NCBI GenBank assembly: GCA_903870815.1
Contig: CAIQEI010000021.1
Span: forward strand, 1-48,559
From: an uncultured Verrucomicrobia subdivision 3 bacterium
Lineage (GTDB): Bacteria; Verrucomicrobiota; Verrucomicrobiia; Limisphaerales; UBA11358
Reading direction: 5' to 3'
DNA length: 48,559 bases
The position numbers and the translations under genes were made by a program. Below the pieces are notes generated by a model, which saw only the letters and a program-made list of their open reading frames with translations, was not told the origin of the DNA and searched no databases. The number at the start of each line of letters is the position of its first letter. The first letter of the stretch is position 1. Positions 1 to 48,559 of the stretch are shown in pieces.

Positions 1-9
1 ACATGGCCG

Positions 10-639
10 TCAGGAATTTTTTAGGACGATTTGGGAGATGACATTGCCAACGTCGCGACAGCGGTCAATGATCTTTTCAAGCAGCTCGTAAAGGTCCTTT
101 AGAACGATGACTTTCAGGGCGTCGTGGCGGCCGCTGAACAAATCGCGGTAAAGTTCCATGATTGCCTTATCGGCGTCGCCCTCAACCTGCTGCAAACGAT
201 CGTTCCATTTTTTAACCTCCTCGAGGTTGATCCCGGAACGGAGGCTTTTAACCAGGCTAATCACACACTCGGTGGCTTGATCCACAAACTGAATTTGTTT
301 GGAAAAATCCACGCCCCGGACGTGCTGCGGCACGAGCACGATGCGTTCGCCAAATTTTTCCACCGTCTTGGGGATGCGATAGAGCGCCAGCGCCAGCGCG
401 TCAATGTCCTCGCGTTCCAGCGCGGTGACAAAAGTCGTATAGACGGCGTTGCGGATCTGGCTGGTGATTTCTTTGTCCTTGCGGCGCGCGCGGGCGAAAA
501 CCTCCAACTCAACGGGCTGGTCGAGCGACTGGCTCAACTTAACCAGCGATTGGACGCTGTTGTGGGCCTCCAGCGCACTGGCCTCGAGCAGACCAAAAAA
601 CATATCCTCCTGGCCGAGCAATTTTTGGAGTGAAAACAT
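10..639 (-). CDS. DUF47/PhoU-like phosphate transport accessory protein
   Basis: The 209-residue, fully helical-looking protein without membrane segments matches the DUF47 (TIGR00153, Pit accessory) family, relatives of PhoU that usually sit beside a PiT low-affinity phosphate transporter. It begins MFSLQKLLG and has the charged, heptad-like helices of that family, for example the stretch KVIVLKDLYELLEKIIDRC near the C-terminus. Just 5 nt past its stop a new minus-strand ATG occurs at bases 4-2; by family context this is probably the PiT permease, but only four bases are in the window. The gene is divergent from the porin and the pst operon, and the 170-nt gap between them holds Pho-box-like repeats. 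Family assignment is confident. A direct role in gating or regulating PiT is inferred from family knowledge. Confidence 0.88.
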   Translation of the reverse strand: MFSLQKLLGQEDMFFGLLEASALEAHNSVQSLVKLSQSLDQPVELEVFARARRKDKEITSQIRNAVYTTFVTALEREDIDALALALYRIPKTVEKFGERIVLVPQHVRGVDFSKQIQFVDQATECVISLVKSLRSGINLEEVKKWNDRLQQVEGDADKAIMELYRDLFSGRHDALKVIVLKDLYELLEKIIDRCRDVGNVISQIVLKNS

Positions 640-729
640 AATAGACGTTATATTTTGCGGGAGATGCGATTCAATTACCGCACGGATTTTGCAATTTATT
701 AACCCAAGCGCAAGCCGGGATCGCGGACT

Positions 730-780
730 TTGTCACCCAATTGTAACATTAACGACTTTTGTTTGTCACAATGATGTCAC
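730..780 (+). promoter_or_regulatory. Pho-box-like direct repeats upstream of the porin
   Basis: Two pairs of 7-nt direct repeats separated by 4 nt are visible: TTGTCAC (730-736) CCAA TTGTAAC (741-747), and TTGTCAC (763-769) AATG ATGTCAC (774-780). This is the 7-4-7 architecture of PhoB boxes (consensus near CTGTCAT). All four half-sites lie in one 11-nt phase (730, 741, 763, 774); the slot at 752 is degenerate. A weak -10-like TATTCC sits at 793-798, 12 nt after the last repeat, which would leave only a very short leader before the ATG at 812. PhoB/PhoP-type activation is inferred. Confidence 0.72.
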
Positions 781-811
781 AATCTGTTCCCGTATTCCGA
801 CACCAAACATC

Positions 812-2215
812 ATGAAAAACAGAAACAAAAGAAATACTACCAAACTTGCACTCTGTGCCGGGGCCGCGGCCCTGGCCGCCCTCACCCCCCAGGTTCACGC
901 GCAGTCCTCCGACGCGCTGATCGACAAGCTGGTGGACAAGGGCATTCTGACCGTGGACGAGGCCAAGGATCTCCGCGACGAATCCGACAAGAATTTCAAC
1001 ACCGCCCTGCAGGCCAAGTCCGGCATGCCGGACTGGGTGACTAACTACAAGGTCTACGGCGATTTTCGGGTCCGTTATGACGAGGTGTCCAGCACCGATA
1101 ACAACACGCATTTTGTGGAACGCGACCGCTATCGCTTCCGGCTGCGCGCGGGCCTGATCATTTCGATGCTGGACAACCTGGAGGTGGGATTCAGCCTGAC
1201 CTCGGGCGATCCGGCGTCGGCCAACAATTTTAACAACGCGGGCAACCCGCTCTCGAACAACACCACGATGCAGGACAATGGCACCAAAAAGAACGTCTAC
1301 ATCGACACCGCCTACGGCAAATGGACGGCCTTGAACAGCGACGGCTGGCTGCTTTCGGCGACCTTCGGCAAAATGTACAATCCACTCCAGTTCACGCCCA
1401 TGGTATTTGATAACGATTGGACGCCGGAAGGCGTGGCCTTGCAGGGCGGCTACACCTTCAACGACCAGCATGCCATTCTTGTCAATGGCGCAGCGTTTGT
1501 CGAGGATCAGGAAGTCGGCGGCGGGAACACAGGCTCGGTCCAAGCGCCCGCCCTCTTCGCCGGCCAGGCCATTTGGAACGCTAATTGGACCAAGAAATTC
1601 GGCACGTCACTGGGGCTGGGCGGCTACATTCTCGCTAATTCACAGAACCTGACCACCACCGCCGTTCCCTACCTCAACCAAGGCAATTCCCGCACGACCG
1701 GCGGCGTGCTGATCAACGGATACACCCCGATCATCGCCGATGCCAGCGCCACCTACAAATTAGACTCATTCCCGTTGTATCCCGGTGCCTTCCCCATCAA
1801 GGTGGCCGGAGAATACATCAACAACGTCGACACGATTTCGGGCAACAATAACAATCAGGCCTTTTGGACAGGTATCACCTTCGGCAAAGCCAGCACCAAA
1901 CACACTTGGGACCTGTCTTATCGCTACGAATACCTGGAAGCCGACGCGATCTATGACCAGTTGGCGGATGATGACAACGGTGCATACTACCAACACGCCC
2001 CCAATGGTGGTTCGGCCGGCTGGTTTGGCGGCACCAACGTCAAGGGCCATCTGTTCAAGGCCGACTACTCGATCACCGACAGCCTGACCCTGTCATTTAC
2101 CTGTTTCCTGAATGAATTGATCAATCCAAGCTTGAACACCCCGGCGGGCGCGAACCACGGGGAACCCAACAATAGCGCAACCCATCTGATGGCCGACCTG
2201 ATGTGGAAGTTCTAA
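812..2215 (+). CDS. Outer-membrane porin, probably phosphate-starvation induced
   Basis: Predicted 467-residue precursor. The start at 812 is chosen because it gives a classic signal peptide (MKNRNKRN, then an Ala/Leu-rich core ending near HAQ); the reading frame is open further upstream, but that part has no signal peptide and crosses the Pho boxes. The mature N-terminus has the segment LIDKLVDKGILTVDEAKDL, a short helical motif typical of the putative-porin (Porin_5-like) group. It is followed by many alternating, aromatic-rich beta strands and a C-terminal Phe (LMWKF), the usual outer-membrane barrel signature. It lies 60 nt before pstS and shares the same Pho-box 16-mer, so it is probably the outer-membrane route for phosphate or phosphorylated compounds. 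Substrate specificity is inferred from context only. Confidence 0.82.
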   Translation: MKNRNKRNTTKLALCAGAAALAALTPQVHAQSSDALIDKLVDKGILTVDEAKDLRDESDKNFNTALQAKSGMPDWVTNYKVYGDFRVRYDEVSSTDNNTHFVERDRYRFRLRAGLIISMLDNLEVGFSLTSGDPASANNFNNAGNPLSNNTTMQDNGTKKNVYIDTAYGKWTALNSDGWLLSATFGKMYNPLQFTPMVFDNDWTPEGVALQGGYTFNDQHAILVNGAAFVEDQEVGGGNTGSVQAPALFAGQAIWNANWTKKFGTSLGLGGYILANSQNLTTTAVPYLNQGNSRTTGGVLINGYTPIIADASATYKLDSFPLYPGAFPIKVAGEYINNVDTISGNNNNQAFWTGITFGKASTKHTWDLSYRYEYLEADAIYDQLADDDNGAYYQHAPNGGSAGWFGGTNVKGHLFKADYSITDSLTLSFTCFLNELINPSLNTPAGANHGEPNNSATHLMADLMWKF

Positions 2216-2261
2216 ACGTCACCCAATTGTAACGAACAAAAACGAACCGTTTCCTTATAAT
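2216..2261 (+). promoter_or_regulatory. Pho box and -10 element of pstS
   Basis: ACGTCAC (2216-2222), CCAA, TTGTAAC (2227-2233) forms a 7-4-7 Pho-box-like repeat. The 16-mer GTCACCCAATTGTAAC (2218-2233) is identical to bases 732-747 before the porin. A perfect TATAAT lies at 2256-2261. The gap of 22 nt between box and -10 is twice the roughly 11 nt seen in Escherichia coli, so a weaker second box may lie between. A start of transcription about 7 nt after the -10 would leave a leader of fewer than ten bases before the pstS ATG at 2276. Confidence 0.72.
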
Positions 2262-2275
2262 AAAAGAATTATCGT

Positions 2276-3115
2276 ATGAAAAAAATTGCAACTATCCTCG
2301 CGGCGACCGCTTTCGCTGCCAGCACCTTGGCCGGCAACATCACCGTCAAAGGCTCCGACACCCTCGTCATCCTCGCCCAGAAATGGGCCGAGGTTTACAT
2401 GGGACAGCATCCCGACGTGAAGATTCAGGTTTCCGGAGGCGGCTCCGGCATCGGCTTCGCCGCACTGCAAAGCCAGACCACCGACCTCTGCGACGCCTCG
2501 CGCAAGGCCAAGCCGGCGGAAATCGCCAACTGCCTCAAGGCCTTCGCCGCACGCCCAACGGAATACAAGGTGGCGCTGGACGGACTGTCCGTTTATGTGA
2601 ACCCCGAAAATTCGTTGAAAGAACTGACCATGGCGCAGGTCGGTGACATCTTCACCGGCAAAATAAAAAACTGGAAAGAAGTCGGCGGACCGGACGCGCC
2701 GATCACCATTTACAGCCGAGAAAACAGCTCCGGCACCTATGAGTTCTTCAAGGAACATGTGCTCAAAGGCAAGGACTTCGCCGCCAGTGCGCAGACCATG
2801 CCCGGCACCGCCGCCATCGTGCAGGCGGTGTTGAAGGACAAGAACGGCATCGGCTACGGCGGCGCGGCCTATGGCGGCGGCAGCAAGCTGCTTTCGATCA
2901 AGAAAACCGATGCCTCCCCGGCCATTGAGCCGACCGAGGCGAACGTCGAAAGCGGGACCTATCCCATCTGGCGCCATCTCTATGTCTATGTGAACCCGGC
3001 GCTGGACAAAGGCGAGGTAGCCGCCTACCTGAACTGGATCCGCAGCGACGACGGCCAGAAATATGTCAAGGACATCGGCTATTATCCGCTGCCGAAAAAC
3101 CTCCGCAGCAACTGA
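2276..3115 (+). CDS. pstS: Phosphate ABC transporter, periplasmic binding protein
   Basis: PstS captures phosphate in the periplasm and delivers it to PstCA. The 279-residue precursor opens with a signal peptide (MKKIATILAATAFAASTLAG). The mature protein begins with the family motif ITVKGSDTL, which contributes phosphate-binding Ser/Thr, followed by the Gly/Ser-rich GGGSGIGFAAL and by YSRENSSGTYEFF, both in the places expected for PBP-like phosphate-binding proteins. No lipobox cysteine is seen, so it is probably soluble. It follows the Pho-box promoter and precedes pstC, separated by a strong hairpin that could let pstS be expressed above the membrane genes. Start codon choice is fixed by the signal peptide. 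No Shine-Dalgarno is visible. Confidence 0.95.
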   Translation: MKKIATILAATAFAASTLAGNITVKGSDTLVILAQKWAEVYMGQHPDVKIQVSGGGSGIGFAALQSQTTDLCDASRKAKPAEIANCLKAFAARPTEYKVALDGLSVYVNPENSLKELTMAQVGDIFTGKIKNWKEVGGPDAPITIYSRENSSGTYEFFKEHVLKGKDFAASAQTMPGTAAIVQAVLKDKNGIGYGGAAYGGGSKLLSIKKTDASPAIEPTEANVESGTYPIWRHLYVYVNPALDKGEVAAYLNWIRSDDGQKYVKDIGYYPLPKNLRSN

Positions 3116-3146
3116 TTTGATCGCTGTTCCTCCGACGATCACCCAC

Positions 3147-3197
3147 GCGGGCGGCGCGGAAACCCTTGAGGTTTCCGTTCCGCCCGCATAAATTTTT
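3147..3197 (+). terminator. Hairpin with T-run between pstS and pstC (attenuator-like)
   Basis: The arms 3147-3164 and 3170-3187 pair at 17 of 18 positions (one G-T pair, one mismatch) around a CTTGA loop. After ATAAA a run of five T follows at 3193-3197. The stem is strong and G+C-rich, but the T-run is short and displaced by five bases. It may therefore terminate only part of the transcripts, or stabilise the 3' end of a pstS-only message. This is a common arrangement for binding-protein genes at the head of ABC operons. Confidence 0.7.
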
Positions 3198-3203
3198 GAT
3201 CCC

Positions 3204-4394
3204 TTGACGCCCAGCCCACAAAATGAACCGCGCCGCAGCCACGGCTGGATGGGCATTCATCGCGGCCACCAGGCGCGCCCCGTGGAATGGCTCGCGGAAA
3301 AATTTATTTTTTTCGTCTCCCTCTCCGCCATCCTAATGGTGTTGCTGATCTTCCTGTTCGTCGCCCGCGAAGCGCTGCCCGTCTTTTTTGGCCAGACCAA
3401 CACCGCGCTCGTTCAAAAACCCATTCCGCCGGACGAGATGGACAAACATTCTCCCGCCGAACTACAGGCCTATCTGGAACTGACCCCGGACGAATTCGCA
3501 AAAACAGAACGAAAAACCCTGCGCGCCCTCATGGATGTCAAGCTGGAGGCGCAGGATGACATCCCCGAAGATTTCCGCAACGACCCCGACGCCCGCATCA
3601 ATACCACGGAATGGAAATATCTCCTCCAGTCCCACCAATGGAACGGCTACGACAAACCCGAATACATCTGGCAACCCGTCGGCCAGATCAAAAAATTTAA
3701 CATCATCCCGCTCTTCGTCGGGACGCTGAAAGTCACTCTGATCGGGCTGCTCTTCGCCGTGCCGCTCGCGGTCGGTGCCGCGATTTACGTCTCGCAGCTC
3801 GCGCGCCCGCGTTTACGCGAAACCCTCAAGCCGGCCATTGAGCTGCTCTCGGGCATCCCCTCCGTCGTGGTCGGCTTCTTCGCCCTGATTGTTATGGCAA
3901 CCGTGCTGCAATCCCTCTTCCATTACCAGACCCGGCTCAACGCTTTCGTGGCCGGCCTCGCACTTGGTTTTGCCGTGATCCCGGTGATTTTTTCCATCGC
4001 CGAGGACGCGCTCACCAGCGTCCCGCGCACCTACACGCAAGCCGCGCTCGCGCTCGGCGCGTCGCGCTGGCAGACGGCCTGGCAAATTGTTTTACCCGCC
4101 GCGCTGCCGGGCGTTTTCGCCGCCACCGTACTGGGCTTTGGGCGCGCCATCGGGGAAACCATGATCGTCCTGATGGTTTGCTCTGCCAGCGTGATGTCCT
4201 GGAGCATCTTTGATTCAGCACGCAGCATCACCACCACCATCGCCGCCGAAATGGCCGAGGCCGTCAATGGCGGACCACATTACCGCATTCTCTTCCTCCT
4301 CGGCGCGCTGCTTTTCGGTGCGACCTTCGTGTCCAACATGATCGGCGACTTCGTCATCCACCGGTTCAAGCAAAAGCTGGAGGGCAAGCGATGA
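3204..4394 (+). CDS. pstC: Phosphate ABC transporter permease PstC
   Basis: One of the two membrane permeases of the Pst importer. A hydrophobic segment near residues 31-53 is followed by a long hydrophilic loop of about 100 residues (roughly 60-160), then by the BPD_transp_1 core with several membrane helices. The EAA loop is clear (EDALTSVPRTYTQAALALGA, then SRWQTAW), the contact site for PstB. The first possible start is TTG at 3204; an in-frame ATG at 3249 (MGIHRG) would give a shorter 381-residue protein and is an equally plausible start, whereas the ATG at 3223 is out of frame. Its stop overlaps pstA by 4 nt (ATGA), implying translational coupling. The acidic periplasmic loop between the first two helices is larger than in the Escherichia coli protein. 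Confidence 0.93.
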   Translation: MTPSPQNEPRRSHGWMGIHRGHQARPVEWLAEKFIFFVSLSAILMVLLIFLFVAREALPVFFGQTNTALVQKPIPPDEMDKHSPAELQAYLELTPDEFAKTERKTLRALMDVKLEAQDDIPEDFRNDPDARINTTEWKYLLQSHQWNGYDKPEYIWQPVGQIKKFNIIPLFVGTLKVTLIGLLFAVPLAVGAAIYVSQLARPRLRETLKPAIELLSGIPSVVVGFFALIVMATVLQSLFHYQTRLNAFVAGLALGFAVIPVIFSIAEDALTSVPRTYTQAALALGASRWQTAWQIVLPAALPGVFAATVLGFGRAIGETMIVLMVCSASVMSWSIFDSARSITTTIAAEMAEAVNGGPHYRILFLLGALLFGATFVSNMIGDFVIHRFKQKLEGKR

Positions 4395-5335
4395 GCAAAG
4401 TCCAAAGTCGCCACTTCCGGGCGGAGAAGTTTGATTTCTGGTCGTTCTTTTTTTCCGGGCTGACCGGACTGGCTACGCTATTCATTCTCGGCATCCTCGC
4501 GACGATTCTCCTCAACATCATCGTCAACGGCTGGAGCGCCATCTCGTGGCATTTTGTCTCAACGATTCCAAAGAAAGATTTCTTCGATGCGAACACCACC
4601 GGGGTATTGCCGATGATCGTCGGCACCTCATTCCGCGTGATTGTGATGACGATTTTCGTGATTCCCGTCGGCGTCATCACGGCGATCTACCTGACGGAAT
4701 ATGCGCCGAACACCTCGATCATCACGCGCATCATCCGCGCCGCCGTGAACAACCTCGCCGGCGTGCCGTCCATCGTGTTCGGTCTGTTCGGCCTCGGCTT
4801 TTTCATCAACTTCGCGGGCAAAAACCTGGACCTGCTACTGCACAATGCCAACGCCGTCTGGGGTCAGCCGGCGCTGATCTGGGCATCGCTTACGCTCGCG
4901 GTAATGACGCTGCCGGTGGTCATCGTCGCCACCGAAGAGTCTCTAAAGGCGATTCCGCCGGGGCTGCGCGAAGCCAGCCTAGCCCTCGGCGCCACCAAGC
5001 TGGAAACCATTCTGCGCATCGTACTGCCGCAGGCGCTGCCCGGCATCATGACCGGCGGCATCCTCGCGGTCAGCCGCGCCGCCGGCGAAGTGGCGCCGAT
5101 CCTGTTCACCGGCGTGGCCTATTACATGGCCTCGCTCCCCGCCCACCTCAGCGACCAGTTCATGGACCTGGGCTACCATGTTTTCGTGCTTTCCACGCAG
5201 TCGCCGAACATCGAACAAACCCGGCCGATTCTCTACGCCACCGTGCTGGTGCTGCTCTTGCTCACCTTCGCGCTGAATTTCGTCGCCATCCTCATCCGCG
5301 CCCGCGTGAGGAAAAAACTGCGTGCACTCGGCTGA
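4391..5335 (+). CDS. pstA: Phosphate ABC transporter permease PstA
   Basis: Second permease of the Pst system, 314 residues. It has an N-terminal membrane helix (about residues 20-48), a periplasmic loop, and the BPD_transp_1 domain from about residue 75. The EAA motif is EESLKAIPPGLREASLALGA, followed by TKLETI, where PstB docks. AAGEVAPILFTG near the C-terminus is a hallmark PstA segment. The start ATG at 4391 overlaps the pstC stop, and the protein ends in a basic tail (RARVRKKLRALG). Length and motifs are normal for the family. pstB follows after 24 nt. Confidence 0.95.
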   Translation: MSKVQSRHFRAEKFDFWSFFFSGLTGLATLFILGILATILLNIIVNGWSAISWHFVSTIPKKDFFDANTTGVLPMIVGTSFRVIVMTIFVIPVGVITAIYLTEYAPNTSIITRIIRAAVNNLAGVPSIVFGLFGLGFFINFAGKNLDLLLHNANAVWGQPALIWASLTLAVMTLPVVIVATEESLKAIPPGLREASLALGATKLETILRIVLPQALPGIMTGGILAVSRAAGEVAPILFTGVAYYMASLPAHLSDQFMDLGYHVFVLSTQSPNIEQTRPILYATVLVLLLLTFALNFVAILIRARVRKKLRALG

Positions 5336-5359
5336 CCCCACTGAAATCATTTTAAAGTT

Positions 5360-6178
5360 ATGGCTGAAACTTTGATCCCGAAAATCGCGACGCCGGCAAC
5401 CACATTGACCGCGGCGAAAACCGGCACGCCGCTCATTGAGATCGAAAACCTCTCGCTGTATTACGGCGCGGCCAAGGCGCTGAAGGACATCTCATTGAAA
5501 TTGGAAGAGAAGGTGGTCACCGCGTTCATTGGCCCGAGCGGCTGCGGCAAGTCCACCCTGCTCCGCTGCCTCAACCGCATGAACGACTTGATTGACAACG
5601 TCCGCATCGACGGCGCGATCAAGATCGGCAGCCATGACATTTACGCCGCGAACGTGGATGTGATCGAACTCCGCAAACGCGTCGGCATGGTGTTCCAGAA
5701 ATCCAACCCGTTCCCAAAATCGATCTACGAAAACGTCGCTTACGGGCTACGGCTGCATGGCTTTCAAAGCAAATCCGAACTGGATGGCACCGTTGAACAA
5801 AGCCTGCGCAATGCCGCGTTATGGGACGAAGTGAAGGACCGACTGCACTCCAGCGCGCTCGGCTTGTCGGGCGGCCAGCAACAGCGGTTGTGCATCGCCC
5901 GAGCCATCGCCATCAAGCCGGAGATCATCTTGATGGACGAACCGGCTAGCGCGCTCGACCCCATTGCCACCACGCGCATCGAAGAGTTGATACTGGAATT
6001 GAAAAAAGATTTCACCATCGTCATTGTGACGCACAACATGCAGCAGGCCGCGCGCATCTCGAATTATACCGCCTTCTTTTACATCGGCGAACTGGTCGAA
6101 TTTGACGTCACCGCCAAAATCTTCACGAATCCGGCAAAAAAGCAGACAGAAGATTATGTGACAGGCCGCTTCGGTTGA
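5360..6178 (+). CDS. pstB: Phosphate ABC transporter ATP-binding protein
   Basis: ATPase that drives PstCA. All ABC motifs are intact in the 272 residues: Walker [10 protein letters not shown] (58-66), Q-loop in [17 protein letters not shown] (about 110-126), signature LSGGQQQRL (169-177), Walker B IILMDEP (189-195), D-loop SALD and switch His in VTHNMQQ (about residue 225). [16 protein letters not shown] is characteristic of PstB rather than other importers. An N-terminal extension of about 25 residues (Thr/Ala-rich) precedes the domain. It is cotranscribed with pstSCA and phoU, and PhoU likely senses its activity state in Pho signalling. Confidence 0.97.
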
Positions 6179-6200
6179 GTTAATTTTTGTTCAGGTATTT

Positions 6201-6857
6201 ATGGAAAATCATTTTGAATCCGGACTGGAGGCGCTGCGGCAGAAAATCCTGCTCATGGCCAGCCGCGCCGAAACCTCCGTCAACCAAGCCGTCCAGGCGC
6301 TGGTCCAGCGCGATCACGACCTGGCGGTCAAGGTCCGGGAGGATGATAGCGTCATCGACCAGTTTGAAGTGGAAATCGACGAGATGGCCATTGTGCTTTT
6401 GACCAAGGCGCCACTCGCCAGCAATCTGCGGCTCATCACCGTCGCCATGAAGGTGTCACAGAACCTCGAACGCATCGGCGACGAAGCGACCAAAATCGCC
6501 AAGCGCGCCCGCGATCTCACCCAGGAACCGCCCGTGAAAATCAACCTCGACGTCAACCACATCGCGAGCCTGGCCCTCGCCATGGTCAAGGATGCGCTCG
6601 ACGCTTTTGTCCACCGCGACACGGCCGCCGCCCGCGCCATCATCCCGCGCGACAAGGAAGTGGATGTGCTAAACAAGGAGATTCAACAGTCACTCGCTCT
6701 GCACATGATGGCCAATCCCGACGCCATCGCCCGCTGCCTGCATTGGATTGTCGCCATCAAAAGCCTCGAACGCATCGCCGACCATGCCAAGAACATCGCC
6801 GAGGAAGTTGTTTACCTCTACGAAGCGCAGGACATCCGACACACCTTGAAAAGCTAA
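6201..6857 (+). CDS. phoU: Phosphate-specific transport system regulator PhoU
   Basis: A 218-residue all-helical protein made of two PhoU repeats. Each repeat carries the metal-site type motif: LERIGDEATKIAKRA (about 93-107) and LERIADHAKNIAEEVVYL (about 191-208). PhoU represses the PhoR/PhoB system when phosphate is sufficient and restrains Pst uptake. It sits 22 nt after pstB at the end of the operon, its usual position. No phoR/phoB pair is in this window. No terminator hairpin is evident in the 100 nt that follow. Confidence 0.95.
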   Translation: MENHFESGLEALRQKILLMASRAETSVNQAVQALVQRDHDLAVKVREDDSVIDQFEVEIDEMAIVLLTKAPLASNLRLITVAMKVSQNLERIGDEATKIAKRARDLTQEPPVKINLDVNHIASLALAMVKDALDAFVHRDTAAARAIIPRDKEVDVLNKEIQQSLALHMMANPDAIARCLHWIVAIKSLERIADHAKNIAEEVVYLYEAQDIRHTLKS

Positions 6858-6958
6858 CCGAAACCGCTGAAGCCTGAGCCTGATAATTCCAGGCCATGGT
6901 TTTCGAAATGCGTCAACGTCAAGTGATCCAACCAACCGGGGCCCGACCTTAACCGTTC

Positions 6959-7759
6959 ATGCGCTACATCGAACCCCATGCCCACATGGTCAGCCGCACG
7001 ACGGATGATTACGAGCGGATGGCGCTAGCCGGTTGCGCGGCGGTCTGCGAACCGGCGTTCTGGGCCGGCTACGATCGCAGTTCACCGGCCGGTTTTTATG
7101 ATTATTTCTGCCAGCTCACCGAGCACGAGCCGAAGCGCGCAGCGAAGTCCGGGCTGAAACATTTCTGCTGGCTGTGCATCAATTCCAAGGAAGCCGAGGA
7201 CGTGGCGCTGGCGGCGGAAGTCATCGCACTCGTCCCGAAATTCCTCAACCGCCCGAACGTCCTTGGCATCGGCGAGATCGGGTTGAACAAAAATTCCCGC
7301 AATGAACTGCGGGTGCTGGAAATGCAGGTTGAACTGGCGGCGAATCACAACCAGCTCGTACTCGTGCACACTCCCCACCTCGAGGACAAGTTGAAAGGCA
7401 CGCGGCTGATTCTCGAGGTGCTCAAAAATGAGAACCGCATCCGGCCGGAACGCGTCATCATTGACCACGTCGAGGAACACACCGTAGAAATGGTTTTGGA
7501 GGCCGGCATGTGGGCGGGCATGACGCTTTATCCCGAAACAAAATGCACGCCGGCACGGGCAATTGACATCCTGGAAACCTACGGCAGCGAAAACATCTGG
7601 CTGAACAGCGCCTGCGACTGGGGCGTAAGCGATCCCCTCGCGGTGCCCAAGACAGCGATGGAAATGAAGCAGCGCGGCCACCTCGCCGAGGCGATCGAAA
7701 AAATCATTTTTCAGAATCCAAGAACGTTCCTCCGCCAGTCGCCAAACTTCAAACTGTAG
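6959..7759 (+). CDS. TatD-like metal-dependent hydrolase of the EboB type
   Basis: A 266-residue TIM-barrel amidohydrolase of the TatD superfamily. Metal-ligand motifs are visible: PHAHM at residues 6-10, GIGEIGLN around 102-109, VLVHTPH around 130-136, IIDHVEEHT around 158-166 and [11 protein letters not shown] near 215-225. The openings [14 protein letters not shown] and CEPAFW resemble, from memory, EboB, the TatD-like member of the ebo gene clusters known from cyanobacteria, Bacteroidetes and eustigmatophyte plastids, rather than the DNase TatD (a true tatD is at 34674). No other ebo-type gene (prenyltransferase, dehydroquinate synthase-like, sugar isomerase-like) is adjacent. Its substrate is unknown. 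Confidence 0.78.
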
Positions 7760-7901
7760 CAGCGATCGGAAACTGAACAACAATAAGTAACGGTCAAGGA
7801 AACGAAGTGCGACAGCCCTAGAGCGCCGCCAGCCTAAAAGCCAATTCTGACCAGCCGGGAGTTCCGCTGGTTCGAAAATATCCCGGTCACTTCACCACGA
7901 C

Positions 7902-8807
7902 TTATTTGGACGGCTTGAACCGGTTTAGAATCTCGTGGCGCGGAACGGCTTTGTTCTTAAGAGCTTCCTGACGTTCGGTCACACCCTGACCGTAGGTCGG
8001 GGGCGGATTGGGGTTGCGATAAAGGACGCCGGTGTAAAGCTTGGTGCCGTAGGCGCGGGCCAGCTCGGTAGCCTTTGCCCGGTCGGCGGGATCGTGACCC
8101 AGCGATTCCAAACTTTGCAGGTTGGCCTTATGCGCTTTGAGCTGCTGATCTTCCTGACCATAGGTCACGCAGGGTGATTGGACATTGATGAACGCAAAGC
8201 CGGGAAAACGGATACCTTCCTCGATGATCCGGGCGAGGCCGGCCATATCCGCCGGTGTGCCTTGGGCCACGTACGATGCGCCGTAGCCCATGACATAGAG
8301 CAGCGGGTTGACCGGGTCTTCGAGGCTGCCAAAGCTGGAGGTGACGGTCTTCCGCCCACGTTGCGAGGTGGGCGAAAGCTGGCCTTTGGTCAGACCGTAA
8401 ATCTGGTTGTCCATCACGATGTAGGTGATGTCGATGTTGCGCCGGATGACATGGGCGACATGGCCGCCGCCGATGGAAAAACCGTCGCCGTCACCGCTGG
8501 CCACGAGCACCAGGAGTTCAGGGTTGGCGAGGTTAATGCCCTGGGCGATGGGCAGTGAACGTCCGTGCACCGTGTTGAAACCGTAGGCGGTCGTGTAGCC
8601 CGGGATGCGGCTCGAACAGCCAATGCCGGAGACAAACGCAATCTCATGCGGCGGCCGGCCGATGTTGGCCAGCGCGCGCGTGATGGCAGTCACAACGCCA
8701 AAATCGCCGCAGCCGGGGCACCAGATGGGTTTGAGGTCGCTCTTGAAATCGCCGGCCTGAAATTTGGCCAACGAGATCGGTTTTGCAGGAGGTTCGAGGG
8801 TGGTCAT
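7902..8807 (-). CDS. korB: 2-oxoacid:ferredoxin oxidoreductase, beta subunit
   Basis: This is the TPP-binding subunit of a CoA-dependent 2-oxoacid:ferredoxin oxidoreductase, which oxidatively decarboxylates 2-oxoglutarate or pyruvate to an acyl-CoA with reduction of ferredoxin. In the 301 residues CPGCGDFG (about 30-37), SGIGCSSR (about 60-67), the TPP/Mg motif GDGDGFSIGGGH (about 105-116) and MDNQIYGLTKGQLSPTS are all intact. The sequence of the region after the TPP motif is typical of KorB-like two-subunit enzymes. It follows the alpha subunit by 33 nt on the same strand. Length is normal. The choice between 2-oxoglutarate and pyruvate as substrate cannot be made firmly from sequence alone. 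Confidence 0.9.
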   Translation of the reverse strand: MTTLEPPAKPISLAKFQAGDFKSDLKPIWCPGCGDFGVVTAITRALANIGRPPHEIAFVSGIGCSSRIPGYTTAYGFNTVHGRSLPIAQGINLANPELLVLVASGDGDGFSIGGGHVAHVIRRNIDITYIVMDNQIYGLTKGQLSPTSQRGRKTVTSSFGSLEDPVNPLLYVMGYGASYVAQGTPADMAGLARIIEEGIRFPGFAFINVQSPCVTYGQEDQQLKAHKANLQSLESLGHDPADRAKATELARAYGTKLYTGVLYRNPNPPPTYGQGVTERQEALKNKAVPRHEILNRFKPSK

Positions 8808-8840
8808 GATGGATGATCTTTGGGATGAAGTTTTCGCGGG

Positions 8841-10631
8841 TCAGTTTTCGACGGGTTCGGATTGTGGCTGGCCGCTTTGGATGGCGACGACCATTTCGCG
8901 CAGCCGTTCTAGGATTTCGGACGGCAGAATGGGATTGGAGCCGCTCTTGGCGAACGCTTTGACGTGCGCCGGCAAATCCACATGCATCCGCACGATGCGA
9001 TAGAGCTGCGCCTGATAGGATTGTTCAATAAACAAGCCGCGCTGGACCGATGCGAAGAAGTCCTGATAGACGGGTTCGGCCACCGGATAAAGCAGCTGGG
9101 GCACGAGCAGTTTCACCTGCAAACCTTCCGCCTGCGCCAGCCGCAACGCTTCCCGCGCCACGCCGGCCACGCTGCCCCAACTCACCATACCGATAGGAGC
9201 CTCCGGATGGCCTTCCACCGCGAACAGGTCGCGGCGGCTCTTCAGCGGATTAAATTTATTGAACCGCTTTTCGTTCATGCGCGCATGCAGCTCGCCGCTG
9301 GCGGTCGGACGACCTTGCTCGTTGTGCTCGATGCCGGCCGCGAGATAGTTGCCCCCAAGCATGCCGGGATGGCTGATCGGGCTGATGCCGGATTCGGTCA
9401 GCTTGAAGCGCGCGTAATTCGTCAGTTCCGGCCCGCTGGGGTGCCGGCGCTCGATGATCTGGAATTTTGTGGTGTCAATCGGATCAACGGTCTCCTTGCG
9501 TTGCGCAATCTCCTGGTCCGACAGCACGATCACCGGGGTCTGGTAATATTCGGCGAGGTTGAAGGCTTCAACCGTCACGCCGAAAATATCGGCGACGCTC
9601 GTGGGTGCCAGCACGGGCCGCAAGCAGTCGCCGTGCGCCGAAAAGGCCGCTTGAAACAGGTCCGATTGCTCGGCCTTGGTCGGCATGCCCGTGGACGGGC
9701 CGCCGCGCTGGACGTTGACGCACACCAAAGGAAGTTCGGCCAAGCTCGCGAGGCCGAGCATCTCGGTCTTCAGCGACATGCCGGGCCCGGAGGTGGCGGT
9801 CATCGCCTTTTTGCCGGCGAACGACGCGCCGACCACGGCGCCGATGCCAGCAATCTCATCCTCCGCCTGCAGGACGGTCCCGCCATACGTCCAGATTTCG
9901 CGGTCGAGAAATTGCATGATTTCCGTCGAAGGCGTAATCGGGTAACCGCCGAAAAAGGTACAGCCGGCAAATATTGCGGCCGCCGCGCACATGTCGTTGC
10001 CATCCGTGAGGAGCTTGGTCAAGCCGCCGGATTGCGGAGCCGAGAGCTTGCGGTCTTCCTTCAGCGGGTTGGCCGCGGCGAAATCCAGGCCAGCCTGGAA
10101 AGCCCGGACGTTGCCTTCCACCACGGCAGCGCCTTTTTTGGCAAATTTCTTGCGGATGCCAGCCAGCATGCTCTCGCGGCCGATGCCAAACCAGCCGGCC
10201 AGCAGCCCGGCAATCACGATGTTCTTGGCCTTATCGGTCCCGGCATGGGTCGCGGCCATCGCGGTGATCGGCACGCTGAATACGACCGCCGGTTTCACGC
10301 CCGGCAACGGCAGTTGGTCGGGCGCGACACCGGTAGCGCTCTCGTAAATCACAATGGTCGCGGCCTCGACGGGAAGCTCCGCGCCGAACCGGCGGAAATC
10401 TTCCCAATTGAGCGCCACCGCAACATCAAGCGGGCCGTTAGGATTGAGCACCGGACGGGTCGCCAGCCGCAGCCGACAGGAGGCCTCACCCCCGCGGATC
10501 TGCGAGCCGAAGCTCTTGGTCATGACGCCATGATAACCTTCCAGCGCGGCCGCCGTGATCAGCGATTCCCCCGCTGAAATCACGCCGTCGCCGCCGGAAC
10601 CGGCAATGCCTATAATCAAATCTTCACTCAT
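8841..10631 (-). CDS. korA: 2-oxoacid:ferredoxin oxidoreductase, fused gamma-alpha subunit
   Basis: A 596-residue subunit with two parts. Residues 1-190 form the gamma-type domain (IIGIAGSGGDGVISAGE, then SFGSQIRGGEASCRLR). Residues about 210-590 form the pyrimidine-binding alpha domain (FFGGYPITPSTEIMQFL, AEDEIAGIGAVVGASFAG, TATSGPGMSLKTEM) and a C-terminal domain II. The GYPITPSTE motif and the gamma-alpha order are those of the KorA family. It is the first gene of a two-gene operon with the beta subunit downstream and has no ferredoxin-type delta subunit. Together they would feed reduced ferredoxin from the oxidative citrate cycle, or run in reverse. Confidence 0.9.
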   Translation of the reverse strand: MSEDLIIGIAGSGGDGVISAGESLITAAALEGYHGVMTKSFGSQIRGGEASCRLRLATRPVLNPNGPLDVAVALNWEDFRRFGAELPVEAATIVIYESATGVAPDQLPLPGVKPAVVFSVPITAMAATHAGTDKAKNIVIAGLLAGWFGIGRESMLAGIRKKFAKKGAAVVEGNVRAFQAGLDFAAANPLKEDRKLSAPQSGGLTKLLTDGNDMCAAAAIFAGCTFFGGYPITPSTEIMQFLDREIWTYGGTVLQAEDEIAGIGAVVGASFAGKKAMTATSGPGMSLKTEMLGLASLAELPLVCVNVQRGGPSTGMPTKAEQSDLFQAAFSAHGDCLRPVLAPTSVADIFGVTVEAFNLAEYYQTPVIVLSDQEIAQRKETVDPIDTTKFQIIERRHPSGPELTNYARFKLTESGISPISHPGMLGGNYLAAGIEHNEQGRPTASGELHARMNEKRFNKFNPLKSRRDLFAVEGHPEAPIGMVSWGSVAGVAREALRLAQAEGLQVKLLVPQLLYPVAEPVYQDFFASVQRGLFIEQSYQAQLYRIVRMHVDLPAHVKAFAKSGSNPILPSEILERLREMVVAIQSGQPQSEPVEN

Positions 10632-10905
10632 GCATTACCAATGGACTAGATTTGAGTCCTGTCGGCTAACCTTCTATTGCTAATTTCATAACAATTCTAG
10701 CAAATGAATGCTGCCTTCCGGCGTGGGAAAATCCATGGCTGAAGACGACACTCGCTGGCGATCGCGAGTTCGCGGTGAAGCCCCCCCTGCGACCGGGTAA
10801 TAGCCAAAACGATCCGGCGAAGCTACGCCGCCTGGCGCCCGGTTGACTCTCCGGTCAAAATAGGTCTTTGCGATGGGCGACCAGCGAGGAAGATCAGCGG
10901 CTAAA

Positions 10906-13230
10906 TCATTTCAACAATTGAAACGCCGCCGGCTCGCCCGTCGCGGAATCGCCGCTGATCCACAGTTGATAATTGCCCGGCTCCACCAGCCAGTTGCCCC
11001 GGGCGTCGTAGTAGCCCAGGTCCTTTGCGGCGAGCGTGAAACTCACCTCGCGCGATTCCCCGGGTTGCAGCAGGATTTTCTTAAAACCTTTCAGTTCGCG
11101 TAACGGCCGCGGTCCGGCGGACGCCGCGAGCGCGCGGAGATAAAGTTCCGCCACCGCCGTGCCGGCCCGCGCACCGGTGTTCTTGATGGCAGTCCGCACC
11201 GTGACCTCACCCCCCATTGGCACCATGTTGGTTTCCAACTGCGCGTGGCCAAATTCAAAAGCGGTGTAGGCCAGTCCAAAGCCGAATGGATACAGCGGGG
11301 TCGTGATCACATCCACATAATTGCCCTTATATTCACCAAACCCCGGCCGGCCAGTATTGTAATGGTTGTAGTAAAACGGCACCTGCCCGACGTTGCGCGG
11401 AAAGGTCGTGGTCAAACGCCCCGACGGGTCGGTGACGCCGAAGAGCAAGTCGGCCACGGCCTCGGCCCCCTTCCCGCCCGGGAACCACGCCTCCACAATG
11501 GCGGCGGCCCGGTTCTGGAGTTGGGGAATCGCCAGCGGCCGGCCGTTGAACAGGACGACGACCACAGGCTTACCGGTCGCCGCGACGGCATCGAACAGTT
11601 GCTGCTGGCGGCCCGGCAGGCCGAGGTCGGTGCGGCTGGCGGATTCGCCGCTCCAATCCTGCGGTTCCCCCAGCGCCAGGACGACGACATCCGCCGTCTG
11701 CGCCACCGCCACGGCATCGGCGATTTCATTAGTACCGAGCGGCCGCTCATTAACGGGCGTAAAGTCGGAGAGGTTCAACGGCGGCTTCGGACTGCCCGGC
11801 GAGATCATCGGGCAGCCGCGCGCGATGGCAATCTGGAAATCAAAGTTCAAGTGATTGCGCACGGCCTCGGCGAACGTGATGAGATCATTGGCGTGGGCGG
11901 ACGAATGCCACGGACCGACCAACTCCTGAGCGTTTTCCGTGAATGGACCGATGAGCGCGAGTTTGTTCAGGTGCGGCGAGAGCGGCAGGATGCCGTTGGC
12001 ATTTTTCAACAGCACGCAGGATTTAGCCGCCGCCACGCGGGCGAGGTCAAGGGCGTCTTCCTCCAGATACGCCGTCCGCCAGCGCGCCTCATCGGTGAAC
12101 GGATGATCGAAGAGGCCCTTCTCAAATTTGACCATCAGGATGCGGCGGACCGCGTCGTCCACCATTTTTTTGGAGACTATCCCCTGCTCCACCAACTGCT
12201 TCAACGTGTCGTGATAATTCGTGGAAACCATTTCCAGGTCCACACCGGCCGTGATGGCCAGCCGGGCCGCCGCCGCCTCATCCGCGGCCACGCCGTGATC
12301 CACCAGTTCGGCGACCGCCTGCCAGTCGCTGACGACGAAGCCGGGGAACTTCCATTCGCCGCGCAAAATATCCGTGAGCGTGTGGCGGTTGCCGCTCGCG
12401 GGAAAACCGGACAGGCAGTTGAAAGCGCTCATCACGGTCAACGCGCCGGCTTCCACGCCAGCATGGAACTGGGGCAAATAAAAATTCCGCAGCGTGTACT
12501 CGGAGATTTCCGTGGTATTGTAATCGCGTCCGCCCTCGGCCGCCCCGTAGCCGACGAAATGTTTTAAGCAGGCGACGACGCGGTTGGTGTCCGCGACGTT
12601 CGTCCCTTGGAATCCGCGCACGGCGGCCGCCGCGTCCAGCCCGCCGAGATAGGGGTCTTCGCCAAAACCCTCGGCGATGCGGCCCCAGCGCGGGTCGCGC
12701 GCCAGATCCACCATCGGCGCAAACGTCCAGTCCACACCCGCCGCCGCCGCTTCGCGCGCGGCGATCGATTGCGTCTGCTCAAACAGCCCCGGCTCCCACG
12801 CACAAGCCTCGGCCAGCGGGATAGGAAACGCCGTGCGGAAGCCGTGGATGACGTCGTGCCCAAAAATGAGCGGGATGCCGAGTCGGCTTTGCTCGACGAC
12901 GAGGTGCTGCAATTTGTTCCGCATCACCGGCGTTTCGATGAGCGTGCCGTTGCCAAGAAAGGAGCCGATTCCGCCCGCGCGCAGTTCACCGGCCAGGGTT
13001 TTATCCGAATCGTTGAGCAGCGCCAGTTGCTGGAGCTGGCCAATTTTTTCGTCCAGCGTCATCCGCGCCAGTAGGTCCTGCACGCGTTTGGCAATGGACT
13101 GCGACGAATCTTCGTAAACGTTTCTTTTATTGTCCTTGTTGAAGTCGATCCAACCCTGGTGATAGATGGAATTCTCGGCCAGCGCCGCCAAGGCGACCCA
13201 CTGGCATAGCAGATATACGGTGAATCTCAT
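10906..13230 (-). CDS. bglX: Secreted GH3 family beta-glucosidase (BglX-like)
   Basis: A 774-residue glycoside hydrolase of family 3, likely periplasmic. The start at 13230 gives a signal peptide (MRFTVYLLCQWVALAALAENS); the frame extends 21 codons upstream without one. RVQDLLARMTLDEKIGQL opens the catalytic barrel, KHFVGYG lies near residue 223, and GFVVSDWQAV contains the expected catalytic nucleophile Asp at about 302. The C-terminal part has the alpha/beta sandwich domain and a fibronectin III-like domain (GTAVAELYLR, LKGFKKILLQPGES), as in BglX. It probably releases glucose or related sugars from oligosaccharides. No transporter or polysaccharide locus is adjacent. Confidence 0.9.
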   Translation of the reverse strand: MRFTVYLLCQWVALAALAENSIYHQGWIDFNKDNKRNVYEDSSQSIAKRVQDLLARMTLDEKIGQLQQLALLNDSDKTLAGELRAGGIGSFLGNGTLIETPVMRNKLQHLVVEQSRLGIPLIFGHDVIHGFRTAFPIPLAEACAWEPGLFEQTQSIAAREAAAAGVDWTFAPMVDLARDPRWGRIAEGFGEDPYLGGLDAAAAVRGFQGTNVADTNRVVACLKHFVGYGAAEGGRDYNTTEISEYTLRNFYLPQFHAGVEAGALTVMSAFNCLSGFPASGNRHTLTDILRGEWKFPGFVVSDWQAVAELVDHGVAADEAAAARLAITAGVDLEMVSTNYHDTLKQLVEQGIVSKKMVDDAVRRILMVKFEKGLFDHPFTDEARWRTAYLEEDALDLARVAAAKSCVLLKNANGILPLSPHLNKLALIGPFTENAQELVGPWHSSAHANDLITFAEAVRNHLNFDFQIAIARGCPMISPGSPKPPLNLSDFTPVNERPLGTNEIADAVAVAQTADVVVLALGEPQDWSGESASRTDLGLPGRQQQLFDAVAATGKPVVVVLFNGRPLAIPQLQNRAAAIVEAWFPGGKGAEAVADLLFGVTDPSGRLTTTFPRNVGQVPFYYNHYNTGRPGFGEYKGNYVDVITTPLYPFGFGLAYTAFEFGHAQLETNMVPMGGEVTVRTAIKNTGARAGTAVAELYLRALAASAGPRPLRELKGFKKILLQPGESREVSFTLAAKDLGYYDARGNWLVEPGNYQLWISGDSATGEPAAFQLLK

Positions 13231-13353
13231 GCGCAGAATCTGACGGGAAGCCGGGCGAAATTCAAAAGATATTTTCGCCATTAAATCCACCAAACACAGA
13301 AATACTGTCCTAAACAGTAGGCGTTTCTTTCGCGGGATTGGAGGATTCCGTGG

Positions 13354-14052
13354 TTAAGCCGCCCCCGCCACGAGCACCACAAACTCGCCTTTTAAGGCAC
13401 GCTTCGCTGCGATCTCCAACAGCGCCGCCGGTTTGCCGCGCAGAAATTCCTCAAACTTCTTGGTCAGCTCGCGCGCCAGCACCACGTCGCGGTCCGGATA
13501 GACCTCATTCAACTCGCCCAGCAATTTTTCGATGCGATAGGGCGATTCATAGAAAACCAGGGTGGCGGCAATGGTTTTCAACGCTTCCAGCCGGTTACGC
13601 CGCTGGCCGGATTTATGCGGCAAAAAACCGACGAAATGAAATACCTCCGTCGGCAGCCCGCTCGCCGTGAGCCCGGCGACGAGCGCGCACGGGCCAGGCA
13701 CCGCCTCCACGCGTAAGCCGGCGGCGATGGCAGCTTTCACCACGCGTTCGCCCGGGTCGCTTATGCCGGGACTGCCGGCGTCCGTTACCAGCGCAACTTT
13801 CTCGCCGCGCCGGAGTCGCTCGATGATTTCCTCGCTGCGCCGCGCCTCGTTGAACTGGAAATAGCTGAGGAGCGGCTTGGTTATGCCGAAATGTTTGAGC
13901 AGTTGGCCGGAATGCCGGGTGTCCTCGGCAGCGACCACGTCGCACTCGCGCAGAACGCGGAGCGCGCGGAGCGTGATATCCTCAAGATTGCCAATCGGCG
14001 TGGCGACAAGATAAAGCGTGCTGGGCGTTAGCGGCGGCAGGGCGGCTTCCAT
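13354..14052 (-). CDS. rsmI: 16S rRNA 2'-O-methyltransferase RsmI
   Basis: RsmI methylates the 2'-OH of C1402 of 16S rRNA using S-adenosylmethionine. The family motifs of this tetrapyrrole-methylase-fold enzyme are in order: TLYLVATPIGNLEDITLRAL, CDVVAAEDTRHS, LVTDAGSPGISDPGE, VEAVPGPCALVAGL and FHFVGFLPHKSGQR. The start at 14052 (MEAALPPL) is preferred, giving 232 residues; an in-frame ATG 15 codons upstream is possible. The extreme C-terminus is shorter than in Escherichia coli. It is a housekeeping gene with no functional link to its neighbours. Confidence 0.93.
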   Translation of the reverse strand: MEAALPPLTPSTLYLVATPIGNLEDITLRALRVLRECDVVAAEDTRHSGQLLKHFGITKPLLSYFQFNEARRSEEIIERLRRGEKVALVTDAGSPGISDPGERVVKAAIAAGLRVEAVPGPCALVAGLTASGLPTEVFHFVGFLPHKSGQRRNRLEALKTIAATLVFYESPYRIEKLLGELNEVYPDRDVVLARELTKKFEEFLRGKPAALLEIAAKRALKGEFVVLVAGAA

Positions 14053-14197
14053 GATCTGACTAAAACAGAAATCCGGGTGGAAATAAACTGGATTCAACTG
14101 GTGACAAACCGGGGCCGTTCAAAGATATTACGCGGACACCAAAAGCGTCAGTCAGGACCAAACCTAATCCAGGGCAGGCCGACGGGTGGAAAATTAC

Positions 14198-14242
14198 AAA
14201 AAAACAATCTGTCTGGCTGGACAGTTGAGTATTCGTCCAGCC
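14198..14242 (-). terminator. Possible terminator of the thioredoxin-like gene
   Basis: Read on the minus strand, an 8-bp perfect stem (GGCTGGAC/GTCCAGCC, bases 14235-14242 with 14215-14222) around a 12-nt loop is followed 10 nt later by seven T (14204-14198). The large loop and displaced T-run make it only a weak candidate. It sits just past the stop of the last gene of the cytochrome cluster. Confidence 0.35.
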
Positions 14243-14258
14243 TGATAATATTGGATTA

Positions 14259-15056
14259 CTAATGCGAATAGCGGTCGAGGATATCGGCCACGACGCTTTC
14301 GTTCAATTCGTTACCTTCCAAAAACGGGAAGCCTTCCCAACGAACGTAGCCCTGCGGATCAATGATGAGCACATGTGGAATGCCGGTCACCCCCACGATT
14401 CCTTTCGTGCGCGCCTGGGTGTCAATGGCCACGGAATATTCAATCTTTGGATTTTCCAAACGCCGCACCGCGTCCTCGGTCTCGTCGGAAATGCCGATGA
14501 CCACCAATTTGTAGCCGAATTTCCGGTGATAATCGTTCAGTTCCGCAATGGCCGCACGGCACGGCGGGCACCAGGTCGCCCAAAAATCAATTAGCACGAA
14601 TTTGCCCCGGCAATCCGGCACGCTGGTCAGCCATTTTTCCACAATAAGTTCGGGCGCTTTCTGGTTGAGGAAGGATTTGGCCCAGATTTTTTTGCCCGGC
14701 GATGCGGCCGGCACCTGACTGGTTCCAGCGCGGTTCTCCACAACCGCTTGGGAAGCAGGCTGGTTAATCAGTTCGTGGTGATATTGAGCCTGATCTGCCG
14801 CCAGTTTATGCTCAGCCTGTTGAGCCTTGGCGGGGTCATATTTGAAATACTCTTGCAGATTGGGCGCAAGATTTTTCAACTTCACATTGGCCACCCCCAG
14901 GTCGTAGGTGAAATAAATATCGGTGGCGGACACGGCGGTGATGGTGACGTTGCTATAGATGTCGCCTCCCGCCTTAAGAACCGGCAGCTTCTCATCCGCT
15001 CCCAACACGGATATGGCGGCCCCCAAGTCGAGGACTAAGAAAATCCAAAAACGCAT
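14259..15056 (-). CDS. TlpA-like thioredoxin family protein with N-terminal accessory domain
   Basis: A 265-residue exported protein. An N-terminal hydrophobic signal (MRFWIFLVLDLGAAISVLGA) is followed by a roughly 60-residue beta-rich segment (IYSNVTITAVSATDIYFTYD), a Gln/Ala-rich linker and a C-terminal thioredoxin fold (about 135-262) with the redox motif WATWCPPCRAA and the cis-Pro region VTGIPHVLII. WCPPC is the TlpA/ResA/CcmG-type active site, which reduces cysteines on the periplasmic side. As the last gene of a cytochrome c cluster it may keep apocytochrome CXXCH cysteines reduced for heme attachment; this role is inferred from context. The N-terminal segment recalls a domain common in verrucomicrobial exported proteins. 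Confidence 0.83.
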   Translation of the reverse strand: MRFWIFLVLDLGAAISVLGADEKLPVLKAGGDIYSNVTITAVSATDIYFTYDLGVANVKLKNLAPNLQEYFKYDPAKAQQAEHKLAADQAQYHHELINQPASQAVVENRAGTSQVPAASPGKKIWAKSFLNQKAPELIVEKWLTSVPDCRGKFVLIDFWATWCPPCRAAIAELNDYHRKFGYKLVVIGISDETEDAVRRLENPKIEYSVAIDTQARTKGIVGVTGIPHVLIIDPQGYVRWEGFPFLEGNELNESVVADILDRYSH

Positions 15057-15166
15057 TTCATCCCTGTATGGACCTTCCTAACCGCGATGTCAAGCGGCAG
15101 ACGTTTGATATTCAAAAGCAGCAATCCGTCCAAATTCCATCCCCATGGCGCGCTAAAACCGGCGGC

Positions 15167-16087
15167 TTAGAAATCCAGCTTGTCGCCCTTGGGTTTCAAA
15201 CTGAAAAGAAAATCGGCCAGGTCGCTCAATTCGTTGGTGGTGACGATCCCGCCCCATTTGGGCATGAAATGCGGCGGCTCAGGACCGTTGGGATTTTTAC
15301 GGGGAATGACGCGCTCACCCCGGCTGATGAAGGCCAGCAATTCGGCCTTGTTGTAGCCGTCGGCCACATAAATCAGACTGGGAACCTGTTCGGCGGTCTT
15401 GGCGTTGAAATTCGAAACACCGCCCTTGCCGTCCGGCCCGTGGCATTGGAAACAGCCGTATTTTTTGAAGACGATATGGCCGCGATCCGGAGGCGACATC
15501 TTGGCCAAATCGACGGCGGAAGGGCCGTTGCCATTGACTGCGGCGCGAACAGATTTCATATCGGACTCGTCACAGGCACCGCTTTGGTTGCCCCATGAGG
15601 TGCGGATATAGGTCAACACGGCGGCGAGCTCGGTGTCCGACAGGCCGGCACCCATCGGGGCCATGGCGAGATTCCAGTCCTTGCCAGACACTTTGATTGG
15701 CCCGTTCAAACCCGCCAACGGCACGCGGGCGAGGGAGACCATGTCCTTGGCCACCCAATCGGAACCGGCGAGCGGCGGCACCTGACCGGGCTTGCCCAGG
15801 CCATCGCTGCCGTGGCAGAGGCCGCAGACACTTTCATAAACCGTCCGTCCGCGCGCCGCCAGTGCGGCCGCGCCGGACTGCGGTTGGTAAGTGGCGAGTT
15901 GATCCGGGGTGCGGTAGGGCGAATAAATGCGCGTGTCAAACCAGCCGCTGCGCAGGTCGAAATAATAAGCGCCGAGAAACAGGAGCACGAGCGCGAGGAC
16001 CACGATCCAAATGGGAACGCAGTCGGTCGTGACCGTTGGTTCGGCGTCCGAGCGTGGGCGATAATCGGGCTGTTCGTCCATGTTCAC
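15167..16087 (-). CDS. Membrane-anchored diheme cytochrome c
   Basis: A 306-residue protein with one membrane anchor (about residues 24-43, PIWIVVLALVLLFLGAYYF) and two periplasmic cytochrome c domains. The first heme site is CGLCHGSDG (near residue 88), with a Met-containing stretch LAMAPMGAGLSD as likely sixth ligand. The second is CFQCHGPDGKGG (near 212), with HFMPKWGG as a likely Met ligand. The PPLAGSDWV segment is typical of class I carriers linked to respiratory complexes. It follows the monoheme gene by 44 nt in the same direction. It may pass electrons between a quinol-oxidising complex and a terminal acceptor; the partner is not identified. Confidence 0.85.
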   Translation of the reverse strand: MNMDEQPDYRPRSDAEPTVTTDCVPIWIVVLALVLLFLGAYYFDLRSGWFDTRIYSPYRTPDQLATYQPQSGAAALAARGRTVYESVCGLCHGSDGLGKPGQVPPLAGSDWVAKDMVSLARVPLAGLNGPIKVSGKDWNLAMAPMGAGLSDTELAAVLTYIRTSWGNQSGACDESDMKSVRAAVNGNGPSAVDLAKMSPPDRGHIVFKKYGCFQCHGPDGKGGVSNFNAKTAEQVPSLIYVADGYNKAELLAFISRGERVIPRKNPNGPEPPHFMPKWGGIVTTNELSDLADFLFSLKPKGDKLDF

Positions 16088-16131
16088 AAAGACCGTAACA
16101 TCCAGTTGCGGCGACTGCTTGGCAAGGCGGA

Positions 16132-16605
16132 TTATTTGCCGTCGTATTTGTCGTGAACTTCCTTGATCTTGGCTTCGTCAGCCGCCCGGTCTTCCGGCGT
16201 GGCCGCCGCGAGTTTGGCATCCACGGCCGCCTTCTTCCGGACGCTGGAATCATACGCGAGGAACTCGTAGATCTGCTTGGCTTCGGAACTGGAGATGCCC
16301 GAACCGGGCTTGCGCATCATGCGCTTCACATAGCGGGACCATTCGGACGGGAGCGCGTAATCGGAATTGATCGGCCGGCTCAGCTTATGGCACTGGGTGC
16401 ATTTCTGGCTGAACAGGTCATAATTGTCCTTCAACGCGGACGGATACTTGGAGATATCGATGGAGGCCGGGCCTTTTTCAAAGGCATCAATCCGCGCTTT
16501 CGTGGCGGCATCCATTTGATCATCGGCGCGGGCAGCCCCCGCCCAGACCAGGGCTAGGGCCATCGCGGCAAATAACAACTTTCGGGAGGTGACAATATTT
16601 TTCAT
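16132..16605 (-). CDS. Periplasmic monoheme cytochrome c
   Basis: A 157-residue precursor with a signal peptide (MKNIVTSRKLLFAAMALALV to about ARA). The single heme motif is CTQCHKLS near residue 69; a downstream RYVKRMMRKPGSGIS offers Met residues as axial ligand. The C-terminus is a long charged helix (DAKLAAATPEDRAADEAKIK). It belongs to the small cytochrome type that pairs with another short carrier at 18083. Both share the theme of a CXXCH followed by W and RM(M/R) segments, suggesting they are related. It lies in a minus-strand cluster between the porin and the diheme gene. Confidence 0.82.
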   Translation of the reverse strand: MKNIVTSRKLLFAAMALALVWAGAARADDQMDAATKARIDAFEKGPASIDISKYPSALKDNYDLFSQKCTQCHKLSRPINSDYALPSEWSRYVKRMMRKPGSGISSSEAKQIYEFLAYDSSVRKKAAVDAKLAAATPEDRAADEAKIKEVHDKYDGK

Positions 16606-16648
16606 CTTAGATTGAGGTCGTTTAAATTATCAGGTTTCTATGATTGGC

Positions 16649-18055
16649 TTAAAATCCGTAAGAGAGCTGGAAAATCAGCTGGTTCGACGGTTGCGGGGTC
16701 CCTCCGATGATGGAATTATGAATGAATTCATAATCCCCCTCAAACAGAAGCGTGTTGGTGATGTAATAAACATAACCCATGGTGTAGCGGCGAGAGTCAG
16801 ACCCTAAATTGTTGCCAGCGACGGTTCCCAAGCCATTGTTTTCCTGGTCATATCGCCCAATCAATTCGATGTCGCTGATGATCGGCAAATCCAGGTTCAA
16901 TCCAGCCAGCTTGTAACCAGCCTGAACCCAGGCACCCCATGGCCGGATCGTACCCGCATCGGCCGTGTTATACCAGGTATCAATGTACTCGCCCTTGATT
17001 TCAACGTTCGGGCCGAAGTGTAACGCGGCATCCAGAACACAGGCGGACCAAACATAGCTGTTGTTGTCATCCCAGGTGCCGCTCTGACCGGACACGCCGA
17101 GTTCCAAGTCTTTATGGGCCCCTCCCCAAGGTATAAACCAGCCAATGCGCCCGCCGCCGCTGGGCGCGGAATGCAAATTGCCGGTGTTGCCATTGTTCTG
17201 GATACCGACGTTACCGCCTAAATCTAAATTAGCGATTGTGTTACCACCGCTGATCGTATAGGCGTTGCCGGTGCCATCCACCGAGCTGGGCCCGTTGGCA
17301 CAATAAGCCGAATATGTCAGCATCTGGCCGGACTCACCCAGCGGATAAGAGCCGCGTAACTGCGCCCCGGCGCCGGCACCCGGCAAAAACTCCACGCCGT
17401 ACGGATCATCCGGTATTTTGTTCAGCCAGCCAGCGGTGCGTTCGCTATAGGTGCCCAGCGGCAAGAGCATGTAGCCACCCACGAACGTTACGTAATCGTT
17501 GACCAGATAATCCATCTGCCCAAAACTCATGCTTACCGAGGTTGAGCTGCCGGTATCATGCGTATACGTCCCGCCCTGATTACCATTGACGAGATAGTTT
17601 CCATCGGACGTCCCATTGTTCACCGTCACATCAAAGCCGGCCTCGAACAAAATGCTTTGATTGGCCTGAAAGAGGAAGATCGGCGCGAAGTCCGCCAGCA
17701 TTTGGCCATTATGCGTGCCGTTGCCATAGGTCTTGGCGTATTGAATTTCCGCATCGCCGACCATGGTGAAATTATGCCGGGCCAGAGGCGGAGGCGTCGC
17801 CTGGGCCAGCGCCACGGCGCTGGCCTGCTCCACCGCGTTGGTCGCTAAAAGCTGGGTCTCACCTAGTTTTTGCTCCAAGGTTTGAATCTGCTGCTGATCC
17901 TGCTGGTGCGCCTGCTGCAATTGCTGCACCATGGTTTTCAGCGCGTTGAAATCCTCATCACTGACCGCGGCGCGGGAAAGTTGCGGTGCGGCCAATCCCA
18001 AGACCCAACTGGCGGCAGCCGCCCCGAGAATCCGCGTATTTAAATTCTTGTTCAT
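16649..18055 (-). CDS. Outer-membrane porin with N-terminal coiled coil
   Basis: A 468-residue precursor: signal peptide (MNKNLNTRILGAAAASWVLG, ending near SRA), a Gln-rich coiled coil (about residues 35-75, LKTMVQQLQQAHQQDQQQIQ), then a long region of alternating beta strands rich in Gly, Asn, Tyr and Trp, ending in the outer-membrane signature YGF (IFQLSYGF). The trimerising coil and barrel resemble carbohydrate or anion porins. It is unrelated in sequence to the Pho-linked porin at 812. Flanked on both sides by cytochrome genes in the same orientation, it may provide an outer-membrane channel for an electron-transfer substrate, or act as a porin sheath for a cytochrome. That is inference, since no large multiheme outer-membrane cytochrome is adjacent. 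Confidence 0.8.
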   Translation of the reverse strand: MNKNLNTRILGAAAASWVLGLAAPQLSRAAVSDEDFNALKTMVQQLQQAHQQDQQQIQTLEQKLGETQLLATNAVEQASAVALAQATPPPLARHNFTMVGDAEIQYAKTYGNGTHNGQMLADFAPIFLFQANQSILFEAGFDVTVNNGTSDGNYLVNGNQGGTYTHDTGSSTSVSMSFGQMDYLVNDYVTFVGGYMLLPLGTYSERTAGWLNKIPDDPYGVEFLPGAGAGAQLRGSYPLGESGQMLTYSAYCANGPSSVDGTGNAYTISGGNTIANLDLGGNVGIQNNGNTGNLHSAPSGGGRIGWFIPWGGAHKDLELGVSGQSGTWDDNNSYVWSACVLDAALHFGPNVEIKGEYIDTWYNTADAGTIRPWGAWVQAGYKLAGLNLDLPIISDIELIGRYDQENNGLGTVAGNNLGSDSRRYTMGYVYYITNTLLFEGDYEFIHNSIIGGTPQPSNQLIFQLSYGF

Positions 18056-18082
18056 GATTATTTTTTTGTTTTAAAGCGAGGA

Positions 18083-18412
18083 TCAGTTGCCGGCTTCTTC
18101 CTTCATGTATTTCAAAATTTCCTTCGCCTGCTTGGCGGGCAGGTTGGCGCGCACCCGCATGTGGAGCATAATCGTCTGCCACTGGGCGGAATTAAATTCG
18201 GTGGGATAGCGTTCCGGGTGACAGCGGTTGCAGTTGACGGCGTAGAGTTCGGCGCCGGTCAGTTTTTTCGGCGCCGGTGCCGGCGACTTGGCCGCGGGTT
18301 TGGTTTCATCCGCGCGGGCGGTGTTGATGAGGGCACCCGCTGCAACCAACGCAAGGGCAGCAATCGCAACCGGGCGGAGCAGGAACCGTCGGCTTGGGTT
18401 TTGATGTTTCAT
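18083..18412 (-). CDS. Small periplasmic monoheme cytochrome c
   Basis: A 109-residue precursor from ATG at 18412 (MKHQNPSRRF); an ATG seven codons upstream at 18433 is possible. A twin-Arg-containing basic n-region and a hydrophobic core (PVAIAALALVAAGALI) form the signal or anchor, followed by an Ala/Pro/Lys linker (AKSPAPAPKK). The heme motif is CNRCHPERYP near residue 62. A later segment IMLHMRVRANLP supplies a likely Met ligand. It lies 27 nt before the porin in the same direction. The linker suggests a tethered mini-cytochrome. No function beyond electron transfer can be assigned. Confidence 0.8.
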   Translation of the reverse strand: MKHQNPSRRFLLRPVAIAALALVAAGALINTARADETKPAAKSPAPAPKKLTGAELYAVNCNRCHPERYPTEFNSAQWQTIMLHMRVRANLPAKQAKEILKYMKEEAGN

Positions 18413-18678
18413 AATGTTCAGGATTATTTTCACTCAAATGGTCTCTTTTCTAAAATCAATGTCTAACATATTATTTCCTTTCTCTATGCTTTTAACTAAC
18501 CATATCTTGCTATTTATAAAACAATAATTGTCTATGCCCTGCCTGAGGCTACAACAAGAATGTCCCAGGGCTAGAGGGCTGGAAAATGGGGTGAGGACCA
18601 TCAGACCGGAAAATCCAACGACAACCAGCCAAGTGCAATAGGCAAGCTGACTTAACTGAGTCCAAGCAATTGTAATCG

Positions 18679-20154
18679 CTACGGCCCGCCGTTGTGGCAA
18701 TCAATACAGGTAGGGTTTTCGTCCAGATCGCCACCGGGATGGATGAATTTTTGGCCGGCAGGCGCGAGCCGGTTGAGTTCCTCGCCGGCTCCTTGCGCGA
18801 GGATCGTGTGACAGGTATTACAATCGTTAGCCTTGATCGTGAGCTTACGGTCCTCGGTTTTATGTTGACCGTCGTGACAACGGAAACACCCGGGCCAGAT
18901 CATATGGCCAACGTTGTCAGGGTAGCTGGCCCAGCTCGCCTTCATCTCCGGAAAGAAGTTGTCGGCGTAAATCTGCTGGAGGGTGGCGGTGGCGGTCGGA
19001 ATGCTCGTATCGCCTGGATACTTTACGGCGAGCGTGGCGGCAATGCCGGCTTTCGCCTCATCATCCGTTTTATACGGCCGCGTCAGCACGAACACGGCGT
19101 TCGTCTTGATCCATGGAATCGCCGGATCAATCCGGCCGAACGCCATCGCCTGGTTGACGGCCTTCTCCGGCGAGAGATAACGGTGCGAGGGGCGGTTGTG
19201 ACAGTCCATGCAGTCCATCGTCCGAAGTTCCAGCTTCGCCACATCGTTGGTAAAGTTTTTCGTCTTGAACACGGTGACTTTGCCGCTGGCATCGGTCACG
19301 CGCACCCAGGGAATTTTCTGGCGCGCCTCGTCGGTGGCGACGTATTCCACCTTGTTGCCTGGCAGGTTGTGCCAGTGGATTCCCCCCACCTGCCCCTGCC
19401 GCGGATCGCTGCCGCCAATCTTCAGGAGCAGCCTGATCGAATACGGCGAGTTTGACGCGTCGCTCTGGAAATAATTGAAGGTGCGGTCAAGGTTGCCAAC
19501 GAAGGATTGCGGCCAGTGGCATTCCTCGCAGGTATCCCGCGCAGGACGCAGACTTTTAATCGGCGTGCCGATGGGAGTCGGATATTTATGGAACGCGACG
19601 GCATAGAGCTGGTAGGAACCAGAAATCTTCGATTTCACAAACCACGAAACACCCTTGCCGACGTGACATTCCACGCAGGCAACGCGCGCGTGAGGGCCAT
19701 GGTCGTGCGTGGTGAGTTCCGGCTTCATCACCTTGTGGCAGGTCTCGCCACAGAACGTCACGGACTCGGTGAAATTGAAGGCATTGTAGGAACCGATGGC
19801 CGAGAGCAGGAGAAACGCCACGCTGCCCGCGATGAACGTCACCAGCACCCGCCGGTCGCGCGGCCGGCTCAAATCAATCTGCAGGGACGTCGGCCCGCTG
19901 CCCCGGGCGCGGCGGCGGCGTTCGAGCCAGGCACCGGCAAAAGCCAGCACGATGCCGCCGATCAGAAATGCCGGCACCCCGATGTAGGTCAGGATACTGA
20001 CGTAGGGATTGGAAAACTTGGCAATCGCATCAAGGACAAAGAGCAGAAGGAACGAAAAAAGCGCGCCGAGGCCGACCACCGCACCGACGAAACTTATCCA
20101 GTTACGAAAAAGCGAAAGGCGGGACGAGTGCCTCGGATTTTGCTCGGCATTCAT
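18679..20154 (-). CDS. NapC/NirT-type multiheme membrane cytochrome c
   Basis: A 491-residue quinol-dehydrogenase-like protein. Three hydrophobic segments lie at about 18-43, 52-75 and 103-123; the last precedes the heme domain. There are seven heme motifs: one CX3CH (CGETCH, 135-140) and six CX2CH (CVECH 160, CEECH 209, then CMDCH, CFRCH, CNTCH and CIDCH in the C-terminal half). The TFCGETCHKVMKPE opening is typical of the larger NapC/NirT relatives found in anaerobes and metal reducers, where the first heme of the pair takes a Met ligand. The protein probably moves electrons from menaquinol to the periplasmic cytochromes encoded next to it. The two extra N-terminal membrane segments are beyond the single anchor of classical NapC. 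The ATG at 20154 is preceded by a 13-base C tract on the coding strand. Confidence 0.87.
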   Translation of the reverse strand: MNAEQNPRHSSRLSLFRNWISFVGAVVGLGALFSFLLLFVLDAIAKFSNPYVSILTYIGVPAFLIGGIVLAFAGAWLERRRRARGSGPTSLQIDLSRPRDRRVLVTFIAGSVAFLLLSAIGSYNAFNFTESVTFCGETCHKVMKPELTTHDHGPHARVACVECHVGKGVSWFVKSKISGSYQLYAVAFHKYPTPIGTPIKSLRPARDTCEECHWPQSFVGNLDRTFNYFQSDASNSPYSIRLLLKIGGSDPRQGQVGGIHWHNLPGNKVEYVATDEARQKIPWVRVTDASGKVTVFKTKNFTNDVAKLELRTMDCMDCHNRPSHRYLSPEKAVNQAMAFGRIDPAIPWIKTNAVFVLTRPYKTDDEAKAGIAATLAVKYPGDTSIPTATATLQQIYADNFFPEMKASWASYPDNVGHMIWPGCFRCHDGQHKTEDRKLTIKANDCNTCHTILAQGAGEELNRLAPAGQKFIHPGGDLDENPTCIDCHNGGP

Positions 20155-20157
20155 GGC

Positions 20158-20170
20158 GGGGGGGGGGGGG
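20158..20170. repeat. Poly-G/C 13-mer before a start codon
   Basis: Thirteen consecutive G on the plus strand, that is C on the coding strand of the NapC-like gene. The tract ends 3 nt before its ATG and occupies the position of a ribosome binding site. It is the longest homopolymer noticed in the window. It could vary in length by slippage, or be an assembly or sequencing problem. Confidence 0.95.
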
Positions 20171-20286
20171 AAAAATTGCGGATAAAGATGGTAATAAAAC
20201 TGGTTGCCGACCGGTGGAAATTACGCCGGAGTAGTCGTTGTCTGTTTCTTCGACCGGCGACCCAACCGGCCGGCAACCAAAACGGC

Positions 20287-20619
20287 TTATTTCTTTAGAC
20301 CATGAACGTAGGCCACCAGCGCCTTGATCTCATCGTCAGACAACTGGTCAAACGGCTTCATCAAGGTTTTGCCGTCGTCGGATTTCAAGCCTTCCTTGAT
20401 GGCCTTGGTGGCGGCGTCATCCTTGAGGTCGGCCTGCACCTTGGCGTCGGTGAAATCCTTGCAGCCAAGTTTCGTGCCCATCTTGGTGTCGCCCTTGCCT
20501 TCGGCGCCGTGGCATTTGGCACAGAGGGTGTCCCAGTTTTCCTTAGCCTCGGCGCCCTTCGCGGTCAGCGCAGCAGTCAGGCCAAACATTGCAGCTAGCA
20601 GAATTAATTTTTTCATCAT
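20287..20619 (-). CDS. Periplasmic class I cytochrome c
   Basis: A 110-residue precursor with signal peptide (MMKKLILLAAMFGLTAALTA) and one heme motif CAKCHGAEGKGD near residue 33. A Met ligand is expected in KTLMKPFDQLSDDEIKALV, a classic class I arrangement, and the final helix IKALVAYVHGLKK is standard. The start is supported by a Shine-Dalgarno GGAG six bases before the ATG at 20619. It is the first gene of the minus-strand cytochrome cluster and lies 132 nt before the NapC-like gene, a likely electron acceptor or donor pair. Confidence 0.88.
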   Translation of the reverse strand: MMKKLILLAAMFGLTAALTAKGAEAKENWDTLCAKCHGAEGKGDTKMGTKLGCKDFTDAKVQADLKDDAATKAIKEGLKSDDGKTLMKPFDQLSDDEIKALVAYVHGLKK

Positions 20620-20792
20620 CTCATTCTCCGGTTGATTTTAATTTATGGTTGTGACGCCGTAGCGCCGGTTTCAGAATTAATTTCGCCGACCTGCGGTAAT
20701 GTGACTAACCATCTATTGCTGAATGGTAGGCATTATTTGGTGAGCCAAAAATCTGGCCCGCTAACTTTGTGAAAATTAAGAACCCCGTGAAG

Positions 20793-20868
<76 letters not shown>

Positions 20869-20926
20869 GACCGTGGAAAGAAAATGAAACCAGAATTTCC
20901 CGGCGCTGACAAGCCGCAAATCAGAT

Positions 20927-23623
20927 TCAAACAATCTGCGGCTGGACCATTTCGGGATCCACATTCAAATCCTGAATCGCCTGCGCGACCACTTTGCGGT
21001 CGATCATTTTTTTCTCGGCCAGCGCGTAGAGCGTGCCGATGACGGTGGACTCAGCATCCACGCCGAAAAACCGGCGCAACCTCCCGCGGGTGTCGCTGCG
21101 GCCAAAACCATCCGTCCCGAGCGTGAACAGCCCGCCGGGAACCCACGGCGCAACCTGGTCCGCCACGGTGCGGATGTTATCCGACACCGCGACGAATGCG
21201 CCCGACTCTTTCGCGAGCAGGGTTTCGAGGTAATTTTTCTTTGCGGGCAACCCTGGATGCAGCATGTTCCAGCGCTGGACGCGAATGGCATCCGTGCGAA
21301 GCAGCTTGTAGCTCGTGGCGCTCCAGACATCGGCGCTCACGCCGTATTTTTCGCCCAGAATCTCCTGCGCCTTCAACGCCGACTGCATGATGGAGCCGCT
21401 GCCGAAAAGGTGCGCCTTGATTTTTTTGCCCTCCGGACCGGCCTTGAATTTATACAAGCCTTTCAGAACGCCGTCCTCGACACCCGCCGGCATCGGCGGT
21501 TGCGGATAATTGTCATTGTAAAGCGCGAGGTAATAAAAAATGTCCTCGTGCTCGATAAACATCCGGCGCAAACCGTCGGCGATGATCACCGCAAGTTCAA
21601 AGCCAAACGCCGGATCGTAAGGCAGACAAGTGGGAATCGTGCTGGCGTGCAGCAGGCTGTGACCATCCTGGTGCTGCAAGCCTTCGCCGTTGAGCGAGGT
21701 GCGACCGGAAGTGGCTCCCAGCAGGAATCCTTTCGCGCGAATGTCGCCGGCGAGCCAGAACAAATCACCGACACGCTGTGGTCCAAACATCGAATAGTAA
21801 ATGTAAAAAGGGACCATCGGCACGCCGTGCGACGCATAGCTCGTGCCGGCGGCGATGAATGACGACATCGCCCCCGTTTCGCTGATACCTTCCTCCAGAA
21901 TCTGACCATTCTTGGCCTCGTGATAATACGAGAGGGTTTTGCTGTCCACCGGCTCGTAGAGCTGGCCTTTGGGCGAATAAATTCCGATTTCGCGGAACAG
22001 CGTGTCCAAACCAAAAGTCCGCGCCTCGTCGGGAATGATCGGGACGAGATGCTTGTTCAGGCCCTTGTGCTGGAGCATGAGGCTCAGCATCCTACCGAAC
22101 ACCATCGTCGTCGAGGCTTCGCGCACCGAGCCCCGCACCAGTTCCGCAAAATGGTCCAGTTTCGGCACGTCGAGCGGGACGGGACGGACGATGCGCGCCG
22201 GCACAAAACCGCCGAGGGCTTTGCGGCGTTCGAGCAGATACTTCGTCTCGGCGCTGTCCGAAGTCGGACGAAAAAACGGCATTTCGGCGATGAGGTCGTC
22301 GCTGATCGGAATGTCAAAACGGCGGCGGAACTCGCGGAGTTCCTTCTCGTTCATTTTCTTCTGCTGGTGCGAAATATTTTTGCCTTCGCCGGCCTCGCCG
22401 AGGCCGTAGCCCTTGACGGTTTTGGCGAGCACGACAGTCGGCTGGCCTTTGTGCCCGGTCGCGGCCTCGTAGGCCGCGTACATTTTCCGCACGTCATGGC
22501 CGCCGCGCAGCAGTTTGGAAATCTGCTCGTCGGTTAGGTGATTCACCAGTTCGAGCAATTGCGGATATTTCCCGAAGAAATGCCGGCGCGTGTAGCTACC
22601 CGGCTCGACGATGTATTTCTGGTAATCCCCGTCCACGCATTCTTCCATCCGCTTGAGCAGCAGTCCCGTATGGTCCCGCCGGATGATGTCGTCCCACTCG
22701 GTTCCCCAGATGACCTTGATGACGTTCCAGCCCGCGCCCCGAAACAGGCCTTCCAGTTCCTGAATGATTTTTCCGTTGCCCCGCACCGGGCCGTCGAGCC
22801 GCTGCAAATTGCAGTTCACCACCCAGATGATGTTGTCGAGGTTCTCGCGTGCCGCCAGCGTGATGGCGCCGAGCGATTCGGGCTCGTCGGATTCGCCGTC
22901 GCCGAGGAACGCCCAGACTTTGGGCTCCGTTTTCCAGTTCACCAAGCCGCGGGCCTGGAGATAACGGTTAAACCTGGCCTGATACAGCGACATGATCGGG
23001 CCAAGGCCCATCGAAACCGTCGGGAACTGCCAGAACTCCGGCATCAAATAGGGATGCGGATACGACGACAAGCCGCCGCCAGGCGCCAGTTCCTGCCGGA
23101 AATTTTGCAGGTGCGATTCATCCAGCCGGCCCTCGAGATAGGCGCGGGCATACATGCCGGGCGCGGCGTGGCCCTGAAAATAAACCATGTCGCCGGGAAA
23201 ATCCGCCGTGCGGCCGCGGAAAAAATGATTCTGCGCCACCTCGTAAAGCGTCGCCGAGGACGCGAACGACGCGATGTGACCGCCGACGTTCGTATTCGAG
23301 TTCGCCTTGACCACCATGGCCATCGCGTTCCAGCGGATCATGCTCTTGATCCGGCGCTCGATGTCGCGGTCACCGGGATAAGCCGGCTGCTGGTCGGCAG
23401 GAATCGTGTTGACGTAAGGCGTGGTCTGACCGGCGGACGGGCGCGGCGCGGCGCGGAGCTGCGTGGCGAGCTTTTCCAGCAATTGCGCGGTGCGCTCGGG
23501 CCCCTGGTTTTCCAGCGCCAGTTCAAAGACCGACTGCATGGATTCCGACCATTTGTCGCCGTTGGTGGCAGTCGTGGAGACACCGCCGCGCGCGCTGTAA
23601 ATATCTTTTTTGGATGCTTTCAC
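20927..23623 (-). CDS. aceE: Pyruvate dehydrogenase E1 component, homodimeric
   Basis: AceE decarboxylates pyruvate with TPP and acetylates the lipoyl domain of E2. The start is GTG at 23623 (KASKKDIYSARGG), supported by GAGG eight bases upstream; the frame is open for another 59 codons but these lack a start context and run into the divergent gene. The result, 898 residues, is close to the Escherichia coli length. The TPP motif GDGESDEPE with NCNLQRLDGPVRGNG, the active-site region HGVPMVPFYIYYSMFG, and the segment GRTSLNGEGLQHQDGHS are all as expected. E2 and E3 genes are absent from the window. The divergent lipoate ligase-like gene may serve the E2 of this complex. Confidence 0.95.
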   Translation of the reverse strand: MKASKKDIYSARGGVSTTATNGDKWSESMQSVFELALENQGPERTAQLLEKLATQLRAAPRPSAGQTTPYVNTIPADQQPAYPGDRDIERRIKSMIRWNAMAMVVKANSNTNVGGHIASFASSATLYEVAQNHFFRGRTADFPGDMVYFQGHAAPGMYARAYLEGRLDESHLQNFRQELAPGGGLSSYPHPYLMPEFWQFPTVSMGLGPIMSLYQARFNRYLQARGLVNWKTEPKVWAFLGDGESDEPESLGAITLAARENLDNIIWVVNCNLQRLDGPVRGNGKIIQELEGLFRGAGWNVIKVIWGTEWDDIIRRDHTGLLLKRMEECVDGDYQKYIVEPGSYTRRHFFGKYPQLLELVNHLTDEQISKLLRGGHDVRKMYAAYEAATGHKGQPTVVLAKTVKGYGLGEAGEGKNISHQQKKMNEKELREFRRRFDIPISDDLIAEMPFFRPTSDSAETKYLLERRKALGGFVPARIVRPVPLDVPKLDHFAELVRGSVREASTTMVFGRMLSLMLQHKGLNKHLVPIIPDEARTFGLDTLFREIGIYSPKGQLYEPVDSKTLSYYHEAKNGQILEEGISETGAMSSFIAAGTSYASHGVPMVPFYIYYSMFGPQRVGDLFWLAGDIRAKGFLLGATSGRTSLNGEGLQHQDGHSLLHASTIPTCLPYDPAFGFELAVIIADGLRRMFIEHEDIFYYLALYNDNYPQPPMPAGVEDGVLKGLYKFKAGPEGKKIKAHLFGSGSIMQSALKAQEILGEKYGVSADVWSATSYKLLRTDAIRVQRWNMLHPGLPAKKNYLETLLAKESGAFVAVSDNIRTVADQVAPWVPGGLFTLGTDGFGRSDTRGRLRRFFGVDAESTVIGTLYALAEKKMIDRKVVAQAIQDLNVDPEMVQPQIV

Positions 23624-23713
23624 TAGTTTAACCTCGTTTCGCGAACACGAAAACGACACTGGGATATTAAACCGAATTTGTCTCCGTGTCGCCAGCGAAA
23701 TAAAGACCCACAA

Positions 23714-24436
23714 ATGAAGCGCCTCGACCTGACGCCCCTGACGCCCGCTGAAAATCTCGCGGCGGACGAGGTCCTGCTCGACCGGTGCGAGGCCGGGCAC
23801 GGCGATGAGACTCTGGTTTTCTGGGAACCTCGGGAAACCTTCGTCGTGGCCGGCTACGCGAACAAAATCGCCTGTGAAGTGAACACCGTCGCGTGCGAGG
23901 CGAAAGGCATTCCCATCTTTCGCCGCTGCTCCGGCGGTGGCACCGTCGTCCAGATGCCCGGGGGATTGAACTACTCATTGATTCTGCGTATCACCGAATC
24001 CGGACCGACGCGGAACATCACCACCGCGAACCAGTTCATAATGGAGAAAAACCGCAGGGCGATTACTACAACTCTGCCGCAATCCACAATTTCCGTGCGG
24101 GGCCATACTGATCTCTGCCTTGGTGAAAAAAAAATCGCCGGCAACTCCCAGCGCCGCCGGAAAGATTTCCTACTGTTCCACGGCACATTGCTTCTGAATT
24201 GTGACCTGACGCTGATCAGCGATTTGCTAACCATGCCTTCGCTGCAACCGGATTACCGCGCCCACCGGCCGCACGGGGAATTTGTGACCAACCTGAATTT
24301 GCCCGCCGAAAAGGTTAAAGCCGTGCTCGCAAAAGAGTGGAACGCAAACGAAGAATCAAGAAATCCGCCGCTGGATGAAGTCTCCCAGCTCGCCCGAGAG
24401 AAATACATGGTGCGCGAGTGGAACTACAAATTTTGA
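23714..24436 (+). CDS. Lipoate-protein ligase A-like protein
   Basis: A 240-residue biotin/lipoate A/B ligase-fold protein from ATG 23714 (MKRLDLTPLTPAE). The substrate-binding motif is IFRRCSGGGTVVQMPGGLNY, matching the RRxSGGG loop of LplA and relatives, and GEKKIAGNSQRRRKDFLLFH carries the lysine that in LplA contacts lipoyl-AMP. It is shorter than LplA because the C-terminal accessory domain is missing; such short forms may need a partner or act as octanoyl transferases. It is divergent from aceE across 90 nt, so lipoylation of the pyruvate dehydrogenase E2 is a reasonable role. The exact reaction (ligase or LipM/LipL-type transferase) cannot be told from sequence. Confidence 0.82.
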   Translation: MKRLDLTPLTPAENLAADEVLLDRCEAGHGDETLVFWEPRETFVVAGYANKIACEVNTVACEAKGIPIFRRCSGGGTVVQMPGGLNYSLILRITESGPTRNITTANQFIMEKNRRAITTTLPQSTISVRGHTDLCLGEKKIAGNSQRRRKDFLLFHGTLLLNCDLTLISDLLTMPSLQPDYRAHRPHGEFVTNLNLPAEKVKAVLAKEWNANEESRNPPLDEVSQLAREKYMVREWNYKF

Positions 24437-24444
24437 ATTGGCAG

Positions 24445-24485
24445 GGCGACGTTGTTGGTCGCCATTAGCTGACCAGCAGGTCAGC
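24445..24485. other. Pair of hairpins between convergent genes
   Basis: Two perfect short stems lie back to back: GGCGAC/GTCGCC (24445-24450 with 24458-24463) and GCTGACC/GGTCAGC (24468-24474 with 24479-24485, AGCA loop). They fill the 56-nt gap between the convergent lipoate ligase-like gene and the fumarase subunit. There is no T-run, so a bidirectional terminator is only a possibility. Confidence 0.45.
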
Positions 24486-24492
24486 CCCACCA

Positions 24493-25074
24493 TCAGAGCA
24501 ACTCCGCCAGCGCCGCCTGGCTCTTCGCAAAAATCTCCTCGTGCAGAGAATGGCCGTGCGCGTCAATCGTCACCACCGCCGGAAAATCCACCACTTCCAG
24601 TTCCCAGATCGCCTCCGGCGAGCCAAACTCCTCCTTGAAATAAACGTTGCGCACCTTCTTCACGCACTCGGCCAGCACCTGCGCTGCGCCGCCGACCGCG
24701 TGCAGATAGACACAGCCGTATTCTTTGCACGCCGCCTGGGTTTTCGCTCCCATGCCCCCTTTGCCAATAACGCCGCGCAGGCCGAAATCGCGGATGACCT
24801 GCCATTGATAGGGCTCCTCGCGAATGGACGTCGTGGGACCGGCGGCGGTGCATTTGTAGGAGCCATCCGGCTGCGGCATCATCACCGGCCCGCAATGGTA
24901 CATGATGCCGTCCCGCAAATTCACGCCCGGCGGCAGCTTGCCGCCGTCGTGCAAATATTTATGCACCGCGTCGCGCCCGGTGAACACGACGCCGGAAATC
25001 AGCACTTCATCGCCGACTTTGAGCGCGCGGATTTTTTCCTCGGTGAAGGGAAAGGTCAGTTTCGTCATAACCAT
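24493..25074 (-). CDS. Class I fumarate hydratase (Fe-S hydro-lyase), beta subunit
   Basis: A 193-residue protein corresponding to the C-terminal domain of oxygen-sensitive [4Fe-4S] fumarases and tartrate dehydratases. Recognisable motifs are GDEVLISGVVFTGRDAVHKY near the start, GPVMMPQPDG, TAAGPTTSIRE (substrate-binding Thr/Ser), GVIGKGGMG and the C-terminal VVDFPAVVTIDAHGHSL. Many bacteria split the enzyme into alpha (cluster-binding) and beta genes. Only beta is seen here, so alpha must be elsewhere or upstream outside the operon. ATG codons at 25074 and 25068 are both possible. It follows recN by 53 nt on the same strand. Fumarase is favoured over tartrate dehydratase on general grounds. 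Confidence 0.85.
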   Translation of the reverse strand: MVMTKLTFPFTEEKIRALKVGDEVLISGVVFTGRDAVHKYLHDGGKLPPGVNLRDGIMYHCGPVMMPQPDGSYKCTAAGPTTSIREEPYQWQVIRDFGLRGVIGKGGMGAKTQAACKEYGCVYLHAVGGAAQVLAECVKKVRNVYFKEEFGSPEAIWELEVVDFPAVVTIDAHGHSLHEEIFAKSQAALAELL

Positions 25075-25127
25075 TCAGAATTCTGCCATCACAGTCGCAA
25101 CAACGCCTCAGTTGGAAAAGCTAAAAA

Positions 25128-26828
25128 TCATTCCAGCAGCGCCTCGGCGTGTTTCCGTGCCGCCTCGCTCTGGCCGCCGAGCATCCGCGCCAGTTCGGTT
25201 ACGCGTGATTTTTTGTCTAGCAACGTAATCTCGGAAATCGTCCGGCCATTTTTCACCTGCTTGGTCACGACGTAATGCGCATCCGCGGGGGCGGCTACCT
25301 GCGGCAAGTGCGTGATGCAAAACACCTGCCGCTTGGCGGCGATTTGCTTCATCTTCTCGCCGACCGCATTTGCCGTTTCGCCGCCGACGTTGGCGTCCAC
25401 CTCGTCAAAAACCAGCACCGGAATTTCATCCTGGGCGGCGAGCACGGTTTTCAACGCCAACATCACGCGGGCCATTTCGCCGGATGAAGCGATGGCACGC
25501 AGCGGCTTGGCTGGCTCGCCAGGGTTCGGCGCGAACTGGAATTCTACCGTGTCGAATCCAGAGGAGTTGGGAGTTGGCAGATGGGAGTTAGAGTGTCCGT
25601 TCCCCATCTGCCATCTTCCATCTGCCATCTCCTGCTGAATGCCAAATTTGCTTTGCTTGAAGCCCAGTTCTTCCAGTTGCTTACTCACCGCTTTGGCCAG
25701 TAGCGGAATCACTATTTTTCGCGCCGCGGAAAGCTTTTTGCCGGCGCTCAAAATCTCGGCATCGAGTTTATCGAGCGCGGCGTTGAGCCGCGCCAGTTCG
25801 GCGTCACGGCTTTCGAGCGCCGCGAGTTTCTGTTTCGCCTCCTCACCGAAAGCGATGACTTCGGCGAGGGTCGCGCCGTATTTGCGCTTGAGCGCGTGGA
25901 TGAGATTCAACCGCTCCTCCAATTCCGCCAAGCGCGCCGGATCCACGTCCACCTTGTCGGCATAGCGCGAAAGCTCGGTCTGCAATTCGCGCAAAGCTCC
26001 GCCGGCTTGGGCGTGCAGGCCCACCAGATTCTCCGCGCCGGCATCCACGCGCTGAAGCTCCGCCAGCACGCGACCAATCACGCCGGACTGCGTGAGCAAC
26101 GAATTCTCGTTCTCGCTCAAGGCGTCGAGCGCGGCCTGGCTCAGTTGCAGCAGCTTCGCGGCGTTGCTGGCCCGGTTGAATTCCGCCTCGACGGACTTCT
26201 CCTCGTCCGGCTGCAAGCGCGCGCCGGAAATTTCCTGAACCTGAAAGCGCAGCAAATCTAGCTGCTGCGCGTAGGTTTTCTCATCCACGATCAGCGCCGA
26301 TTTCTCCTGTTCCAAAACCGCGTGCCGGCCAACGAGTTCGCCGAAAGCCTCGCGTTCCTTTTCCAATCCACCGAACGCATCAAGAATGACCAACTGCTTC
26401 GCCGGGTGCAGCAGCGACTGGTGGTCGTGCGGGCCATGCATGTCCACCAGCCATTCGCCAATGCCGGCCAGCGTGGCCAGCGTGGTGGCCGACCCATTCA
26501 CAAACTGGCGGTTGGCGCCGGCGCTGGTGAACGTGCGTTTGAGGACAAGCTGATGCTCTTCGCACGGCTCCAAACCGTTCTCCTCCAAAAAACCTTTCAG
26601 CGGCGCCCGCAGTTTCCGGATGTCGAAGACGGCCTCGACCGAGCAGCTTTCCTCGCCGCTGCGAATCAGCGTGCGGTCGGCGCGTTCGCCGAGCACGAGG
26701 TTCAGCGCGCCGATGATGATGGACTTGCCCGCGCCGGTCTCGCCGGTGATGACATTGCAGCCCGGCTGGAGTTCCAGCGTGAGGTCGCTCACCAGGGCGA
26801 GGTTTTTGATGCGCAAGGTCGTCAACAT
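25128..26828 (-). CDS. recN: DNA repair protein RecN
   Basis: An SMC-like ATPase that holds DNA ends during double-strand break repair. The start at 26828 (MLTTLRIKNLALVSDL) is the usual one, giving 566 residues. Walker A GETGAGKSIIIGALNL lies near residue 35, followed by HGPHDHQSLL around 135, two coiled-coil arms (about 150-370), the signature region AIASSGEMARVMLALKT (about 445) and Walker B VFDEVDANVGGET (about 470). Residues 400-423 (EMADGRWQM and on to PTPNSS) do not look like RecN; they are encoded by a repeat element at 25563-25631 that keeps the frame. It falls between the coiled coil and the C-terminal ATPase half, where an extra loop could be tolerated. Confidence 0.94.
   Translation of the reverse strand: MLTTLRIKNLALVSDLTLELQPGCNVITGETGAGKSIIIGALNLVLGERADRTLIRSGEESCSVEAVFDIRKLRAPLKGFLEENGLEPCEEHQLVLKRTFTSAGANRQFVNGSATTLATLAGIGEWLVDMHGPHDHQSLLHPAKQLVILDAFGGLEKEREAFGELVGRHAVLEQEKSALIVDEKTYAQQLDLLRFQVQEISGARLQPDEEKSVEAEFNRASNAAKLLQLSQAALDALSENENSLLTQSGVIGRVLAELQRVDAGAENLVGLHAQAGGALRELQTELSRYADKVDVDPARLAELEERLNLIHALKRKYGATLAEVIAFGEEAKQKLAALESRDAELARLNAALDKLDAEILSAGKKLSAARKIVIPLLAKAVSKQLEELGFKQSKFGIQQEMADGRWQMGNGHSNSHLPTPNSSGFDTVEFQFAPNPGEPAKPLRAIASSGEMARVMLALKTVLAAQDEIPVLVFDEVDANVGGETANAVGEKMKQIAAKRQVFCITHLPQVAAPADAHYVVTKQVKNGRTISEITLLDKKSRVTELARMLGGQSEAARKHAEALLE
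25563..25631. repeat. In-frame heptamer-core-heptamer element inside recN
   Basis: On the plus strand four 7-mers (GGAGTTG, GGAGTTG, GCAGATG, GGAGTTA; 25563-25590) are followed by a 13-nt centre GAGTGTCCGTTCC (25591-25603) and four 7-mers (CCATCTG, CCATCTT, CCATCTG, CCATCTC; 25604-25631). GGCAGATGGG (25576-25585) is the exact inverse of CCCATCTGCC (25603-25612). The whole is 69 nt, a multiple of three, and has no stop in the recN frame. The M16 peptidase holds an element of the same layout. Confidence 0.85.
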
Positions 26829-26840
26829 GGCCAAATTTTG

Positions 26841-27000
26841 AGCCACAGATAAACACAGATGGACACAGATTCAAAAAGGAAAATGCTGGGGACACGAATT
26901 TCACAGATTAACGCGGATTCAATCCGGACAAATCCGGCGGTAAAATTTGTTCGGCGGTGATTTTAGTTGGCTACTTTGCGTCTCTGCGCCTTTGCGTTTA
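26841..27000. repeat. Intergenic mosaic of short-period repeats
   Basis: Three 10-mers in a row share CACAGAT (AGCCACAGAT, AAACACAGAT, GGACACAGAT; 26841-26870). After a break, 26891-26937 continues in the same 10-nt spacing with ACACGAATT, TCACAGATTA, ACGCGGATTC and related words. A last group around 26973-27000 repeats TTTGCG/CTGCG words (CTTTGCGTC, TCTGCGCC, TTTGCGTTT). These words resemble intergenic repeats that I recall from many unrelated bacterial genomes. They fill the divergent gap between recN and the beta-lactamase-fold gene. Confidence 0.7.
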
Positions 27001-27049
27001 ACCGGATTTTCATTCGCCGAAATTCCGGCTTCTGCTAATTTGGCGCGGC

Positions 27050-27838
27050 ATGGCTTTTGAATTTACTATTCTCGGCAGCGGCACCTCGCAGGGCGTGCCG
27101 CTGATCGGCGTGGATTATCCGCCGGAATATTTGGCCAATCCCAAAAACTGGCGCACCCGCCCGGCCATTTACGTCGCCACTGACCAGGTGAAGCTCGTGG
27201 TGGACACGCCGCCGGATTTCCGGATGCAATGCCTGCGCGAAAAAATCAAGCACCTCGACGCCGTGCTGGTGACTCACGCCCACGCCGACCACGTTATGGG
27301 CATGGACGACTGCCGGCGGTTCTGTGATTTGAACGGTGAACGGACCCTGCCGATTTACGCGAGCGAAGCGACCATGGTGCAACTGCGGCGCGTGTTTATC
27401 TACGCGTTCCATCAAGGCCCGTGGCCGAGGGGTTATTTCATGCCCGAAGAGCGCGTCATCACCGGCCCGTTTGAAATCGGCGATCTGAAGGTCACGCCCT
27501 TCGACCTGCCCCACGGGCGCACGACCACCACCGGCTTTCTCTTCGAGCAGGCCGGCCGGAAGCGCCTGACCTATTTGAGCGACTGCAAGGAGATTCCCGA
27601 GCCCGTGCTGGAACGGGTGCGCGGCGTGGAAATCGCCGTGCTGGACGCGCTACGCCACCGGCCGCATCCCACGCACATGTGCCTGGACGAGGCGCTAACC
27701 GCGGCGCGGCGCATCGGGGCGGGCCGGACTTACTTCACCCACCTCACGCATGATTACGACCACGACAAATCGCAGGCGGAACTGCCGCCGGGCGTGACGC
27801 TCGCGTGGGACGGTCTCAAAGTGACGGCGGAAGAATGA
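27050..27838 (+). CDS. Metallo-beta-lactamase fold hydrolase (PhnP-like)
   Basis: A 262-residue cytoplasmic metal hydrolase. [17 protein letters not shown] opens the fold; the metal motif is [14 protein letters not shown] (about residues 76-89), with later ligands in [12 protein letters not shown] (His near 159), LSDCKEI (Asp near 180) and [10 protein letters not shown] (near 230). The GSGTSQGVP start and the DDCRRF after the HxHxDH motif are characteristic of the PhnP-like phosphodiesterase branch. No phosphonate genes are nearby, so the substrate is probably a cyclic phosphodiester or a general one. Its stop overlaps a possible upstream start (ATG 27835) of the next gene by ATGA. Confidence 0.85.
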
Positions 27839-27906
27839 ACATCATTGCCGCAAATTCCGCCAATTCGGTTGAACCGACTTTCACGGGCAGGGCCCAATCA
27901 CGAACC

Positions 27907-29547
27907 ATGACATATTTCAGGAGAAACATCTGGGCCTGGCTGCTGGCGTTTCTGCCACTGCTCGCACACGCCGGCGGCGACGAGGTGGTGGTGGTATACA
28001 ATTCCCAAATGCCCGAATCCAAGGCCGTCGCCGACCATTACGCAGCGGTGCGGAATGTGCCGGCGAACCAGATTTTCGGTTTTGCCCTGCCAACCGATGA
28101 GGTCATGACACGCGCCGACTTCACGGAACAGTTGCAGCAGCCGCTCGCCGCCCGTCTCGAAGCCGCCGGCCTGTGGAAATTTGGCCAGGTTACCTCGCCC
28201 GGCACGAACGGCCAGCCGGATCAGACGGAAACCCGAGTGGTGCAATCCAAAATCCGCTACGCCGTTTTGTGCTACGGCGTGCCACTCAAAATCTCGCCCA
28301 GCTCCATCGTGGGCGACTTGATGGACCGGTTCATTGGGAAAATCTCGAGCCAGATCACACTGGACAAACTACGCCACAATGAAGCCGCCGTGGACTCCGA
28401 ACTCGCCTGGCTGCCGCTGCTCAAAATGGACATCCCGCTGACCGGTCCGCTGCTGAATCCGTTTTATCTCGCCACCAACAGTGCCGCGATGAACTGCACC
28501 AACGGCCTGCTGCTCGTCGCGCGCCTCGACGCCCCGACGCCGGAGATCGCCATGCACCTCGTGGACAAAGCCGTCCAGGCGGAAAACACTGGGCTCTGGG
28601 GCCGCGCCTACATCGACATGCGCGGCCTGGACGAATCCAACACCAACTATTACCTCGGCGACCAATGGATGCTGGGCGCCGCGCAAGTCAGCCGGCTGCT
28701 CGGCTTCGAAGTCGAGGTGGACACCAACGCCGACACCCTGCCCGCCTCGTTTCCGATGAGCCATATCGCCATCTACGCCGGCTGGTATGCCGGCGATGCC
28801 TGCGGCCCGTTCACCGCGCCGAAAATGGAGTTCATGCCCGGGGCCTTTGCCTATCACCTGTTTTCGTTCAGCGCCGACACCCTGCGGAGCGCAACCCGCA
28901 ACTGGTGCGGCCCGCTGCTCGCCAAGGGCGCCACCTGCACCATGGGCTGCGTCTATGAACCTTATTTGCAATTCACCCCCAACATCGCCTTCTTCATGGA
29001 GGCCTTCGGCAGCGGCTACAGCTTCGGCGAAGCCGCCTGGTCGTCACAACTCGCCCTGTCGTGGCAGAACACCGTCATTGGCGACCCCTTGTACCAGCCG
29101 TTCAAGAAAACGCCGCCGGAACTGCATGCGCTCCTGGCACGCACCAAAAACCCGCTGCTCGAATGGTCCTTCGACCGGCTAATCTGCCTCGACATTGCCC
29201 GCGGCCTACGCGCGCGGCAATTGATTCCCTTTCTCGAAAACCTGCCGGTCACCGCGCACAGCGCCGTGCTCAGCGAGAAACTTGCCACGCTTTACGATGC
29301 CGCCGGCATGCCCAGTTCCGCCATCGCCGCCTGGCAAAGCGCGCTACAACAGAACCCCTCGCCGCAACAACGCCTCCGGCTCCGGCTCACCCTCGGCGAG
29401 AAACTGACCGCGCAGGGCCTGAACGCCAAGGCACTCGAAAATTACCGCGCACTGATTGTCGAAGCGCCGGATTATCCCGGCCGAAACGCCATTGACGAAA
29501 AGCTCAAGGCGCTGAAACAAACAATTGCCGCCGAAAAAACGAAATGA
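27907..29547 (+). CDS. Secreted TIGR03790 family protein
   Basis: A 546-residue exported protein matching my recollection of the TIGR03790 family (no known function). ATG 27907 is chosen for a clean signal peptide (MTYFRRNIWAWLLAFLPLLA, cleavage near HAG); an in-frame ATG at 27835 overlaps the previous stop and would add 24 residues. Hallmarks are VVVVYNSQMPESKAVADHYA, VRNVPANQIFGFALP, IRYAVLCYGVPLKI and a later GPFTAPKMEFMPGAFAYHLF, GATCTMGCVYEPYLQF. The final about 100 residues form TPR-like helices (SAIAAWQSALQQNPSPQQRL, KALENYRALIVEAPDYPG). The mix suggests a periplasmic scaffold or a caspase/gingipain-like fold, but no catalytic dyad is established. Confidence 0.78.
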   Translation: MTYFRRNIWAWLLAFLPLLAHAGGDEVVVVYNSQMPESKAVADHYAAVRNVPANQIFGFALPTDEVMTRADFTEQLQQPLAARLEAAGLWKFGQVTSPGTNGQPDQTETRVVQSKIRYAVLCYGVPLKISPSSIVGDLMDRFIGKISSQITLDKLRHNEAAVDSELAWLPLLKMDIPLTGPLLNPFYLATNSAAMNCTNGLLLVARLDAPTPEIAMHLVDKAVQAENTGLWGRAYIDMRGLDESNTNYYLGDQWMLGAAQVSRLLGFEVEVDTNADTLPASFPMSHIAIYAGWYAGDACGPFTAPKMEFMPGAFAYHLFSFSADTLRSATRNWCGPLLAKGATCTMGCVYEPYLQFTPNIAFFMEAFGSGYSFGEAAWSSQLALSWQNTVIGDPLYQPFKKTPPELHALLARTKNPLLEWSFDRLICLDIARGLRARQLIPFLENLPVTAHSAVLSEKLATLYDAAGMPSSAIAAWQSALQQNPSPQQRLRLRLTLGEKLTAQGLNAKALENYRALIVEAPDYPGRNAIDEKLKALKQTIAAEKTK

Positions 29548-29661
29548 TTAAACCGCGAATTATGCGTTGTCAGAGTTGTTACCGAGCCGGTTCATTTTTG
29601 GATTCCTGGCTCCGTTTTACCACAAATTAGCCGACTAAACCAATCGAGAAACTGAACTTGT

Positions 29662-31449
29662 TCATTGCGCGGTGCTCTTTGTATTGGTCGGCGCTTGCTG
29701 TGAGCCGGCACAGATTTTTCGGTATCGGTCAACTTGGGCTCCAATGCCGGGCTGGTTCTGAAATGCCAAGTCTTTGTAAATTGGCGCGCAACAATCCGCA
29801 TGGGCGGCGAGCAACGCCCGCCAATCAGACCAAAGCTGGTCGTAGGTTGCAATGGCGCGGGAAATTGTTTGGCGGTCGTATTTTTTAGTCTCGTCACCCA
29901 TGGCACCGTAAAGCAGAATAGTCCACGCCTGCTCAAAGATGGCATATTTGATCCGGCCGTAAGTCGAAGAAACGATGACAAACTCTTTGGTTTTTGCGTT
30001 GGGAAAATCAATCTGCTGCGATAGCGCTTCAATTCTTTTCCAGATTGCCACGGATTCCGCTTTTTCCGTCAGCGCAGCCCAAACCAGGTTTTTTTTGATG
30101 AAATATGACAGATCCGGCGCAGCCATAAAATCGTCGCGCGCCCAGAAGCTGTCCACCGGCCCCAGCAAACTGCAATTCCCGCGCAGCACGGCGGCGGCGG
30201 AAAGCAAATTCAACTCGCGAAACCGCGCGATGTCCGGCCCTTGTAGGTTAAGTTCGTCACGCGCAAACTCGTCAAAAATGTCCGCTTCCGCACGATTTGG
30301 ATTTTCAGCGTATTTTGCAATGACATAAGCGTTCAACTCACACCAGAGCTCGTTTTTGATATAGGGTCCTTCCCAGCCACCACCACGCGACCATGTCCAA
30401 ATGCCCGCGAAGTTGTTGTTGCCGACGATGTCGCGCAGCCCTTTCGGCCGACCCGGCTTCATCATCAAGCCATATTCTTCCCAGCCATTGATGACGCCAT
30501 CGCCGACATAATATGGATGTGCGCCCTTGCCATAATATTCCCGCTGGCATTGCACTTCGACAATCTGCCGGTGTTTGCCGATGCCCAAGGTTGGGTTGAA
30601 GGGAGTCATACGCAGAAAATCACCCGCCTGCGGCTTGATGGAAAAAACAAGGTTCGGATGCGGGTCAATCGCGTCCGTCACCTTCAAATAATATTCGGGG
30701 TTGTTGTGGAAATTATTTCCGAAATCCCAGGTGCGGTAGAAAACCATCTTGTCGCGTTTCACGCAGGCTTCGTCGCGGAGAATTTTCAATAGCGCAATGT
30801 GGTTTTGCGGCCCGTGAATGATCGCGGTGGCGCTTTGCATCTTGCTTTCGTTCGCCGCCCCGCTCGAGGTGTGATAGGGACTGTCAAAAAGATAAATTTC
30901 ACCGGTGCGAACAATGAGTCCGTCGAGCGCCGGGCAACGGTCGAATAGTTCGCTGATCTGCGCCCGCAAAATCCGTTGCGTCATCGGCCGCTCCAGGTCA
31001 ATCCGGCCCTGCTCGTCGCAAATCTCATTTTTATAGCGCGCGACCAGCGCTTTTGGCAGCACGATGAATTGAAACCATGCGTAGGCCTTGAGGCCGGAGC
31101 GGTGCGACTGTTCCGCCAGTTGTTCGAGTGACTTGGCGTGCTGCTCGATCCACTCGCGGGCGCCGCCGCCCTTCGTCAAAATATCCGGCTCGATGGCATC
31201 AAAGGTCTCACATGAATCTGCCTCGGCCATGATGCCCTGGCCATTGTAGCCCCAGACGGCGAGTTTATGCGGATCACGAAAGACCGTCGCTTGTAGCGGT
31301 TCTCCCGGATTATTATGCACCATGTCGATCACGAATCTTCCGGAAAAGTTGTTGGTGAAATCCAAAGCCAGGGCTGCGCGATCCACGCAAAACAATTTTG
31401 CAATCAATAATGTCGCCGCAAGGAACCGATAGGAACGAGCGCGTGCCAT
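29662..31449 (-). CDS. Secreted TIM-barrel glycoside-hydrolase-like protein, unassigned
   Basis: A 595-residue exported protein (signal MARARSYRFLAATLLIAKLF to about ALA). The first 350 residues read like a (beta/alpha)8 barrel: MVHNNPGEP, YAWFQFIVLP, DGLIVRTGEIYLFD (a Glu on a barrel strand, candidate catalytic acid), KMVFYRTWDFGNNFHNN, VFSIKPQAGDFLR, VEVQCQREYYGKG and GIWTWSRGGGWEGP. The layout recalls alpha-glucuronidase or GH115/GH67-like barrels, but I cannot assign a CAZy family. The C-terminal 200 residues are helical. It stands alone, convergent with the TIGR03790 gene and divergent from a long intergenic region. Confidence 0.68.
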   Translation of the reverse strand: MARARSYRFLAATLLIAKLFCVDRAALALDFTNNFSGRFVIDMVHNNPGEPLQATVFRDPHKLAVWGYNGQGIMAEADSCETFDAIEPDILTKGGGAREWIEQHAKSLEQLAEQSHRSGLKAYAWFQFIVLPKALVARYKNEICDEQGRIDLERPMTQRILRAQISELFDRCPALDGLIVRTGEIYLFDSPYHTSSGAANESKMQSATAIIHGPQNHIALLKILRDEACVKRDKMVFYRTWDFGNNFHNNPEYYLKVTDAIDPHPNLVFSIKPQAGDFLRMTPFNPTLGIGKHRQIVEVQCQREYYGKGAHPYYVGDGVINGWEEYGLMMKPGRPKGLRDIVGNNNFAGIWTWSRGGGWEGPYIKNELWCELNAYVIAKYAENPNRAEADIFDEFARDELNLQGPDIARFRELNLLSAAAVLRGNCSLLGPVDSFWARDDFMAAPDLSYFIKKNLVWAALTEKAESVAIWKRIEALSQQIDFPNAKTKEFVIVSSTYGRIKYAIFEQAWTILLYGAMGDETKKYDRQTISRAIATYDQLWSDWRALLAAHADCCAPIYKDLAFQNQPGIGAQVDRYRKICAGSQQAPTNTKSTAQ

Positions 31450-31639
31450 ATCTTTTTGGGTAAAGTTTGTCTGAAGAATTTCTAAAATTTGTAACGGGCG
31501 GTTTGTCTTTGACCCTTACTACTTGGAGTTCAAGGATGCCATGCTCAGAGTGGCGGAACGACGCAGGCACCGCCGACTGGTGGCGGGTATTGCAACCTCA
31601 GCGCCAACGGCGGTTGGCTCCAGCTGATTTGGCCGACGA

Positions 31640-31882
31640 TTATCTGTCACACAAATCCTTCTTTTGAGATTTCTTGTCCGATATCCCAGAACCAATCCAT
31701 TCAGCAAGCGACCAAATCATACCCAGCACGCCAATCAATACAACCAAACAAACCCAAAGATACATGATAATTGTGGAACGAAATATCAATGAAAGCCTCG
31801 TGCAAGCCCAAATCCCCGCGCAACCCAAAAGTGTGACTGTGGCAAATCCCATAAATGACCGGATATGGCGAGAAATAGTCAT
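31640..31882 (-). CDS. Small two-pass membrane protein, hypothetical
   Basis: An 80-residue reading frame with two convincing hydrophobic segments (MGFATVTLLGCAGIWA near residues 11-26 and IIMYLWVCLVVLIGVLGMIW near 38-57) and a charged tail (SDKKSQKKDLCDR). It resembles no family I know. The base composition here is more A+T-rich than neighbouring genes, and the flanks hold no other credible gene. The hydropathy pattern supports coding, but with no homolog evidence it could be chance. Confidence 0.5.
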   Translation of the reverse strand: MTISRHIRSFMGFATVTLLGCAGIWACTRLSLIFRSTIIMYLWVCLVVLIGVLGMIWSLAEWIGSGISDKKSQKKDLCDR

Positions 31883-32090
31883 AAATTCTAGTTGGCCTTA
31901 CGAAAATATACTGAGCCACCGCCGACTCCCAGCGTAAGCTAGCACGACGCGGCGAATATGACGATGGCACGAATGTACTATCCCCTTTTGCATCATTGCC
32001 GGTGTTCCAATTTGTTGACACGTCAATCGGGGTTTTCTTCCAAACACCCGCGTTTCGCTTCCATTGACGCTAGTCTCCGGTCCGTAGGGG

Positions 32091-32382
32091 GCGGTTTCCC
32101 GTTCATTTGTGCGCGTGTCTGGACCATTCCCTGCGGTTTCCGGTTCATTTACGCGCGCGTCCGGACCTCACACTGCGATTTATGCTCCATAAACCGCGGT
32201 TTCCCGACCGTAACCCGCGGTTTACAACCAAAGACTGCGGTATGCGTTACACAAACTGCGGTTTGCGGATGACAAACTGCGGGTAACCAACCCAAACTGC
32301 GGTTAATGCTCCATATACTGCGGTTAGCGTTCCATAAACCGCAGTATTAGCTCCATAAACCGCGGTTTGCCGATGGCAAACT
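32091..32382. repeat. 21-nt periodic palindrome array, about 14 units
   Basis: Units begin with GCGG (or close variants) at 32091, 32112, 32133, 32154, 32175, 32196, 32217, 32237, 32258, 32279, 32299, 32320, 32341 and 32362, so spacing is 21 nt with two 20-nt exceptions. Each junction makes a palindrome near AAACCGCGGTTT (perfect at 32191-32202 and 32357-32368), separated by 8-9 variable bases; CTCCAT or TTCCAT recurs in several spacers. The first four units form a 42-nt two-unit repeat, and a weaker copy extends back to about 32050. The array lies in a 1.1-kb gap between divergent genes (31450-32610); the rest of that gap, apart from the small membrane protein, shows nothing recognisable. 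Confidence 0.9.
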
Positions 32383-32610
32383 CTTTCATTCCGACGGCAA
32401 ATCACCCTGTTTTCCAAGGTGTTACACGATTTTCACCGGAAAATAGGCTCAAGATGCGCGCGCGGGTGTCGCCTTAGCCCCTGGAGCAAATTCAACTATC
32501 GCCGCAAAAATGCGCAGAAAGCACGAACCCGCTCCCAAACCCTCGTCCAATGCGCGGTCCCGTTCCGCTTCCGCATTGACAGCGCTGTTCCGGCGTGTTT
32601 CTGTTCGCTG

Positions 32611-33612
32611 ATGAAGCGGTTTGGTTTGAAAATAAATTGCGTCCTCATTACTTTGCTGCTGGGTTGGTTAGCCTGGGGCCAAGCCGGCGGCGATCCCAAG
32701 CCGGAAGAGATCACCAACGCCATGCGCCTGGCCAGCCAATACAAGACCGAGGCTGATGTAGTAAAGGCCTATCACGCCGGAAAGATTGATAAGGGCGACG
32801 CCATGCTGGTTATGGGGATGGTGGAAATCAAGGAAGCGGAACAAAACGGAGCATCTATGGACACCTACGGCAAGGTAGTTGACCAAAACGGCCAGCCGGT
32901 GGCAGGCGTCAAGGTTAAAGGGCGTGTGCATCTGGGCCTCGGTGAGGGTCGGGATCATTACACGGAAACGGATGCCCAAGGGCAGTTCCTGTTTCTCGGA
33001 CTGCATGGAATAGGCATGAACTTTGACCTTACGAAAGAAGGATACGAATTCGATTATATGCTGCCCTGCGCCCAACGACCTGGAGATTATCAGCCCGACC
33101 CAAAGAATCCGTTGATAATCCCCATGTGGAAACCTCGCGGAGCCGAGCCGTTATTGCATAGGGAACTTGAATCGCGTGTTCCCTACGACGGCACGACAGC
33201 AACGTTTAATCTGACCACAGATCAGAAATCCACCAATGGTAATCTTAAAATTACACTGTTACGCTCGCCATTAAAAATCCGGCGTGGCATTGATAAATAT
33301 GCGTGGAATGTAAAAGTTGAAATGATAGATGGAGGTCTTTTGACTGAAAACAGCCCATATCCCTATTGGGCTCCCGAAAGTGGTTATCAACCTGCGTTTG
33401 TAACAGGTATGACTTCAAACAATGTTGCTTGGAATAGGGAATTGAAGCAAAACTTTTACATTAAAGATGGGCAGGGAAAATATGGACGATTGCTTATAGA
33501 CCTTTTTACAGATGCAGTTCGTCCCGATACAGGAATCAAAATTCAGACTTGGCTCAACCCCTCTGGATCGCAAAATCTGGAGTTTGATTCCCGCAAACAA
33601 ATCACGCGATGA
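32611..33612 (+). CDS. Secreted protein with carboxypeptidase regulatory-like domain
   Basis: A 333-residue exported protein. ATG 32611 gives the signal peptide (MKRFGLKINCVLITLLLGWL to about GQA); the open frame before it lacks one. After a helical segment (ITNAMRLASQYKTEADVVKA) comes a beta-sandwich of the CarboxypepD_reg type, DTYGKVVDQNGQPVAGVKVK, then TDAQGQFLFLGLHGIGM and KEGYEFDY (about residues 87-150). The C-terminal half is beta-rich, with no known motif, ending in SGSQNLEFDSRK. The next gene is a paralog whose ATG overlaps this stop (ATGA). Function is unknown. A surface or matrix role is a guess. Confidence 0.75.
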   Translation: MKRFGLKINCVLITLLLGWLAWGQAGGDPKPEEITNAMRLASQYKTEADVVKAYHAGKIDKGDAMLVMGMVEIKEAEQNGASMDTYGKVVDQNGQPVAGVKVKGRVHLGLGEGRDHYTETDAQGQFLFLGLHGIGMNFDLTKEGYEFDYMLPCAQRPGDYQPDPKNPLIIPMWKPRGAEPLLHRELESRVPYDGTTATFNLTTDQKSTNGNLKITLLRSPLKIRRGIDKYAWNVKVEMIDGGLLTENSPYPYWAPESGYQPAFVTGMTSNNVAWNRELKQNFYIKDGQGKYGRLLIDLFTDAVRPDTGIKIQTWLNPSGSQNLEFDSRKQITR

Positions 33613-34644
33613 AAATCAGAATTCACCTCAGCATCATATTTGCGGCAGCCTCATGGCTGCTTACGGGAGTAAAAGTCCTTGCGCAAAGTTCAGCCAACGG
33701 GCCGCAAATGGATCCCGAAATAGCCGAAATGCTGTCCACCAATCCGCCGCCGCAGGGCTACTCAACGCGGCTTAATTATGTGAGAATCTTTACCAGTCAA
33801 AACGATATTCACAAAGCCTACCGCTCCGGGCAATTGACCAAGGGCGAAACCATGATTGCCACCCGAACACTGGAGGCCATGGCGTCGTTTGACACGTTTG
33901 GCAAGGTGATTGACCAGAACGGTCAGCCAGTTGCCGGCGTCCAAGTATTGAGCCATTTGATGGAAGGGCTGGGAGGCTTTAAAGAGCGCGACACGGCGAC
34001 GGACGCCAACGGCTTGTTTCATTATGTGGGATTGCACGGCATGGCGTTAATTATGCACTTTAAAAAGGAAGGCTATGAGTTTAACGAGCGGTCGATGCCT
34101 GAACGTCCTTCAGATTATCTGCCTGATCCATACAATCCATTGATTATTCACATGTGGAAGCTCAGGGGTGCGGAGCCGATGCGGCATATACAGATTGACC
34201 GTCATATTTCTTGCGACGGCAGCGTCAAGAGATTTGATTTGCTGTCCTCCACGCAAGGAAACACCGGAGATTTGATAGTAACTCTGAACCGAGACCCGTT
34301 GATGCGGAACCGTAATGAGGGGGGCAAACCTTTCAATTGGACGGCAACTTTTGCCATTACTAATGGTGGGTTAATGGAAATTCCCCCCCAACACCATCTA
34401 TCCGTATGAAGCGCCGGCAGAAGGTTACCAGCCCGTGATAAAATGAAACTATCCGACCAACATGGTGGGGTGGAGAAGTAACATCAAACGAGATTATTAC
34501 TTCAAATGCCAAAACGGACAGAGTTACGGACGTATGAGCATTGAAATATGGGCCGGCGGGCTAACTCCTGAAATGGCTTTTAGCTTGGAAAGCTTCGCCA
34601 ATCCCGGTGGCTCGCGGAACCTGGAGTTTGATCCGAGCAAATAA
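33609..34644 (+). pseudogene. Broken tandem paralog of the preceding secreted protein
   Basis: The paralog is translated from ATG 33609 for 266 residues (signal MKIRIHLSIIFAAASWLLTG; regulatory-like domain FDTFGKVIDQNGQPVAGVQV) until a stop at 34407-34409. Comparison with the upstream gene shows the remainder is still present in another frame: after a seven-C run at 34383-34389, one base less restores NTIYPYEAPAEGYQP, matching SPYPYWAPESGYQP. That frame then meets TGA at 34444-34446 and continues intact (NYPTNMVGW to NLEFDPSK) to 34644. So there are two lesions, a +1 frameshift and a nonsense codon, unless either is a sequencing error. The shortened 266-residue product may still be made. Confidence 0.85.
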
Positions 34645-34673
34645 ATCATTGGATGAACCGTCAATAACCGCCC

Positions 34674-35540
34674 ATGTCCATGCCCATCTTCTTTGACACG
34701 CACGCGCACCTGGATTATCCCGAATACGAAAAGGATTTTCTGGAAGTCCTCGCCCGGGCCGCCGCCGCCGGCATCACCAAGATCATTTCCATCGGCACCA
34801 GCCTGGACAGCAGCCGCCGCGCAATCGCGCTCGCGGAACAGCATCCGGCCATCTACGCCGCCGTCGGCTGGCATCCGTCCGAAGCGCTGGAAGCCCCCGC
34901 CGATCTCCGCCCTGCCCTGCGCGAACTCGCGCAGCATCCCAAAGTCGTCGCCATCGGCGAGACCGGGCTGGATTATTATCGTTTGCCCAGCATGAAACCG
35001 GAAAGTTGGAGTTCACGCTTCAGCGTGTCCGGGGACAAGCTTAAGCTTGAACTCCAGCAAGCCGACATCGATTACAAACGGCGGCAGGCGGAGATTTTCC
35101 AGCAGCAGCTTGAGGTGGCGGCGGAGCTTGGCCTCAACGCCATCATCCACCAGCGCGCATCCTTTGATGACACCCTCGCGCAGCTCGCTCCGTTCGCCGG
35201 CCGGGTGCGCGGCGTGTTTCATTGCTTTGGCGAGAGCGTGGAGCGGTTGCAGCAGGTCCTTGCCCTCGGCTCGCTGGTCAGCTACACCGGCATTGTGACC
35301 TTCAAGAACGCCCAGAACGTCCGCGCCGCCCTGGCCGCCACGCCGCTGGACCGGTTCATGCTCGAAACGGATTGTCCGTATCTCGCCCCGGTGCCCTATC
35401 GCGGCCAGCGCGGCGAGCCGGCCTTCGTGAAGGAGATTGCCGAAACCGTCGCGCAGGTGAAGGGCTGCCCGCTGGAGGAGCTCAGCGCCGCCACCGGCCG
35501 CACCGCGCACGAATTTTTCCACAAGCTTGGAAGGCCGTGA
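34674..35540 (+). CDS. tatD: TatD family metal-dependent DNase
   Basis: A 288-residue TIM-barrel hydrolase of the TatD nuclease family. Metal ligands are visible in FFDTHAHLDYP (His 10 and 12), AIGETGLDYYR (Glu near 96), NAIIHQR (His near 158), VFHCFGES and the C-terminal LETDCPYLAPVP (Asp near 230). Residues 112-128 (WSSRFSVSGDKLKLELQ) fall between YYRLPS and DYKRRQAEIF, where family members normally have a short link, and are encoded by a 50-nt palindromic element. A Met two codons later is an alternative start. The alpha/beta hydrolase gene begins on the very next base, so the two are probably cotranscribed. Confidence 0.93.
   Translation: MSMPIFFDTHAHLDYPEYEKDFLEVLARAAAAGITKIISIGTSLDSSRRAIALAEQHPAIYAAVGWHPSEALEAPADLRPALRELAQHPKVVAIGETGLDYYRLPSMKPESWSSRFSVSGDKLKLELQQADIDYKRRQAEIFQQQLEVAAELGLNAIIHQRASFDDTLAQLAPFAGRVRGVFHCFGESVERLQQVLALGSLVSYTGIVTFKNAQNVRAALAATPLDRFMLETDCPYLAPVPYRGQRGEPAFVKEIAETVAQVKGCPLEELSAATGRTAHEFFHKLGRP
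35007..35056. repeat. Cloverleaf-like palindromic element inside tatD
   Basis: Outer arms TGGAGTT (35007-35013) and AACTCCA (35050-35056) enclose two small hairpins, CACGCT-TC-AGCGTG (35014-35027) and CAAGCT-TA-AGCTTG (35036-35049), joined by TCCGGGGA. The two halves are inverse copies over 24 nt with only three differences. These differences keep the inner stems paired (C-G in one, A-T in the other). The reading frame of tatD runs through without a stop. Confidence 0.9.
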
Positions 35541-36302
35541 ATGCCCGAGGAACTCCAGGTGCGGATCCACGGTGACGCGGCGCTGCCCACGCTGATCTAT
35601 CTGCCGGGCATCCACGGCGATTGGACCCTTGTCGGCGATTTCCGACGGCAGCTCGCCGGCACCGTGCGCTTTGTGGAGTTCACCTATCCGCGCACGCTCA
35701 TCTGGTCGCTGGACGACTATGCGGCGGCCATTGAATCCGCCCTCGCGCAAAACGGGATCACCGCCGGCTGGCTGCTGGGTGAATCCTACGGTTCCCAGGT
35801 GCTCTGGACCATGATCCGGCGGCAACACTTCGCGGCGCAGGGAATCATCCTCGCCGGCGGCTTCGTCAAACATCCGCTCTACTGGGGCGTCCGGCTGGTG
35901 GAGTTTTTCTTTGCGCGGATGCCGTCCCGGCTGCTGCGCTGGCTGCTCCACGGCTTCGCCTGGATGGCGCGGTTCCGCTACCGGCACTCGCCGGAGACAC
36001 GCGAAAACTTCACGGAATTCATCGCCCGCCGGACGGAGCTGGATCGCCAGGCCGCCCTACACCGGCTCCGGCAAGTGGCCGGATCCGACCCGCGCGAAAC
36101 CGCCCGCGCCACCCGCCTGCCGGTCTATTGCCTCAGCGGCGGGCTGGACCCCATCGTGCCGTGGCCGTTGACGCGGCGCTGGTTGCGGCGGCATTGCCCG
36201 GCCCTGCGCGGCGACCGCATCCTCTGGACCGCCGACCATAATGTCCTCGGCACCGGGCACGTCGAGGCCGCGCGGCAGACGCTGGCCTGGCTGCGGGCCT
36301 GA
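35541..36302 (+). CDS. Alpha/beta hydrolase
   Basis: A 253-residue hydrolase. The strand-turn opening is LIYLPGIHGDWTL, the nucleophile elbow is LLGESYGSQV (Ser near residue 82), an acid candidate is in CLSGGLDPIVPW (Asp near 198) and the histidine is expected in TADHNVLGTGH (near 230-237). A cap region rich in Arg and aromatic residues lies at about 115-165 (MPSRLLRWLLHGFAWMARFR), which may contact membranes or bulky lipids. It starts on the base after the tatD stop. The substrate is unknown; esterase or thioesterase activity would fit the fold. Confidence 0.83.
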   Translation: MPEELQVRIHGDAALPTLIYLPGIHGDWTLVGDFRRQLAGTVRFVEFTYPRTLIWSLDDYAAAIESALAQNGITAGWLLGESYGSQVLWTMIRRQHFAAQGIILAGGFVKHPLYWGVRLVEFFFARMPSRLLRWLLHGFAWMARFRYRHSPETRENFTEFIARRTELDRQAALHRLRQVAGSDPRETARATRLPVYCLSGGLDPIVPWPLTRRWLRRHCPALRGDRILWTADHNVLGTGHVEAARQTLAWLRA

Positions 36303-36349
36303 CGGGTTTCCGTTGGCAGCCCGGCAAATCCGTTCTATCTTTCGGAAAA

Positions 36350-36622
36350 ATGATTCGCGCCATGACCAAATCGCAGGTATTGGACCGCTACTTTCTGGAT
36401 GCCCGGCACAAACTGGTGGATCTCGCCGCCTTCCTCGACCGCGTGGACCGCGCGGGCGGCCCGGCGGATTTCCGGCTGAAAAGTTTTCGCGCCGCCCTCG
36501 CCCAGCTGGACGGCCGGCGGAAGCACAAGGCCAAAGCCGTCCTGCTGGCCTTCAGCGACCTCACCACCCAACCCATCGCCACCGCTACCACCAAATCCGC
36601 CTGCGGCGCGGCAAAGCGTTAA
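36350..36622 (+). CDS. Small conserved-looking hypothetical protein
   Basis: A 90-residue protein, probably starting at Met 5 (36362, MTKSQVLDRYFLDARHKLVD). It is helical with alternating charged and hydrophobic residues (LAAFLDRVDRAGGPADFRLK, SFRAALAQLDGRRKHKAKAV) and ends in TTQPIATATTKSACGAAKR. I recall similar short proteins with the YF(L/M)DAR and FLDRVDRA words in verrucomicrobia and planctomycetes, but cannot verify this. It follows the alpha/beta hydrolase by about 50 nt. No function can be given. Confidence 0.65.
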   Translation: MIRAMTKSQVLDRYFLDARHKLVDLAAFLDRVDRAGGPADFRLKSFRAALAQLDGRRKHKAKAVLLAFSDLTTQPIATATTKSACGAAKR

Positions 36623-36640
36623 TATTGAGGCTCAGTTCGG

Positions 36641-36925
36641 AACAGCGGTCTGAGACCGTCTGCGGTTTAAAATCGCACCACTATCAGATCGTTGTAGCGG
36701 CGCTTTGTGAGAGCCGTTTGATTATCAATTCGGCGGTCACAGACCGCCGCTACAGTGCAATTCCAAACTGAAAATGGTATGAGATATTTGGAAACCCGGC
36801 CGGGTCTGGGAGAATGTTTTTAGCGAGGCGGAATTTGGCGCGGTCTCAGCCAAGACAGTAGAGAACCACAAGCATTCCAAAACGTGGTTGCGTAGACAGG
36901 GCGCGACACTCCGTGCGCCCCACTG
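36641..36925. repeat. Cluster of intergenic palindromic repeats
   Basis: The 322-nt gap before smc's end carries no gene. It holds CGGTCTGAGACCG (36646-36658); an inverted repeat with 23-nt arms at 36694-36716 and 36731-36753 (19 of 23 paired, outer word GTAGCGGCG, loop holding TTGATTATCAA); a small AACCAC/GTGGTT pair at 36864-36889; and GGGCGC/GCGCCC (36899-36904 with 36915-36920). The GTAGCGGCGGTC-like and GGGCGCACGGAG-like words remind me of repeats frequent in verrucomicrobial genomes; the copy number cannot be checked here. Confidence 0.75.
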
Positions 36926-36944
36926 TGTTTGAACCGGATGCGCC

Positions 36945-39900
36945 CTAGCTTACGGTCGATACCGCCTCGGGCTGCGGCAACTCCTCTGCCTTGTGGAATT
37001 TCACGCTGACGATCTTGCTCACGCCGTGTTCCTGCATGGTCACACCGTAAAGCACGTCGGCCATACCGATGGTGCGCTTGTTGTGCGTGATAATAATGAA
37101 CTGCGAGTGCACGATGAACCGCTGCAAAATTTTCACAAACCGCACGACATTGGATTCGTCGAGCGGCGCGTCCAACTCGTCCAACACGCAGAACGGGCTG
37201 GGCTTGACCTGATAGATGGAGAAGAGCAGCGACACGGCGGTCATGGTCTGCTCGCCGCCGGACAGGAGTGAGATGCTCTGCAACTGTTTGCCGGGCGGCC
37301 GCGCCACGATGTCGATGCCGCTTTCCAAAACGTCGTTTTCGTCGGACAAAATCAAATCCGCCTTGCCGCCGCCGAACACCTCCACGAACATGAGGCGAAA
37401 ATTGTCGCGGATCTTTTCGAACGTCTCCAGGAACATCTGCCGCGTCTGCGTGTTGATACGGTTGATGACCTCAAGCAACTGGGTCTTGGCGTTCACCAGA
37501 TCGTCGTACTGCGTGGTGAGGAACTGGTGGCGCTGCTCGGTCTCCTCGTATTCCTCGATGGCGACCAGGTTCACCGGCCCCATCTCGTCAATCTTCTGCT
37601 GCAAAGTCTCGACCTGCTGCGAAACGGAGTTCCAGTCAGTGGCCGCGCCGCTCACGGCCATCTGCTCGGGCGTCAGCGTCTCGATTTTGGCCGGGCCTTC
37701 GTCCGCGTAGGTGATGGTGATGCACTCGCTGCGGATGTCATCGAGGTTCAGGTGATATTTCTGCTGCACCTTTTCGCGCAGGTTCTGCACCGACATGTTT
37801 TTCTGCGCCAACTCGACCTCCACCGCGCCGCGTGAATTTTGCAACTCCGTCAAGCGGTTCCGCTGGCCGCGCAAATTTTCTTCGCGCGTGGAGATTTCGC
37901 CATCCTGTGAATTTTTGCGGCCGATGAGCTCGGCGGTCTGGGCGCTGACCTGTTCGCGCTCGTGCTGCAGCCGCTCAATCTGGCCGCGCGATTCCTGAAT
38001 CTCGGCCTGCGCCTGCTCCTGGCGGGAGATGAAGGAGGAACATTCGGCCTTGCGCTGCCCGACAACCTGCGTGAGTTCCTGGATGCGCGACTCCAGCGCC
38101 GTGCGCTGCAGCTTGAACGAAGACGCGAGCTGCTCGTCCGACGCGAGGGCGACCTTGCTCTCAGTCAACGCGGCATTCGCAACGTCGCGGGCCTGGCGCA
38201 AATTTTCGAGCTCGGCGGTCAGCGCGGCGACCGATTCCTGACCGGCGCGTTCGCGGGCCTCGAGTTCGTTCAGCCGGTCGGTGAGCGCCGCGCGCTTCTG
38301 CAAACCTTCCTGCTCCTGCGCGGCAAGACTTTGCACCTCGAACATCACCGTTTCAATCTTCTGGTGAAGCAGGCGGTTGGAGTTTTGCAACGCCTTGAAC
38401 TCGCCTTCGCGGGTGGCTATGGCGACTTCCTGCACCCGCAATTCGGTCTGCGCCTGCTGCAAGCTGGCCTGCAAATCGGTCTGCTCGCTCAAGAGCTCGC
38501 CGCGCTTGCGGCTCGCTGCCTCCACGAGATTTTGCAGTTCGGCCAATTCGGCCTGCAGCTCGGTGATCTGGTTTTTCCGGCCCAGAATCGAGCTGGGCGC
38601 CTTGCCGTTGCCGCCCTTGTTCAAATAGCCGCCGGTATAAATACCGTGCCGGTTCAGGAGCTCGCCACCGAGCGTGACGAAGTCGCACCCGGCGTGGCCA
38701 TTCTGGATTTGCGACGTAGCGGTGCCGAGGTCGGAGGCGATGAAGGTGCGGCCCAGCAGCGATTTCAAAAGTGCTTCCACCTGCGGCTCGGCATGAATGA
38801 CGCTCATCGCATGGACAATCTGGCCGGTCTGCAGGCCAGCCTGCGCCGCCTCGCTCTTTTCGCCCGGCGCCATTTCGCCGACAAATGAAAGCTGCTTCTC
38901 ATCCTGGTATTGCTGGATGGCCAGCGCGGCCACACTCGCGCGACCGGACTTGTTTGCACTCAAGTCGGCAAGAATTTCCTGCGCGGAAGACGGCTGCTCG
39001 GTCAACACCAGTTGCAAATTATGGCCGAGCGCGTTTTCCACAGCGGTGACAAATTGATCCGGCACGCGGATGCGGTCCGCCAGCGAGCCAATGACCGAGC
39101 GCGACTGGCGCAGCGCCGCGACCGCGCCGGCGTCAAACCCCTCATGCGAGCCTTCCAGCTGTTCCAGCACGGTCAGGCGCGAACGCTTGTCGGATTGCTG
39201 ATGTAAAAACTTGTCCTGCTCGGTCGAGGCCGTCTGCAGTTCCGTCTGCAATTCACGCAGCCGGTTCTGCCGCTGCTCGACCGAGCCGCGCGTGGTGGCA
39301 ACGTTCAGTTTTTCCACCTCGACGCTCGCGGTGAATTCCAGCAAACGCGATTCCAGGCCGGTGCGCTCCACTTCGAGCTGGATTTTTTCGGCCGAGAGCT
39401 TCTCCAAACGAACGACATTCCCCTGCTTCTGTAAATCCAGCGCCGTGATTTCGTTCCGGATGCGCGACAAGTCTTGGGCGGCGGCGAAGGCGGCGCCCTG
39501 CGCCAGCCGCAATTGCTCCTGCCGGTCGCGCAAATCGTTTTCGATTTGTTGCAAACCTTCGCGTTTCGCCTGCAGGCTTTCGCGGTGCTGCGCCAGCGCG
39601 GTTTCGGCGACGCCGAGACGTTCGGTGACGGAAACCAGCTCGCCCGCGGCTGCGTGGCAGCGCTCTTCAGCCTGCGTGATTTCAGCCAGCGCCCGGGCGT
39701 TTTGCGATTCGATTTCGCGCAGGCGCTCCTCATTGAACTGGATGCGGCTTTCATGGCGGTCAATGCCCGCCTTCAATTCCAGCCCGCGCTGCTGCTGCGC
39801 GGCGACCTCATGTTCGAGGTCGGAAAGAAGTTCGCGCAGTTTCGTGATTTCATTTTCAAACCGGAGAATTTCATTTGATCCGGTTTCAATTTCGTTGCGC

Positions 39901-40670
39901 AGATTTTCAACGGCGGCCTGGCGTTCGGAGATTTCACCCTGCAGCACGTCGAACTGATGCCGGGCCAGTTGCGTTTCTAGATGCTGCAGCTCCTGCGAAA
40001 TCTGTTTGTAGCGGCGCGCCTTGCCGGCCTGGCGCTGGAGCGAGCCGATCTGCCGCTTCACCTCTTTGATCGTGTCGGCGATACGCAGCAGATTTTGCTC
40101 CGTGTATTCCAGCTTGCGGAGCGATTCCTTTTTCTGCGACTTGAATTTCGTGATGCCGGCGGCTTCCTCAAAAATCATCCGGCGGTCTTCGGGCTTGCTG
40201 GAAAGGATCTGCGTGATGTGGCCCTGCGCCAGAATGCTGTAGCTGGTGCGACCGATGCCGGTGCCCATGAAAAGCTGCTGGATGTCCTTAAGCCGGCAGG
40301 GCGTGCGATTGAGAAAATACTCGCTGCCGCCGTCGCGGAAAATCCGGCGCGTGAGCGTGACTTCGTCATAGGTAACTTCCACGCCCGCCGCGCGCAAACT
40401 TTCTTCGCCGACGCCGCCGAGCGTGAGCGAAACTTCGCCCATGCCCATCGGCTTGCGGCCGTCGGTTCCGTTGAAGATCACGTCTGCCATTTCGCCACCG
40501 CGCAGCGCTTTGGCCGACTGCTCGCCGAGCACCCAGCGGATGGCATCCGAGACGTTGGATTTGCCGCAGCCGTTCGGTCCGACAATGGCGGTGACGCCGG
40601 GCTGAAAGTTCAGCGCCGTCTTGTCCGCGAAGGACTTGAAGCCAAAAACTGTGAGATTCTTGAGATACAT
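36945..40670 (-). CDS. smc: Chromosome segregation protein SMC
   Basis: A 1241-residue SMC ATPase that compacts and segregates the chromosome with ScpA/ScpB. ATG 40670 gives the canonical start [18 protein letters not shown]; an open frame upstream lacks this. Walker [10 protein letters not shown] lies at residues 31-39. Long coiled coils (about 170-500 and 680-1030) surround a hinge (about 510-670, [40 protein letters not shown]). The C-terminal head has [17 protein letters not shown] and Walker [16 protein letters not shown]. Length and order are normal. It is divergent from nothing obvious; a repeat cluster follows its stop. Confidence 0.96.
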
Positions 40671-40913
40671 AATCTTGTTGGGTCTAGCCAACCAAAGCTG
40701 GCGGTTTGTGTAAAGAGAAAACCACAATATGTTGTACACAATCCCGATTGTAGCGCAACTAATTGGTGAGGAACCGAGGTTTGAATTGCGCTAAAACCGT
40801 GACTTTTACCGTTAATACTTCCAATTTCTACGCCCAAATATCGAGTTCGTCAATTGAAAATTAGTGTTGGGTCAAGGTTGAGCCGAAATCAGAAATGGCG
40901 TCAACAACACCGG

Positions 40914-41669
40914 CTATTTTACCGTGTTGATCAGCGATGCCAGACCTTGAATCCGCACTTCCAGCTTGTCCCCGGACTGGATGGGGCCAACGCCGCTGGG
41001 CGTGCCGGTGAGGATCACGTCGCCGGGCAGCAACGTCATGTGGGTGGAAATGAAGCTGACGATGGCCGCCGGCTTAAAGATGAGCTGCCGCGTGTTGGAA
41101 TTCTGGCGCAACTGGCCGTTCTGAAATTGTTGGATGCTTAATTCATTGGGATCAATCATCGTTTCCACGAAGGGCCCGAGCGGCGTGAAGGTGTCAAAGG
41201 ACTTACAACGCGCCCATTGGGACTCGGCCTTCTGGATCGTCCGGTCGCTGATGTCCTGCGCGGCGGTGTAGCCGAAGATGTAGCGCGCGGCGGCGGCCGG
41301 CGTCACATTGCGAATTTTGCGGCCGATGACCACGGCAAGTTCCGCTTCAAAATCCGTGCGGTGTTCACGGAAGGGAATTTCGATCTTGCCGCCATCCCGC
41401 AGCAGCGAGGTGGTGGCCTTGAACCAGATCAGCGGTTCCTTGGGAAGCTCGCGGCCCATCTCGCGGGCGTGGTCGAGATAATTGATGCCGACGGCGATGA
41501 TCTTGCTCGGCACGACCGGCACCAGCGTTTTGACGCCCCGGCGAGGCGTCAGCTTGCGATCGAACGACGGCGCCCCAAAGACATCACCGCGCAGGCGATA
41601 CAATTCGCCGTCCACGACCTTGGCGTGGAAGATCTCGTCGCCTTTTGAAAATCTGCCGATGGCAGCCAT
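40914..41669 (-). CDS. Fumarylacetoacetate hydrolase family protein
   Basis: A 251-residue FAH-fold metal enzyme. Metal ligands are in FEAELAVVIG (Glu near residues 109-111) and QDISDRTIQ (Asp near 138), and SKIIAVGINYLDHAREMG is the usual strand-helix opening (near 55-72). TPSGVGPIQSGDKLEV near the C-terminus is the typical GTPxGVG segment. The family cleaves or decarboxylates 2-oxo acids, for example acylpyruvates, oxaloacetate or homoprotocatechuate products. No catabolic operon is next to it, so the substrate is open; acylpyruvase or oxaloacetate decarboxylase are reasonable guesses. Confidence 0.88.
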   Translation of the reverse strand: MAAIGRFSKGDEIFHAKVVDGELYRLRGDVFGAPSFDRKLTPRRGVKTLVPVVPSKIIAVGINYLDHAREMGRELPKEPLIWFKATTSLLRDGGKIEIPFREHRTDFEAELAVVIGRKIRNVTPAAAARYIFGYTAAQDISDRTIQKAESQWARCKSFDTFTPLGPFVETMIDPNELSIQQFQNGQLRQNSNTRQLIFKPAAIVSFISTHMTLLPGDVILTGTPSGVGPIQSGDKLEVRIQGLASLINTVK

Positions 41670-41800
41670 AACAAATTATAATTTTCGATTTGCGATCGCC
41701 GGATGAACCGTACCGGAATTCTGCCTCGGAATTAAAAAACCGCAATTCACAATTCACACGCGACGGTTGCCGCTGACCCGATTTAAGGTACATTATCGGC

Positions 41801-41935
41801 ATGAGCTGGCTGACGCAGCAGGAAAAAAAAGTCATCTGCATCGTTCTCGGACTGCTGGTGACGGGCCTGGCGGTGAAATATTATCGCACCGCGCATCCCG
41901 CTGCCGCTGCAACCAGCCAGTTGCTTAAACCCTGA
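41801..41935 (+). CDS. Small single-pass membrane protein (44 residues)
   Basis: ATG 41801 opens a 44-residue frame: MSWLTQQEKKV, a hydrophobic stretch ICIVLGLLVTGLAV (about residues 12-25), then KYYRTAHPAAAATSQLLKP. A polar N-terminus with a membrane helix and a basic start of the tail suggests a small inner-membrane protein. I recall short proteins beginning MSWLTxQE with such a helix in verrucomicrobia, often associated with competence-like or secretion genes, but cannot confirm this. It ends 1 nt before the ATG of the Minf_1886 gene, so the two are likely translated from one message. Confidence 0.68.
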   Translation: MSWLTQQEKKVICIVLGLLVTGLAVKYYRTAHPAAAATSQLLKP

Positions 41936-41936
41936 T

Positions 41937-42356
41937 ATGCAAGAAGTGAATTTCGACGAAGCGCTGGATCAAATTCTCGCGAAGGACAATCGTTTTCATC
42001 GCGATGGCTACCTGTTCATGCGCGAGGCGCTTGACTTCACGCAGAAGCAGGTGGGCCGGGAAAATCTGAACAAGGTGCGCCACGTCACCGGCCAAGAACT
42101 GCTCGACGGCCTCCGGCAATACGCGTTGCAGCAATACGGCCCGATGACGACGACCGTGTTTGAGGAATGGGGCATCCGCAACTGCCAGGACTTTGGCGAA
42201 ATCGTTTTTAACATGGTCGAGAGCGGCCTGCTGGCGAAAACGGAAAAAGACACGCGGGATGATTTTCAGAATAGTTACGATTTCACCGAGGCATTTCGGA
42301 AACCGTTCTGGCCGCAAAGCAGATCGAACCTCGAGACGAAGACAGTCACCGGCTGA
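41937..42356 (+). CDS. Minf_1886 family protein
   Basis: A 139-residue cytoplasmic protein matching the family named after Methylacidiphilum infernorum Minf_1886: NFDEALDQILAKDNRFHRD, AYLFMREALDFTQKQVG-like helices, VRHVTGQELLDGLRQYALQQ, YGPMTTTVFEEWGIRNCQDF and GEIVFNMVESGLLAKTEKD. The family is widespread in the PVC bacteria and of unknown function. Its helical fold and conserved GPMT/EEWGI segment are intact here. It follows a 44-residue membrane protein by one base. Family recognition is from memory and fairly secure. The function cannot be stated. Confidence 0.85.
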   Translation: MQEVNFDEALDQILAKDNRFHRDGYLFMREALDFTQKQVGRENLNKVRHVTGQELLDGLRQYALQQYGPMTTTVFEEWGIRNCQDFGEIVFNMVESGLLAKTEKDTRDDFQNSYDFTEAFRKPFWPQSRSNLETKTVTG

Positions 42357-42458
42357 TTTCGGGGTTTTACTCCGCACTCGGCACCCGGAGGGAAGGCATG
42401 TACATGCGATGGAGGCAAATGCCTTCCGGATTATATTGCCAGGCATCCAACTCGAATT

Positions 42459-42802
42459 ATGCCCGACCTGACATTTCTGCGGAATCAGTTTTGCTGCTTG
42501 CTTGCGATCCTGCTTGTTCCCTTTTTCGCTACCACAGTTATCCCGGCGAAGCGGCCAACCAAAAGTTTGGCAATGTCACCAATGTCACGCTTTCAGTCGA
42601 TGGGACCAATGGGAACGTCACCGCGAACTTCTGGATTGATAACGACGGCGAGGCGGCGGTGACTGCCGTGGCGGCGGGCGCTGCGGCAGCCAACTAGACC
42701 GTGCTCGACAGCGCCACGGAAATCGCCCCCGGCCAGTTCCAATTCATCGACCCGCAAGTGACCAGCGCCGGCGTTCGCTTCTATCGCGTCCGTTCGCCCT
42801 AG
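42459..42802 (+). pseudogene. Remnant of a secreted protein
   Basis: The pieces of one gene lie in different frames. ATG 42459 opens a signal peptide (MPDLTFLRNQFCCLLAILLV to about FFATTVIP). The next frame carries KFGNVTNVTLSVDG and VTANFWIDNDGEAAVTAVAA, reaching TAG at 42695-42697, and then TVLDSATEIAPGQFQFIDPQ followed by RFYRVRSP and a true stop at 42800-42802. The last piece is the C-terminal tail I recall from many verrucomicrobial exported proteins (NW-TVL ... FYRVRSP), with the Trp codon of NWTVL changed to amber. Most of the original length is deleted. The remaining bases of the 608-nt gap (42357-42964) show nothing else. Confidence 0.7.
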
Positions 42803-42964
42803 ACAATCAACCATTTTAACCATCCCACCGGATGGGAACCAACCGCGAAAGCGTTGGTGAAGATTTTCTGAAGCGGGCGGCTCATCCCGGGCACTCACTC
42901 CCCGCCAAATTTAATTGCCCCCGACGCACTTCCGAATACCCTTCCGGTTCGACATTGACCTGAA

Positions 42965-45517
42965 ATGACCAAAGATATTTCCACCATTCCGTCCATTCCG
43001 CCGGGCGTCACACTCACCACGCTCGAAAACGGCCTGACCATCATTGTGCGCGAAGATCACAACGCCCCCGTTGTTTCGGCGCAGGCATGGGCGATGGCGG
43101 GCAGCATCCACGAAGACCGCTGGCTCGGGGCCGGCCTGTCGCACATACTTGAACACATGCTCTTCAAAGGCACGACCAGTCGTCCCGGCAGCCGCATTGA
43201 CCAGGAAGTGCAGGAAGCCGGCGGCTACATGAATGCCTATACGAGCTTTGACCGGACGGTTTATCACATCGACGTGCCGAACACCGGCGCAGCCAAGGCG
43301 ATTGATATTCTTTGCGACATCATGCAGCACGCGACGCTGCCGCCGGACGAGTTGGCGAAGGAAATGGATGTCATCCGCCGCGAAATGGACATGTGCCACG
43401 ACGATCCGGGCCGCCGCGCCAGCCGCCGGCTATTTGAAACCGCCTACACTAAAAACCCGTACCGCTTTACCGTCATTGGTTATCCCGATATTTTCAACGA
43501 GGTGAAACCGGACGACATCCGGAATTACTACACGGAGAAATACGCGCCAAACAACGTCTTCTACGTCGTCGCCGGCGACGTGAAAGCTAACGAGATCGTG
43601 GCACAAATTAAGACCGCCTACGCAAAAAGCAAATCGAAGGCGATGCCGCTGGGCGTGCTGCCGCTGGAACCGAAGCAGACTGCGGCGCGCGAAATCATCG
43701 AGGAGTCACCCGTGGAACTCGGCCATGTGCATTTCGCGTGGCACATTCCCGAACTCCGCCACGCCGACGTGCCGGCGCTGGATGTCCTCGCCGTGCTGCT
43801 GGGCAGCGGCCGCAGCTCGCGTCTTTTCCAGCAGGTGCGCGAGCGCCAGGGCGTCGTGCACCATGTGGATGCCTGGACATACAATCCAGGCTTGCCCGGG
43901 CTTTTTGGCGTCAGCGCCATCGTGGATGGTGGCCAGTTCGAGGCCGCGAACGCCGCCATGCTCGCCGAGATTGAGAAAATAAAATGCCTCTCCGTGTCCG
44001 CCGATGAATTGCACAAGGCCATCAAGCAGTTCATTTCCGCTATGTTGTCCTCGCGGAAGACGATGGAAGGCCAGGCGCAAAACCTCGGCGGCAACTGGCT
44101 GGCGGCAAACGACCTGAATTTCTCCGAGCGTTATCTCGCCGCCGTCAAGCACGTCACCACCCACGACGTCCAGCGCGTGGGCCGCCAGTATCTTACCCCG
44201 GAAAACCGCACGCTTTACGCGCTGCTGCCCGAAGGTGCCGCGCCGAAAGCCCGGGCGGAAATCGAGTCAAACGCCGACCACCCGATTCAGAAAATCGTTT
44301 TACCGAACGGCCTGACCCTGCTGGTGAAGGAGGATCATCGGCTGCCGTTCGTGGAATTTCGCGCCGTATTCAATGGCGGTGTCCTGGCAGAAAACGCCGC
44401 GAACAACGGCACCACGATGCTGCTCGCCAAGATGCTCATCAAGGGGACAGCCACGCGCAGCGCTGAAAAGATCGCGACGGAAATCGAATCCGTCGGCGGA
44501 CACATTGACAGTTACGGCGGCAACAACAGCTTTGGTATCAACGCCGAGGTCTTGAGCGAGGACTTCGCCACCGGCCTGAATTTACTGACGGATGTGATTT
44601 TAAATCCCATTTTTCCCGCCGACGAACTGGAGCGAGAGAAGGAAATCCAGATCGCCGGCATCCGCTCCCGCAAGGACGAGCTGCTCAAAAGCGCGAGCCT
44701 CGCCATGCGCGGCGCATTGTTTGGCGACGCCGGCTATGGGCTAGATTCACTAGGCACCGAGGAATCGGTGGCCAACGTTTCCGTCGCCGGGTTGAAGGAG
44801 TTTCACCAAAGATTGACCACCCCGAACAACAGCGTGCTGGCAATTTTCGGAGATGTGAATGCAGGCGAGGTCAAAGCGGCGATCGAAAAAGCTTTGGGAA
44901 ATTGGAAAATGGGGAAGGACATTCGGCCTTCAACTTTCAACCTTCCACAAACAACGCTTAAACGCGTTGAATTAACCCGCGACAAAAAACAGGCAGTACT
45001 GGTCATCGGTTTTCCCGGCACTACCTTGGTCGACGATGACCGTTACGCGCTCGACCTGTTGCAGGAATGCTGCAGCGACCTCGGCTCACGCCTATTTTTG
45101 CGCATCCGAGAGCAGCTTGGTCTGGCATATTACGTCGGCGCGCAAAATTTCGCCGGCCTCGTGCCGGGCTACTTCGCCTTTTACACCGGCACTGAACCCG
45201 CCAAGGCCGCGCAGGTGGAAGCCGAGTTGTTGAAGGAAGCCGAACTGCTTCGCACCGAAGGTTTGACCGCCGAGGAATTGAAGCGCGCCAAGGCCAAGAT
45301 CATCGGCCAAAAAAAAATCGCGCGCGCCGACTTGGGCAACCTCGCTTCCACCTCTGCGCTCGATGAGCTTTACGGGCTCGGCTGGCAGCGCGCCGAACTC
45401 GATGATGCCAAATATGAGTCCGTGACGCTCGAACACGCCACAACCATTGCACAAAAATATCTTAAGCCCGGCGCGGCGGTCGTAGCAGTGGTGAAACCTG
45501 AAATCAGCCAAACCTGA
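42965..45517 (+). CDS. M16 family zinc metallopeptidase, double-domain
   Basis: An 850-residue protein with two tandem M16 units (about 15-430 and 435-845). The first unit has the zinc site HILEH (His 60, Glu 63, His 64), with the third ligand expected about 75 residues later in KEMDVIRREMD. The second unit (IVLPNGLTLLVKEDHRLPFV) lacks HxxEH, having TTMLLAKMLIKGT, and probably helps close the peptide chamber. No signal peptide is evident, so a cytoplasmic or non-classical place is likely. Residues about 645-662 (GNWKMGKDIRPSTFNLPQ) are encoded by a repeat-like element at 44894-44948. It is convergent with rpoC across a shared hairpin. Confidence 0.9.
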   Translation: MTKDISTIPSIPPGVTLTTLENGLTIIVREDHNAPVVSAQAWAMAGSIHEDRWLGAGLSHILEHMLFKGTTSRPGSRIDQEVQEAGGYMNAYTSFDRTVYHIDVPNTGAAKAIDILCDIMQHATLPPDELAKEMDVIRREMDMCHDDPGRRASRRLFETAYTKNPYRFTVIGYPDIFNEVKPDDIRNYYTEKYAPNNVFYVVAGDVKANEIVAQIKTAYAKSKSKAMPLGVLPLEPKQTAAREIIEESPVELGHVHFAWHIPELRHADVPALDVLAVLLGSGRSSRLFQQVRERQGVVHHVDAWTYNPGLPGLFGVSAIVDGGQFEAANAAMLAEIEKIKCLSVSADELHKAIKQFISAMLSSRKTMEGQAQNLGGNWLAANDLNFSERYLAAVKHVTTHDVQRVGRQYLTPENRTLYALLPEGAAPKARAEIESNADHPIQKIVLPNGLTLLVKEDHRLPFVEFRAVFNGGVLAENAANNGTTMLLAKMLIKGTATRSAEKIATEIESVGGHIDSYGGNNSFGINAEVLSEDFATGLNLLTDVILNPIFPADELEREKEIQIAGIRSRKDELLKSASLAMRGALFGDAGYGLDSLGTEESVANVSVAGLKEFHQRLTTPNNSVLAIFGDVNAGEVKAAIEKALGNWKMGKDIRPSTFNLPQTTLKRVELTRDKKQAVLVIGFPGTTLVDDDRYALDLLQECCSDLGSRLFLRIREQLGLAYYVGAQNFAGLVPGYFAFYTGTEPAKAAQVEAELLKEAELLRTEGLTAEELKRAKAKIIGQKKIARADLGNLASTSALDELYGLGWQRAELDDAKYESVTLEHATTIAQKYLKPGAAVVAVVKPEISQT
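44894..44948. repeat. In-frame heptamer-core-heptamer element inside the M16 gene
   Basis: Three purine-rich 7-mers (TTGGGAA, ATTGGAA, AATGGGG; 44894-44914), a 13-nt centre AAGGACATTCGGC (44915-44927), and three pyrimidine-rich 7-mers (CTTCAAC, TTTCAAC, CTTCCAC; 44928-44948). ATGGGGAAGGACATTC (44909-44924) closely matches ATGGGGAACGGACACTC read on the coding strand of the recN element. The frame is kept with no stop. Confidence 0.78.
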
Positions 45518-45595
45518 AGTCATCCGCCCCGACCTGAAAGTCGTGTTATGGCGTCCCCATATTCGGCTTTGGAAACTTTGTCCTGCGTAAAACCA

Positions 45596-45628
45596 AACGG
45601 GCGTCCGGCCATTGACCGGACGCCCGTT
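45596..45628. terminator. Bidirectional terminator between M16 gene and rpoC
   Basis: A perfect 13-bp stem AACGGGCGTCCGG (45596-45608) / CCGGACGCCCGTT (45616-45628) closes a 7-nt loop. On the minus strand it is followed by TGGTTTTA, on the plus strand by GATTTGATT. It sits 17 nt past the rpoC stop and 78 nt past the M16 stop, and probably ends the rpoBC transcript and perhaps the M16 one. Confidence 0.85.
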
Positions 45629-45644
45629 GATTTGATTAATGGCT

Positions 45645-48559
<2,915 letters not shown>

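Follow-up and report, generated by a model that had tools for sequence, protein, structure and literature searches.

Within an M16 peptidase gene of the 48.6-kb contig analysed here (called the window, and part of a 3.17-Mb draft genome), a segment of 55 nt at 44894-44948 raises the question of which kind of repeated DNA can stand inside the reading frame of a conserved protein. It had been described as three heptamers, a 13-nt core and three further heptamers, and thus as a second member of a family first noticed in recN. The quoted sequence was confirmed at this position, in frame within the M16 open reading frame. The plan ascribed to them does not hold, since the left arm consists of native codons and the right arm alone is a real array. 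The gene and its variable segment are divided as follows.

42965 to 45517, forward strand: M16 peptidase gene of 850 codons with two M16 halves (YfmF/YfmH-like), from the open reading frame.
44894 to 44965, forward strand: hypervariable M16 segment of 72 nt (24 codons), in which many relatives carry heptamer arrays or palindromes (orthologue comparison, model).
44894 to 44908, forward strand: native conserved codons for (L)GNWK, located where a helix ends, previously taken as left arm, no repeat (same codons in array-free orthologues; model).
44909 to 44926, forward strand: loop sequence ATGGGGAAGGACATTCGG, unalignable and without conserved counterpart, equal to the end of the supposed left arm plus the supposed core (orthologue comparison, core searches).
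44927 to 44948, forward strand: heptamer array CCTTCAACTTTCAACCTTCCAC, slightly decayed, about three units of TTCAACC (lag-7 score; comparison with clean TTCAACC arrays of relatives at this loop).

The right side of the segment has a period of 7 nt with a lag-7 score of 8.0 (p 0.004, local dinucleotide shuffle). Here, 20 of the 22 bases are identical to (TTCAACC)n. Clean TTCAACC arrays are found in the same M16 loop of seven other species (L004, L011, L015, L017, L021, L025 and L032), among them the sister L004, whose M16 protein is 88% identical to that of the window. One might regard the segment as a mere low-complexity coding loop without any relation to the arrays of the other species. This would fit with the shortness of the array, which comprises about three imperfect units only and whose score is reached by 2 of 2306 same-size windows of the M16 gene in relatives, as well as with its phase, which is shifted by 2 nt against the array of L004. 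However, the matching bases spell the very word that is present in this loop in related species, and just one other site with at most three mismatches to (TTCAACC)n occurs on both strands of 277 kb of the same genome, which is an array itself. A chance resemblance is therefore improbable, and the M16 copy of the window is, judged from its sequence, best read as a slightly decayed heptamer array.

The surroundings of this array were compared in 81 distinct M16 loops of Limisphaerales/Verrucomicrobia orthologues, which comprise the genus and further loci. With a lag-7 score of at least 9 as threshold, period-7 arrays are present in 15 of the 81 loops and absent from all 2285 control windows taken from these genes, and all other lags from 2 to 13 combined yield one case with a score of at least 9 in these loops. 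The words are diverse (TTCAACC, CATCCAA, AGAATTC, ATTTCAA, GATTTCA, CAAACGC and ATCCACC), and in L012 different words are mixed within one array. L030 carries five units of CATCCAA at a place where the sequence of L031 and L085, both close relatives, is unrelated. On the tree, the 15 carriers require at least 13 changes between presence and absence of an array. Furthermore, a complete inverted heptamer hairpin is found in the loop of L092 (z -5.68), and palindromic inserts in that of at least three species (L013, L026 and L029).

Structurally, the M16 loop is placed as a coil between the helix 191-202 and the strand 224-230 of the model (AlphaFold2, 40 orthologues, mean pLDDT 94), of which it is the block of lowest confidence. 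A simple insertion of the arrays was considered and rejected, since array-bearing loops are no longer than the others (medians of 72 nt with and 75 nt without arrays, p 0.63). As the length is unaffected, the array occupies the place of spacer sequence.

The left side of the segment is of a different nature. The supposed left arm TTGGGAAATTGGAAAATGGGG gives p 0.047 at lag 7 and p 0.039 at lag 8 in local shuffles, so that lag 7 has no advantage, and its first 15 nt encode (F/L)GNWK, which is conserved in orthologues without any repeat. The apparent symmetry is thus partly a coincidence of native codons with a real array to their right. A hairpin formed by the M16 segment was rejected as well, as its folding is not clearly above that of shuffled sequences (z -1.07). 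Clear folding is seen in the recN element, and the following features are located in recN.

25128 to 26846, reverse strand: recN gene of 572 codons with an inverted heptamer element in a variable loop, from the open reading frame.
25563 to 25630, reverse strand: inverted heptamer element in frame in recN, with a GGCAGAT-type arm, a variable centre and an AACTCCC/CCATCTG-type arm (folding z -4.32, orthologue comparison).

The inverted heptamer array in recN is genuine. Its loop has a base state of 42 nt and carries several kinds of insert among relatives. A fixed GGCAGAT...CCATCT element was also considered for the own genome and rejected, since a search with a spaced pattern yielded few true cases. 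As separate observations, several different palindromic inserts are found in frame in the recN loop of L035, L037, L038, L040, L043, L048, L050 and L055, and some palindromes of the recN and M16 loops end in GGTAGGG...CCCTACC or GGTGGGGCGAG...CTCGCCCCACC, while the same loops hold heptamer arrays elsewhere. A 10-nt tandem repeat (CACAGATAAA/CACAGATGGA) lies at the start of recN (window 26844-26870).

According to the original prediction, recN and M16 each hold one copy of a mobile or duplicating element, defined by a conserved 13-nt core with heptamer arms. The central words of both sites do look alike, and a comparable centre, ATGGGCGAAGACACTC, is present in an insert in uvrC of this genome. 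Nevertheless, the pattern GGGGAA(N)0-1GGACAYTC was found twice in the whole genome, and both places are those from which it had been built. The relaxed core ATGGGVRARGRCRYTC has 16 matches in 49 genomes (one in the reversed control), mostly in ordinary coding sequence without heptamers, and relaxed core and heptamers come together only in three uvrC orthologues and at the M16 site of the window. In addition, not even orthologous recN inserts agree in their centres, nor do the CATCCAA hairpins, and the left arm in M16 is native. The core searches have thus already largely refuted an element with a conserved core, which we regard as very improbable. Two unrelated genes do share a class with a common period of 7 nt, a class that is not defined by a core, and the proposed local duplication of 7-nt words is visible in uvrC and in the mixed array of L012, although not around a conserved centre. 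Likewise, further copies of the core are absent from the genome as the refuting outcome had it, yet distant M16 proteins have no equal segment, their loop being hypervariable.

Beyond the two genes, period-7 arrays form a class of their own. For the own genome, the census is based on 277 kb and pattern searches, which is less than the complete genome. These 277 kb contain 41 arrays at lag 7, compared to 0-8 at lags 4, 5, 6 and 8 and 13 at lag 9, and in 60 kb of the sister genome 16 arrays at lag 7 stand against 0-2 at lags 4, 5, 6, 8 and 9. Lags 14 and 21 are also raised, as multiples of 7. The genes with arrays are recN, uvrC, queG, gluQRS, glyS, rimO, gmk, a trpE/pabB-type gene, a pcrA/uvrD-type helicase and an ABC ATPase in the genome of the window, and bioA, bioF, lnt and phrB in the sister G048. 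For G015, arrays were found in the genes of RsmB, UbiD, MoeA, RibD, HemW, XseA, Sua5, PAP2-PMT, UvrC, dihydroorotase, EboE and RecG, and twice in that of a Methyltransf_28 methyltransferase; the TTCAACC arrays sampled there lie in open frames in their stop-free orientation. Several CATCCAA arrays of G001 and G021 are inverted pairs, each with a different centre, and some of them follow gene ends.

Arrays within genes mostly have about 4-5 units and a length of about 20-36 nt. In the loci retrieved, perfect period-7 runs of at least 18 nt are concentrated at lengths of 18-20, 26-27 and 31-34 nt, with a steep fall above 34 nt. This cut-off may be partly technical, because 19-mer patterns served in part to select the loci and all genomes were assembled from metagenomes. 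Taken together, the arrays combine an exact 7-nt period with many words, and they lie in frame and without stops in variable loops or linkers of conserved proteins.

Some further repeats were seen beside these arrays. Dense period-7 clusters in both orientations are present in L145 (G000 contig C3; 1030-1452, 8758-9117 and 9424-9771) and in L152 (contig C10; 3686-8465), with AAACCTG/CAGGTTT and GTTCGATG-type words and some arrays of up to 100 nt. A run of several arrays with different words extends over the neighbouring bioA and bioF of the sister species G048 (L163, 13571-16363). Within the window, a short intergenic heptamer repeat, CAATTCACAATTCACA, lies at 41743-41758, and tandem repeats of 21 and 42 nt are clustered between genes at 32091-32367.

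Orthologous loops carry different words by species, and the number of copies shifts in whole steps. This can be seen in uvrC, where the site has a base state of 12 nt in several species and 36-246 nt in others, and where the arrays of L243 and L244 are 21 nt apart, which corresponds to three units and keeps the frame. Arrays of many words occupy the PAP2-PMT linker in about 20 of 30 species; this linker is mostly 54-60 nt long with arrays, a length also found without them. Loops with arrays are longer in recN and uvrC, and not in M16 or the PAP2-PMT linker. At the same place in QueG, the word is ATCTGCC in G000 and AATTTCA in G015. Aside from the arrays, a longer in-frame insert (about ...GEAVPQELQKLVDETSRKVRRG...) is shared by uvrC of L258, L259, L260, L262, L263, L265, L266, L270 and L272, and several species of the genus are without it.

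The words themselves link distant loci of one genome. Outside M16, the seven genomes that carry TTCAACC in their M16 loop contain 34, 21, 15, 9, 9, 5 and 0 19-mers of this word, and in the other genomes at most 8 were counted (p 0.0002, with relatedness ignored). The value of 0 belongs to G018, which has TTCAACC at M16 and nowhere else by the 19-mer test. For CATCCAA, 15 and 10 copies lie outside M16 in two carriers (p 0.002, again regardless of relatedness). Both tested words are therefore enriched elsewhere in the genomes that bear them at M16. The expectation that carriers of AATCGGA in the PAP2-PMT linker would also lead the counts of this word was borne out weakly; AATCGGA is widespread, and its association with these carriers (p 0.03) likewise ignores relatedness. 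The TTCAACC 19-mer is present in 25 of 49 genomes of the genus, compared to only 3 of 241 genomes sampled across the phylum, the window's own being included in the latter.

These data bear on pure replication slippage in situ, by which heptamer microsatellites would arise and expand independently in each permissive loop without any copying between loci. The step of whole units between L243 and L244, the mixed words inside the array of L012 and the proposal that heptamers favour polymerase slippage (PMC4692102) are in line with such a process. On the contrary, each of the two words recurs at many loci of a genome that are unrelated to one another and is more frequent in the genomes which bear it at M16, and the runs cluster at 26-34 nt and lack the long tail expected of free slippage. 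Slippage alone accounts for the local changes, not for the shared words, and as the whole explanation it appears rather unlikely.

An artefact of short-read metagenome assembly has to be considered too, since all compared genomes are metagenome assemblies and some contigs break exactly at arrays; for example, the M16 gene of G007 is split at its array (L221/L222). However, the arrays in M16 and those inspected in G015 are in frame, whereas errors of a 7-nt unit would break two frames out of three, and independent projects agree. Because the arrays keep the frame, the gain or loss of single units during assembly cannot be common in the inspected genes, and we consider an artefact to be hardly credible.

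Therefore, the small and partly decayed M16 array probably belongs to a class of short heptanucleotide arrays that is found throughout the genus inside protein-coding genes and whose members are copied between loci and change locally. We infer the copying from the sharing of words; no pair of donor and recipient loci, junction signature or enzyme came to light. Mechanistically, the word of an array would spread to other loci of its genome by events that use a template, with template switching, short exchanges resembling gene conversion, or mobile copies of the hairpin type as candidate routes. The copied array may then expand, contract and mutate locally. Selection would remove copies that break the frame or the fold, leaving survivors in flexible loops and in the stop-free orientation. 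As far as can be judged from the open frames, the loop with the array is presumably translated and mostly neutral, and a regulatory function would not be necessary.

A stronger version of this idea is that a dedicated or strongly biased process in these Verrucomicrobiota writes the current heptamer words of a genome, as short arrays, into its genes at large, so that old loop sites persist and their words are replaced in concert in each species. We put this forward tentatively, as a possibility with less than even chances. If true, there would be repeat families that are conserved in period and site and not in sequence, and conserved proteins would be steadily supplied with new peptide.

Several known systems resemble these arrays in part. 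The Rickettsia palindromic elements (RPE; Ogata et al., 2000) are stem-loops of 105-146 bp with terminal inverted repeats, which occur between genes as well as within the reading frame of conserved proteins and are apparently tolerated and near neutral (reviewed in PMC2229807). The heptamer arrays share these locations, are open in the reading frame and likewise seem tolerated and near neutral. In contrast, their unit is 7 nt, they span about 20-36 nt in genes, their words differ by species and most coding arrays are non-palindromic and one-sided; a stem-loop of RPE size with terminal inverted repeats and homologous copies is not seen, given the z value of the M16 segment. They are best regarded as similar to RPE in effect and not as members of that family.

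Closer in unit length are the heptameric simple sequence repeats (STRR-type) of Xanthomonas, Nostoc and Calothrix, which are over-represented in bacteria and have received little detailed study (PMC4692102), and the TAACTGA repeats of Beggiatoaceae (PMC4679880). Both they and the arrays studied here are tandem repeats with a unit of exactly 7 nt that outnumber those of other periods, and both occupy many loci of a genome, vary in their words and at times form inverted pairs. However, those repeats are mainly intergenic (as is the excess in Xanthomonas and Nostoc) with one or few words, whereas the arrays sampled here lie largely inside recognised genes, in frame in conserved ones, with many words that turn over by species at the same loop. 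The tandem repeats of constant size and variable sequence in Bacillus also keep their period while the sequence varies, with several families of the same period per species, but their units are 52 or 20-21 nt and they are mainly discussed as non-coding (PMC8161180). Finally, the recN and M16 loop palindromes of other species, for example those with GGTAGGG...CCCTACC ends, have the look of REP and of GTAG- and CGTC-tagged palindromes (PMC3733652), and unlike REP the heptamer arrays have no fixed palindrome.

The literature searched, which covered few subscription journals, yielded no description of in-frame, word-changing heptamer arrays in Verrucomicrobia and no other case in which these features are combined. 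Repeats within protein genes are usually counter-selected, and the bacterial precedent for in-gene repeats known to us, that of the RPE, consists of a few palindrome families. The in-frame heptamer arrays are a little-described way for repeated DNA to reshape proteins. Dozens of conserved proteins in an environmental group of Verrucomicrobia carry them, with words turning over by species at the same loop. They represent a case of dispersed short-repeat turnover and, as experiments replicated by nature, bear on how conserved enzymes cope with arbitrary peptide. Furthermore, they serve as a practical warning that a single cause at the DNA level can lie behind contig breaks, variable loops and odd segments of low complexity in genomes of this kind.
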